64,000 bases of DNA. Origin: Lota lota (taxonomy: Eukaryota; Chordata; Actinopteri; Gadiformes; Lotidae). The DNA lies in assembly GCA_026745465.1 (NCBI GenBank), contig JACYXH010000278.1, forward strand, positions 642,478-706,477, in the 5' to 3' direction. Shown piece after piece: positions 1 through 64,000 of this stretch. The notes under the pieces are model-generated. The model saw nothing but the letters and a program-made list of their open reading frames with translations, was not told where the DNA came from and did not search any database. How positions within the stretch are numbered: the stretch's first letter is position 1; the number at the start of each line of letters is the position of its first letter. The position numbers and the translations under genes are program-made.

Positions 1-409
1 GTTTGCTTCTGATCGTGCTTTACTCAATGCTGTCATGTTGTTGTTGTTATTGGGCTCTGTAGTAAATCGCCTATCATCATTGGCAGTTAAACTGAGGGTT
101 TTGCTTATCCCTTCTAAAGGTGCCCTTTTAGATGTGTGCAATTTATTAATATTGATTGTGACTTAAACCTCAGCTCTCAATCGATTTCCCGCTCAAATAA
201 ATGTCACAAGTTGTCTTGACAAACAAGGCAGAGGATGGAGTATTTCCGCGCGCGGTGTCAACGCTTTGATGGCAGAGGAAAAACCGGTAACGCTTGGCCT
301 GAATGGCCCCTTGTAACAGAGAGGAGGAGGGAAGGAAAAACACATGAAGATTGTGTTAGAACGCTTGTATTAACTAGTAACTAAAAAGAAGAGATTGTAC
401 TTCTAGAAA
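1..409. other. Anonymous non-coding DNA
   Basis: No long open frame, RNA gene or recognisable transposon is visible. Base composition is mixed and AT-leaning, as in the rest of the non-repetitive left arm. Confidence 0.5.
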
Positions 410-700
410 TGGTGGAGAGAGAACGGTAGAGAGCGGAAGAGGAGAGAGAAAGAGAGAGATATAGGTAGCCTAGAAGGAGGGAGAGAGAGAGATAGAGAGA
501 GAGAAATAGAGATATAGGTAGCCTAGAAGGAGGGAGAGAGAGATAGAGAGAGAGAAATAGAGAGAAGGAGGGAGAGGAGAAGACAGAGAAAGAGAGAGAG
601 GGGGGGGAGAGAGAGAGAGCGTTAGGCCTGGAGAGAGTGAAATATAGGCAGATGGGGGGTATTCTGGAAAGAGAGAGAGAGAGAGCGAGAGAGAGAGGTA
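410..700. repeat. Degenerate (GA)n purine tract with a 53-bp tandem duplication
   Basis: Nearly all bases are A or G on the plus strand. A unit starting at 458 and containing GATATAGGTAGCCTAGAAGG is repeated head-to-tail from 511, so one 53-bp block has been duplicated inside the microsatellite. Confidence 0.85.
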
Positions 701-1654
701 CCCTAAGGTAGAGTCGCAGAGACAGCGTAGCAGGAGGGAGAGTTATTCCGATTTAAAGATAAATAAAAACCAGTGATATAAAGCATGTAAGGAGTCTGCT
801 GTCTACTGAAAAGGTATATGCGATGTTTCAGTGATGGATATCCTGTTGTAAAGCCATTATTGATTCTATTCACTTTGTGTCTCATCTGTCCTCTGGTATT
901 ATAATTTTCTTATTTTTAAGGCACAGATTATGTCGCTTATTTACCTCACTCTCCCCGATATTTCCAGACAGCTGGTGTATAACCAATGAGGCCGTGTCAT
1001 GTGGTACGTGAGATAGGGATTTGATCAGGTGGATGTGGAAAAAGCTCTAGGGAGGTATGAAATTGGAATTTTGAATATAAAATATTTGATTACAGTGCAG
1101 CCCAAAGGAGTTTTAATCCACGTTTGTCTTTTATTCATATTAAAAAATATATATAGAAGTCATTGCCTTTTTCTTCAGCATCGCCATGATTTGAATATGA
1201 CATTGTATGTCAAATAAGGGGATGAAAAGCAAATCAAACAAAACTAATATTATGATGTATTAAGTAATGATAAAGTATGTGTTTCTCCATTTTGATAGGT
1301 AGGTAGATTGCTGGCTGATAAAAGTCTCACGTTTCTTTGTACACTACTATTCTTCTATGGCTCCTTTCCCATTCCTAATTAGCTTCATGGCAGCTGAAAT
1401 GTCATACACTCTTATACAATAGTTTTTTTTTCACCGTGGCGTCGAAGATGCAACGTCGAATCCCATGTGGAAGTTATATGGAAACCTTTAAGGAAATGCA
1501 TTCCAGTACCTTTCTCACCACAGAAAGCAATAATGTCAAGGTCACGGAGAAATGACATTTAGCTAATGACATCTTTCTAATTAAGACATCATGAAGAGCA
1601 TTTTTACTGTCTAGCTTTAAATAACTGACCTGGGTTCCATGTGTTGCCGCAATC

Positions 1655-1657
<3 letters not shown>
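701..1657. other. Anonymous AT-rich DNA
   Basis: Short chance frames only (62 codons at most). No splice-flanked coding block, repeat or transposon end recognised. Confidence 0.45.
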
Positions 1658-1719
<62 letters not shown>

Positions 1720-1732
1720 TGTGTATGTGTAG
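1658..1732. repeat. (GT)n microsatellite
   Basis: About 37 GT units with a few interruptions near the right end. Histidine/threonine-rich frames on the minus strand are translations of this tract. Confidence 0.95.
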
Positions 1733-3148
1733 GTGTCTGAAGCAATCTCTCTCTCTCTGTGGTTGTGCTCCTTTTGACAAACTCCAATTTTAAAAACAAA
1801 AGAAATGTGCAACACAGCTGGCAGCAGTGTGCCACATGCTTTTGTCTTCCTCCCGTGTGGCAGTAAGAAACTGGGCCAGTATTCAAACCGATGGAGCCAT
1901 GGTGAGGGGTTGGCCGGCGTGTGTGGGGGAGGTGGGAGGGGGGCAATATGCACCTGGATGGGGAGGAAAATGTCTCTCACTCGCGGGGTAGTTGATTGAC
2001 TGCAGACCGCCATGAGAGGAAATTATGCACCTACATGAACACCTTTCTGGTTGCTCGTGGACGGGATTTCTGGAGATAGTGAGCCATGGAGGTGGGCAGT
2101 GGACTCCACAAAAGAAAATGTCAGCACTTGGCTCTCTAATAGCAGTACAAATCTGGACAGGAATCTATTAGGGAAGTGGGGTAGGTGGTGGGGTGTCTGT
2201 GTGGGGGGGTGTGGGGCGCAGTAATAATGTGTTGTGAACAGAAGCTCTTCCCCCAGGGTCCACGGAACGACGAGGCGATGAAGAAAAACACAGCGGTGCT
2301 TGAAGGAGTGCTGTGAGCGAGCACGCCATTGAAAAATTCTTGTAAAATTGCTAGGTTTATTAGAAGACGCACACTTAATATACTGCTTTCTCATCTCGGC
2401 CCTGGAACCGAGAAGTGGTTTGAATAGGGCCAGAGTGCTGACGGATTTCATTGAAGACATGCCCCCCTTTTTTTGTTATCTCCGGTCATCTCATCACAAA
2501 CTCCTGAAAACGTAACACAAAACAGGCAAGTCTAGCTGTGAAAGCAGAAAATGGCATAATGGGTATTTGGCAAACATTGCATTGGTAAGAAAATGTTGAA
2601 CTCTGCAAAAACACGTAATACGGTGATATAATTGGGTTCAACGGAACCTCGCGGCAACTCTCTGACATTTGTGTGCAAGCATCTCTGAAACAAAAACAAA
2701 AAAAATGCGGCCGTTTATGAGATCCTGTAGGATTTCTATGATCACATCAGTGGCAGGTCAAGCCACTGTGGCCGCCGGGCAATTGCTGCAATCATGTCCA
2801 CAATGCCACAAAGGCATGCACAACATCCAACCACCTCCTGAATGGCCGATTTAATCCATCAAAGAACTTTGGATATATACATCACATATTTTAAAATAGC
2901 AGTGAAAAAATCACTTCAAAGTTCAAGTTGAAAAAAATACAAATCCAGAACAGAGCCTGATTTAAGTAGCCTTTTAGGATAAGGCTATTGCAGATGATTT
3001 GGGGGGGGGCTGGGTGCTTTGTCTCACTCTAGTCTTCTGAGATGTGATTCGCCGCCTCCACGCTGATATTCGAACAGGAAGAAAATAAAACATTATTGAT
3101 CCTCCTGGCCTCACGGAGAGATCCACATAATTTATTAACTTGTCGACA
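1733..3148. other. Anonymous non-coding DNA
   Basis: A few GGGG-rich patches (1925-1945, 2200-2215, 3000-3010). Frames of 145 codons or fewer on the minus strand show no recognisable domain. Nothing else is supported. Confidence 0.4.
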
Positions 3149-3173
3149 CCCCCCCCCCCCCCCCCCCCCCCCC
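3149..3173. repeat. Poly-C tract (25 nt)
   Basis: An uninterrupted C run; the first of several long C/G homopolymers in the window. Confidence 0.95.
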
Positions 3174-4139
3174 TGCTGGAGCCCCTCATGGTGTAACTCA
3201 CTGGTGTCTGCTGCATGTCCTTACCATTGCATACTGTATTTACAATCAGCAATAAACACACATATATGTCTATCTGTCTGTGTGTCGGTCTTTGTGTGTG
3301 TCTGTCTGACTGTCCATCCATCCGTCTATCTCACCATCCTTTTTGGGCCAGCTGACAAAAGTGTTTGTTGCAACGTGTGTTTCCATGTGCTGTGTATTTC
3401 CGTGTGCCTGTTTCAATTACCCCCCTAAGCTTAGTGAAAAGGTCAACCTCCTCAGAGTGGTTCTGCGGGTGTGGGGTCCCAAGCAGTAACACTCCATGGC
3501 GGGGATTAGCTGGCTGGCCCCTCTCTGACTCCTACTCTCTGACATTTTCATTCCGTGACATCACCTTAGGTTGTGGCCCCTTGGTACTATTAAGGGACCA
3601 CTCTCTCCCTTCCTATCTATCTCCATCACTCCCTCTCTCTCTCTCATTATATTTCTTCATCTCTTCTTCTCATTCTATGGAGCACTTATATTGTTTAGTA
3701 GAAAAAATCGAATTGCGATGGGCGATATTCACCTAGTGGCTATCTTGGTTCCATCTTGGTTCTAAATGCTAGCTGGGTGGAGGAATTGAATGATAATGTT
3801 CAAAGCGGGTGAAGATGGCCGCTAGCTGAATATGGCCCATTCTTTGTATAAAAAGTTGTAAACTTGAACTTGAGAGCTAAGCAGCAGTAGCTGTTTCTTT
3901 ACTGTGCATGTGGCTATGTTTGTTATCGATAGCTACAGATAGGCCTCTGTGTTTAGATAAATTGCCCGTTATCTGAGCTTATTTTTGTTGGGATCCTCAT
4001 TAGCAATGCTAATGCTGTTACATCTGCATATTTACATGGAGATACTTCAGGACATTTAGAAACTATAGTTAATTATCACATATTACAATATGTGAGATGA
4101 TACTGTCTGTTTGATAGCTCCACCTATGCTGTGTGCAGT
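3174..4139. other. Anonymous DNA with TCTG/CTCT-rich patches
   Basis: 3268-3330 is a degenerate GTCT/GTGT stretch and 3600-3670 is CT-rich. The 110- and 123-codon plus frames here are low-complexity and are not supported as genes. Confidence 0.4.
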
Positions 4140-4262
4140 GTTGGGTAACGTTACTTTAAAATAAACGCGTTACATTACAAGAATACTGCCATTAAAAAGT
4201 AACTTGTTCCGTTACATTACCTGAGAAAAGTAACTCGTTACATTTATTTTCTGTAACCAAAA
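4139..4262. mobile_element. GTAACG/TTAC-rich repeat fragment, probably from a DNA transposon
   Basis: The block opens with GTTGGGTAACGTTACTTTA and then alternates GTTAC and GTAAC words (CGCGTTACATTAC, AAGTAACTTG, AAGTAACTCGTTACA). This pattern is common in dispersed non-autonomous DNA elements of fish. No terminal inverted repeat pair or TSD could be closed, so the class is inferred. Confidence 0.4.
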
Positions 4263-4455
4263 ATGAAAACCCCTTAAAAAAAACTATGAATCAACTATCA
4301 ATATGACTGCGTTTGTTGCTTGTGTAGCAGATATATTGTTTCAGATATAACATGATAGTGTTCCACTTGCCATGCATTTAATTTGATAAAGCGCATGGGA
4401 CTTCCCCCTTAGTGCCCCTGTATACTTGGGGAGTAAACCCCCTTTCGATCTTCCC

Positions 4456-4980
4456 AGTCAGATTTTACAACTTCATTTTAAGTTGGAAATGTTTTAAGCA
4501 CCTGTTATCAATATGATTTGTGTTGCTAGTAGCTAATATTTATTTTATTTTATAGTGACCTTATGAGAAAGACTGCGGTCCTGACCTGATCTTTTTGATT
4601 ACCAGGTGTTTTGTTTTTCGCAATGTATTGTGTGTGACGATCACGGCCATGGTCGCCATGCTCCCAAGGGACCCTGGGAGGGTCGGCGGAAGTTGCACCG
4701 TCATGGTCGGGGGCCATGACGTGTGTTTTCTCGTCTGTGTGTTGTGTTGAATAAAAGGCAGCGCTCGTAGTCGTAAGGTGTATGGAGCACGGGAGCTGTT
4801 ACTAAACCGATACCCTGGGCTCTCCTCTGGTCCTTCCCTACTCGCTGCCACAATGTGTTGTTTTTCTGTACATCCGCTGTAAATTGTAATCGCGCCCCAG
4901 TCTGATTTTACAACTTAATGCGATCTTATGAGAAAGACTGAGGTCCTGACTTGATCTTTTTGATTAATTTACCAGCGAAT
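4456..4980. repeat. Imperfect direct duplication flanking a possible short LTR-like insert
   Basis: Two blocks occur twice: CAG-T-(A/T)GATTTTACAACTT at about 4456 and 4896, and CTTATGAGAAAGACTG plus the following GGTCCTGAC and TGATCTTTTTGATTA at about 4559 and 4924. Between them lies unrelated, GC-richer sequence (about 4610-4890) with an AATAAAAGG motif near 4751 and approximate TG...CA ends. It could be a decayed solo LTR inside a duplicated segment. No clean TSD was found. Confidence 0.4.
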
Positions 4981-5069
4981 AAACGGCTTCTGCCAATGGC
5001 ATACGATTGAAACATTCACGAAAATGAATTAATCAGAGATGAAAGAAAATACCAAAATATTAAATTGAT

Positions 5070-9599
<4,530 letters not shown>

Positions 9600-10560
9600 G
9601 AATGCCTCCAAGAGGGGGTTAAAGGAAAACTTCAAAAGATTTCAACCTGGGACCATTTTGGGACACTGCATTTGTTTTTGTTTTTAATCCAGTTTTGAGC
9701 AAGAAAGCTGCAGCTATTATCCCGAAAACGAGCTGCAACGCCATCCTTTTGGGCAATTGCGCCTGACAATGTACATCATCTAAAAGTTTTTGTTTTTACC
9801 GTTTACTCTATATTCTGATGTTATAGAAAGGATCCCAACAGAGAAATATAAAAATGTTCTTTACCTTTCGCTTGATCCTGGTCTGTTTGTTAATGTGTCC
9901 AACCAAGTCTCGCTCATTGTAGTTTTCCAGCGCTGGTTCAATTAGCTTCTCTGAAAGTTCTATAGCGTCAAAACATGGTGTGTAAAATGGTGTCCTAAGA
10001 AAAATATGTAGCACTGAATGTGAAGGTTAAATATGTTACAGGGAAACAGATTTTGAGGTTGCTGTGGTTTAGAAAATAGGAGCAGCTTACTATGTTCTTC
10101 TCCAACTGTAATCTCCTACCGCTAATTGGACTAGAACCAGGTTTGCCAACACAACAATGGACTTAATTGGTAGCAAAGGTTTAACCTTAGAATCCATACA
10201 TTGATTAGCTGAACTGCTATTAGACATTACATTCTCACCTCTTCTGCTGATTAGCGTCTGTGTTTCATCATCGATCATCCAATCAATTGATTGACCAGCA
10301 CCTGAATGGTTATTAGCTGAGAGGCTGTTAACGGATTGGCCGTCTGGTGATGAGCATGAGCCGCTCAAGGAAAAGAAAACATTGCAGCAAGAATCAATGT
10401 AAAGCAAATGTTGAAACCTAAGTCGGAAACTGAAAAGTCTCAAATGTGATACTGAAGGGACATATTGCATATTTTTGGTACGCCAAACAAATGTGATATT
10501 TACTAATGAGACCACTGCAGCATATTTTGGTGCTCTATTGCCCTTTTCAAAGTCTCTTCT
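9600..10560 (-). mobile_element. Possible decayed DNA transposon with minus-strand open frames
   Basis: Two minus frames (10515-10090, 141 codons; 10014-9808, 68 codons) have balanced, non-repetitive amino-acid composition, unlike the microsatellite frames around them. The left edge has TTAAAGGAAAACTTC and a purine-rich run similar to dispersed fish DNA elements. No inverted terminal repeat pair, TSD or named transposase motif could be identified. They could equally be chance frames or an unrecognised exon. Confidence 0.25.
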
Positions 10561-10876
10561 CTTTTCAGCATTATTTTGTTAGTCTTCATGAGGCTCGTGG
10601 CTCCTGACTCGGCGGTCCTGCCTTACTGTCCCTTCACCATGATTCCTGGACACCATTATTGTGATGCAGGTCAGCAGCACAAACACGACAGTCTCCCCAA
10701 GGTAGGATGTCCAGAACATTCTGGGGCGGCTAAACATTCACAGCAACATTGCAGTCTTCCAACTAAGACAAAAATAAAAAATACCTTGGAGAGGGAAACC
10801 AAACCCTGTACTCCCAGAAAATAACATCATTATGAGTTAGTTGAGTCTAATACACAATATAAAATAAGCACTTTAC

Positions 10877-10880
<4 letters not shown>
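10561..10880. other. Anonymous DNA
   Basis: One 82-codon frame without recognisable features. Nothing else seen. Confidence 0.35.

Positions 10881-10953
<73 letters not shown>
10881..10953. repeat. (GA)n microsatellite
   Basis: About 36 perfect GA units. Confidence 0.96.
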
Positions 10954-10957
<4 letters not shown>

Positions 10958-12383
10958 ATCCCAATAGATAAACCCAGGAACCCAAACTCACAACAAGGAG
11001 GACTTATTGGGGCATTGATCATGGCCAGGCACCCTCGCTGGTGAGGATAATATACAATTGATTGAGGCAACCATGGGAGAGAACACATCTACCTCACACC
11101 ACTGGTCTCACCGCTGTGGCGCGCTGTAAATGCTTGAGGAAAGATAATGAGATTGGAGAAAGTATTGAATAAATTGAAACACGTTGGGTATAAGAGAGGG
11201 GGATTAGTTTGGTTTAGTTTGTTTTTAGTTTTACTCCACTATGTATTGGATAAAACACTTTAAATATTTAAATATGTATTATTTAAAAGTTTAAAAGCTA
11301 ACTTCACTGTAGTGTAAAAATATTACATTTTAATCACTCTGTTGTTCATCACACAACATAACTGGGCAATTAAATAATAGTTCTAATTTTAGGTTTCTTT
11401 TAATTCCCTTTAGCAAAGGCTAATATTTCTATGTTGATGTTTCGCTAGTTTTTTTAATAGTTTTTTGGCAATTCGATATAGATCATTTTCTCTTCATCAT
11501 AGTACTGTAGCTCACATTGCGGACTACCTGATCATTGTAGACTGCCTGAGAAAAGCGAAGAGTTACATAAAATGAGGCCCCAAACATACACGAAACGGTC
11601 ACAAGCCGATGATTATCAACCCAAAGTCATTACTTTGGGTTGGCAGCCACATGTGTCCAAGACACGATTCAATCCCCATGGATGACATAATGGACAGTCT
11701 GTCTAACCAATTAGCAAGCTTGCTATGGTCAGAGAAACTGTTCAGGGAATGAGAGTTATATGAATATTTCATGGTGAGGCACAGGTTATGTAGGACAGGG
11801 AGGGAGGTGGGGTTGCTGCAAGCCAGATTTGAAGGGGACTGTGAAGTGGCCATGTTGGGTTCGTTGGCGTGGAGGTGAACAGAGAAACAACAATATATTC
11901 TATCCACCTTTTCTATTGTGCTGATCTGTTTGGTGGCATGGTAAGAGTTTCATGTCACACACACGCACATACAAAGACAGAGAGACTTCAGACATCTGAC
12001 GATCATGTCTACACTTCTTTGCTCTGGTACAACTGTCTGCCCACTCACAACCTCACTCTGTGGCTCTGTGGCTTTGTGGACAGCACTGTCTGTGCATCTA
12101 TGTGCGTGTGTGTGTATTTTTGTGTGCAAGATTTTGTGTGTGCAACTTTCTTGTAGGAAAAGGAATACAGTTGTTATTTTCTGTAAGTGTGTGCTTTCAG
12201 TGAGAGAAGAGCACCGCAGTGCGCTATTAGCATGTTTACACGCCCAACGCCATATTTTCCTTACAGAGTTGACATCTCTGACTTCTCTTCACAGCCGGCT
12301 AAACAGGAGCCAAACAACTGATTATTCAACTTGATCTCTCAACCTAATTATGCACATTGATATAACTTCAAGCTTGATAAACA

Positions 12384-12388
<5 letters not shown>
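10954..12388. other. Anonymous AT-rich DNA
   Basis: Frames up to 109 codons (for example 12005-12334, Cys/Val-rich over a GTGTGT patch) lack any recognisable domain. No transposon signal is visible. Confidence 0.4.

Positions 12389-12434
<46 letters not shown>
12389..12434. repeat. (TA)n microsatellite
   Basis: 23 TA units, perfect. Confidence 0.96.
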
Positions 12435-12436
<2 letters not shown>

Positions 12437-12484
12437 TGTTGAGTACGAGGTCATCCTCCACATCATAAACCATAAAGACTTCCG

Positions 12485-12485
<1 letters not shown>

Positions 12486-12569
<84 letters not shown>
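12486..12569. repeat. (CA)n microsatellite
   Basis: About 42 perfect CA units, only 51 bp downstream of the (TA)n tract. Confidence 0.97.
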
Positions 12570-12571
<2 letters not shown>

Positions 12572-13134
12572 CCCTTCAACTCTCCACACTGTACCCCTTG
12601 CTCGCCTTCACCGGGGGCTGAACTCTGTGAATCACTCGTGTGTGATGATACAAGCCTGCCACACTTTCCCATGATCCATTGCAGTCCTTCTGTCAGTGGG
12701 TAGCAGAAGGTTAAAATTTGCAGCCGTTGAATCACTCCATGAACAAATTTTTTAAAAAGGAGCTTTCCCTTGATGTCACGTTGCCCACTTTCTCTGAAGT
12801 AAGTATCTGACAGTATCCCCCCCCCCCCACCCCAACACACTCACACATACACACACACACCTCACAAATCAGGAGACAGGGAGGTGGTTTTTCGGGGGAC
12901 AGAGAGCGTGGTGAAGAAGAAGAGCGCGATGAAAATATTTTCAGAGGCGATGATGCGATGCCCGCTTGAATTAGCGTGCTAATGTAGCGTAGCGCAAGAA
13001 TAGCGCACAGTGGCTTTGACTTAGCTGTCGCCAGCCCAAGGCCATGCCATCGAAGGCTAATTTTCTACTACTAATGGGTGACCGCCGGCCGGATGGCTTA
13101 ATAAGCATGGAGTTACAGGTTGCGAAAGGGAGGT
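12570..13134. other. Anonymous DNA with short C and CA runs
   Basis: A C run and CA-rich patch near 12820-12860. No gene or transposon recognised. Confidence 0.4.
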
Positions 13135-13560
13135 CAAGCACGAAACAGTCTGGAGAGGACAGAGAGGAGGATGGGAGAAAGATGGGGATGGGGGGAAGAG
13201 GAGGAGGAGGGTGAGAAGAAAGAGTAGGAGGATGGGAGTGAAGGAACAGAAGAGAGAGGTAGATAGATAGAAGATGGAAAAAGTTGGATGGGAGTAGGAG
13301 GAGGAAGGGAAGGATTGGAAGAGAGGGGGAGGAGGATGGGAGGCCACTTATAAGAGGGGGAAGAGGAGGAGGATTGGTAGATGAGAAGGAGGATGCTACG
13401 AAGATGAGGATGGAGCAGAGCAGGGATGGAGAGAGCCGATAGCGAGAGAGACGGTGAATGGCTGGGGGGAGAAGGGGGACTAGATATGTCAGCTGTGGAA
13501 GAATCTGTAGATATGAGATATTAGCTTTTTGGGGGATAGGAGGAGACAGAGCAGGGAGGT
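13135..13560. repeat. Long polypurine region (GGA/GAGG-rich, about 430 bp)
   Basis: The plus strand is overwhelmingly A+G with GGAGGA, GGGAAG and GATGGGAG words. The minus strand therefore gives Pro/Ser/Leu-rich frames (217 and 96 codons), which are composition artefacts. Such tracts can adopt triplex (H-DNA) structure. Confidence 0.8.
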
Positions 13561-14139
13561 GGAGATCTGTGCAGACAGTAGGATTATAAAGTGTTAAGAC
13601 GGTGAAAAATCGACAAACAGTCATATTAACACAACATTTGGGAGGGCTCTAAAGAATACATGATAATTCTATGATATGTAGACCGGCAGGCGTAGCATAC
13701 AAAGCATAAAGTGTGATGATGACTGTAGCAACGTGGTATCTATCCTAAACTACAGAATAGGTTGTTTGTCAAAATGACCCAAAACGACCCATTTGACCGT
13801 TTGCTGGTCCAGCATGGTCTTTCAATAAAAAATATATTAATACCGCCTTTAAGGTTTTTTGAAGTGTGAATGTAATCAATAAAGTAAAAAGTAGACAAAA
13901 AAGATTTCAAAAGACCTTAAATGATCATCATGGGGGGCATAGACCTACATGAAGTGATGCAAACACACATTGGGGCACACAATTACTTGGGAGTAGGATA
14001 GAGACATCTGATCTTTTTTATATGAATAAGGTTATTAAGGTCCACTTAAATAATCAATTTGGATGCTCTAGCACTACAGGATGTCATGCAATTAGCAGGT
14101 GAACTAGGGGTCAAGGACACTTGGGAGTGAGCTATGACC
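13561..14139. other. Anonymous DNA
   Basis: No open frame of note, no repeat and no RNA gene recognised. Confidence 0.4.
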
Positions 14140-15080
14140 TTTTCTATTTTACTCTGCTGACCCGACTTGGCTTGGCGCTGCAGCCCAGTGCAGCTGGGAT
14201 TTGCATCTCCATTACAACATGGCTACCCGCTTGAAGCATAACTGATGGCATGCTTGTCTTGTCCAGTCAATGGCCCAACAACACACACACTTCTACAAAA
14301 TTGTATTGATTTGTTTCAAAGACAATCATGTATTTGGTTTGTTTCAGACAGACACAGAACAGACAGAATAGACACAGAACACATTCACGACGATGAATTC
14401 AGTTTGACCTTCAATAAGCCTATTCCCCCTTGTTTGCTTCCTAATCTCAATAGCTCATTGAGAGAAGATGTATTTCAGAGAACATTGGACAATGTTTCAC
14501 ACATATTTCCCAGAGTGCCATACTATGTGTCCTTGATATTAGGAAGAGTTCGTGTTAAATATAAATGTCAGAAATCTGATAGTGTGAAATATTGTGTGAA
14601 ATATTGTCCAATGTCCAGTCTTTGAATCAAGACTAATCTGAAAGAAATATGTCCTACTAACAAGCTATTTGGTTTTGCAAGCGAATATCGTCAAACTAGC
14701 AATTACTGCAGTGCACTTCTATCCAAACCTTCAATACCCTTTTTAATGAGGCATATATAGGAACAAACAAATAATGAAGAATCATGCTGTTGAGAACTCT
14801 AGCCATGATCTGCGTGCATGGTGATGCGGCAGTTATTGTAAGAATAATAACTGAGAGCGCAGTTATTGTATTTTTAGAGGCTTATATATTTCTACATTTG
14901 AGAGACAACTTTACCGCTGCCCGCTTGGAGATTGGTCGGTCACACTTTGGCCCCACTTTGGAGATGGTCCAACTCAGGCGTGACCTAGCCCAGCTCGGCG
15001 TGTTTGAACTGGGAATGGAAACGCAAATCAGCGCAGCTGGTTTGACTCGGCACGGCCAAAAGTGCCAATGAAAAAAGGCC
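14140..15080. mobile_element. Putative non-autonomous DNA transposon (hAT-like), decayed
   Basis: The two ends are imperfect inverted copies. On the left, 14176-14215 has GCAGCTGGGATTTGCATC and TCCATTACAA; on the right, 15010-15045 has AATGGAAACGCAAATCAGCG then CAGCTGG. GACCCGACTTGGC on the left matches the inverted GACTCGGCACGGCC on the right. The outermost bases are AGGTCA-like and AGGCCC-like. Internal sequence has one 126-codon and one 95-codon frame with no transposase motif. The exact termini and an 8-bp TSD could not be fixed. Confidence 0.45.
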
Positions 15081-17223
<2,143 letters not shown>

Positions 17224-17228
17224 CTGTG

Positions 17229-17751
17229 TGTCATGAATCCTGCACCTTGAGCCTGTTTTGCCTTAGTTTCATTTATTCCTCTGACCTGAAGTCCAATTTT
17301 CCTGAGTTTCCTGAACACATCCCGGCTGATTGTCTAACTACGTTCACCTGCTGCAATCTGCACACCTTGTCCTGATCATCACCTATGCACTATTTAAGCC
17401 ATGACCAGACATCCATTCCCTGCCGGATCGTTAGCGTAACCAGTATGTTTAGCTCTCGTGTCAAGCTTCAAGTTTTGGAAAGTAGTTGCTGTTTTTGTCT
17501 CTGTTTGCCTGTCGCTAATCTGCCGCCTACTCCTCTGTCTACAGTTACTCACCTGGATTGTCACTCACACCTGCCTGCCAGTGAACTTCACTGCAGCACT
17601 TTGGATCAGCACAAGAACCTCCAGCCTTCCAGCCTCTCCCACTCATGACCAACATTCAAAATTCAGTTTCCAAATAAATACTCACCTTGTAAATTCCAAC
17701 TTACCTCGTCCTGGTCTGCTTTTGGGTTCCTGCACTATACAAATCGTGACA
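17229..17751 (+). mobile_element. Solo LTR of a Ty3-type retrotransposon (523 bp)
   Basis: Termini are TGTCATGAATCC...TCGTGACA. A perfect 5-bp target-site duplication CTGTG lies at 17224-17228 and 17752-17756. A TATA-like TATTTAAG at 17391 and a poly-A signal AATAAA at 17673 put the transcriptional direction on the plus strand. The absence of internal sequence means recombination between two LTRs removed the body. The overall look (TGTCA...TGACA, TATTTAAG, CAAATAAA) fits fish gypsy LTRs; the exact family is not named. Confidence 0.88.
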
Positions 17752-17934
17752 CTGTGACCCACTCAAAATGCCTTTGTGACCCATCAGGTGAGAATCACTT
17801 CCTCAGAGTGTGCAACACCGTCCATCTTTTCAGGAAATGAACCCAGCAGCCATGGAACTGTAAAGACATGTTCCTCCATTAGCTTTAAAAAATTTTTTTA
17901 TATATAAATGTATTTAATTAATGTTGAGTGCCAC

Positions 17935-18119
17935 ACGGTTTGACCAGGGTAGTAGTTAGGGTGTTTGACTACCAGCTGAATGGTTCTGGGTTCGAATTCC
18001 AATGTCAACAGTTAACCTATAGCATCCTTGAGCAATATGCCCATAACCCTTACCTGCTCATTAAGGGCATTCATTGCTTTAGATGAAAGTGTCTGCTAAA
18101 TGTCTAAATAGTAAATAGT
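17935..18119 (+). mobile_element. tRNA-derived SINE
   Basis: Pol III box A TAGTTAGGGTG at 17952 and box B GGTTCGAATTCC at 17989 sit 37 bp apart, as in a tRNA-derived head. The 3' part ends GAAAGTGTCTGCTAAATG at about 18084, the tail shared by many fish SINEs and their LINE partners. No tRNA cloverleaf is conserved, so it is not a tRNA gene. Confidence 0.8.
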
Positions 18120-18653
18120 CATTTTATTAGAGTATATTCAAAACATGCCAACCGTATCATGAATTGCTGTGCATTGCCTCCTCCTGTTCTGTTGCCTGTG
18201 TGTCCTGTTTGATGTATACAGTAATGCATTATGCATGCCTGCTCCCATATATCCATATACAGGATCACTGGGGGCGCAGTCTCCTCGCGGACTCCCTGCT
18301 CACTGCTGCCATTCATTGGTGATCGAACACAACGAACAAAGCCCCATTTTCGGGTTAAACCTGAATAACCTTTTGCTGCAGTAAATATTCCTTTGACAAA
18401 CCATGTTGCGTGTAGTATTTCTCACTTAAGTAAAGCTCACCACACACATACAATTGTAGATATATCTTTCTTCACTTATCTTCACAGTGGCACACAGTCA
18501 GCCCCACGTGTATTTCTCCATCACATCCATGCTTGAGGCATAATAGATACAATATTTTGATAGCGAAAAGGTTACATTTCAAGTTAAATTGACAGCGGCG
18601 CCCACCAGTTAGGAAACACAAAGTCTGTTTATTTCAACTGCTAATGTGTTAAA
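18120..18653. other. Anonymous DNA
   Basis: Frames of 65-71 codons on both strands without recognisable features. Nothing supported. Confidence 0.4.
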
Positions 18654-18902
18654 GGGCCCCTATTTTACCACCAGGTGTGGTGTTGTTTAGAACAAAATTG
18701 ACCGCGTATTGATGTTACAATTGGGAGTGTCTGATAGGTAAGTCAGCCTACCATTTGGTACAGTCTACTGGGTAGGCTGGTCGGATGATCTAAGTAGCAT
18801 ACGTTTTGGTGGACACTCCCTTATGTTATATCACTAAAGGGACGACTTTCAAATCACTTGTAATGGCTCATCAACACCACACCTGGTGGTAAATTAAGGG
18901 CC
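18654..18902. mobile_element. Fold-back MITE-like element with about 31-bp terminal inverted repeats
   Basis: The left end GGGCCCCTATTTTACC then ACCAGGTGTGGTGTTG is matched in inverted orientation by the right end (18872-18902, CAACACCACACCTGGTGGTA then AATTAAGGGCC). Further inverted pairs lie inside: GGGAGTGTC at 18724 with GACACTCCC at about 18812, and CAGCCTACC with GGTAGGCTG around 18744 and 18771. The whole 249 bp can therefore fold on itself. No unambiguous TSD was found and there is no coding capacity. Confidence 0.75.
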
Positions 18903-21846
18903 TGTGCTCTCTTATGTTGGAAGATGATCTCTTGAGTTACTATCTTATTTGACACCTCAAATTAATTCCCCTCAACGATTCAATAAATAAGACATATTGC
19001 TGTCATGTGATTCAGGTTTATCTCTGAGGGAGAATTGATGAGGTCGTTGGAGATATCAACTTAGGAGTGTTTGTGTTGTATTAATAATACTAAGTCTGCA
19101 CAATGAGGATGTGGTGTGTGTGTGTGTGAGGGGAGATGAAAGGTTAATTGTTGAATAATCGTAAACCCTTACGTGTGTATTTGCACCATGATGACGTGTG
19201 TGTGGGTGTGTGTGTGTGTATGTGAGAGTGGTGCGTGTGAGGAGCGATGAAAGGTTAATTGTTGAAGAATCCTAGACTACACTTGGATGAAGGTTATGAC
19301 TTTTCTCATCTCGGTAAAGGTAGGTGTTCCCAGCTTTGCTCCCTGTGGATGCAGGCTCCATGGCAACATCTCCCGTCATCCCTTTCTCTCTGTCATCCTC
19401 GTTTCTCTCTCACTTCCTCTCTCTTTCTGTCTCCCTCCCTTCCTCTTTCTGGAAAATCACAAGCAAACAGGAATAAAATGTGAAAATCAGTTTCAGAACA
19501 TACAATAATATAATAATATTGTAAGTGGCACAAAGTGCAATTCATTGCTCTATCTCAATCTCTCCATCCTCACACTGTGGTCCTTGCACAGCTGAGCAGA
19601 ATCCTGTGTCTTCATTGTTTTCATCCGCCTGTTTTTAAAGCACTTTGGGGAGTCTGAGAGCTATCTTAAGTTGGGTCACATGTATTTATGAAGCGCATTC
19701 AGAAACTAGTATGTGTTGACTAAAGTGCTGCACAATGGTGTGTGACCATAAAAACGAATGTTTTAGTCCAACGGAATTGTGCAAAAGCATTGCATTAAAA
19801 AAACATGGGAGAAGGTTAATATAAAGACACATATAATTTCAAATTAGATCAAACAGATAGATACAAGGTAATAGCCAAGTAACTAACCCTAACAAAACAC
19901 TAGTATTAAAAACAAAACAAACTGGTCATCTATAACAAATGGATAATACATATTTGAGCTTAGAAAAAGGCTCAGTTCAGCATCTACATTTTCATGTGTT
20001 CATATAGGCTCTAATCGACTGTTGGACAAAAGAGTGTTTGCATCGGTGATGTCAGACAGAAACTGTTCAAAATAAAATGTGAGAAGTCATGGATACGATT
20101 TTTAATATTTTGAGTTTTGGAGAGCCTAATGCTGAGAGGTTAGCTACTTGGGCAGTAACAGTATCCACTACACCGTGACCATGTGATGGATAAGAACAGT
20201 TGGTGTAAAGCCCAACGTGTGTAAATGGAGTAAATCAGAGTTTCTGGATGTTTCTGGGTGAAAACATACAAAATTGACATAAAATGGTTCCTATCTGCAA
20301 CCAGAGAGATGTTGTCTATTTCTGATGCCAATCAGGAACCTAATGGCAGCAGCTTCCTGAAATAACTGTGGGTGAGACATGGTTGATTTACACATTCCTA
20401 TGTAAAGTGAATAGAAGCAATGCAAAGGGTAGGGGGTCATTTTTGCTGGAGTGGTTAATTTATAGACAATGAGCTGGAAATAGTTACCCTTTACAACAGA
20501 TGTCCATTTGGGGGTAGAATGAAAACATACGTTGTGTTTGGTTTGCTTGTAGATAAGTAGCCCTGACTCAGCAGAGTGCCATTAGAGATAGGAGATGTTA
20601 TGTTTTCTAAAAATGAAACATAGAGGAAGTATATACAATGATATTAAAACAGGGCTTAGGATAGAGCCCTGAGGTTGACGTGTTCAGGAAGTGGAAAATG
20701 TCCCAAATTAGCCATGAAAGTTTGTTTTTGAAGTATGAGATATTATAAAATATAACATAATAACGTTACATAAAAACAAAGGCCATTATAATTTGCATTC
20801 TTAGCAGACCAATACAAAAGGTGCTTACAAGACTTACACAGTCACACAATCAAAATATATTGTTTTTACTGTACATTCTGATAGATGGATCATTCTTGCT
20901 ACAGTCAGTTAGCAGTAGCCTGAAAAGATAGGCCACTTTGATTCAACATAAAATGAATTGCCCTCGAGTAGATTTATGAAGGAAATCCCAAGCTGTGAAA
21001 TTTCAAATCAACACACAAGCATTGGAAAAGGAGGGACCATGTCGTCACTGGTGTCTGCACAGTCTTGTGACAGGGAGGCTTGCCCTTGTCTTGTGAAATC
21101 AGAGACATATAAAGGTTTTGAACAGTGTCTGGCTGAAAGGAGGGACATAATGAGATAACAAAGACTCTGTTATCTCGTAATGAGATAAAGAATAATCTGG
21201 AGAATACAAAATGATTTATTTTCAAGACCGGATGTTATTATGTCTCTGCTGTAGATAGTCTTATGATAATTTAGTTTGAAAGACCTTATCTACCAAAATT
21301 TAAATATTTGTAGGTTGTGCAATCCATTTAACTAAAATATTAAATTTTTTGATTTATTCAAACCTCCATAAAACGTCAGTTAGTGAACTGACACAAATAT
21401 TTTATAATGGAACCGGCAATACAATCACCAAAAGCAGCATGATGACAGTTATCTTCAGTGATTGTTTCTGACATAGAGAGAACAATCTTCATTCTTTTAA
21501 TGACATTTGTCACACTGCGTGAACACGGATGTTTCCACATCTGCTTTTATTTATCTATATCAGATAGTCGCAGGGAGATCCCCGGTGGATAGCTTTACAG
21601 CCCAAGAATAGAAAATCTAAACACAACTGCTGCTTTGCGATAATATTATATAAAAGAAAAAAGAAGTAATGGGAGCTTTAGGTATGCTCTGAATCTAAAA
21701 TAAATAGCGATGGGGGCAAAGCTGAGACACTATCTGTAATCTGTAATCTATCGACTTTTGGGGTGGAAAACATTGGTACCTTACTAACAGTAGGTAACCA
21801 AGAGTTCACTCGTTGTTCTTAGCTTGATTTTGGCACAATTAATCAC
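18903..21846. other. Anonymous AT-rich DNA
   Basis: A segment of about 109 bp around GATGAAAGGTTAATTGTTGA is duplicated (19138 and 19247) within GT-rich DNA, and there is a CT-rich patch at 19380-19450. No coding or mobile-element signal is otherwise visible. Confidence 0.45.
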
Positions 21847-21900
21847 CTCATCATCGTCATAATCATCATCATCATCATCATCATCACCATCATCATTATC
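21847..21900. repeat. (CAT)n trinucleotide repeat
   Basis: Interrupted ATC/CAT units. Confidence 0.9.
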
Positions 21901-23059
21901 TAGCTAGGAATGATTGGTTCTTCAGAGCATTTAAAGGGATCTACGTGAACCATTTTTACATGCATAAACCACATTAAATTGCCAATATGAACAGGTTGTA
22001 ATTTCACTTGAATAATGATACCTTCCTGTGGGCTGATTTCTATTATTATTGACCTGGGACGTTTTTGCCTGGAAAAGGGAAGGATGTGATGTCTAAGCGC
22101 GCTCCAAAGTTCCCTAGGATATAAAGAAGATAAAGCTTTAGCCAGTTCGAATTATTGTTTGTATTATCACAAACAATAAGTTAGTTTGTATTATTAGTTT
22201 GTATTATTAGTGTGAGGATGCTTGCACTCCAGTGCTCTCAATTCACAAATCTCGAGCAGGCTGCAGTCCACCTACGGCCAAATGGCTGATGGTCATGAGA
22301 AGGAATTTCTGGTTCTTACACAGAGTACCTTTAAGGCAATGTGAAGAAGTACATTAAAATAAAAAATAAAAATGTTATCATTGCAAGTGATAATTACCTC
22401 TTGATTACCTCTTGGTTTTGAATGTAAGTCTGACAAGACAATCACTGTCAGACTATCAAAGCAATCATACCCTTGCAATGTTGAATACTTTTCAAATACA
22501 GAAACTACAAAATTCTAGTAGGTGAAAGAGATGCAATTTCTCTCTCTCTTTCTCTCTCTCTAAGCTGAGCATTATCTTTTAATTTCATGGTACTGCATTT
22601 TTGTATTTTCATCTGCCAAGATCTACTTTGTTTCATGTTTATTTAGAACCAGGTCTCACTTTTTTATGATACAAGTAAAAAGTTTTCCGGGCAGACACAG
22701 CTAGCTGCAGAACTTTGTGTCCCCTAGACCCTGGGCACAGCATATTATTATGTCACACATAATGCATTAAAAACCTGTATTGATCGATCTCTGCGAATAC
22801 TGTAAAGAGCTGACGAAGCACACGATCAATATGTAAATATGTAAATGTATCATGGGTGTGTGTTAGTGTTGAAGAAAAATCGTACTCGAGCAACACTTAC
22901 GTATGTTCGACAGATTGTATTGATAGAGCCATAGGTCATGTAACTACATAGACAATCCCTCTTCAGTGTCACACCTTTATAACACATTTTGGCAAACTGT
23001 CAGCATTGCTTTCCTTCTCCTCGCAAGGAAGACAGCACATCAAAAGAACTTCATTGTGG
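21901..23059. other. Anonymous AT-rich DNA
   Basis: A small hairpin (ATTGTTTGT / ACAAACAAT, about 22151-22175) and a CT-rich patch at 22535-22562. No genes recognised. Confidence 0.4.
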
Positions 23060-23345
23060 GAGTGTGTGTGGATGGTGGCTGGTTTAAGCAGCCTCACCTG
23101 GCCCGAGTCAGACTAATTGGACTCTGGGGCTGGGTGGGGCTGCACACCTGTTGCACATTGAGCAATCAGTGTGCACAGGTTAAACCAGCCACCACCACAC
23201 ACACTCAGGGAGAGCTCTCCGGCATGGCAGCATGGAGCACCATCTGCATGCCTCATTCCATTCAACCTGCATGCCTCATTCCATTCAACCTTAACAATAA
23301 ACCGGATTTTCAACATCACCACCCTGTGTCCAATTGGTTTGGAGG
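23060..23345 (+). repeat. Inverted-repeat block, possible LTR or fold-back fragment
   Basis: A 28-nt arm at 23060-23087 (ending TGGTGGCTGGTTTAA) is matched by its reverse complement at 23180-23206 with a single 1-nt indel; the loop is about 92 nt. Downstream, a 22-nt unit CATGCCTCATTCCATTCAAC is tandemly duplicated (23249-23290) and followed by AATAAA at 23296. The combination could be part of an LTR with promoter palindrome and poly-A signal. No TG/CA ends with TSD were established. Confidence 0.4.
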
Positions 23346-23746
23346 AGCCTGAGGAAAATCACCTAGGTGGAATATGGGAGCCACCTAGGTGGCGTGTAGA
23401 GTGGACATTGCTACATTCATTTTCTCCAAAACTCTCTCTCTCCCTCTGTCTCTCTCTCTCTAGTTCAGCTTGATCAGCAGGACAGCACACCGATAAAGTA
23501 TTGATCAATCACCCCTCCGCCAGCCCTGACGTGGTATCCAATCAAACGAGAGTAATGATGATTTGATCACAATCAACACACGGCCGCCAGTGTGTCCTTT
23601 CAGACGACAAATGATTTGCATATTTTTATCTCATTGTTAAACCATTTGACCAATGGTCTTTTCTGCAAGAAAGTTAGTGTTGGCTGTAGTTTGGTTTTCA
23701 TTCTGGGTTTCACAATTATATTACCCATACCTGTTTTTAATGTGTA
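23346..23746. other. Anonymous DNA up to the TSD of the Mag-like element
   Basis: CT-rich patch at 23430-23462. No gene recognised. Confidence 0.4.
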
Positions 23747-23751
23747 GATGA

Positions 23752-23930
23752 TGTTGAATGACGTGATACGGAGGGAATACTTTGCAACAGTTTTGCTTTT
23801 ATTATAACATAATAGACCAACATGACATGACGAACACCAGAGGAGCGCACCAACCACCGCGCATGCACAGTAGTAAGTACGGTGGCTGCTATGGGAGCAT
23901 ATTCAAATTGCCTATTGTGAATGCTCTACA
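23752..23930 (-). repeat. 3' LTR of the Mag-like element (179 bp)
   Basis: Begins TGTTGAATGACG and ends AATGCTCTACA on the plus strand. On the minus strand it is preceded by a polypurine tract (reverse complement of TCCTCTCTCTTTAGC at 23931-23945). Confidence 0.93.
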
Positions 23931-24169
23931 TCCTCTCTCTTTAGCTTGTAGCCCTAACACAAAACAGAACATGGCTAAGATAAATAATAACATTTCAATG
24001 TCTACCCAAACAAGCTATTTTACTTTAGGTATGGAAGATGACAAAACATGGCATGTAATCTAACTCAATATTACTTAACATTCTGTCAGAACATTTTACA
24101 ACACTGCATCTTGTACAGTAATGAACAGTGAGCATGTGGTGCTTAATGTCCACACAAAACTCAAATCGC

Positions 24170-25350
24170 TCAGTCTTTGTATTTGGGGTTCGGCCTACTA
24201 ACACGACCTGAGCGTGTTTGGTATGGGCTCCCACTGATGCGTGTTGGCATCAGAGCTATGGGCTCTTGAGCTGGGTTTTTTTCAGTGTCTATGCGTTTGG
24301 GCTTCTCTGCAAAGGGATGGGGAGTTTCCTCCACAGCTGGATTGAAGTGCTGCGGGTCCGCGTCGGTGGACAACTCTGGAGGTGGCTCGGCTACAGGTAG
24401 GATGTGTCTGTGATTTATCCTGTACTCCCTGCCTTCAGACTGGATGAGGTATGATCTTGGTTCCCTACAGACCTCTTTAACCATGCCCATGCAGTTGTAC
24501 CCTTGGGGGGTCTGCATTCTGACTGCTTCACCTTCAGACAGGGCCCATAGTGGACGGCTTGACTTGTCATAGCTCCGCTTTTGGGAGAGTCTTTTCTTTA
24601 GGAGTTGAGCCTGGACTTGTTGGGTGTTACGGGCTGTAGGCTCTAGCAACTGTTTGCTGACTGGGAGTGTGGTACGTGTCTGCCTTGACATAAGTCTCTG
24701 TGCCGGTGAGCCTAGCTGTGCATCTCGAGGGATGTTTCTCAGGTTTAGTAATTTAGAAACGTGTCTGTTCCATCTCTTTTTGACTTTTCCATCAGCTGTT
24801 TTGCACTACGAACTGCCCTTTCAGCTAAACCATTGCTCTGTGGGAATTCCGGGCTGCTGGTGACGTGCTCAAAGTCCCACTGTGTGGCAAAGTCCTTGAA
24901 CTGCTGGCTGTTGTACTTTCTAGCATTGTCTGAGATGAGTATGTGCGGTGACCCATGGACCGAGAAATGTCGTTTCAGTTTTGTAATGACTGATGTTGCT
25001 GTGATGTCCTTGAGTTGGTCGATCTCATATCAACCTGAATATGAGTCTACAAACACTTGATAGTGTTTACCATTCCATTCCAGGATGTCTGCTGCCACTG
25101 TAGACCACGGTAGGTCTGGAACTGGGTAGAGCTGGAGTGGTTCCTTCTGTTGATGTGGTTTAGTGCTGTTACACACAGATCATGAGTGTTGCATTGTCAA
25201 TGTCTTTGCTCATGGTGGGCCAGAACACTATGCCTCGGGCTCTGCGTTTGGTCGACTCCGCACCTGGGTGTCCTCTGTGCATAATGTTTGTGTACTCACT
25301 CTGTAGCGACTGGGGAATGACTGTTTGATGACCTTTCATGATGATTCCTT
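24170..25350 (-). pseudogene. Integrase of the Mag-like element (broken)
   Basis: Read on the minus strand from about 25300 to 24170. An N-terminal zinc-binding segment begins with HRGHPG (about 25280). The catalytic core has an acidic residue near DILEW, a second in SDNARKYNS (about 24930) and a Glu in QSNGLAERA (about 24835), consistent with the DDE triad. The C-terminal 173-codon open frame (24691-24170) carries basic, GPY/F-like sequence. A TGG-to-TGA change makes a stop in the core at about 25030 and the frame shifts more than once, so the protein is not made intact. Confidence 0.82.
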
Positions 25351-25352
25351 CC

Positions 25353-25796
25353 TCAATGATGAGCTCGTCTCGGAAGGGGAAGAAAGGACTGACGGCTGAT
25401 GGAGCACTGCGCTGTTTGGTAGGCCACCCATATTTGATAACAGAGGTGAGTTTCTGCAGGGTTGCATCCTTTGCCGTGTTCCTCTCTCCTTAGTTCCTCC
25501 AGGCGGGCGGATGAGATGTGGCTGACCACCATCACGTCAAAGTAATTTTTCGAGTTCATGTGCTGAAAGGTGGATGTCCTGGGCACTCGTGACAGAGTGT
25601 CGGCCAGGTACATGTGTTTCCCTTTCTTGTAGATCAGGTCGATGTTGTATTTCTGCAACTGTAGCATCATACGTTGGAGTCGTGCTGGTGCTGTGGAGAT
25701 CGGCTTTCTTATGATTGTAACTAGGGGTTGGTGGTCAGTTTCTACAGTCACCGGCTTTCCATATATATAGTCATTGAATTTTGAACACGCAAACAC
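25353..25796 (-). pseudogene. RNase H of the Mag-like element (fragment)
   Basis: The 147-codon open frame holds the second half of a Ty3 RNase H: a KFNDYIYGK segment, the TDHQPL motif, and the C-terminal LADTLSR signature preceded by YKKGK. The first half (DASQHGLGA, YASR) lies in the preceding frame, so a frameshift at about 25790-25850 splits the domain. After about residue 90 the sequence shifts again into unrelated residues, marking a second frameshift near 25480. Confidence 0.85.
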
Positions 25797-27126
25797 AACT
25801 GCTAGGAGTTCCTTCTCTATTTGTGCGTAACGTGTCTGTCTGTGTCAGCGTCCGCGATGCGTAGGCAATTGGTCTGCCTTCTTGCAAGCATGCTGCGCCA
25901 AGTCCGTGTTGTGAAGCGTCGCAGGTGAGTGTGACTGGTCGATCTACGTTGTAATATGACAAGACAGGTGGGCTATATATGCATTTTTTCAAAGTGTCAT
26001 ATGCGTCCTGGTGCTGCTTCAGCCAGCACCACACTGTGTCTTTGAGTGTGAGCTGTCTTAGTGGAGCTGAAAGTTTACTGAAGTTCGGAATAAACTTCCC
26101 GAGATAGTTTATCATGCCAAGGAAGCGCTGGAGCGCTGTGACGTCCTCGGGGGCTGGCATTTTGGTGACTGCTTTGGTCTTGGATGGATCTGCTTTTAGG
26201 CCATCGCTGGTGAACACGTGACCGACATAACTGACCTCAGCCAGTCGGAATTTGCACTTGAGGGGGTTGAGTCTCAGATTCACCTGACGTGCACGGTCGA
26301 GCCCCTTCATCAGGTTTGCGTCATGCTCTGCTTCATTGCGGCCTCCGACGATGATGTCATCCACAATGATGGCACAGGGGTATCCAGCGAATATCTGCTC
26401 CATTGAGCGCTGGAACACCTCGCTGGCTGCATTTATTCCAAATGGCATCCTGAGGAATCTGTAACGGCCAAAAGGTGTGCTGAAAGTTGTTAGCAGCGAT
26501 GACTTACTGTCCAAGGAAATTTGCCAGAAAGAGCTCTTGGCATCCAGCACTGAATACACTGTTGCTTTTGACATTTGTGAGGCAACCTCCTCGACAGTAC
26601 GCATAGGGTAGTGGGGACGCTTCAATGCTATGTTGAGATCCCTGGGGTCTATGCAGATTCTTATGTCATCGGTTTGCTTTTTGTTTGTTGCCACCATGGA
26701 TGATACCCATTCAGTTGGTTCCAAAACGGGAGTGATGACGCCTAGATCTTTCATTCTTTCAAGCTCAGCTCTAACTCTGTCCTGCATGGCTACCGGAATG
26801 CGGCGTGCTGGACGGACGACGGGCTGTACATCTGGATCTAGTTTCATGGAGTATGTGACTCGTAGCTTACCAAGTTTGTCCTTGAATAGATCAGCATATT
26901 TCATGAAAATCTGGTGGCGCATGTTTGCATTGTGATTCACGCTGAGTTGATGAACTTCCTTGTTCAGTGTTACTAAATCCATGCGTATGCATGCTGGGAA
27001 GCCTAGCAGCGGCTGGACATTTCTCTCCACGATGTAGAACTGTAGTGCATATGGCTGGCCTGCCAGGTGACATGACAGTACCACTGAGCCCACAGTGTTA
27101 ATCTGATTTCCTCCATATGCCACCAA
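25771..27126 (-). pseudogene. Protease C-terminus and reverse transcriptase of the Mag-like element
   Basis: A 451-codon open frame. Residues 1-50 finish the aspartic protease (LLGFPACI). RT follows: the fingers region with ICIDPRDLN (about residue 160), palm motif A in YSVLDAKSSFWQI, motif B in PFGINAASE, and the catalytic IVDDI box (about residue 255), a variant of the usual Y/F-x-D-D. The thumb and connection contain GHVFTSDGLK and FLGMINYLGKFIP, then the start of RNase H with LTCDASQHGLGA. The frame is lost immediately after, at LTQTDT. The RT itself appears undisturbed. Confidence 0.9.
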
Positions 27127-27138
27127 GTTGGTGATTTT

Positions 27139-27327
27139 TTAACAGTCTATTTCTTCCCTGTTCTTCACACGTTTGAAGGTATCATATGATATGATGTTGC
27201 ATTTTGCCCCTGTATCGACTTTCATTTCGATGGGCTTGCCATTGACGTGGACAGTGGTGAATGCTTCACTTTTCTCCTTAGCATGAGAGTATACTGTGTC
27301 AACGTTCTCCAGTGTTATTCCATCCAC
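27139..27327 (-). pseudogene. Aspartic protease N-terminus of the Mag-like element
   Basis: A 62-codon frame with the retroviral-type active-site motif VDTGAKCNII at about residues 37-46. It stops 12 nt before the frame that continues with the protease C-terminus, so a single stop or frameshift separates the two halves of one domain. Confidence 0.82.
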
Positions 27328-27494
27328 ATAGTATGAATCATCGTCGTTACCACTCGCGCTGGTTCTAGTTGATTGACAGATTTCCTATATCTCTGTGTGC
27401 TATGGTGCTGCTGTGTTGATCAGCAACACGTTTTGTAATGGTTCCATTTCTTACATGTGTGACACTGTTGACCATATGCTAGGCAATCTTCTCT

Positions 27495-28217
27495 CTAAGC
27501 TGCGTGGTTGCCTCCACAATTGTTACAATTTGTGATTGGCTGTGCATTCCTCTCTGACTGTGATGTTCGTCTTGTATCAAATCTCTGCTTCCTTGCAAAT
27601 CTGTACTGTACAGCGTCAACGTTGGCTGGTGTTTGCGGTGATGATAATGTATTTGTGTGCTGTTCTGCCAGCTCATGTATTCGACATACAGATATAGCCT
27701 TGGTTAGAGTCAGTTCACTATCACGCAGCAAAATCTTTCTCAGACTGTCATTATTTATGCCGCATACGAGTCTATCTCTGATGAGTTCATCTTGCAAAAT
27801 TCCAAAATTAGAGCTCCTTGCTTTGATCCTTAAATCAGTGACATATGATTCAATGGTCTCACCTTGGTTTTGACACCTTGTGTTGAACTTGTGCCTTTCT
27901 CTCGTAATGTTGGTTTGAGGATTGCAAATCTCCCGAAAATTTTTCTTCAGACATATCGGGTCTACTTTTGACCCGGCCGGAGTGATGACGCCTCTGTCCC
28001 CGGGAGCTCTCACCTCCTCCGCGTATACAAATGACCTCTCTCGTTCAATGGGTTCCGATCCTGCTAGATTGAGGAGAATATATGCCTGCGTGCGGGCTGG
28101 CTTGTCAAAGTGTGCCGCCGAAATGAAAATGCCATACTCTTGTTCGAACACTCGCCAGTTCTCTGCGACGTTCCCATCAAAGAGTATAGGGTCGGGTCTG
28201 CGAAATCCATCAGCCAT
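27495..28217 (-). pseudogene. Gag of the Mag-like element
   Basis: A 240-codon open frame starting MADGFRRPDPILFDGNV. The middle has a Ty3 capsid-like helical segment (ITRERHKFNTRCQNQGETIE, YVTDLRIKA, LRKILLRDSELTL). It ends in the first cysteines of a CCHC zinc knuckle (CNNCGGNH), after which the frame is lost. Downstream minus-strand DNA to about 27430 carries a further Cys/His-rich stretch, so the knuckle region is split by a frameshift. This frame directly follows the primer site, as expected for gag. Confidence 0.87.
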
Positions 28218-28352
28218 TACAATGGTGCACGTTTGTTGCTAGTGCTAGCTCGCAGCGTTAGCTTGTTAGCTACGTTAACGTTAGTTGTCCTTGCTCGATC
28301 GGTGAGTTTATCTTCCTACTCGTGTTCAAGACTTGTATAGTCCATTATGTCC

Positions 28353-28371
28353 GCGTTGACTTCTGAGACCA
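28353..28371 (-). other. Primer-binding-site position of the Mag-like element
   Basis: On the minus strand the base after the 5' LTR begins TGGTCTCAGAAGTCAACGC. A PBS starting TGG directly at the LTR edge is the expected geometry. I cannot match it confidently to a particular tRNA by eye. Confidence 0.6.
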
Positions 28372-28554
28372 TGTTGAATGACGTGATACGGAGGGAATAC
28401 TTTGCAACAGTATTGCTTTTATTATAACATAATAGACCAACATGACATGACCAACCGAACACCAGAGGAGCGCACCAACCACAGCGCATGCACAGTAGTA
28501 AGTACGGTGGTTGCTATGGGAGCATATCAAATTGCCTATTGTGAATGCTCTACA
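28372..28554 (-). repeat. 5' LTR of the Mag-like element (183 bp)
   Basis: Matches 23752-23930 with 3 substitutions, a 5-nt insertion (CAACC region at about 28452) and a 1-nt deletion. Starts TG and ends CA. Confidence 0.93.
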
Positions 28555-28585
28555 GATGATATTGATTACATAACTATTTTATCAC

Positions 28586-28679
28586 TGTGGTATGTGGGGG
28601 GCGTGGCTTAACGCCGGCTGCAGACTGTAGAGTGGAGCGTCTCAGCTGGGGGAACAGACGCAGCTGTAGGAGATGAGCA
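28586..28679 (+). repeat. 5' LTR of the Gmr1-like element (only the first 94 bp shared with the 3' LTR)
   Basis: Starts TGTGGTATGTGG and matches 31829-31922. The sequence that follows (28680-28735) is not in the 3' LTR and contains a TATA-like GGATATAAATAC at 28692, so it may be LTR promoter sequence that the 3' copy has lost. The LTR 3' end and the PBS are not visible. Confidence 0.85.
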
Positions 28680-28730
28680 CAATTAGGAAGGCGGATATAA
28701 ATACTAACGTGGTGTTGTGCTCTCCCTACA

Positions 28731-29312
28731 GTGAGGTCGGGAGCGGTGGTGGGCCGACCCCTCGACGGGGCGGAGACCCCGCGGATGCAGATTGCGCTGC
28801 CAAAAATGTCCCCCCAGGACAATATGGAGGCTTACCTCGAGGTATTCGAGGGGACGGTGGCGGCGTGTGAGTGGCCGGAGGCAGAGTGGGCCCTCCGGCT
28901 GCTGCCCCTCCTGACAGGAGCTGCCCTTACTGCCGCCCACTGGCTGCCCACCACGGTACAGGGGGACTATGCCACAGTGAAGCGGGGGCTGCTGGACTAC
29001 CTTGGGCTGCCTCCGGAGGGCCACCGGCGGCGGTTCAAGGACATGAGGATGGAGGACGTGGGCAGACCCTTTGCCTACGCTCACCAGCTGGTGGACGCCG
29101 TGGTACGGTGGCTCCGGCCAGAGGAGCGGAGCAGCCGGCAGGTGGTGGAGCAGGTGGCGCTGGATCGATTCATCGAAGGCCTACCTCCAGCCACGGCCGA
29201 GAGGGTCCAGTGCCATCGGCCCACCGACATGGAAGCCGCTATCACCCTGGCGGAGAACCATCTGTCGCTGTCCCGGGGCGGGGCAGAGGGTCCATCCGCA
29301 CCCCCGGTCTGA
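28731..29312 (+). pseudogene. Gag (SCAN-like capsid) of the Gmr1-like element
   Basis: A 194-codon open frame. After about 30 residues it has the helical capsid pattern YLEVFEGTVAACEWPEAEWA, then LLPLLTGAAL, VKRGLLDYLGL, and RWLRPEERSSRQVVEQVALD followed by RFIEGLP. This is the arrangement of the SCAN domain, which is known to derive from Gmr1-like capsids. The frame ends before any zinc knuckle. The true start may lie upstream in the deleted leader; the first in-frame ATG is used here. Confidence 0.83.
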
Positions 29313-29829
29313 CCGATCCCCAGCCCACGGAGAACCCCGGAAGCTCCCGGGAACACACCCCACAACCGCACCCACATCCATCCTCTTGCACCCCATACAC
29401 CACCACCGGTTCCCCATCCCAGGTCCAACCCGGAGGTCTCCCTCAAGTCAAGACCACGGTTATAGTTCCCGGCTATCGCGCCCCCTGCTATTAGGCACTG
29501 ATTGGCCGGGCTTCAGCAGGTTAGTGAAGGAAGGGGGGGTGCGTTCCCGACAGGAAGGGACATGTGCGATGTGCGCCGTTGTCAGTGGTGACGCGAGCTC
29601 TCCAGAGGTCAGTGAGGGGGAGGGGCCTCAGGAGGAAACTCCGGTAATACGGGTGTTTCCCCCAGTGAACGACTTTCCCCTCAAACAGTCCCGCGACAAT
29701 ACATTGCACTTCGCCTTCGACCATGTCGTTTCCATCGACGGCCAGAAGGTGTCACCTGAGACCGTGCTAACACATCAATACTTTGCAATGGTGAGGGACA
29801 GGCTATATCAAGTGAATCAGGACGCTCAG
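29313..29829 (+). pseudogene. Remnant of protease and linker, Gmr1-like element
   Basis: No CCHC knuckle and no D-S/T-G motif is visible, but LLLGTDWPGF at about 29485-29514 is the end of a Ty3-type protease. Gag C-terminus and most of the protease have therefore been deleted or scrambled. The following Pro/Glu-rich linker (EGPQEETPVIRVFPPV at about 29620) leads into integrase without a stop. Confidence 0.6.
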
Positions 29830-30540
29830 TCAGGGGAAGAAGTGAGCCAGTTGCTCATCCCACAGAGCTGCCGGGAAATGGTTTTCCAGGCGGCTCATCA
29901 CAGCCCGATGGCGGGTCACCTAGGCTGCAATAAAACACGTAACTGGCTCATGGCCCGCTTTCTATTGGCCGGACATTCATGGGGATGTACGTCGGCGGTG
30001 TGCATCCTGCCGTGAGTGTCAGTTAGTCAACCCACCGGCCACCCCAAAAGCGCCGTTGTGCCCTCTGCCGTTAATTGAGACCCCCTTCGAAAGGATTGGC
30101 ATGGATCTCATCGGGCCATTAGACCGTAGCGCACGGGGACACCGATTTGCATTGGTCATTGTGGATTATGCAACCCGGTGTCCCGAAGCAGTGCCCCTGT
30201 GCTCTATCTCCGCGAAGAGCGTAGCGCAGGCGCTGTTTCGCTTAATCTCCCGAGTTGGAATCCCGAAGGAGACTCTAACTGACCAAGGCACTGTGTTTAT
30301 GTCACACACTTCGCGAACTGTATGGGCAACTAGGGGTGAAGGCGATCCGAACCAGCGTGCACCATCCCCAGACAGACGGCCTGGTGGAGAGGTTTAACAA
30401 GATGTTAAAGTCCATGCTGCGCAAGTTCGTGCACGAAGATAGCCGGACTTGGGATAAATTGCTCGACCCTCTGTTATTTGCAGTAAGGGAGGTTCCGCAG
30501 GCCTCCACGGGGTTTTCCCCATTTGAGCTGTTGTTCGGGA
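29830..30540 (+). pseudogene. Integrase of the Gmr1-like element (three frames)
   Basis: The zinc-binding N-terminus has AAHHSPMAGHLG (about 29890-29925); the partner cysteines (CRECQ at about 30012-30026) fall in another frame, so there is a frameshift near 29970. The catalytic core has IGMDLIGPL (about 30095), LTDQGTVFMS (about 30276) and HHPQTDGLVERFNKML (about 30358), matching D, D and E of the triad. A second frameshift near 30310 splits the last two. The C-terminal helix (LDPLLFAVREVPQ) and FELLFGRR lead directly into RT. Confidence 0.88.
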
Positions 30541-31362
30541 GGCGGTCAAGGGACGTATTGGACCTAATTAAGGAAAGCTGGGAGGAGGGTCCAAGCGCCA
30601 GTAAGAATGAGATTGTTCAGGCAGAATTAAAATCTATGCTGGATATGGGGGTAATAGAAGAGTCGCACAGCGGATGGTCTAGTCCCATCGTGCTCGTTCG
30701 CAAGTCCGAAGGGTCCATTCGGTTCTGTGTTGAGTACCGCAAGGGGAATAGCGTGTCAAAGTTCGATGTGTATCCAATGCCACGGGTCGACAAACTCCTA
30801 GATCGGCAAGGCACGGCTGGTTTTTTTTACGACACTGGATTTAACCAAGGGCTACTGGTAGATTCCCTTGTTTCCAGAGTCTAAGGAAAAATCGGCCTTC
30901 TCTACTCCGTACGGTTCCAATTCATTCCAACCCAATTATTTTGGGTTGTTTGGAGCCCCTGCTACCTTCCAGAGTCTCATGGACCGAGTGCTGCGTCTGC
31001 ACGTTGGATATGCGGCTGCCTACATTGACGATGTCATTATTCATAGTGACACCTGGCAGCAGCACATCCAGCGGGTGGCGGCGATGCTAGAGTCACTGAG
31101 GCGGGCGGGGCTCACGACCAACCCAAGGAAGTGTGTGATTGGACGGAGGGAGGTACGGTATCTGGGGTACCGCTTGGGTGGCGGGCAGGTGCGCCCGCAG
31201 GTGGAGAAGAAAGAGGCGGTCGCGGCCTGTCCACGGCCTGAGACCAAAAAACTGGTGAGGGCGTTCCTGGGGCTGACAGGCTACTACAGCTACTTCTCGG
31301 AGCTGACCAGCCCCCTGACCGACATCACCCGAAAGGGTGCCTCAGATCAGAGCCAGGCGTAG
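30336..31362 (+). pseudogene. Reverse transcriptase of the Gmr1-like element
   Basis: The first frame (30336-30884) includes LVRKSEGSIRFCVEYRKGN, the fingers, and a damaged motif A region (FFYDTGFNQG). A stop and frameshift follow at about 30850-30884. The second frame (30868-31362) carries FGLFGAPATFQSLMDRVLR-type motif B (residues partly altered as NYFGLFGAPATFQSL), the catalytic AYIDDVIIHS box (about 31020-31050), RKCVIGRREVRYLGY and FLGLTGYYSYF. The frame then ends at a TAG at about 31360, before RNase H. Confidence 0.88.
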
Positions 31363-31424
31363 GTTGAGAGGGTTAAAAAGGCTCTCTGCGGGAAGCCGCT
31401 GTTGCACACGCAGGGCTGGGGGCC

Positions 31425-31811
31425 GTGTTGTCCCAGGAGGTGGAGGGTGTGGATCTCCCGGTGCTGTACCTCAGCCGTAAGCTCTCGGACCGAGAGGGGA
31501 GGTACAGCACAGTGGAGGAGGAGTGTCTGGCACTCAAGTGGGCGGTCGAAGCCCTGCGTTACTACCTCCTGGGGCGCTCGTTCACCCTCTGTTCACACCA
31601 CGTCCCCCTGCAGTGGCTCCACCGCATGAAGGACACCAACCCGCGAATCACCCGGTGGTATCTGGCGTTACAGCCGTTTCATTTCAGGGTGGTCCATAGG
31701 CCGGGGGCGCAGATGGTGGTGGCTGACTTCCTCTCCCGCCTGCCGGAGCGGGGGGGAGGGGGGGGGGGGGGGGGGAGAGTTGGCTGTCGGCCGGACGGCT
31801 CCCCGGCCTAA
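31425..31811 (+). pseudogene. RNase H of the Gmr1-like element
   Basis: A 128-codon frame with LYLSRKLSDREGRYSTVEEE, CLALKWAVEALRYYLLG, and the C-terminal VADFLSRLP signature. The first catalytic Asp region lies upstream in the disrupted stretch 31363-31424. The frame runs into a poly-G tract (31750-31776) and ends in the polypurine region. No env-like frame follows. Confidence 0.87.
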
Positions 31812-31828
31812 GTGGGGCGGTGGGGATA
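31750..31828 (+). repeat. Poly-G tract and polypurine tract upstream of the 3' LTR
   Basis: A G run broken by single A (31750-31776) lies after RNase H. The actual PPT position is GTGGGGCGGTGGGGATA at 31812-31828, immediately before the TG of the 3' LTR. Confidence 0.7.
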
Positions 31829-32092
31829 TGTGGTATGTGGGGGGCGTGGCTTAGCGCCGGCTGCAGACTGTAGAGCGGAGCGGCTCAGCCGGGGGAACAG
31901 ACGCAGCTGTAGGAGATGAGCATATGAGAGCAGATGAGATAAGCGACGATTGAAACGTGTGTGTAGCGGAGCCCGATTCACGGAGGTTGGCTACTCGGTG
32001 TCCCCTCCGCCAGATGAAGAAAAACCGCTGCACGTGATAACTGTGTCTCCTCGGTTATTCGAACCCTGTTGAGTCACGTAGGCCGCGCTACA
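31829..32092 (+). repeat. 3' LTR of the Gmr1-like element (264 bp)
   Basis: Starts TGTGGTATG, ends CGCGCTACA, followed by the TSD ATCAC. Confidence 0.9.
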
Positions 32093-32097
32093 ATCAC

Positions 32098-32437
32098 ATA
32101 TTTCACAAATCTCTGCAAATCATTAGTGCTGATTTGTTTAATGGCTTGTCACTTTGGTGATGTTTTGTTTGGTGCAGAATGTATAGATCTGCTCTGAATT
32201 TAGAGCATGCATCAGCATGCAAAAGACCCAGACTTACATGCTCTTTTCACAGTGTGAATCTTCATCTTAATTAGGGGGACAGTTGTAGTTCAAAAACCTA
32301 TGTCATTTACAGAGGTCCTCGCGTGCTGCATGGCTTGCTGCTGGCATGTTGAAGTGCAGTGTTCAGTTACATGTGGACTTAAGTGTGAAGACCAGTGAGT
32401 AATTAGGGTGTTTACCTTATCTGACATGACATCCAAA

Positions 32438-32482
<45 letters not shown>

Positions 32483-33594
32483 GCGCGTGTGCATATGTAT
32501 GCCTGTGTGTATGCGTGCATGCCTCCTTGTGCACATATGTATGTGTGTGTGTGTGTTTATGTGTATCCATGTGTGTGTGTGTGCATGTGAGCGAACATAC
32601 ATAGTACATTTGCGTGCTTGTGTCTCCCTGCTGTATTAGAAGATGCATGGGTATGCTACCCCCCCCCCCCCCCCACCCCCCAACACACACACACACACCC
32701 CTCCCGCTACTCAGCCTTGGCTTCAACTATAGGAGAAGCTTTGATGATTGTTCCCCATTAGGAGCAAGCATCCCCATATGGTTAGTGTCCATGACAACTA
32801 TGCAGGTGGGGCTGTGCTGATCAGTTGGGGGTTGAATGTAACCTCCCTGTGGATTATTACTGTTATGTTTTTCTACTTGGTTCATTAACGCTGAGGTAGT
32901 ACTGCTAGAGTTATGAGAAAGAGCCACAGCCTGCGAAACAAAGATCATAAATAGGGAGGGTCGTTAGGATATCTGTGGAGACTAGCAATTCTAGAGTCAG
33001 TATTTAAAAGGTGGATAAGCAATTATGCCCACGTATACATTTTTCAAAAGAGTGGACTGCCTTTAAGGACTGAAATGTGCCGAACCAGCACATAAAACAC
33101 ACAAACACACACACAATTAGACACACACACAAACATGAAGACCCCCCCATTTCACTATAAAGTGCATACTGTATGTGTCCAAGACATATTTCCTTTGGGA
33201 TAATAAAGTATATCTTATCTTTCAACTCTCCTCCTTGTTTATCAGCTTCAGAGAGGATGGCCAAGGAAACACAAATAGGCTGGGTGTTACAGACTCCTTA
33301 TGGCCGTGACTCAACTCACACACACACACGATGATGGAGATTTTGTTTTCAACTAGATTAAGTTTGTTGACTGTGATTAAAATACAAGTGTTGGAAACAG
33401 AGCACCAACCATCAGGTTGACGCATCATCACAACCCATCTAAGATGTAATATTTATATTACAACCTTTACACTCAATCACACATACATCCACACACACAC
33501 ACATACACACACGCCCACACAAACACATGCACACACACATGCCACACACACAAACCCAAACAAACAACTACACACACATACACACACTCACATG

Positions 33595-33648
<54 letters not shown>

Positions 33649-33922
33649 CTCAGAGAGCCATATCCAATCTGTACATCTCTCAAAAGCCAAACTATCAGGC
33701 GACCTTCCGTGGATGCCTCATATGTCATCCAGATAACAGAATTCTGGGGAGGCTGCCCATTACGGTGCCTGACAGAAAATATGTCATAACAAATACGCAG
33801 GCCCTCTTGTATCCAATTACAAAATGGGCAGTATCTTTAAACGAAGATTGAGCGTGTGTTACTGATTCTTATCGTGTGGGTATTGATCAATCACAAAGGT
33901 TCAGGTCAAGGAAGTCCCCCCC

Positions 33923-33953
<31 letters not shown>

Positions 33954-34770
33954 ACGCTCCTCCATCCAGCTGAGAACATCGGTGTAGATGGACCTCTGAG
34001 GTGTTCACAGACCACCCACTCTCTGACCTTGAACAGGATATCCTAGAAATATTTTATAAACTTCCATTTCATTTTGACCTTCCTTGAGCCTATCAGCTAT
34101 TTTTCATCATATGCTTGTGTGTTTTTCCAGAATATCTAACCAAATATTTATGAAAAATGCGAGGAGGGAAGGACACCCAGCTCAGTTGGGTTTTATCGCT
34201 CCCAAATAAGTGTTTGGTCATTATTGTTCAGAATCTAAAAATAGGATTTTGCAAAATCATGGAGAACTTCATTTTCTGAACATGATTAGTTTAGCTCTAT
34301 TGTATTGAAAAGGTTATGTAAGAAAGAAAAGACGGACAGAATGGGAATGACTGGCTGGCTTTGTGCAGGCTTCTCAACACACGACTTTAACCAATAACAG
34401 AGCAAAGATGACAATCTCCCTGGAACTGTGGAGGGTAAGGTGTAGAATGAATGCTAGACTTTATACCATGATAGTATAGTTACCACTGAGAGCAGTCTGT
34501 GGTAAAGGCTCTTTACTGAACCATGAATCCCTTCTGTGATAAAAGCTCTTTACAGAAACCCTATCCAGCAGGACAGGAATATATCTGACATTTTCCATTG
34601 TCGGTGACGACTAAGCAGACAGGTGGCAATACGACCACTTAACACCTTCAGGTGGGAAACGATCTTTAGAGTTTGTGTAGATTGGTGACTTTGTGAGAAA
34701 CATATGTGTGAGACTGTTAAGAACAGCATTTTGAAGCATTAATAAAGCAGTAGATGCAATGGTTCATAAG
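32098..34770. other. Anonymous DNA with microsatellites
   Basis: Contains (GT)n then (TA)n at 32442-32482, GT-rich DNA to 32585, poly-C at 32659-32674, CA-rich DNA at 33480-33598, (CA)n at 33599-33646, and poly-C (33916-33939) joined to (CA)n up to 33955. Cys/Val/His-rich frames here are repeat translations. No gene recognised. Confidence 0.6.
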
Positions 34771-34773
34771 CTC

Positions 34774-34981
34774 ATTTATAAAGCATAAGTTAATTATTTG
34801 CAAACACTTTACGTGTGAATAATGCTTTATATGCAAGTACCATTGAAGAAGTAAGAAGTATTAAGGCATATATAATCCTCACTTTAGTTGAGCTCACACA
34901 AAATACTTAACTAATGGTTTACAACTAGCATTATTAACGCATTGTAAATGGTTTGTAAATCATCAATTTATGCTTCATAAA
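34774..34981. repeat. AT-rich imperfect fold-back repeat
   Basis: TTTATAAAGCATAAGTTAAT (34775) and the reverse complement of the segment 34957-34981 (AATTTATGCTTCATAAA) form arms of about 25 nt. Inner words AATGCTTTATATGC and AATGGTTTAC/GCATTATT are also roughly inverted. It may be a decayed MITE; no TSD was resolved. Confidence 0.45.
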
Positions 34982-35473
34982 TTATCTTAGAAACCGTTTT
35001 CTCATTAACTTGTTGGTAATTTATTACTGATTATGAATTGTTTAATAATGAAAATTTGTTAAGGAGCCATGCTTTATAAATGCTTTATTCAGCATGAATT
35101 GAACAACTTGTTGTTCTTCTTGAAAAAAAATACATAAGATCAAATCATCTTTCTTAAAATGTACATGATGATTCTCCAATTAACATCTATTGGTACAATT
35201 GGTCTCATACCTCTAGGTCATTTATAAAATCTTGTCATCACCTTGTTCATATTACACTCTAGCAACATTCTCTTTCTCTCACTGCCTCAGAGCAATGAAC
35301 GGGCCACCTCGATTCCCAGCTCGTATTTTTAAAGCGACCTGATCAATGAGTTCCAATGAGAATATGCAAGGGTTTGTCCTTTGTGAGATGATAAAAGAAA
35401 AGTTTGTTCTGTCAAGAAGGGAATCCTTTTCACGAGGAACGTTATTTATATATATTGAATTTTTTTTTATCAA

Positions 35474-35520
<47 letters not shown>

Positions 35521-37484
35521 ATAAACCAAAACCAGAGCTATTTTGGGCAGGTGGAAGTTTATAAAACAGCACATTATATTTCGAAGGCCAAGGGTGGGAG
35601 AAAATGAATGAAGTAAGAATTTGCCATTTAATTTTGGGATGTGTCTCTTTAATTCTTACCTTGAATAATGTTTGATCATTGTTTTTTGTTTTTGAATAAG
35701 TGTATTTTAAGCCCATTAAGGCTGGGCATCAAGACACTATAAGACAAAGAAAAAACATATAAAAAATAATATAAAAATATGCCCCCCACCCCCAAACAAA
35801 AGAAGAAAAACTAAATAATTATATATACACACACAAACTTTGAAGAAAAATGTTCCTCATTCATCTTGCTGGAAAGCAAAGTGCCTGCTTCAGAAAAGTC
35901 AAACCTCTTGTGCTTCAGAATAACAAGGGAGCAGCAGACACACCTTAGAACAGTCAGATCCTGGCTAGGATCTGGCCTCTTCTGCTGTGAGGAGATCAAA
36001 GGGAAGGTGGTGCAGAGTTAATCCAGGATTTAAACCTAAACATGTACTCACTACTGAAGAATACCCTTGGAAACTTCTGTTGGGCTCAGGCCCTGTTGAG
36101 AGAACGTGCAGAATACTGTGTTTTGAATGTGGTTAAAAATGGTATACTTTTTATGACAAGCAATATCTAAAAGGAAAATCCTGCAATCTGTTATACATTT
36201 AGATATTACAGTTACACAAAGAAAGTATTAGCTATGTATTTTAAAATATTATCAATAATAATGTTTTGAACAGAACGTTATTTTGTTGGATTTATAGTGA
36301 TTTATTTTTCCGTTTAGAATATTATAGCTCAACTAGACACAGCATCACAACATTGAAAGATAAGCAGAAAAATATATATATACGAAGAACCACTTTTGGT
36401 GCAGGAAGAAAATTCTGTAAATGGGTATTTTAGTCCTCATTTTCAAGTTCAGTATCAGCATTGGCTACTGTTAAGAGGGCAGTTGGTGATAAGGCTCGGC
36501 TAGACTACTGATTATATGTTGAGAAAACGATAATTACATGAGAAAGTGGACTGATTCGAGTTGACGGAGATCAGAGGACTTTTGGTCTGCATAGACCGTT
36601 GTGGAAGGATCTCCTTATTTTAGTGCAACCTTTGATGTATTTTCCCCCATTACATATCAGTTCCCATGGGTAAAAGGTCTGGGAATACACTTATGGCAGT
36701 TATTAAGATTTTTTTTTATTGTGCTGTAGAACTGGCATGGTTTTGTATTGATTTGAACACAAACCATATTGTTGTTGTTTTTTAAGAAACCTTCTACAAT
36801 ACACATTTAGTATTCTAAAAAAGCGTTTTCCTTTAAAATGGGTTATTTTTTAAATGCCTTGCAGAGAATGGAGAGAGTAAGGATGGATTTGGCCAAGTAA
36901 ATAGACCGAAAAAGTTGCCATGGTATTCTTTAGTTTATTCTGAACACGCCGGATACAACAACTATACCATATATAGTTGTATTCACGTATACACACACAC
37001 TTCTTATTCAACTGATTAGCAAAAGAAGAAGAAAATAAAACGACAACGAGATGAGTTGTTATAGAAGCCAGAGAGCCACATCCGAGCAACTATTCAAATG
37101 CGAGTGGAAGAGATTCTCTGTTAATGAACAGCACACTCTGAACCCCTTGCTAAAGCGTCTCTTGTACGTCCGTGCTTGTGTGGCATTACAACTCTTAAGA
37201 GAATGGGGGGTGCATTGAAGTGAGGGATGTCTCTGTTTGTGCTGCTGTCTTATTATTCATTTGAAATATTAAGCATTGCTCTCTTGGTCTCTTTTTGAAT
37301 GTAAGACATGCTCTGCCTTTTAAGATAGACAAACATCAGAATGTAGAAAGCAGTAAGTCAGCTACAGCTTCTTTGCATGGTTCTCCTTTGAATGCTATTA
37401 ATTGTGACTCTATCATTGACATTAAGTACTCGATAAGTACTCACTGAATAGAAAAGGGTTATTTTACATTGAAGTTCTAATAAA
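34982..37484. other. Anonymous AT-rich DNA
   Basis: (TA)n at 35478-35516. Frames of 60-80 codons only. No gene or transposon end recognised. Confidence 0.4.
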
Positions 37485-37650
37485 GGCAGCAGGATAGTGT
37501 GTAATAGCTATGCTGTTCGACTCCAAGCTAAAAGGTACCGGTTCGATCCCCCAAAGTCCGAAGCTTACCTGCTCCTAAACGACCTGTAATGCTGTTCACT
37601 GTTCAAGTTGCTTTGGATAAAGGTGTCATCTGAATGACTGAATAAGTAAA
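37485..37650 (+). mobile_element. tRNA-derived SINE
   Basis: Box A TAGCTATGCTG at 37505 and box B GGTTCGATCCC at 37540, then a 3' tail GCTTTGGATAAAGGTGTCAT at about 37610, a decayed form of the GGATAAAAGCGTCTGCTAAATG-type fish SINE tail. Confidence 0.75.
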
Positions 37651-39323
37651 TATTAATATATAGACACAGGTAACAGTATTCACATAGTTTGATCTTAAGA
37701 AGGTAAACTGGAAGAAATTGCATATTTAATGAGAGGGTTTTTCTCTGTAGTTCTGTCAAATATATCAAAATATCTCCTCGGAAAGAGAGCGATGTTCTCT
37801 GGTGGGGGGAAACCTGCCTCCACTTTTGCCTTAGAACCTGTTTTTGCACCCTGCATCCTACTATTCACATTTTACAATCAAACCACCACATGCCCCACAA
37901 TGAAAACATATGTGTATGTGTGTATGTGTGTATGTGTGTATGTTTGTTTGTGTTTGCGTGTGTGTATGTGTGTATGAACGTGGGCACACCGAATATTTCT
38001 GTCATTCTAGAATTCCCTCCCTTTCCTTGAATTTCTCCTTAATCCATACCAAGAAAATATGGCTACTGCAGGAAAAGAAGGAGGAATAATCATAGATGTT
38101 AGAGCACAGAATAGAAAGAGTGGAATCAGGAATCATTCATAATAATAATGTAAATTTTTATACAAACTGCTCGTATGTTGCTAGGTTACTTTTACTGTTC
38201 ACTATTTATCTCCCTCCTGATTAACCTGAAGTCCCCCTTCTCTTGTTTTGTATGTTTGTTGAGATGAAAACAGGAAGCCTGGCTGAACTCGTATTTTCAA
38301 CGTGATATGAATAAATATCTTGGCTAGGGATTCTCATAAAGAAGCCATACAGTGAAGCTGTCAAGGTAAGATTATAAAAGCAGAAGCAGATTATAAAAAC
38401 AAAATTTGACAAACATAACTAAGGATTTATAAAAGTGTTTCCATATTCCGTATTCCATATTCAAATGCGAAGGTTTATAAGCTCTGCTTGTTCTTTTGTG
38501 CACTGTATCTCTGAGTTGACATAAATAATGCATCACCCTGTACTTCTGCAGGTATAACAAAGGTACAAGGAATTATATATTGTGGATGTCAATACTCAAA
38601 CACACATGCACAAACACACTGTCATTGTGACAAAGTTGAACACATACCAAATAACATGACATAACAAAGGGATTTATACTATGTGATGGATTACATAACA
38701 ATAGCAAATTGTTGGAACACATAGCCTGACATCTGTCTCTGTCTGCTTGGCTATGAGATTATAACCTCAGCTGCCACACATGATATGTAGCGGCTGACTG
38801 CATCGCATGCAAACACAGGCCTACCGTTAGCCTTTAAGAATAACCGTAGGCATTGAGAAATGGATTATTATTCAGTATTGCTTTAACAACATTAGGTGAT
38901 ATGCTTTCTACTGCAACACATTATACAGTTGGTCTCATGTTCCGTGATGGACAAATCATTTTGATAAGAAACAAAAATTAGGATTAGGAACCAGTTTAGA
39001 CCTTAATGAATAGTTTTCTGCATGTTTAAAAGAACAATTGTTATTCCTGTGTCACAGTCGGTGAATTGTCTTCCTATGACTCGGAACATGTTTTCTCCAG
39101 TCTATGCTTTCTCATAAGAAGACAGACAGACAGACAGACAGGTCATTCCAAAAGGTGTTTCACCTCTTCATACTGTGTTGATGAATCCCACTAATAAGTG
39201 AATACAACATTGACTTTGATTTTGGGGTTGTTATAATCAGGTAGCGGCAGGTAAGGCACTAAATTCGGGATTTAGTCTGGATCCAAAATGTCATTCTTTG
39301 AGAAACCTTGCACTGCAGAACTA

Positions 39324-39324
<1 letters not shown>
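37651..39324. other. Anonymous AT-rich DNA
   Basis: GTAT/GTGT-rich patch at 37905-37975 and a short (ACAG)n at 39121-39140. No gene recognised. Confidence 0.4.

Positions 39325-39382
<58 letters not shown>
39325..39382. repeat. (CA)n microsatellite
   Basis: 29 CA units. Confidence 0.96.
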
Positions 39383-39383
<1 letters not shown>

Positions 39384-39630
39384 GCACAGACATTCGGACA
39401 GACATGCACACACAAACACAAATTCCCAGAAGGGCTCAGTGAGTCAGCGTTGTGTGGTTACACCTCACACCCTCCTGTGAGAAACTGCTTAGTTGCTATA
39501 CTGTCGTAGCTAGCTATGGCTTACACTCCTGATAAACATATTTTACTTTTACAATTGAATGAAACCCATAACACTATGAAAGCCTTTTGATGGGGCTAAG
39601 GCCACTCGTCCACACATGCATGCACATATA

Positions 39631-39728
39631 CATACATACATACATACATACATACATACATACATACATACATACATACATACATACATACATACATACA
39701 TACATACATACATACATACATACATACA
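39631..39728. repeat. (CATA)n tetranucleotide repeat
   Basis: About 24 perfect CATA units over 98 bp. Met-Tyr-Val-Cys and Ile-His-Thr-Tyr frames are its translations. Confidence 0.97.
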
Positions 39729-39808
39729 AACATACAGACACACACACACAACAATTTGTTGAAAGCCAGTAGACTTGAAAGGTTTAGTTTAGTTCTACAA
39801 TGACGGAA

Positions 39809-39810
<2 letters not shown>

Positions 39811-39855
<45 letters not shown>
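39811..39855. repeat. (CA)n microsatellite
   Basis: 22 CA units, 83 bp right of the CATA tract. Confidence 0.95.
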
Positions 39856-39856
<1 letters not shown>

Positions 39857-40169
39857 TAAACAACACAAAAACCACAAACTCATGACCACAAACACTAGAG
39901 TAAAAAATGCAGAGAGAGAGAGAGAGGATGAGAGTGATGGGAAAAATAAATGGGAGGTGAAGAAGAACACCAAACAGACAGACGAGAAGGCTATTAGCGG
40001 GCGCAACGCGTTGCTAGCCTTTAAAAAAGAAAGTTAACCTATTTCTGCTACTCACTTGGGTAATACCATGAAACATCTCCGCCTGGTCCTGCACCTGCAT
40101 TATATGTTAGCTATTTACCAACCAGAACAGAGAAAATGAGGTGGTGGTGGTGGAGGTTGTGGTGGAGAT

Positions 40170-40199
40170 GGGGGGGAGGGGGGGGGGGGGGGGGGGGGG
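40170..40199. repeat. Poly-G tract
   Basis: 30 nt with a single A interruption, preceded by GGTGGTGG DNA. Confidence 0.95.
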
Positions 40200-41361
40200 T
40201 TCTCTTTCATTTCAAAGAGCTTTGCAGTGAGGAGACATCTGGCTGGGAGCTTTACCCAGGGGTCCTGGCTAACCGTCTGAGAATTTAACATACAATGCTT
40301 TATACACCACTTGATCCGAGGGGTTGCAGAGGAATGAAGAATCCCTCGACTAAGCTGTTTATCCCGTTTGGTCTGCACTGACGATGTTCACACACACACG
40401 CAGATGCACATACACGCAGGACAGCATGCTTGCACATACACGCAGGACAGCATGCTTGCACACACACACACACGCACGCACACACACGCACGCACGCACA
40501 CACACACACAGATGGTAATTGATAACTGTATCAGTCATATGCAGAGGTTATAACTAGGATTGGACTGGATTTAATGAGAGCGCAGGGGAAAATGTAAACT
40601 TCTCATATAACATGTTTTCAATGACATATAGAAAAGTAAAAAAACATCAAAGCATTCACTGATTGAATAATTTGTTAAGAAGTAATTTGTTCAGAAAGTG
40701 TAAAAAAAAGAAGGATGAAATAGAATAGAGATTTTTTAAAGGAAATGTGAGGACAGAGAGACCGAGCATGCTAAAGCCTCCATGTTTCCAGCAGAAAGTG
40801 TCTCAGTGATGGCTGTAACACTTCTGTAATGGTGGGAGACAATCATTCAAGGTACTGCAAGGAGTTCATTCGATGGTGAGACCAGATCTGAGAAAAACAA
40901 AGTCGATTAGATAGACAGATATAGATAGATGGAAGTGAGGAAAGTTTGCAGTTTTAACATAAGAAACCTTTTTTATTTTCCCAGAAATACTTAAACATGA
41001 GCTATATATAAAATGAATGGCTGGTCCTAGCTTAGTGGCTATCACAACGTCAGACTTCTTTCTCTGTCACTGCTGTCTGTGAGGAAAGCACCACATGTTA
41101 CCCCTACGTAGTCTACCACCATGCTGCCACTGTGGCTTGACTTCATGTTTGGTGGGATCAAGCCGGGCAGCTTCGGCTGGCCCGGGCTCCGGATGAAGAG
41201 GTAGATGACTCTCCCCAGTGAGGAGTGGAGCTACCCAGGGTGCTGATCTGTGACTTGCTGACTGCTGTCCTGTTGCATGGTGGTGCTGAATGTCTGTGGG
41301 CGTCATCATATGCACGTCTGTGGCCAAGTGATGTCCCAGTGCCACCCGTGGCCCCCTTAGA
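40200..41361. other. Anonymous DNA; GC-richer patch at 41085-41355
   Basis: CA-rich DNA at 40390-40510. The 41085-41355 patch is clearly GC-richer than its flanks and contains a 110-codon minus frame (41399-41067) without recognisable domain. Its origin is unknown. Confidence 0.4.
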
Positions 41362-41765
41362 GATAAATATATAGCTTTAGATATAGGTATATATAGCAAT
41401 ATAGTAAATATATAGTTATAGATATATATTTTTGTATATATATCGTTTAGATATAGATACTTATAGTTATATAGATATAGATTTAGATATAGGTATATAT
41501 AGAGATATAGTTATATTTATGTACATATACATAGTTTAGATAAGGTAATATAGATATAGTTATATATACAGTTATTATATAGATTTAGATATAGTATTCA
41601 ATTTAGATTTGGGTATAGCTATAGATATAGGTTTAGATATTGATTTAGATATAGGTATAGGCATAGAATTTGATATAGCGATATATTTTGGTATAGATCT
41701 AGTTCTAGATTTTGATTTAGATGTAGTAATATATAAAGCTATAGATGTAGATATAGATAGTGTGG
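41362..41765. repeat. Degenerate TATAGA/TTTAGA hexamer array, about 400 bp
   Basis: Variants of TATAGATATAGATTTAGATA and TATAGGTATAG recur throughout. Because the period is a multiple of three, both strands keep open frames (Ile/Asp-rich on plus, Ser/Lys/Ile-rich on minus) that are artefacts. Confidence 0.85.
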
Positions 41766-41991
41766 TCTCTGGTGACACATTATATGCAGCAACTGAAACT
41801 ATATCCGATATATATCCACAATGCATTCACTAAAATGCCATTCACAATAAGGAGCAAGCTAACTGGGGATAGAGGCTGCCAAGGAGCATCAAGTGTATCT
41901 TTAAGAAATGAGTCGGTCTTTCTTCCTTCCTTTCATTCTTTCGTCTTGATTCAATTATTTTGTTTTGCATGTGTGCAAGTGTGCATGTGCA

Positions 41992-41992
<1 letters not shown>

Positions 41993-42056
<64 letters not shown>
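41993..42056. repeat. Compound (GT)n-(GA)n microsatellite
   Basis: 9 GT units then about 23 GA units. Confidence 0.95.
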
Positions 42057-42059
<3 letters not shown>

Positions 42060-42931
42060 TGACCACATGCTTGCATCATATTATGGAAATGGAAATGGAA
42101 AGTAAGGGATCCAAGCGTTTGATTTCCACCTCCTCCATCAGCTCTTAATGTATTAATATAACTGAGTTATATTATGACAGTAAATCTTTATGTATTCAGT
42201 TTAAACTTGTTTTTAACTGTTGTTTCACTGCAGAAAGGCAACATTTGGATGCATTAGGCTTTTTATGTATTTTAACCATATTGAAATATAAACATATGAG
42301 AACATCAAATGTCCTCATTAGAAATAATCGTCGTATCATAATTCATTTAGAAATGTGGTTGATTTGTGGAAGATGCAAATTTGCTTCTGATAACGCTGAA
42401 TCTACCACCGATGTTTTGACTTCTCGCTCTCCTTCTCATGTAACCTAGGATGGTTTGGAGGAAGATATGAATAGTTATGAGTTCTGAACGTGTCCTTGTG
42501 TTATCAAACTCCTAGTAAGTACTCTATGTCTAGCTAGCTAAAGTTGTCGAAGTCCTTGGAAAATAACTGATGCTACAAAACTAAAATCCTCCAGGAGAAA
42601 ATGAGATAATGCTGTCTTTTTCAGGTTACAGTGTCCTTTTTCTATCTTGTTTATTGTTGTTTGCTCTGCCGTCTGCAACATCGATCCATAACTTCAGAAA
42701 TCTGAATTCACTATTTTCCACAAATGTCTGTCTTTACCATCAGGTAGAGAAGCTGTACGGTATGTGGTGTAAACAAGAAGGGAACAAAATATAAAAAGAA
42801 ACAGGGCAACCCAACCCAGCAAAAACCAGGAGTATGTAGCCTGTCCCTCCCTATCACACACATGCACACACACTCGCCACAAATTAACCCCAAACTCTGT
42901 AGACTAATGACTCTCCAAGTCATTAAGCTGC

Positions 42932-42934
<3 letters not shown>
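42057..42934. other. Anonymous DNA
   Basis: Short frames only (67 codons or fewer). No gene recognised. Confidence 0.4.

Positions 42935-43002
<68 letters not shown>
42935..43002. repeat. (CT)n microsatellite
   Basis: 34 CT units. Confidence 0.96.
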
Positions 43003-43004
<2 letters not shown>

Positions 43005-43904
43005 GCCCAGCAGTGGGTCTGACAGAGGGTGGAAGGTTGGGGGAGGTGGTGGAGGGAGCGTGGCTGTGAGTCACAGGAGTGTGGAGCCGGGGCAGCCAGG
43101 CCCTGTGGAGTGGCAGGGTGGGCGAGTGACACTAGCCTGTTACCAGATCTACTCCTGTGAGAGAGACACTGAGAGAGAAAGAGAGAGACAGAGAGACAGA
43201 GAGAGGGAGAGGGTTACATGCAGCTGTAATGAGACACCTCTGCCACTGTGAGACCAAATATGGCACACAACCACACACACACACGCACGCTCACCCACAC
43301 GCACACACACACGTAAGATGAGGTTCATACAGCTGCTGCACTACCAAACAGACAACACACAGTCACACAAAGGCCCGGCGCCACGATGAAGTGAATGAGG
43401 GGGCTGTTAAATTTTTCGAGGGGCCAATTGTTTTCATTTAATAAAGTTCATTGATTTAACTAGCAGAGCCTCAGAAATGCTAAATAGCTACAACATAAGG
43501 CTACCGTTTCAAAATCTAAGATTACAATTATTGATCAGTGCAAACACATAAGAACATAGAACAACTTTTTGATAAACAACAGCCGTAGCAAGAGTCACAT
43601 GTATCTTGGCCAACAGTTGTGTTGTTTGTGTCCGCCCCTCGTGGAGCTGGGCCTGACACAGAGAACGTACAGAAAACTGATGTGTCAGATCAGACTCACT
43701 ATACAATCAACGACTGCCATGCAGGTGTGGCTCGGTGTGAGGTTGCTGAGAAAATGATACGCACTAGATTTATCACAATGTTTCAGTGTGTTAATATTCT
43801 TCTGACGTCTTCTACAGTCACAGCATTAGCGATTCACTGATGGACGGCAGAAACCTCTGAATGCAGAAGTAAAATACTATAGCACTAGCAATAAAGAACA
43901 ATAC
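43003..43904. other. Anonymous DNA
   Basis: GA-rich patch at 43157-43213 and CA-rich patch at 43270-43315. No supported gene. Confidence 0.4.
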
Positions 43905-44106
43905 ATTTTGATTACTATTTAGTAATTTAGCTTTCATCCAACACAATTTACAGTGACTTATTTCAATCGTATGAAGCTGCAGGTAGGGAGGTTTGACATC
44001 AAGGATGCCTACAGTTAGACTGCGGACATGGGGGCTTGAACCCAGAACCTTTCAGCTCGGAGTTAAAACGAGTATCCTGCCCCTCGACTAGACTATCCTG
44101 CCCACC
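43905..44106 (-). mobile_element. tRNA-derived SINE (minus strand)
   Basis: On the minus strand, box A TAGTCGAGGGGCAG (plus 44078-44091) and box B GGTTCAAGCCC (plus 44032-44042) are in order. They are followed by TGTAGGCATCCTTGATGTCA and the tail GTTGGATGAAAGCTAAATTA, a decayed fish SINE tail. Confidence 0.78.
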
Positions 44107-44531
44107 CCCTACACAGAAGAACCCACTTATTCTGTCTCCATTTCCTTGGGATTTCCAATCTCTGACCCTTTTCGATTAAATCAACCGGTCACAGATTGCA
44201 CTCCTATTACATCAAGTGCTTCCAGTCCATACCACTACACATGTGTTGTAGCCAGGAGGACAGGGATCCGGATCTTCAACATTCAGATACAGCATTTTCA
44301 TACCTTTTGTTGACTGCGTCACCGACTACTCAATCCGTCTCCTGATTGGTCAATACACACCAATGTTTTTCCTGCCCCGCACCTTGCTGTAGGTACCTTA
44401 CACATAACTTAGTGTTATCTTAGCTTTATGTCCACCTCTTTCCTCCTGTGTGTGTGTGTGTGTGTGTCTGACTCTTTGTGTGTGTGTGTGTGTCCGTGTG
44501 TGTGTCCGTGTGTGTGTCCGTGTGTGTGTAT

Positions 44532-44575
<44 letters not shown>

Positions 44576-45302
44576 CTGTGGCCTTGTTAGCACCTAAGTT
44601 CACAGCAAATCGTTTCTTCATCTTTTTTGTGTTTCTCGATTTTTGCGGCTCATGGCTTGAGCTTGTTAACAGCCACCACTCTGTCAATGCCAGAAGGTTC
44701 TGGAAATTAATGTAGGATCGGTCGACCCCCAAGTAGTGTGCACTTATGAAATATTGTATACAGTCCTGTGTTATGGGAGGTTTATACATGCCGAATAGAA
44801 TCGGAACCAATCCACCTTGTAATTTCAGAAATCATGTTTTTGTTCCTTCATGTCCTGGTTTAAGTGTAATAATATGCATTGCGTCCATGTTCATTGCCTA
44901 TGCATGTGGGTAATAACACTGGCACACGTTTTATATCATTAAAATAAACAAATTAATAATAACAAAATTACAATTCTACCATCGTGGATTGGATAACGTT
45001 CTATTGGTAGAAATGTTGCTACTTTCTTAACAGTAACCTTTCGTACATACAACAATTATATTATATATAAATCACACCATTCTAGACATTATTGTATTTG
45101 ATGTGAGTATTTATGATGAGTCTAGTGTAGAGGTTCTCGAGAACCTGTACAGGACATTCAACTAAATGAAATAATAGTATTGTGATATTCTATTATTCTG
45201 TATTTTGAAGGTGAGTACTACCAAGGCTTGGACGTCCATTTGAAAAGCACTCAAATGAAAAGTCACCGTGGACAGAGTGAAGTAACGTGTGTGCGTGTGT
45301 AT
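44107..45302. other. Anonymous DNA with a compound GT tract
   Basis: 44443-44574 is (GT)n with GTGTCC interruptions. Otherwise no gene or transposon recognised. Confidence 0.45.

Positions 45303-45332
<30 letters not shown>
45303..45332. repeat. Poly-G tract, 30 nt
   Basis: Uninterrupted G run; the first of three within 306 bp. Confidence 0.95.
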
Positions 45333-45333
<1 letters not shown>

Positions 45334-45421
45334 GCTCTGCCTGACCCAGTCGCTAAGTGACTTATTCTGAGATGACACGGTCCTCGACAACCTGACACAT
45401 CACTTCATGGTTGGTGGTGGA

Positions 45422-45439
45422 GGGGGGGGGGGGGGGGGG
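45422..45439. repeat. Poly-G tract, 18 nt
   Basis: Second of the three runs. Confidence 0.95.
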
Positions 45440-45590
45440 ATCACTTTGAGAGGCAAGATTTCTCTCCTATTCAATGTAACTGTCAGGTTGACCTCCTGAA
45501 TGTGCTCTCTCTCTATCTCTCTCTCTCTCTCTCCTGCTCTCTTTCTCTGTCTCTCTTCATGCACGTATGTGTGCGTGTGTGTGACAGCGA

Positions 45591-45608
45591 GGGGGGGGGG
45601 GGGGGGGG
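45591..45608. repeat. Poly-G tract, 18 nt
   Basis: Third of the three runs, flanked by CT-rich and GT-rich DNA. Confidence 0.95.
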
Positions 45609-45693
45609 TGTCAGAGCATTTGGGAGTTAGCGCTGAGATGGGATTGTGGCGTTGAAATGACAAGTAAAATTGCCCTGTTCCACATAAACGTTT

Positions 45694-45846
45694 GTGAGTG
45701 TGTGTGTGTGTATATGTGTGTGTGTGTATCTGTGTGTGTGGGTTTGTATGTGGGGGTGTATCTGTGTGTGTGTGTGTCTGTTTGTGTGTGTATCTGTGTG
45801 TGTGTGTGTGCGTGTGTGTGTGGGGGGGGGTATGTATCTGTGTGTA

Positions 45847-45889
<43 letters not shown>
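45694..45889. repeat. Compound GT-rich tract
   Basis: (GT)n with GTATCT, GGGG and GTCT interruptions. Cys/Val-rich frames are translations of it. Confidence 0.9.
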
Positions 45890-47190
45890 GTGATAGGCTA
45901 CATATTTATTTGAGAGCTATATGCTGTTATATATATGTTTCCTAGTGCCTGTTGATGTTGTGCTTTTGTTAACTTATTTAGCATCCTCCTTGTTTACACT
46001 CTGTGTCTCCCAGCGTCTCTACCTGCTGATAGAAGACCTCTCTCTGGGTGGAGAAGGAGACACTAACATGGGACTCCTCACCATCTGACAGGTGGAGCCC
46101 TCATCCTGTGATTGGTTTCTAACAGTCTTCCCTTCTCTTTGGTTGCTGATATCCTCATGTTTCAACGGTTGATGCAGAAAGACTAAAAGTAGCGTTTTCA
46201 GAAACAGATCTGTCTCATCTGTCTTCTATCATTACTGCCAGACTTTGTCCTTTAAGATGGTTGATGGTTTCATTTAAAGGAGGAGAGAACCTTGAATACT
46301 GCCAACTGGCAGTTGGGTTTCTGGACCAACATTTATGAGGAACAATGAAGAAAAATACAGTTTCTGGTGTTTTTAGCTTTTCGATGACAAAGATCAATGG
46401 CAGTTTTAGTCTTTCATCTATGCTTGTGTAGACTGTGGACTTTAGGGTTCCAACCCAAAAACCCCTGACCATTATCCTGCTGCTATTCTGCCCAGCTATC
46501 GGGATCATGTTACAGATTTGCTCGGGACAGCGTACTCGTAGATACGTGCTTCAGTTCAGCTCAGTTCAGTTCAGTTCTCGGCCTTGCATACTGCGGAATG
46601 TGATGGATACTATCGGAACGATGCCCAGTGTGCACTGGGCTATGACAAGAGTGGACACGGCAGTTACACACACCCGCACACACACACACACACACCCCTC
46701 GCCGCCCAACCGCCGCCTCCCTGGCACCAGTCCTGGACCGTCTCGAGTGTCCTGACTGTGGGGCCAATTCAGATGGGCTTTACATGGGAGTGGGAGAGTG
46801 TAAGCCCCCCCACCCCCCAGCATCGTATCCAGGCAGAGCTCCGTCGTTCTATCTCAGTGGGTTTTCATTGAACCTGCTGCCCCTAAGGCAGGCTCTGAAT
46901 GAATGAATGGGTGGATGAATGCGGGAATGATTTGATTACAAAATTGCACACGTGCACAACCAACAAGCACACTTGCATTTATGCAATTAGCCACATTATG
47001 AACAAAACCTTCTGATTACAGTTGTTCTTATGCATTATGTAAAGCCTTCGATATTCACAGCACTTTTATAATACAATTATGCAGGCCCTCACTATCACCC
47101 CTCCAAACCAAGTCTGGCGTGAGTTGTGTTTCAGTTGTATGACTTAGTGTGCAGACGAGACACGGGAAGGAGACAGAGATGATACCCAGG

Positions 47191-47191
<1 letters not shown>
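45890..47191. other. Anonymous DNA
   Basis: CAGTT-type short repeats at 46553-46575. Frames of about 100 codons without recognisable domain. Confidence 0.4.
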
Positions 47192-47254
<63 letters not shown>

Positions 47255-47268
47255 GAGAGAGAGAGAGT
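47192..47268. repeat. (GA)n microsatellite
   Basis: About 37 GA units with one GC interruption. Confidence 0.95.
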
Positions 47269-47364
47269 AGTGATAATGAGCAGTGACTGGCACCTGGCCC
47301 AATGGCAGCTTAATGACTTGTGGTCAATCAGCTGTCTCAATTAATCAGCTCTCTCTCTCTCTCT

Positions 47365-47566
47365 GAGTGGATGGTGAGTGTACGGAGCTGCGTGGTGAGT
47401 TTAGACGTGTTTGAGTCTTTATCTAACTTTGCGCTTTCTTTTTTTCACTATCTTGTGCTTTTGTGGCTACTTGTAGCTTTATTTCATTACTTAGTTTCGT
47501 TGTTTGTTAACAAAGTAGCGTGGTTTAGTTAGTTTGGTAGCGTTCGCTAACCCCTGGCAGGGCAGA
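47365..47566 (+). other. 5' leader of the Tx1-clade LINE
   Basis: About 200 bp between the (CT)n tract and the first ORF1 ATG. Likely holds the internal promoter, but no specific motif was recognised. Confidence 0.6.
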
Positions 47567-47656
47567 ATGCCCTCAGGTATTGTCGCCGGTTTGGCGTCAG
47601 GTAAATTAACATGCCGACATGCAATCAAAGTTTCCCCAACAGTAAGTAGCTCTGTA
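47567..47656 (+). pseudogene. ORF1 N-terminus of the Tx1 LINE, first 30 codons
   Basis: An ATG at 47567 opens a frame starting MPSGIVAGLASG. It is cut at 47656 by element A. Past the second TSD copy the same frame resumes at 50463 and runs on to about 50540, where it ends in a stop and shifts by one base into the frame used by the next ORF1 piece. Confidence 0.75.
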
Positions 47657-48224
47657 TGTTATGGTTACGAGAATAGGACCCAAACGCAAGACAAGGAAAC
47701 CAACAGGGTGCGGGTTGAAAAGGGGATTTATTGTCCGAAGGTACAGGCAAGGGCAAGGCAGGCGAGTAGTCCAGTAGGCGGTAGGCAGGCGGGGAGTCAG
47801 GCAGGCAGACGGACGTAGGCAGGCGGGTGGTCGGGCAGGCGAGGTTCAGTAACAAGGAAGGCAGGCAGGCAGGAACTAGGAACAGGAACGGGAACGAGGA
47901 ACAGGAACGAGAGCGGGAACAGAAACGGGAGCGGAACCCGTAACGGGAACAAGAACGGGAGTGGGACCCGAAAACAAAGAAGTGGCGGGGACGTAGTTAC
48001 CATGGGAGGTTTTACAACTACCGAACTAGCACTGGCTCTGTGGGGAGCCAGTGCTTAAGTACTGTGGGGAGTGATTGGTGAAGAGCTGCAGGTGAGGGGT
48101 AGACAGAAGGAGTGCACGTGGTGGCTAATTGACGGGAAGAGGTAAACAAAGAAGCACATGGTGAAGTGAGGCTGGGTGCCACTAGATGGCGGAGTTTGAC
48201 GGAAACAGAGAGGGTCACGTAACA
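47657..48224 (-). repeat. 3' LTR of element A (568 bp)
   Basis: On the minus strand it starts TGTTACGTGACC and ends CCATAACA. It carries a TATA-like GTACTTAAGC (plus 48053-48062), the 10-bp hairpin at 48028-48055, and a poly-A signal AATAAA (plus strand TTTATT near 47727). R/U5 is rich in CCTGCCTGCC and GTTCC(C/T) words. Confidence 0.93.
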
Positions 48225-49873
48225 GTACCCCCCCCTCTACGGACGCCTCCAGGCGTACGCACAACGGGGGAGGGTGCTGGCGGTGGGAATCGCGGGGTCG
48301 GGAGGGGTCCAGGGTGCGAATCTGGAATGCTGACCACCCGAGAGAGGACGACGCCGGGAACGGAGGAGACAGCGGACCGGGACATTTTCCCGGCGGAAAG
48401 TTGCTGGTCCGGTTGCCGGCGCTTGTATCTCCGGTATATGGAGCGGGCGGGCGCCCGTCGCCGACCGCGACGGCGCAATTCAGGTAGGCGTCTTCCAGGG
48501 TACGCCAGGACGCTGTCAATCACCCGGGGAAGTGGCGGAGCCGGGGCTGGGGGAGACAGCGGACTAAGGGACCGGGGCCTTTTCCCGGCGGAGAAAAGTG
48601 GAACTGGTAACCGCCGCTTGCGACCAGGAGGCCGTTGGGGCTCGGGCCCAGGAGGCAACTGCTGCTGGCGCTGGGGCGCAGGGCCAGAAGGGAACAGCTG
48701 CTGGGGCTCAGGATCAGGAGGACACTGGGGCTGGGACTCGGGACCTGGAAATAACTGGGACTTAGGACCAGGAGGCAACTGCTGCTGGCGCTGGGGCGCA
48801 GGGCCAGAAGGGAACTGCTGCTGGGGCTCGGGATCAGGAGGACACTGGGGCTTGGACTCGGGATCAGGAGGACACTGGGGCTTGGACTCGGGACCAGGAG
48901 GACACTGGGGCTTGGACTCGAGACCAGGAGACAACTGGGGCTTGGACTCGGGACCAAGAGACAACTGGGGCTTGGACTCGGGACCAGGAGACAACTGGGG
49001 CTTGGACTCGGGACCAGGAGACAACTGGGGCTTGGACTCGGGACCAGGAGACAACTGGGGCCTGGACTCGGGACCAGGAGGAAGCTGCTGCTGGTGCTGG
49101 AGCTCAGGGCCAGGATACAGCTGGGGCTTGGGGCTAGGAGATAACTGGCGCTGGAGCTCAGGGCCAGGAGGAAGCTGCTGCTGGCGCTGGAGCTCAGGAC
49201 CAGGATACAGCTGGAGCTTGGGACTGGGAGACAACTGGCGCTGGAGCTCAGGGCCAGGATACAGCTGGGGCTTGGGACTAGGAGGCAACTGGGACTGGCG
49301 CTGGGGCTCAGGGCCAGGAGGAAGCTGCTGCTGGCGCTGGAGCTCAGGGCCAGGATACAGCTGGGACTTGGGGCTAGGAGACAACTGCTGCTGGCGCTGG
49401 GGCTCAGGGCCAGGAGGCAGCTGTTGCTGAGGCTTGAGGCTAGGAGGCAACTGGGGCTTGGGCCTTTTCCCTGGGGAGTCCAGCTGAACTGGTAGCCGGC
49501 GCTTGCGGCCAGTAGATCGCTGGGGCTTGGGAACAGGTGACCGCAGTTGCAGCGGAGCTGGTGGCCACGAGACTGCGGCTGCAGCGGGGGTTGGCGCCGG
49601 GAGGGAAAAAAACCGAGGTGAAGAAGGCGGCGGAGAAGCGGGGAAGAGAGAGAGGGAAGCCAAGGGCGGGCGGCGGACGCGCTCGAAGTAAGCCGCCAAA
49701 AGCCCCTGGATGCACTTGTTATGCTCTTGGAGAGAACTAAATGGTGCTGCGGTTGCTGCCGGGGCTGGCGCCGAGAGGGAAATCAAGGACGAGCGGAGGT
49801 TGCGCTCAATCCCCTCGAGGATAACCGACATCTCCCGCCTCCATGTCGCGTGATTCCTGTCTGCTGGGTCCAT
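48215..49873 (-). CDS. Element A internal ORF: Gag-like N-terminus plus proline/glutamine minisatellite protein (552 aa)
   Basis: Intact frame whose ATG lies only 5 nt after the putative self-priming site, as for gag. Residues 1-75 ([20 protein letters not shown] and following) resemble the start of fish sushi-type Gag proteins; this is recognition by eye. Residues about 150-410 are Pro/Gln/Leu-rich repeats. Near the 3' end of the gene lie nine 10-residue units of the type [10 protein letters not shown], each exactly 30 bp (48821-49090), and earlier units of 15-20 residues such as [16 protein letters not shown]. Three diverged copies of KRRxPxxxxxxGK (about residues 124, 420 and 485) frame this tract. 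The C-terminus is Arg-rich ([12 protein letters not shown]). The stop codon lies inside the 3' LTR after the PPT. No zinc knuckle or enzyme domain is present. Function unknown; a nucleic-acid-binding structural protein is one possibility. Confidence 0.7.
48821..49090. repeat. 30-bp coding minisatellite inside element A (about 9 units)
   Basis: Consensus CTTGGACTCGGGACCAGGAG plus a 10-nt variant block (GACACTGGGG or ACAACTGGGG). Variants come in runs, the ACAAC form clustering in the right half, which suggests expansion by slippage or unequal exchange. The unit length is a multiple of 3, so both strands remain open; the 414-codon Gly/Trp-rich plus frame is its shadow. Confidence 0.95.
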
Positions 49874-49877
49874 CTTG

Positions 49878-49886
49878 GCTAGTTCG
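49878..49886 (-). other. Putative self-priming site of element A
   Basis: Three nt beyond the 5' LTR, the minus strand reads GTA then CGAACTAGC. CGAACTAGC is the exact reverse complement of GCTAGTTCG in the LTR (plus 50255-50263), which lies about 30 nt downstream of the TATA-like box, where the transcript should start. Tf1/sushi elements prime reverse transcription with the 5' end of their own mRNA in this geometry. No match to a tRNA 3' end (TGG...) is present at the LTR edge. Confidence 0.65.
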
Positions 49887-49889
49887 TAC

Positions 49890-50457
49890 TGTTATGGTTA
49901 CGAGTATAGGACCCAAACGCAAGACAAGGAAACCAACAGGGTGCGGGTTGAAAAGGGGATTTATTGTCCGAAGGTACAGGCAAGGGCAAGGCAGGCGAGT
50001 AGTCCAGTAGGCGGTAGGCAGGCGGGGAGTCAGGCAGGCAGACGGACGTAGGCAGGCGGGTGGTCGGGCAGGCGAGGTTCAGTAACAAGGAAGGCAGGCA
50101 GGCAGGAACTAGGAACAGGAACGGGAACGAGGAACAGGAACGAGAGCGGGAACAGAAACGGGAGCGGAACCCGTAACGGGAACAAGAACGGGAGTGGGAC
50201 CCGAAAACAAAGAAGTGGCGGGGACGTAGTTACCATGGGAGGTTTTACAACTACCGAACTAGCACTGGCTCTGTGGGGAGCCAGTGCTTAAGTACTGTGG
50301 GGAGTGATTGGTGAAGAGCTGCAGGTGAGGGGTAGACAGAAGGAGTGCACGTGGTGGCTAATTGACGGGAAGAGGCAAACAAAGAAGCACATGGTGAAGT
50401 GAGGCTGGGTGCCACTAGATGGCGGAGTTTGACGGAAACGGAGAGGGTCACGTAACA
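49890..50457 (-). repeat. 5' LTR of element A (568 bp)
   Basis: Identical to 47657-48224 except at three single bases (GAGTAT/GAGAAT, GGCAAAC/GGTAAAC, AACGGA/AACAGA). The hairpin is at 50261-50288. Confidence 0.93.
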
Positions 50458-50462
50458 CTGTA

Positions 50463-50980
50463 GAGGAATGTGGATTAGCTATAGGTGCTTTAGTTGGTTA
50501 TGATTCAGTTAAATATGCGTCGCGACTCGCGAATGAATAGCGCGATTGTGATTTTTCTTGACAGCGTTGAAAAAGTCAATCTAATGGTTGAATCTGGTGT
50601 CGTACTTCACGACACCTTTACCTCTGTTCTCCCTCTGGTTAATCCAAGAAAGAAAATTGTAATATCTAACGTCCCACCTTTCATCAGCAATGAAGCGCTT
50701 GGAAAGGAATTGGCGAGATATGGCCAGCTGGTATCGCCAATTAAAACTGTTTCTTTAGGTTGTAAATCGCCGCAGCTAAAACATGTGTTATCTTTTCGTA
50801 ACCAAGTTTTCATGCTATTGAACAACAAGGAGGACATTGATCCAAAGCTCAAATTTAATGTGAGTTCGATTACACAGTGTTCGCGACACTTTGCGGTGTT
50901 TTAAATGCGGGAAGGAGGGACACATGATCAGGTCTTGACAATAGCGCTGTTCCAGACGGCGCAGCGCCCCCCCCCCCCCC

Positions 50981-51015
<35 letters not shown>
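50463..51015 (+). pseudogene. ORF1 middle of the Tx1 LINE: RNA-binding domain, CCHC knuckle and poly-C expansion
   Basis: After the frame shift near 50530 the frame reads MNSAIVIFLDSVEKVNLMVE, then the L1-type RRM-like segment VISNVPPFISNEALGKELAR, LVSPIKTVSLGCKSPQLKHV, LSFRNQVFML. A zinc knuckle CFKCGKEGHMIRS follows at about 50894-50934 in a shifted frame, and its last cysteine codon has become TGA. Immediately after lies a C-rich tract of 49 nt (50967-51015). Tx1-clade ORF1 proteins carry exactly this RRM plus zinc-knuckle arrangement and act as nucleic-acid chaperones on the LINE RNA. Confidence 0.85.
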
Positions 51016-51017
<2 letters not shown>

Positions 51018-51704
51018 AGACCCCAAGCCCACCACTAGCAACTCCTCTGATATCGTTGATGAGATTACTAGGCCTACAGAGGAGACTAGGCAGGTGGAAG
51101 GCAAGAAAAACAACGTTGCGACAAAACTTGACTGAGAACAAAATTTATCAAGAGGAAACAGGCCCACAGGATTAGATAGGTAGTTGTCAGCCCCAGCAAC
51201 AGGGAGAGGATCCCACTGTTGAAGACGTCTCTAAGAATGGGGAACATAAACAGGTACAGGTAGAAAAGGAAATGGTGAAAGGTAAAAAACAGGAGCAGAC
51301 AAGGTGACTGAACAGAAAAGGCCTGGCCTCAGGAACCAATCTGACCAGACTGCTATTGAAGTGGCTGAGTGTGTTGTGGAGGAAGGGGAAGATGATTTTC
51401 TGATGGATGAAGATTTTTCTCAAATGTCTGCAAAAAGAAAAATCATGAATGACAGAAAAGATAATGCAAAGTCAAAAAAGTCTTCTGAAGACACTACTCC
51501 CCCTCCCGATGTAGAGGAGACCTCTGATGAATCTGACAGTGGATCCATCGGTATGTCACAGGCTCAAGGGGATAAGTTCATTGGTTACTCCTTGACAAAA
51601 ATGAAGAGGTCTTGCACAACGTCAAATGAAGATCTCGAGCTTGGGGAAGAGGTGTTCACAGAGCAGTAAGTGTTCTGCCTGAGAAAGCTGGTTTTAAAGG
51701 TTGA
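51016..51704 (+). pseudogene. ORF1 C-terminal region of the Tx1 LINE
   Basis: Acidic, Ser/Asp-rich sequence (EETSDESDSGSIGMSQAQG; FLMDEDFSQMSAKRKIM) ending in GYSLTKMKRSCTTSN, the usual end of Tx1 ORF1. A frameshift lies near 51130-51300 and the annotated frame 51304-51669 ends EEVFTEQ. The remaining bases to 51704 are ORF1/ORF2 boundary sequence cut by the ERV. Confidence 0.75.
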
Positions 51705-51708
51705 AGCT

Positions 51709-52163
51709 TGTAGAAAAATAAAATGTACTGGGGCCTGGCAGGATACGCCTAGCCATGAGGCCCAGAACCAGGAACCATGACGCACAGAGCGCGCCCATGT
51801 TTGAAACAAAGGGCGTGTCCAACAACAGCGGAGGGACCAATCATGCCTCCCCTGTAACTGCCCAGTAACCAATCCTGGGCCCCCACACACGCCCAGGGCG
51901 GAGGCCCTGGGGACAAAGGAACCACGCACCAAAGGAATCTCGGGCTCCGGCGCTCCCAGGTCTCCCCCAGCACGCTCCCAGCTCTCGCTAGTTTTTTGTT
52001 GGTTTGTTACGGCTGGGGGCGGGGACCGGTACCGTTTGATATCTCAATCATTTACTGCATGTAATAACCACTCGTCTGTTAAATAAATGGTCTAAAGACC
52101 GACGGCTTTTCCGACTCTGAGTCCTCTCGCTTTAGTCCTTTTAGCCTCTATTTTTGGTCAACA
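51709..52163 (+). repeat. 5' LTR of the ERV (455 bp)
   Basis: TGTAGAAAAATAAAATG...GGTCAACA. Two CCAAT boxes (51837, 51869), no obvious TATA, poly-A signal AATAAA at 52082. The two LTRs differ at CCCTGG/CCCCGG and TACGGC/TACGTC only. Confidence 0.95.
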
Positions 52164-52166
52164 GAT

Positions 52167-52184
52167 TGGTGACCCCGACGTGAT
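52167..52184 (+). other. Primer-binding site for tRNA-Trp
   Basis: TGGTGACCCCGACGTGAT, three nt after the LTR, is the exact complement of the 3' end of vertebrate tRNA-Trp (ending ATCACGTCGGGGTCA plus CCA), as used by avian alpharetroviruses. Confidence 0.9.
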
Positions 52185-52414
52185 CTTTCCGAACTAAAGA
52201 ACACAAGTTGACTTGGAGGAAGGACGAGGACACCAAGAACCCGCCGCTGGTGCCAGGGACGGGCCCACCTGTCTCCCCGTGTATACCCAACAACAGTATA
52301 CCCAACAACAAAAGGATAAGCCGAAACCTGTTAACCGAGTGTCCGAATTGGCGTAACTTAGACCTAGGCCCATAGTCGGTGGAGACAGGGAGGACACGCT
52401 CCTATCGCCGGATG

Positions 52415-52420
52415 GTAAGT
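52415..52420 (+). promoter_or_regulatory. Candidate retroviral 5' splice donor
   Basis: CGGATG|GTAAGTTC fits the donor consensus GTAAGT exactly and sits in the leader between PBS and gag, where the subgenomic env transcript is normally spliced. Confidence 0.65.
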
Positions 52421-52461
52421 TCAGAAAATTGCATGACGGTTGTTATAGGCAGTATACACGT

Positions 52462-52844
52462 TCCGGAGAGCCGGACGGAACTATATAAAACTAAAACTGC
52501 GTAGGACGCGTTTTTGTAATTATAGAAGACAGTTGGACTGTCTTGGGGCCGTGCGTTGGACGCGATAAATGAACGGAACCCCGCCAAAATTACGCGATGG
52601 TCGCGAACTGTATTTTAGAAAACTGTGTTGACTGCGTCGGACGCGTTTTGTAATTATAGAAGACAGTTGGACTGTCTTGGGACCGTGCGTTGGACGCGAT
52701 AAATAAACGGATACTGCCAAAATTACGGGATGGTCGCGAACTGTATTTTGAACTGAATTACGCGATGGTCGCGAGCTGTATTGTTGAACTGATTTACGCG
52801 ATGGTCGCGCATTATTGTTAAACGGTGTTAACTGCGTTGGACGC
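52462..52844 (+). promoter_or_regulatory. Array of NGG-loop stem-loops in the ERV leader
   Basis: Eleven perfect or near-perfect hairpins with 3-nt loops ending in GG. Stem type 1 (GCGT/ACGC): 52499-52509 (loop AGG), 52553-52563, 52634-52644 (CGG), 52687-52697, 52834-52844. Stem type 2 (AAGACAGT/ACTGTCTT): 52526-52544 and 52660-52678. Stem type 3 (CGCGA/TCGCG): 52593-52605, 52726-52738 (one mismatch), 52761-52773, 52797-52809. Nine loops are TGG. An extra hairpin TCCGG-AGAG-CCGGA lies at 52462-52475. Two units of about 130 bp are tandem copies, but the third stem type recurs beyond them. Confidence 0.75.
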
Positions 52845-52917
52845 GTTTTGCATGTGCATTGTTGTGTTTTGTGACTGCACTAACGACTAATCACCCTTCC
52901 TTCCCACAAACAAGAGA

Positions 52918-55316
52918 ATGGCGTCTAGAAAAGAGTTAAAGATAGCAGCCAAGGCACAGAAATTAATGGTAGATAGGATCCTTACGTTCAGCCCAACCAA
53001 AACCGGGGAACCACCCAAGGTGTGGCTCCGTAGACACCGGGACTACAGAAGGGGATGGGAGAAACAGGGGTGGGTGGGAAAAGTCGCTCTAAATGGGGGG
53101 GACACCACCCGCTTAGAGGGAGAAGTAACAGCTGAACCCTATCGGCGTAGGAGGAAAAATCAAAAAGCCGGAGCAGGCCCAGTCGCCGTCGGCCTTACCG
53201 ACCCAGAGAAAAAGAGTACAAACAAGCGGCTGTTAGTAGTGGCTGCGTACGCCCGAGCCATAGGGGGAGGAAAACAGGCAAACGTCATGGCCCCGGTTGT
53301 AACCACCACAGCGGCCACGGCTTTGCCAGCAGGGACTCCTGTCCCTCCTGCCCCCGGCACAGTCTCTGCGGCTGCCCTCACTCTCCACTCCGCCCCTCCC
53401 CCCTCCGCAGGCCACCCCCCCCCCTTCCCCAAACCCTGCCCCCGCCCCCTCCCTCTATCCTGGCCCACCCCCGGCCTACCAGGCTCAACCACAGCTCGGA
53501 GCAGGCCCGGAACCAGGTTACTGTGACGTCTTCCCCTGCGGGGAGAAAAACCCCCCCTTATCGTCCCTCCCAACGCCCCACCCGCCCCCGTCGGCCCCAC
53601 CCCCAACACCGGGCCCAGGTAGGGACCCCGGAGGCCCCCCCAATGCAGGGGGGGTCTATCCCCTGATCCAGATCACCCACGCCTCCCCCTCCGACCCCGT
53701 GATGGTAGCGTGGCACGAACCCCGCCACCCCCTCAGCACCGAGACCTGGCCCACCCCTGTAGAACAGCACCGGCAGGTGGTTTTTGAAAGAAGCCCACCC
53801 CCCACCTCTGACGAGGATGAAGAGGAACACCCTAAACTCCGGGAGATCCGGACCAGGCGTGAAAGGAAGTCCCCGAAAGAACACAAACCAGGTCGTTCCG
53901 CCCTTCGCATCGCCAAACCCAGCCCGATGATCCGGGGACGCAGTGGTCCCTCAGCCACGGTACAGGCGCGGCCGCAGGCAAACGACGTGGCCGAGCCACT
54001 GAGAGGCCTCGGAGCCCCGCCCCCTCAACCCCCAAGCCCCGGGCCCTCACCCGCTGGCCATCAGAGTCCGGAACAGAGGAGGACTCCCCCACAGACGGAA
54101 CCAGCTATACGCCCCAGCCAATGAACCTCACCCCTGGGGGGGACTGGAGCTTCCGACAGCACCACGACTCCACCCCCCGGGGAAGAGGGGCCGGAAGGGG
54201 AAGCCCAGGGAAAAAAGAACAAGCCGAGGAGGAAGGGTCTTCCGAGGAGAACCCCAGAGCCCAGCCCCCAGAGAGACATCCCATGAGAACCAGATCGCGA
54301 AAAGAGCACGACCAGGACTGGTTGCGCAGCCCCGACCCCCTCCTACAGGCCCCGCTTATAGAGGCGGCAGGGGGCTTCCACTCGACCTACACCCCATGGT
54401 GCCACCGAGACATGACCAACCTCAAGGATAGGCTCCCCGACCCCCACGATGGTGGTGGGGGCTACATCCGAGCCTTGAAAAAAAAACAAACCACCGGAGA
54501 CCGCCTGGCTATGGGGGACGTCCGGGCCCTCCTCCAGTCCTCATCCCGGCCTCTGTGCGAAGAAGTGGACCGCAAGGCCGGAACAACCAGGATCGCCGAC
54601 AGGGAAGCCTTCGACCCCTTCCGGAGCGCCTGGTGGGGGGCCCTGAGAGAAGCCTGCCCCACTAGAGTGAGGGGGGCCCCCCTGGCGGGTCTGAGAAAGA
54701 AGCCCCGGGAGACGGCCTCCCAGTACATTAGGAGGGCCACTGACCTGTGGGAGGAGCACACCAACACCCTCACCGAGAGCTCCGACCTCGCCAGACTCAC
54801 CTTCCGGCGGGCAGTAGAAGAAGGCCTCTCCAGCGGGACAAGAGAGGCCCTGAGAAACGTCCTGGGGCTGGGACGGTTCAGCGGGCAGGAATGGCAGGAA
54901 GCCATCGCCCACCACTGTGAAAAGGAAGAAGAGGAGGAACGAGCGGAGGAAAAGACCAAGGAAGAACTAACCTTGCGGTTGCTGAAACTCCAGCTACAAA
55001 CAGCGCAAGAAGAGGCCACAAAGAACCGGAAAACACAGAAGACTCCCGCATCCATCATGATGACCTCGGCCGGGGAAACCCAGGCGGTGGGTATAGCACC
55101 ACCCCCGGAACCCCCAATGACCCAAGCAGCCCCGCAACAGGGCTTCCCATATCAATCCTACCCGCCACCCTACGGGGCGCCCCCAATGGCAGCACAACCT
55201 CAGCCCCAGTACCCATACCCTTACCCCTATCCCCGGCAATCCCCAGCCCCCCTGAGAGGGCGAGGCGGCCCCTGGTGGGGTTTCCCCAGAGTCGGACGAG
55301 GAAGAGGACCACCTCC
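52918..55316 (+). pseudogene. ERV gag, 5' part: matrix, proline-rich region and capsid
   Basis: The first ATG downstream of the leader (52918) starts MASRKELKIAAKAQK; position 2 is Ala, so the usual N-myristoylation glycine is absent. Matrix-like basic sequence continues to about residue 115, then Ala/Pro-rich DNA with C runs. The frame ends at 53526; sequence typical of the proline-rich p12-like region (VMVAWHEPRHPL, RSPPPTSDEDEEE) continues in frame 2 to about 54100. Frame 1 resumes (54121-55338) with capsid: WLRSPDPLLQAPLIEAAGG, WCHRDMTNLKDRLPDP, GALREACPTRVRG, ETASQYIRRATDLW and a charged helix of Glu/Arg. The Pro/Tyr-rich tail is interrupted at 55317 by a solo LTR. At least two frameshifts disable it. 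In an intact virus Gag would build the particle. Confidence 0.85.
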
Positions 55317-57060
55317 TGTTAGATCCGTCACTATGTGAAGCTTGTTGTCCTGTAACGGTTGTGAACAAGCCGGTGAGGAGATTCGCCCAGCCCCTAACTA
55401 CTGTATACCAGACACCTATCCCGCTTACTCCGACACCCCACCCCTGGGCATAACCCTGGCCAGGACCGTGGCTGCCGGCCGCGTCTGTGTAGTAGCTCTC
55501 CTCTGGGACCCGTGCACTTGGAAGTTTGCTGGGATTATTTAAGAGTCTGGAAAAATAACTCTAGGGATATGTTTCTTGAATGAGGACTAAGTAACCTCTT
55601 AGAATCACGATGCTTGTTCCGTCTCTACCGTTGTCCGAAAGAAGAGGGCGTTGTCCGATGAAAAATGGTTAAAATGATTTTATTAGTTGATAAGCTTGCA
55701 GATTACAGGGGGGAACCTTGCATAAAGCAAAAAATACCCTCAATAAAAAGTAAAAAGGGAAAAAATAGAATAATAAAAAGGATACTTTCTATAAGTAATT
55801 TAAAGAAAAGGTTAACACAACGATCACACATGTTGCTTACTTGAGATGAGGAGCCGTATTAGTTGCAGGGGTGAAAAGGGAAAAAATCCCTTTTTGGAAC
55901 ATGGCTGAAAAAGTTATATTAGTTTTTTCTGTCCGTAATTCTTTGGTGGGCCCACAGCTGTAAGCCTTCATAGCTTCTTAGGGCTAAGGGAGGAATCCTC
56001 TCTTCGGAGGGTGGGCGGTCAAGGCTAGCTTCTGGTAGAAATGCGCGGCTGATAGAAGTTTTGAGAAGAAACTCTCTTCTCCTATTTTCTGAAATCTTTC
56101 TAAGTCTTTTTAGTATTTCTTCTTCTCCGGACTTTAGGTGGCCGTCCGGCATGGCCGTCCGGCACGGAGCCGCCGTGGCTAGGAGTCCTCCTATTCCTAC
56201 CCCGGTCAGGCTGTTTTATAGAGCGTATGGCTCTGCCCATTTTATGCCCTTCTATGGAGCAGATATGGTTTTGCCCTTTTCATGCCCTTTATAGATTTAT
56301 TCGTTGTGCTGTCGTAACTTATTTATGCTGACCTCACCTATGCTATCCTCCATTTTGTCCGTTATATGAACCTCCATTTTGTCCTTACACGAACCGCAGC
56401 TGGTGTTTTTCTGCTGATGTCAGCTAATCTACTCGTTATTTTGGTGATCTTATCAGTACTCATCAAACCCTCACAGGCAAGGCCAACTTTCCCAAGTAAA
56501 CCAATTAAGTTATGTTCCAAACAATAACAACACCCCACGTATGCCATAATACATAAAACAGTAATTATCCTCAGAGACCCGTAAGTCACACCAGACCTGA
56601 ATGGTGAGCCCATGTACCCTTAGTTAACAGTGTTATACTATCTCTAGACATAGAATAGTTTGCACATGCCAACCGGGCTTACTAACATTGGATGCAGTAC
56701 ATGTACTTCTCGTATCATAAAGTGTTTCTTCATTTTATAAGATACTCCCAAGTGCTTCAGCATTGTAGCTAGTGGATTACTTATAGTATGTATGGTTACA
56801 CAGTATGACATACAGATGGGTATACAGTAAAACATACAATGTTCATTGGTTATTGGTTATAGCTTCCCATAGGGTTGCACAGTGTTATAGTAAAACATAC
56901 ATTGATGCATGACCAGTGTATTACTTTTAAGCGCGCCTATAGTTATGATAAAACAATGCTTAGGTTTATATAGAATGTGATTAATAAAGAGTAACATCCC
57001 TTACGTCCCATACCTTCTAATATATCTGGACACCGATGAATCAACATTACTTGACACTCC
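55313..57060 (-). mobile_element. Element C: 1740-bp solo LTR inserted in the ERV gag
   Basis: Bases 55317-57056 begin TGTTAGATCC and end ACTTGACA on the plus strand and are flanked by a perfect 4-bp TSD CTCC (55313-55316, 57057-57060). Removing the insert and one TSD copy keeps the gag frame open from capsid into the zinc knuckle, which confirms the boundaries. On the minus strand a TATA box (CTATAAAACAGCC, about plus 56210-56222) and a poly-A signal AATAAAATC (about plus 55677-55685) define U3-R-U5. A 1.7-kb LTR with a 4-bp TSD suggests a large ERV, perhaps foamy-like. No internal sequence remains. A 77-codon minus frame (56152-55919) lies after the TATA box; its role, if any, is unknown. 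Confidence 0.87.
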
Positions 57061-57223
57061 CCAACCAGGATGCCTGAGGTGTGGGGCTCTGGACCACTGG
57101 GTCCGGGAATGCCCCCACCCTGACAACCGGCCTCAACGACCCCAACCCCCGCCTCAGTCCCTCCAGGGCTTTCCCCCTCGCCCACAGAACGGACCGCCCG
57201 CCCTCGGAACCGGCCTCTACCCA
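57061..57223 (+). pseudogene. ERV gag, 3' part: nucleocapsid with one CCHC zinc knuckle
   Basis: CLRCGALDHWVRECPH at 57071-57118 is a C-x2-C-x4-H-x4-C knuckle, the single knuckle expected of gamma/epsilon-type nucleocapsids, which binds unpaired G-rich RNA during packaging. The frame continues through a Pro/Gln/Arg-rich stretch into protease without any stop codon. Confidence 0.87.
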
Positions 57224-58200
57224 TTGGCCGAATGGGACAGCGAGTGGGCCTCAGGGGGCCCAGGTGGAGAGGGTGTGGAAATACAGTGCGGCCCCGGAGT
57301 TCCCCTCATCACCGGCCAGGTAGGGGGACACCCCGTCCATCTCCTGGTGGACACCGGAGCAACCGTATCAACGATAGGGGACCTAAATCAAAATAAAAAA
57401 CTATCCGACCGCACCCTCAAAACTATGGGATTTGAAGGCAACCCCCAGACCCACCGATTCACCGTCCCCCTCCTCATCGAGATATTAGGCCACCGGGGCT
57501 ACCACCAGATCCTGTATACCTCCAAATGCCCCCACCCCCTCCTAGGACGAGACATCATGGGGACCCTCAAATGCACCATCCACTGCTCCACAGACGGAAT
57601 CACCATCTGCCCAGACCCCAAAGACCCCAACCATCTCATGGCCCTGCAGGCCCCTCCACCTCCCCAAGAGGCCAACATAGACATCTACTGGCTAAGGGAA
57701 GTAGCGCCAACTCCCGACAACCCCTCCATCCATGATATCTTCCGGGTATGGAAACCCTGGATAGATGCCACCGGGGGTTACTACCCGCCGCCCGACCAAC
57801 CCCACACTACCCTCAACGTGCTGAAGACCCCCGATGACCAGTTGCCAGCCAGCCTGTGGGCAACCGGCCCCTACGACATGGGACTAACCCCCCAGCATGA
57901 GATTCACATACCCCTGAAACCAGGAGCCAGCCCCGCCTGGATACCCCAATACCGATTGAAAAGGCCGCAGCGGACGGCATCACGAAAACAATCCAAGGAC
58001 TTAAGGAAGCCGGTGTGCTGATCCCCGCCACCGGGCCATGGAATACGCCCATCCTACCTGTGCTCAAGGCGGACGGAAGGACGTACCGTATGGCCCACGA
58101 CCTCCGAGAGATCGACACCCGAACTAATGGATCCCCTGAGAGGGTCCCCAACCCCCTGGTGGCCCTCCACGGAGTACACCCCGACCTGATAATGAGGTTG
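57224..58200 (+). pseudogene. ERV protease and truncated reverse transcriptase
   Basis: Protease: the active-site motif LLVDTGATVSTIG at about residues 42-54 and the C-terminal LLGRDIMG motif (about residue 106). After a linker, RT starts (LWATGPYDMGLTPQHEIHIP, IPQYRLKR). A 1-nt change at about 57960 shifts the frame; the next segment (LKEAGVLIPATGPWNTPILP, TYRMAHDLREID) is the RT fingers in another frame. The palm with the YxDD box, thumb and most of RNase H are absent, and the text jumps to the RNase H end at about 58186. Thus pol is non-functional by deletion, not only by point mutation. Confidence 0.87.
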
Positions 58201-58440
58201 ATGACCTCGATCCACCTCCCTAAGCAAGTGGCCATCATGAAGTGCGCCGGACACCACAAAACCCAGACCCCCGTTGCGGCCGGCAACCAGGCTGCCGACG
58301 AAGCGGCCGAACTAGCTGGAGGATACCACCCCATGTGTGTCCTCGACTGCGCAACAGTGCCCCACACTTCCCCCTGCCTCAAGGATATGCTCTCCAACCT
58401 CCATGACATGCAAGCACTCCTTTCTCCGTCTCAGTGGAGG
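58186..58440 (+). pseudogene. ERV RNase H end and integrase start (remnant)
   Basis: The segment LPKQVAIMKCAGHHKTQ and AAGNQAADEAAELAGG is the conserved final part of retroviral RNase H, including the catalytic Asp in NQAADEAA. It is followed by about 50 residues (LKDMLSNLHDMQALLSPSQW) that look like the N-terminal edge of integrase. The zinc-binding and catalytic domains of integrase are missing; another deletion ends the segment near 58437. Confidence 0.75.
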
Positions 58441-59170
58441 GCAAAGCCGGAGCCCGGTGGCACCACCTCTCCACCTGCCGAAGAGCCAACCCACAAGATG
58501 TTGGCCCGCCAGGCTCTACCACCCCGCCCAGCCAAAGACCGCCCGGGCAGGTCTCCCCGACATAAATGGGTAGCCATCGGCCTACTGACACTGGGAAGCG
58601 CCCTGATAGGGGGCCTCCTCACCACCGCCTCCTGGAGCTCCGGCCACCATGTCCCAAGGCCGGACGACTCCCCAACGCCGGCCCCCATGAACAGGTCGTA
58701 TGCTCCCCCCTCCATCTCCACAAGACCCCACAAGTGGCGACGGAGTGGCTCCGCCCCCACGACAGGACATTCAGACACATGCCTTACCCGATACGGGGGG
58801 ATGAGCCTAGTTTACACTTTGGGATCCAAAACTGTGTTCACCTTCAACCTGTGTGATGTAATTGACTGTGGCGTTTCGCCCGCCGTGCGTATGTATTTGT
58901 GTGTATTTGTTTGAGTCCCAGGCACAACCAGGCTGCCGGTTGTGGAACAGGGGAGGAGTCCCAGCCGGCAAATCGGGGTGGGGCGATGCATGGTGGGTGG
59001 TCCTGTTGATGACTGGGAGATACTCCGACTAATAGAATTCTCAGGTTACCTACCTCACACCACCGTACTGTGTAGGACAACAAGCCCCGGCGGGTGTCGG
59101 GATAATAAATGGGACTATAATGGGGTGGACATCGTCCGCCACCCCTCCCCTGACGACACCCCCAAGGCCT
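58440..59170 (+). pseudogene. ERV env remnant (signal peptide and surface-subunit fragments)
   Basis: After a basic, Pro-rich stretch there is a hydrophobic segment WVAIGLLTLGSALIGGLL (about 58570-58623) like an Env signal or leader helix, then Cys-containing pieces (FTFNLCDVIDCG at about 58830; CRTTSPGGCRDNKW at about 59080). The frame ends at 58914; a second open stretch ends at 59170. No transmembrane subunit (fusion peptide, CX6CC or membrane anchor) is present. This assignment rests on position and hydrophobic pattern. Confidence 0.6.
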
Positions 59171-59291
59171 GAGGATTATGCTGTTACTGCTGTATTTCGC
59201 TACCGTATGCCACTGTGCCTTATGCTGTTACTGCTGTATCTTGCGACCATTCTGTATTGAAAGTCATTAAGGAAATGACTTGAGAGGGATA
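59171..59291 (+). other. ERV 3' non-coding end with short duplication and PPT
   Basis: TATGCTGTTACTGCTGTAT occurs twice (about 59177 and 59220). The polypurine tract AGAGGGAT lies directly before the 3' LTR (59283-59290). Confidence 0.7.
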
Positions 59292-59746
59292 TGTAGAAAA
59301 ATAAAATGTACTGGGGCCTGGCAGGATACGCCTAGCCATGAGGCCCAGAACCAGGAACCATGACGCACAGAGCGCGCCCATGTTTGAAACAAAGGGCGTG
59401 TCCAACAACAGCGGAGGGACCAATCATGCCTCCCCTGTAACTGCCCAGTAACCAATCCTGGGCCCCCACACACGCCCAGGGCGGAGGCCCCGGGGACAAA
59501 GGAACCACGCACCAAAGGAATCTCGGGCTCCGGCGCTCCCAGGTCTCCCCCAGCACGCTCCCAGCTCTCGCTAGTTTTTTGTTGGTTTGTTACGTCTGGG
59601 GGCGGGGACCGGTACCGTTTGATATCTCAATCATTTACTGCATGTAATAACCACTCGTCTGTTAAATAAATGGTCTAAAGACCGACGGCTTTTCCGACTC
59701 TGAGTCCTCTCGCTTTAGTCCTTTTAGCCTCTATTTTTGGTCAACA
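59292..59746 (+). repeat. 3' LTR of the ERV (455 bp)
   Basis: Same length as the 5' LTR, with 2 base differences. Followed by the TSD AGCT. Confidence 0.95.
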
Positions 59747-59750
59747 AGCT

Positions 59751-60560
59751 CGGCTTGATGATGACTTGTAAAGTATACTTTCTATTGTTTCTTTTGCTTG
59801 TTTGTGTGCAGTGCTTCCTCCCCTCCATCTCATGTGTAATTTAAGTATCGGCACTTTAAACCTGAATGGGGCAAGGGATAGCCTAAAGAGGGCCTCCCTG
59901 TATGAATTGATGGACATCAAGAGGTTGGATGTACTTTCTATGCAGGAAACCCACAGCACAACAGACAATGAGATTGAATGGAAAAAGGAGTGGAGTGGTG
60001 ATGTGGTTTTATCCCATAAATCTAACAATAGTGGTGGGGTGGGTTTTCTTTTCTCTAAACAGTGCAAACCATGCTCTTATGAGGTGGATAGTCCAGTGGC
60101 AGGCCGATTAATCAGGATGAAGGCACAGTATGAAAATTGTATAATGGTTTTTATCAATATATACGCACCAAATAAGGGTGCTGAAAGAATATTGTTTTGG
60201 GATACCTTGAATGACATAATCAACAGTTGCAACAATAATGATTTTTTAGTTGTGGGAGGTGATTTTAACTGTACAGAGGATGACAAAATAGACAGGAATC
60301 ACTTAGAACCTCATCCTGCCTCTAAGAGTCGGCTAGTGAGGATGAGTACTTCCACTGATCTGACAGATGTCTGGAGAAGGTTTCACAGGAGACAGCGGCA
60401 GTACACCTGGGTACACATTGGAGAAAGTATATTATCCATGGCCAGGCTAGACAGGTTTTAATGTTTTAAGCATCATTTTAGTACTTTTAAGAGTTGTTGT
60501 ATAGTGCCTGTTGGTTTTACTGACCATTGTCTAGTGCAGTGTTCTTTTTTTATAAAGAAT
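59751..60560 (+). pseudogene. ORF2 of the Tx1 LINE: apurinic-type endonuclease
   Basis: The frame from 59802 carries the APE-like motifs in order: LSIGTLNLNGARD (metal/substrate Asn), SMQETHS (catalytic Glu), FINIYAPN, VVGGDFNCTEDDKIDRN (catalytic Asp/Asn), YTWVH and ARLDRF. The frame ends at 60461; the final TDHCLVQ motif (catalytic His) sits in a shifted frame at about 60519. This enzyme nicks the target in Tx1-clade LINEs. The true start may be the Met at about 59832, preceding CNLSIGT. Confidence 0.9.
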
Positions 60561-61763
60561 ACAAAATCAAAAAGCACATTTTGGCATTTTAACACAACCC
60601 TGTTAAATGATACTTTATTTTATTTTGAAGATAATACACAAAAAAGATTTTACATCTTTGCAACAGTGGTGGGATGTAGGGAAGTGTCAGATCAAGCAGC
60701 TGTCTCAACAGTACACTCTCAATGTCACAAGAGACAGAGCCGGGTCAATGAAAGAACTGGAGTTAGATTTGGTGGATCTACAAAGTTTGGCAGATTCCAC
60801 AGGAGATCGAGGCCATATTAAGGCTCTCACTGAAAATAAATCTGTTTTGGCCAACCTGCTAGGCACTGCAGCACAGTAGTAGCTAGTGAGGTCACGTTTC
60901 TTGAATGTGACACAAATGGATGCCCCATCTCAGTATTTTTTTGATCTTGAGAGGAAAAATGGCCAAAGAAAGCTGATCCACTCCCTTGTCTCCCACACTG
61001 GAAAAACCCAGTCAGAACCCACAGAACTCCGAAGGTATGCAGCAGACTTTTATGGACTTTTGTATAAAAGTGAACATAAAGATGACCCTTTATTGGTCCA
61101 GTCATTCTATAGTGGTCTCCCAAAGGCCAAGCCTGACTCCACTCTGGATGAGGTACTTTCTGCAGAAGAGCTATATGCTGCAGTACAGGGCTTGCAGAGT
61201 GGTAAAGCTCCAGGTATAGATGGTCTGCCTGCTGATTTTTATAAGGTATTCTGGTCAGTAATAGGTGCAAATGTTCTTGCCGTATTAAGGGACAGTCTGG
61301 CTGGAGGGCTGCTACCTATGAGTTGCAGGAGGGCAGTGATAACGCTGATACCTAAAAAGGGAGATTTACAACAGATCAAAAACTGGAGGCCGGTCTCCCT
61401 ACTCTGCACTGATTACAAACTCCTTTAAAAGATTTTGGCAACCAGGTTGGGGAATGTGATGGAGGAGATCATCCATGTGGATCAAACCTACTGTGTGCCT
61501 GGCAAGTTGATCACTGACAATGTGCGTTTAATTAGGGATATTTTGGAAGTCTCTGGCTCATTGGGAATAGGGACTGGTCTTATTTCCATGGACCAGGAAA
61601 AGGCTTTTGACCGGGTTGAACATCAGTACTAAATTGCAATAGAACCGTTTTTACATAAAATAAGGAAGAATATGTCTGGTCTGTCAATACCAGGGTGCAA
61701 TGTATCTTTTAAATTATCAGCCTATGCAGATGATGTAATATACTTTGTCAAACATCAAGGAAA
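60561..61763 (+). pseudogene. ORF2 of the Tx1 LINE: linker and reverse transcriptase N-terminal half
   Basis: After STFWHFNTTLLND a frameshift at about 60630 leads to helices ending LLGTAAQ and a stop at 60877. RT follows in frames 60886-61428 and 61435-61632: LQSGKAPGIDGLPADFYKVF, RRAVITLIPKKGDLQQIKNW, RPVSLLCTDYKLL, QTYCVPGKLITDNV and motif A ISMDQEKAFDRV. The sequence then jumps from EHQY to IEPFLHKIRKNMSG, skipping motif B (about 60 residues). The catalytic YADD box (SAYADDVIYF) follows at about 61722-61745. So the RT palm has lost its middle part. Confidence 0.9.
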
Positions 61764-62372
61764 ATGGACGTCTTAACCAAGGTAGCATGTGATTTTAGTT
61801 TGATCTCCTCAGCAAGAGTCAACTGGGAAAAGAGTGAGGCTGTTTTAGTTGGGGAAGGGCTAGCTAGCCAGATAGTCCTACCAGGAGGGTTGACATGGAA
61901 AACAGGGGGGTTAAAGTACTTGGATGTTTTTATAGGGAATCAAGACTTTGTAACAAAAAATTGGGAGAATGTTCTGGATAAAGTAGAGGGACTGCTAAAG
62001 AAGTGGGGGTGGCTTCTATCACAATTGTCCTACAGGGGTCGAGTACTGATAATTAATAATATTGTTGCTTCAACCCTGTGGCATCGTCTTGCCTGTGTAG
62101 AATCCCCACCAAACCTGATGGCTAAGATTCAATCAGTCTTAGTGAATTGTTTTTGGGACAAGCTTCACTGGCTTCCACAGAGCGTTCTTTGTCTGCCCAA
62201 AGAAGAAGGAGGCCAAGGACTGGTGCATCTGGCGAGCAGGGGTGCCACCTTCAGAATGCGATTCATCCAGAGACTACTAACAGGGCCAAAATACCTTGTC
62301 TGGACACCCCTGGCATGTTCTGTTCGTTTTGGTAATTTGGGTTTGAACATCTTTGTTTTTAATGGATTTTAA
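61764..62372 (+). pseudogene. ORF2 of the Tx1 LINE: post-RT thumb and connection region
   Basis: A 202-codon frame that carries the expected continuation after YADD: CDFSLISSARVNWEKSEAV, LKYLDVFIGNQDF, LLKKWGWLLSQLSYRGRVLI, CFWDKLHWLPQSVL, EEGGQGLVHLASRGATFRMR and FIQRLL. It ends in the stop at 62370. Confidence 0.85.
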
Positions 62373-63164
62373 TTTCAAAGATCTCAAGAATCTCCCTGTT
62401 TTTTATCAGTGATTTTTACAGTATGGAACCTCTTTAAGAAACAGAGAGTGGACTCTTCATCGTCTTTACACTGGCTGCTAAATGAGCCTGTGGTGCTTGG
62501 AGGTCAGCTAGCTGGCGACTATGTGACACGACCCACACTCTTGATATGACTGTGTGTTTCAAAAGTCACAACTTTGGGGAGCGTAGTAAAGTTGGCTGGT
62601 CCGGACTTGGACGATATTGCAACTTTTGGTGCACACCTAGGATTAACATCATCTCGTTTTACTCTGCAGCTGCTGGAAAACTGGAAAAATCAGCTGACTG
62701 GTGATGAATGCATCCTTCTAAGGTCCTACTGTAATGGCTCTAGTTGGCCTAATTGTAATGATCCTTTCCCTTCTTTGAAGCTTCTTCCTGATCTTAAAGA
62801 CTGCTCAGGGCTGTTTTAAATACTGGGAGAGTGTTGTATTTGAACAACTTTACCAGTAAACTGTCCTACAACATGTGTGTGAAGATTTTAAACAAAGGTA
62901 GGCCTGAAAGGTCGGTCTGACTGTCCCTGGAGGGCTCACTTGGGCCTGAAGGACGACGTCAGACCAGAGTGGAGGGTGCTCTACAAACCACCGTCGACAA
63001 AGAGGACTGGAGATCTGCAGTGGAGAGTTCTGCATGGGATTGTTGCGGTTAACTCTTTTATTTGTTAAACCCCAGTGTGTCAAACATGTGTCCATTCTGT
63101 ACACACAGAGAAACGGCTTTTCTCTGGAGTATGACTGACTAACGCCTCTTATCCTGCTGCTGAC
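62373..63164 (+). pseudogene. ORF2 of the Tx1 LINE: C-terminal region, several frames
   Basis: Frame pieces VWNLFKKQRV, the 81-codon frame 62574-62819 (TLGSVVKLAGPDLDDIATFG), VGLKGRSDCPWRAH, LQWRVLHGIVAVNSF and CVHSVHTEKRLF follow the usual order of L1/Tx1 C-termini, ending in a degenerate cysteine-histidine region. At least four stops or frameshifts. Confidence 0.75.
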
Positions 63165-63169
63165 TAGGT

Positions 63170-63667
63170 TTTGTTGTTATGAATACGGCAGAACTAGCGG
63201 ACCCAAATGCAAGACACAGAGCAGGCAGAGACGAACAAAGGGGGCCAAGGTATTTATTTGGCAGACAAGAGTTGTCAGGCAGGCAATGTTCGGCAACGGA
63301 GAGGCAGGCAGGCAGGCAGGGACTCGGCAACAGGCGGATGGTCAGGAAGGCAGAGGTTCGGCAACGGTAGGCAGGCAGGCAGAGTTCAGCATAAGCTGAA
63401 TGTTCAGGGACAGGAACGGGAGCAGGAACAGGAACAGGAACAGGAACTGGGGAGATTCTGAATGTCAAGGTGGGTACGAGGATACCGACGAGTGGGGTAA
63501 ACAACGAACTAGCACTGGCTGTGTGAAAAGCCAGTGCTTAAGTACTGTGGGGAATGATTGGCAATTGACTGCAGGTGTGGGTAATCAGAGGGAGCACGAG
63601 GGGTAATGGAGGCAGGGTGTCCCTAGGTGGCGGAAGTGGAAGGAACGGGAGAGGGTGTGACATTTGT
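63170..63667 (-). mobile_element. Element D: solo LTR related to element A (488 bp)
   Basis: Bases 63175-63662 run TGTTATGAATACG...GTGTGACA with a perfect TSD TTTGT (63170-63174, 63663-63667). It shares with the element A LTR the TGTTATG start, the purine-rich GGCAGGCAGGC and GGAACAGGAAC blocks, the hairpin at 63511-63538 with the CTTAAGTAC box, and the poly-A signal position (reverse TTTATT at about 63253). It lies inside ORF2; the LINE reading resumes after it. Confidence 0.9.
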
Positions 63668-64000
63668 ATGTTGTTTGGAGAAGCTTTTTCAAAACACAAC
63701 TTAATTTTTGGGTTTAAATACAGTAAAATGTTCAAACACAAAAGTGCTCTTTTAAACTTTATGATTGGCCAAGCAAAGATGGCAATTTATCTAAGTCCAA
63801 ACAGGAAGAGTAGAGAACTCCTTGAGTACTGACGCACAGTTGTGGTTTACCCGACTGGTGAAGTCCAGGATGAATTTCAGGTATTATAAAGAAATGCAGG
63901 ACATAGATAGATTCTTACACATCTGGGGTTACAGAGGAGCACTATGCTCTTTTGTGGAGGGAGAGCTGATTTTTGATGATCTTTTGGCTTAAATGAATGT
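63668..64000 (+). pseudogene. ORF2 of the Tx1 LINE: C-terminal end
   Basis: The sequence MLFGEAFSKHNLIFGFKYSK, HKSALLNFMIGQAKMAIYLS and, in another frame, DRFLHIWGYRGALCSFVEGE is the standard ending of Tx1-clade ORF2. A TAA follows at about 63991. The 3' UTR and tail are beyond the window. Confidence 0.83.

Follow-up and report, generated by a model that had tools for sequence, protein, structure and literature searches.

The leader of an endogenous retrovirus in the genome of Lota lota (assembly GCA_026745465.1, contig JACYXH010000278.1) carries eleven short hairpins that differ in their stems and close on almost the same loop, which raises the question of how such an array arose and whether it serves the viral RNA. 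The window analysed is a stretch of 64,000 nucleotides; coordinates are those of the window, and the features of the provirus and its leader given below lie on the + strand.

Perfect hairpins, defined as a 3-nt loop closed by at least 4 Watson-Crick pairs, were scanned in the region 52462-52860. Exactly ten were found, all with an NGG loop, and an eleventh has a mismatch. The stem GCGT/ACGC occurs in hairpins 1 (52499-52509, loop AGG), 3 (52553-52563, TGG), 5 (52634-52644, CGG), 7 (52687-52697, TGG) and 11 (52834-52844, TGG). The longer stem AAGACAGT/ACTGTCTT closes on TGG in hairpins 2 (52526-52544) and 6 (52660-52678). The stem CGCGA/TCGCG, again with TGG, forms hairpins 4 (52593-52605), 9 (52761-52773) and 10 (52797-52809); hairpin 8 (52726-52738) reads CGGGA-TGG-TCGCG and contains one G.G mismatch. 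Over the eleven hairpins the loop is thus TGG nine times, AGG once and CGG once.

In 2000 dinucleotide shuffles of 52462-52860, a mean of 1.6 triloop hairpins was obtained (maximum 7), and NGG hairpins averaged 0.09 with a maximum of 2. Outside the array, only 11 of the 301 triloop hairpins of the 64-kb window have an NGG loop, and the comparison with 10 out of 10 in the array was counted for the packaging reading set out below. Nine or more triloop hairpins were found only in the 399-nt stretches starting at 52401, 52451 and 52501 (grid step of 50). When G-U pairs were allowed, the leader contained 19 triloop stems of at least 4 pairs: 8 are non-NGG, and one of the 11 NGG stems (52433) lies outside the array. 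Two of the non-NGG stems, at 52628 and 52828, overlap hairpins 5 and 11 and would compete with them. None of 4227 Rfam covariance models reached its gathering score in the window; in 51700-53000 there was one sub-threshold match (E 4.2), outside the array. These counts bear out the eleven NGG-triloop hairpins, ten perfect and one mismatched, reported for this retroviral leader in a preliminary description. The extent that it gave, 52462-52844, is right for the hairpins from 52499 onwards; its first part, 52462-52475, is a different hairpin (TCCGG-AGAG-CCGGA). The linkers repeat the motif AACTG between 52495 and 52835, with seven occurrences in the array region and seven in the whole leader; AACTG could represent another single-stranded motif that is repeated.

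The leader belongs to a retroviral provirus with a single CCHC knuckle, as had been proposed. The 5' LTR (51709-52163, 455 nt, TG...CA) has AGCT directly before it and the 3' LTR (59292-59746) has AGCT directly after it, so that the provirus is flanked on both sides by a 4-bp target-site duplication. The two LTRs are identical at 453 of 455 positions, which suggests that the provirus is young. The primer-binding site (52167-52184), which has one match in the window, is presumably the complement of the 3' end of tRNA-Trp. The first open frame 3' of the leader (52918-53526) was taken as the start of gag; it is named by position, because the gag-side frames, searched unmended, matched no Pfam family and no solved structure. 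This frame stops at 53526, and the same frame is next open for at least 60 codons from 53863. The zinc knuckle (57071-57112, C-X2-C-X4-H-X4-C) was recognised by its motif and by Pfam zf-CCHC, at 19.2 bits slightly below the cut-off of 20.8. An open frame at 57224-58021 matched the retroviral protease family (Pfam RVP, 36.5 bits, cut-off 20.7); the solved structure closest to it in sequence, 3nr6, was deposited as protease p14 of a gag-pro-pol polyprotein; we take it to be the gammaretroviral protease of XMRV. No reverse transcriptase family match was found among the scanned frames of the provirus. The provirus is broken. Its LTR pair, short target duplication, primer site, protease and single CCHC knuckle together mark it, by sequence, as gammaretrovirus-like, a label that stops short of a genus because the gag-side frames and reverse transcriptase gave no family match.

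Two regions of the provirus were noted separately. About 1.6 kb (55339-56980), which separate the knuckle frame from the one that ends at 55338, contain no recognised retroviral domain and are possibly another element inserted in the provirus. At 57901-58300 the start of a reverse transcriptase, seen by eye, runs into a weak match to an RNase H end (E 0.12), and most of the reverse transcriptase is apparently missing there despite the near-identical LTRs. If this loss preceded insertion, the genome would have depended on functions supplied in trans.

A packaging signal of a gammaretrovirus would be expected downstream from the splice donor, in the part of the leader that is lost from spliced RNA. 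The sequence ATG/GTAAGT at 52412-52420, cut after ATG, is the predicted major splice donor and scored 10.36 bits with an approximate donor matrix, splicing itself being a prediction. Ten of the 3897 GT 9-mers on the + strand, itself included, score at least as high, and between 52000 and 52920 it is the sole strong donor-like site (10.4 bits versus 3.4 bits for the runner-up). It ends 78 nt 5' of hairpin 1, and hairpin 11 ends 73 nt 5' of the ATG at 52918. The array is therefore placed between the donor-like site and the gag-side ATG, which is the position of Psi, and RNA spliced at this donor would lack it. The ATG of the predicted donor forms its last three exon bases; spliced RNAs would carry this AUG upstream at the junction.

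We read the array as the packaging region (Psi) that follows the splice donor in a gammaretrovirus-like endogenous retrovirus, expanded into a series of short quasi-palindromic hairpins, and give this reading a probability of about 0.55, the evaluation resting on the internal evidence of one leader. Judged from its sequence, the array probably serves viral RNA packaging as a signal of unusual modularity. GG would be displayed on unspliced RNA by the hairpins, or by the copy-copy duplexes to which they can switch; offered at many sites, it would be caught by Gag through its single CCHC knuckle, and Gag would gather on genomic RNA rather than on its spliced form. Expansion of the array would be due to template switches during reverse transcription, selection retaining the pairing and the GG while the linkers drifted.

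The same part of the leader could instead control translation, as a barrier or an internal ribosome entry site that spares the genomic RNA ordinary scanning. In its favour, the leader contains eight AUGs from the primer site to the ATG at 52918; four of these sit within the CGCGA/CGGGA hairpins, and each of the eight opens a frame of 30 codons or fewer. However, 7 of the 11 hairpins keep NGG without containing an AUG, and a ribosome barrier has no need of a fixed loop; we regard this explanation as improbable.

The preliminary description had called the three stems unrelated, which is probably not the case to judge from their sequences. The GCGT and CGCGA stems share a GCG/CGC core: aligned on the loop, TGCGT-NGG-ACGCG, with a U.G outer pair, stands against CGCGA-TGG-TCGCG, the closing pair having changed from T-A to A-T. 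The centre of the AAGACAGT hairpin, GTTGGAC, is in turn common to the TGG-looped GCGT hairpins. Common descent is thus possible, and the eleven loops are not to be taken as eleven independent events. What had been said of the array as a whole, that the stems differ while pairing is kept and GG stays constant, withstood the comparison. Among the 11 hairpins, which make up 6 distinct rows, both sides have changed at 4 of the 5 pair positions, and pairing is held in 54 of 55 cells. No column is invariant except those of GG and of one G-C pair, GG being constant in 22 positions. Over the 6 distinct rows 96.7% of cells are paired, against a mean of 71.9% in shuffles (2 of 500 reached 96.7%) and at most 72.2% in slid registers, a percentage inflated because the hairpins were chosen for pairing. 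Either way plain copying falls short: if the stems are related, their pairs have changed on both sides with GG fixed; otherwise the loop has arisen by convergence.

These results bear on whether the array arose merely because one or two quasi-palindromes, present by chance, were copied. Units of 134 bp and 35 bp would then have been duplicated by template switching, palindrome correction would have kept the stems symmetrical, and the loops would be alike because they are copies. The tandem units are plain, and the shared GCG/CGC and GTTGGAC cores mean that independent hairpin origins may number only one or two. That two families should both have NGG loops by chance has a probability of about 0.0013 (11/301 squared), which is small but not negligible for a spot picked by eye, and stems could stay symmetrical in the absence of selection if template switching corrected the palindromes. 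Against this, 4 of the 5 stem pairs have changed on both sides and GG never varies, which makes copying alone a poor account; palindrome correction should sometimes flip the loop to CCN, and CCN occurs in none of the 10 perfect hairpins. We consider copying alone unlikely, although it deserves to be taken seriously, and the history of the copies themselves was examined on both sides of this question.

Two copies of the large tandem unit, 52496-52616 and 52631-52749, are 92.6% identical over 121 columns, and a separate 35-bp unit is present in 2.9 tandem copies at 52721-52823. The tandem units of the preliminary description are therefore real, although the large one measures 134-135 bp and not 130 bp, and the 35-bp unit has to be added. 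The large units differ at 9 of 121 counted positions and the LTRs at 2 of 455, which places most of the divergence of the array before insertion, while the virus lineage was replicating.

Varying columns were counted in hairpins and in their flanks, in tests that overlap and whose p values are uncorrected for their number; the flank counts are inflated where flanks extend beyond the copied unit or have been stacked across an indel. For the four CGCGA copies, aligned without gaps, 1 of 13 hairpin columns varies versus 10 of 17 flank columns (p 0.007). The copies at 52726, 52761 and 52797 gave 1/13 versus 7/14 (p 0.033) ungapped, the last two alone gave 0/13 versus 8/20 (p 0.012), and a gapped alignment of three CGCGA copies gave 1/13 versus 14/29 (p 0.015). 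This greater divergence of the flanks of the 35-bp copies counts against copying alone. The closest pair, at 52593 and 52726, showed the reverse, with the one change in the hairpin and none in the flank (1/13 versus 0/21, p 0.38). For the GCGT hairpins with short flanks, aligned ungapped, the values were 1/11 versus 3/6 for five copies (p 0.10) and 1/11 versus 3/11 for three (p 0.59); three copies aligned with long flanks gave 1/11 versus 13/25 (p 0.025). Longer flanks gave 1/13 versus 16/23 for four CGCGA copies and 1/11 versus 19/22 for five GCGT copies (both printed as p 0.000), values which were discounted since no gaps were placed and the flanks extend past the copied unit. Between the two large units, 2 of 54 hairpin positions and 7 of 67 other positions differ (p 0.30); the hairpins are not significantly spared, as copying would have it. 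Constraint on the hairpins relative to their flanks is suggestive, not strong.

The leader was also folded and compared with shuffled controls, as the preliminary description had proposed. Over its whole length the array folds with an energy 3.9 to 4.3 SD below shuffles, and the upstream leader showed no folding excess over shuffles; with pair spans limited to 25, 40 and 80 nt the excess of the array is modest, at 1.5, 1.8 and 2.1 SD. The hairpins are not predicted to dominate the fold. In the unconstrained leader 3 of the 11 (52499, 52593 and 52687) have a stem probability of about 0.5 or more, and 2 of the 11 when 52462-52850 is folded alone. Limiting pair span to 40, 80 and 150 nt allowed 7, 5 and 1 of the 11 hairpins to form; hairpins 3, 5, 8 and 11 were unformed even at 40 nt. 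Copy-copy duplexes are preferred over the hairpins in the predicted fold, and in those formed at hairpins 2 and 6 two of the three loop bases are paired, leaving the middle G unpaired in a G.G mismatch. This paired state, according to the folding model, could also be formed by two genomes between them.

Linkage of genome dimers would give the loops another role, as pairing partners and not as protein sites: the near-palindromes would open and pair with a copy on the second genome, UGG facing UGG as two wobbles around a G.G mismatch. For all 11 hairpins the two-strand duplex is predicted to be more stable than two hairpins (for example, -28.6 versus 2 x -8.8 kcal/mol), 10 of 11 loops begin with U or C, which can pair with the G at the third position, and several palindromic stem-loops are used by gammaretroviral leaders according to passages of PMC5874298. 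However, GG loops cannot kiss, a constant GG is inferior to a perfect palindrome, and the predicted dimerisation gain of the whole array (-11.2) is no better than the shuffle mean of -11.9, 16 of 30 shuffles being as low. Because of this last result dimerisation was lowered as the main role, which we now hold to be rather unlikely, and the dimerisation signal that the preliminary description had offered beside packaging found no backing in the dimer energy of the array.

The packaging reading draws on what is described for other viruses. The Psi and dimer linkage region of Moloney murine leukaemia virus (SL-A to SL-D) resembles the present array in being a leader hairpin region with palindromic stem-loops, and in having a single CCHC knuckle that takes an exposed guanosine of the leader in a pocket (passages of PMC7599994 and PMC5874298); here, binding by the knuckle is a proposal. 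In the same passages of PMC7599994, the nucleocapsid protein of that virus has no significant affinity for isolated hairpins and reads the UCUG linker instead. UCUG does not occur in the 733-nt leader, which has eleven NGG triloops where murine leukaemia virus has two GACG tetraloops and UCUG linkers. A GACG tetraloop register exists only as a weak alternative, at 52555-52566 and 52689-52700, with -0.5 kcal/mol compared with -3.8 kcal/mol for the NGG hairpin. In view of the missing UCUG linkers and robust GACG tetraloops, the array is proposed to work like Psi and is not filed as the murine leukaemia virus type. RD-114 also has several palindromic stem-loops in a gammaretroviral leader; it differs in having five of them, with two GACG tetraloops, and the passages of PMC5874298 that describe it mention no tandem one-loop array. 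The dimer linkage of HTLV-1 has a leader hairpin with a triloop, in a structure proposed in part of PMC516450, but there it is one hairpin with the loop CAG and not NGG. As for the number of sites, the HIV-1 leader dimer is described in part of PMC7395439 as having more than two dozen nucleocapsid sites.

Another likeness is to the dispersed packaging signals of MS2 and of hepatitis B virus (RGAG), where many stem-loops with varied stems and one common loop motif are read by the coat or core protein, according to passages of PMC6281560 and PMC7612645; those signals are spread over the genome and are read by capsid-forming proteins, whereas here there is one tandem array in the leader. As a tentative extension, which we think possible rather than likely, the array may represent a class of packaging signal composed of many interchangeable modules, any stem with one NGG triloop, amplified in tandem, the copy number determining how avidly a one-knuckle nucleocapsid binds, much as with dispersed coat-protein sites. 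If so, the shared-loop logic of multiple packaging signals would extend to retroviruses. The choice of the genome by a single-knuckle nucleocapsid is known in detail for few viruses, and eleven copies of the same loop on differing stems offer a natural series in which loop identity, stem and copy number can be weighed in packaging.

A protein of the host could likewise read the loops, for or against the virus; a small NGG loop resembles the Smaug (SAMD4) element CNGG(N) as given in part of PMC9893680. But NGG is preceded by T in 7 of the 11 hairpins, by A in the other 4 and by C in none, so that the CNGG loop of the Smaug recognition element was rejected, and recognition by a host protein seems very improbable.

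Relatives of the leader were sought in several collections. Among IMG/VR contigs a 15-mer from the long hairpin was found at 14 loci, none of which has a second hairpin family by motif count. The protease piece gave one pattern match and the pol piece five in the same contigs, none of them a relative, and the primer site gave no match. Pairs of GCGTNGGACGC occurred in at least 120 stretches and pairs of GCGATGGTCGC in 12. Among the 146 IMG/VR loci listed, two of the three hairpin families occur together in 6 and all three in none. Prokaryote genome contigs had no two hairpin families side by side. Protein searches gave no match for the first gag-side frame among 2364 candidates and none for the next long frame among the best 7995. 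In all, the searches of the viral, prokaryote and protein collections yielded no related leader.

The 132 loci with GCGTNGGACGC or GCGATGGTCGC pairs among the matches listed were rejected as relatives and taken as unrelated coding-type repeats, 6 of the 132 having been translated. Four translated GCGTNGGACGC loci have a repeat frame of the Ala-Ala-Trp/Arg-Asp type, and in each of the two translated GCGATGGTCGC loci one frame or more stays open throughout the displayed stretch of roughly 100 codons. Across the 132 loci listed, 363 of 369 GCGTNGGACGC spacings below 60 nt are divisible by 3, and 473 of 580 GCGTNGGACGC copies have G as their middle base. The GCGTNGGACGC loci listed carry 12-nt coding-type repeats, mostly GCGTGGGACGC.

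Such repeats bring up a last explanation, a coding repeat or else an element acting as DNA through palindromic binding sites. The stems are indeed palindromic and rich in CpG, and GCGTNGGACGC pairs do serve as 12-nt coding-type repeats in the viral collection. A coding repeat was rejected here, as the array units of 134-135 and 35 bp are not multiples of 3, which speaks against coding, and the upstream ATG frames are short; DNA palindromes would leave unexplained one fixed loop, in one orientation, between differing arms. We give this explanation hardly any weight.

In the literature, no open-licence PMC paper combined retrovirus, triloop, nucleocapsid, encapsidation and hairpin, and the titles and abstract beginnings among the open-licence matches listed described no leader of repeated NGG triloops. 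This is weak evidence that the form is new.

Further features were observed around the provirus. An endonuclease open frame (Exo_endo_phos, 59802-60461) starts just 3' of it. On its 5' side a direct repeat of 568 nt (47657-48224 and 49890-50457; copies 99.5% identical and 2233 nt apart) flanks a 30-bp minisatellite with long open frames, and a 77-nt stretch at 63505-63581 is related to this repeat (84%). A reverse-transcriptase open frame with RNase H domains is located at 25771-27126, and another reverse-transcriptase open frame lies on the opposite strand at 30868-31362.
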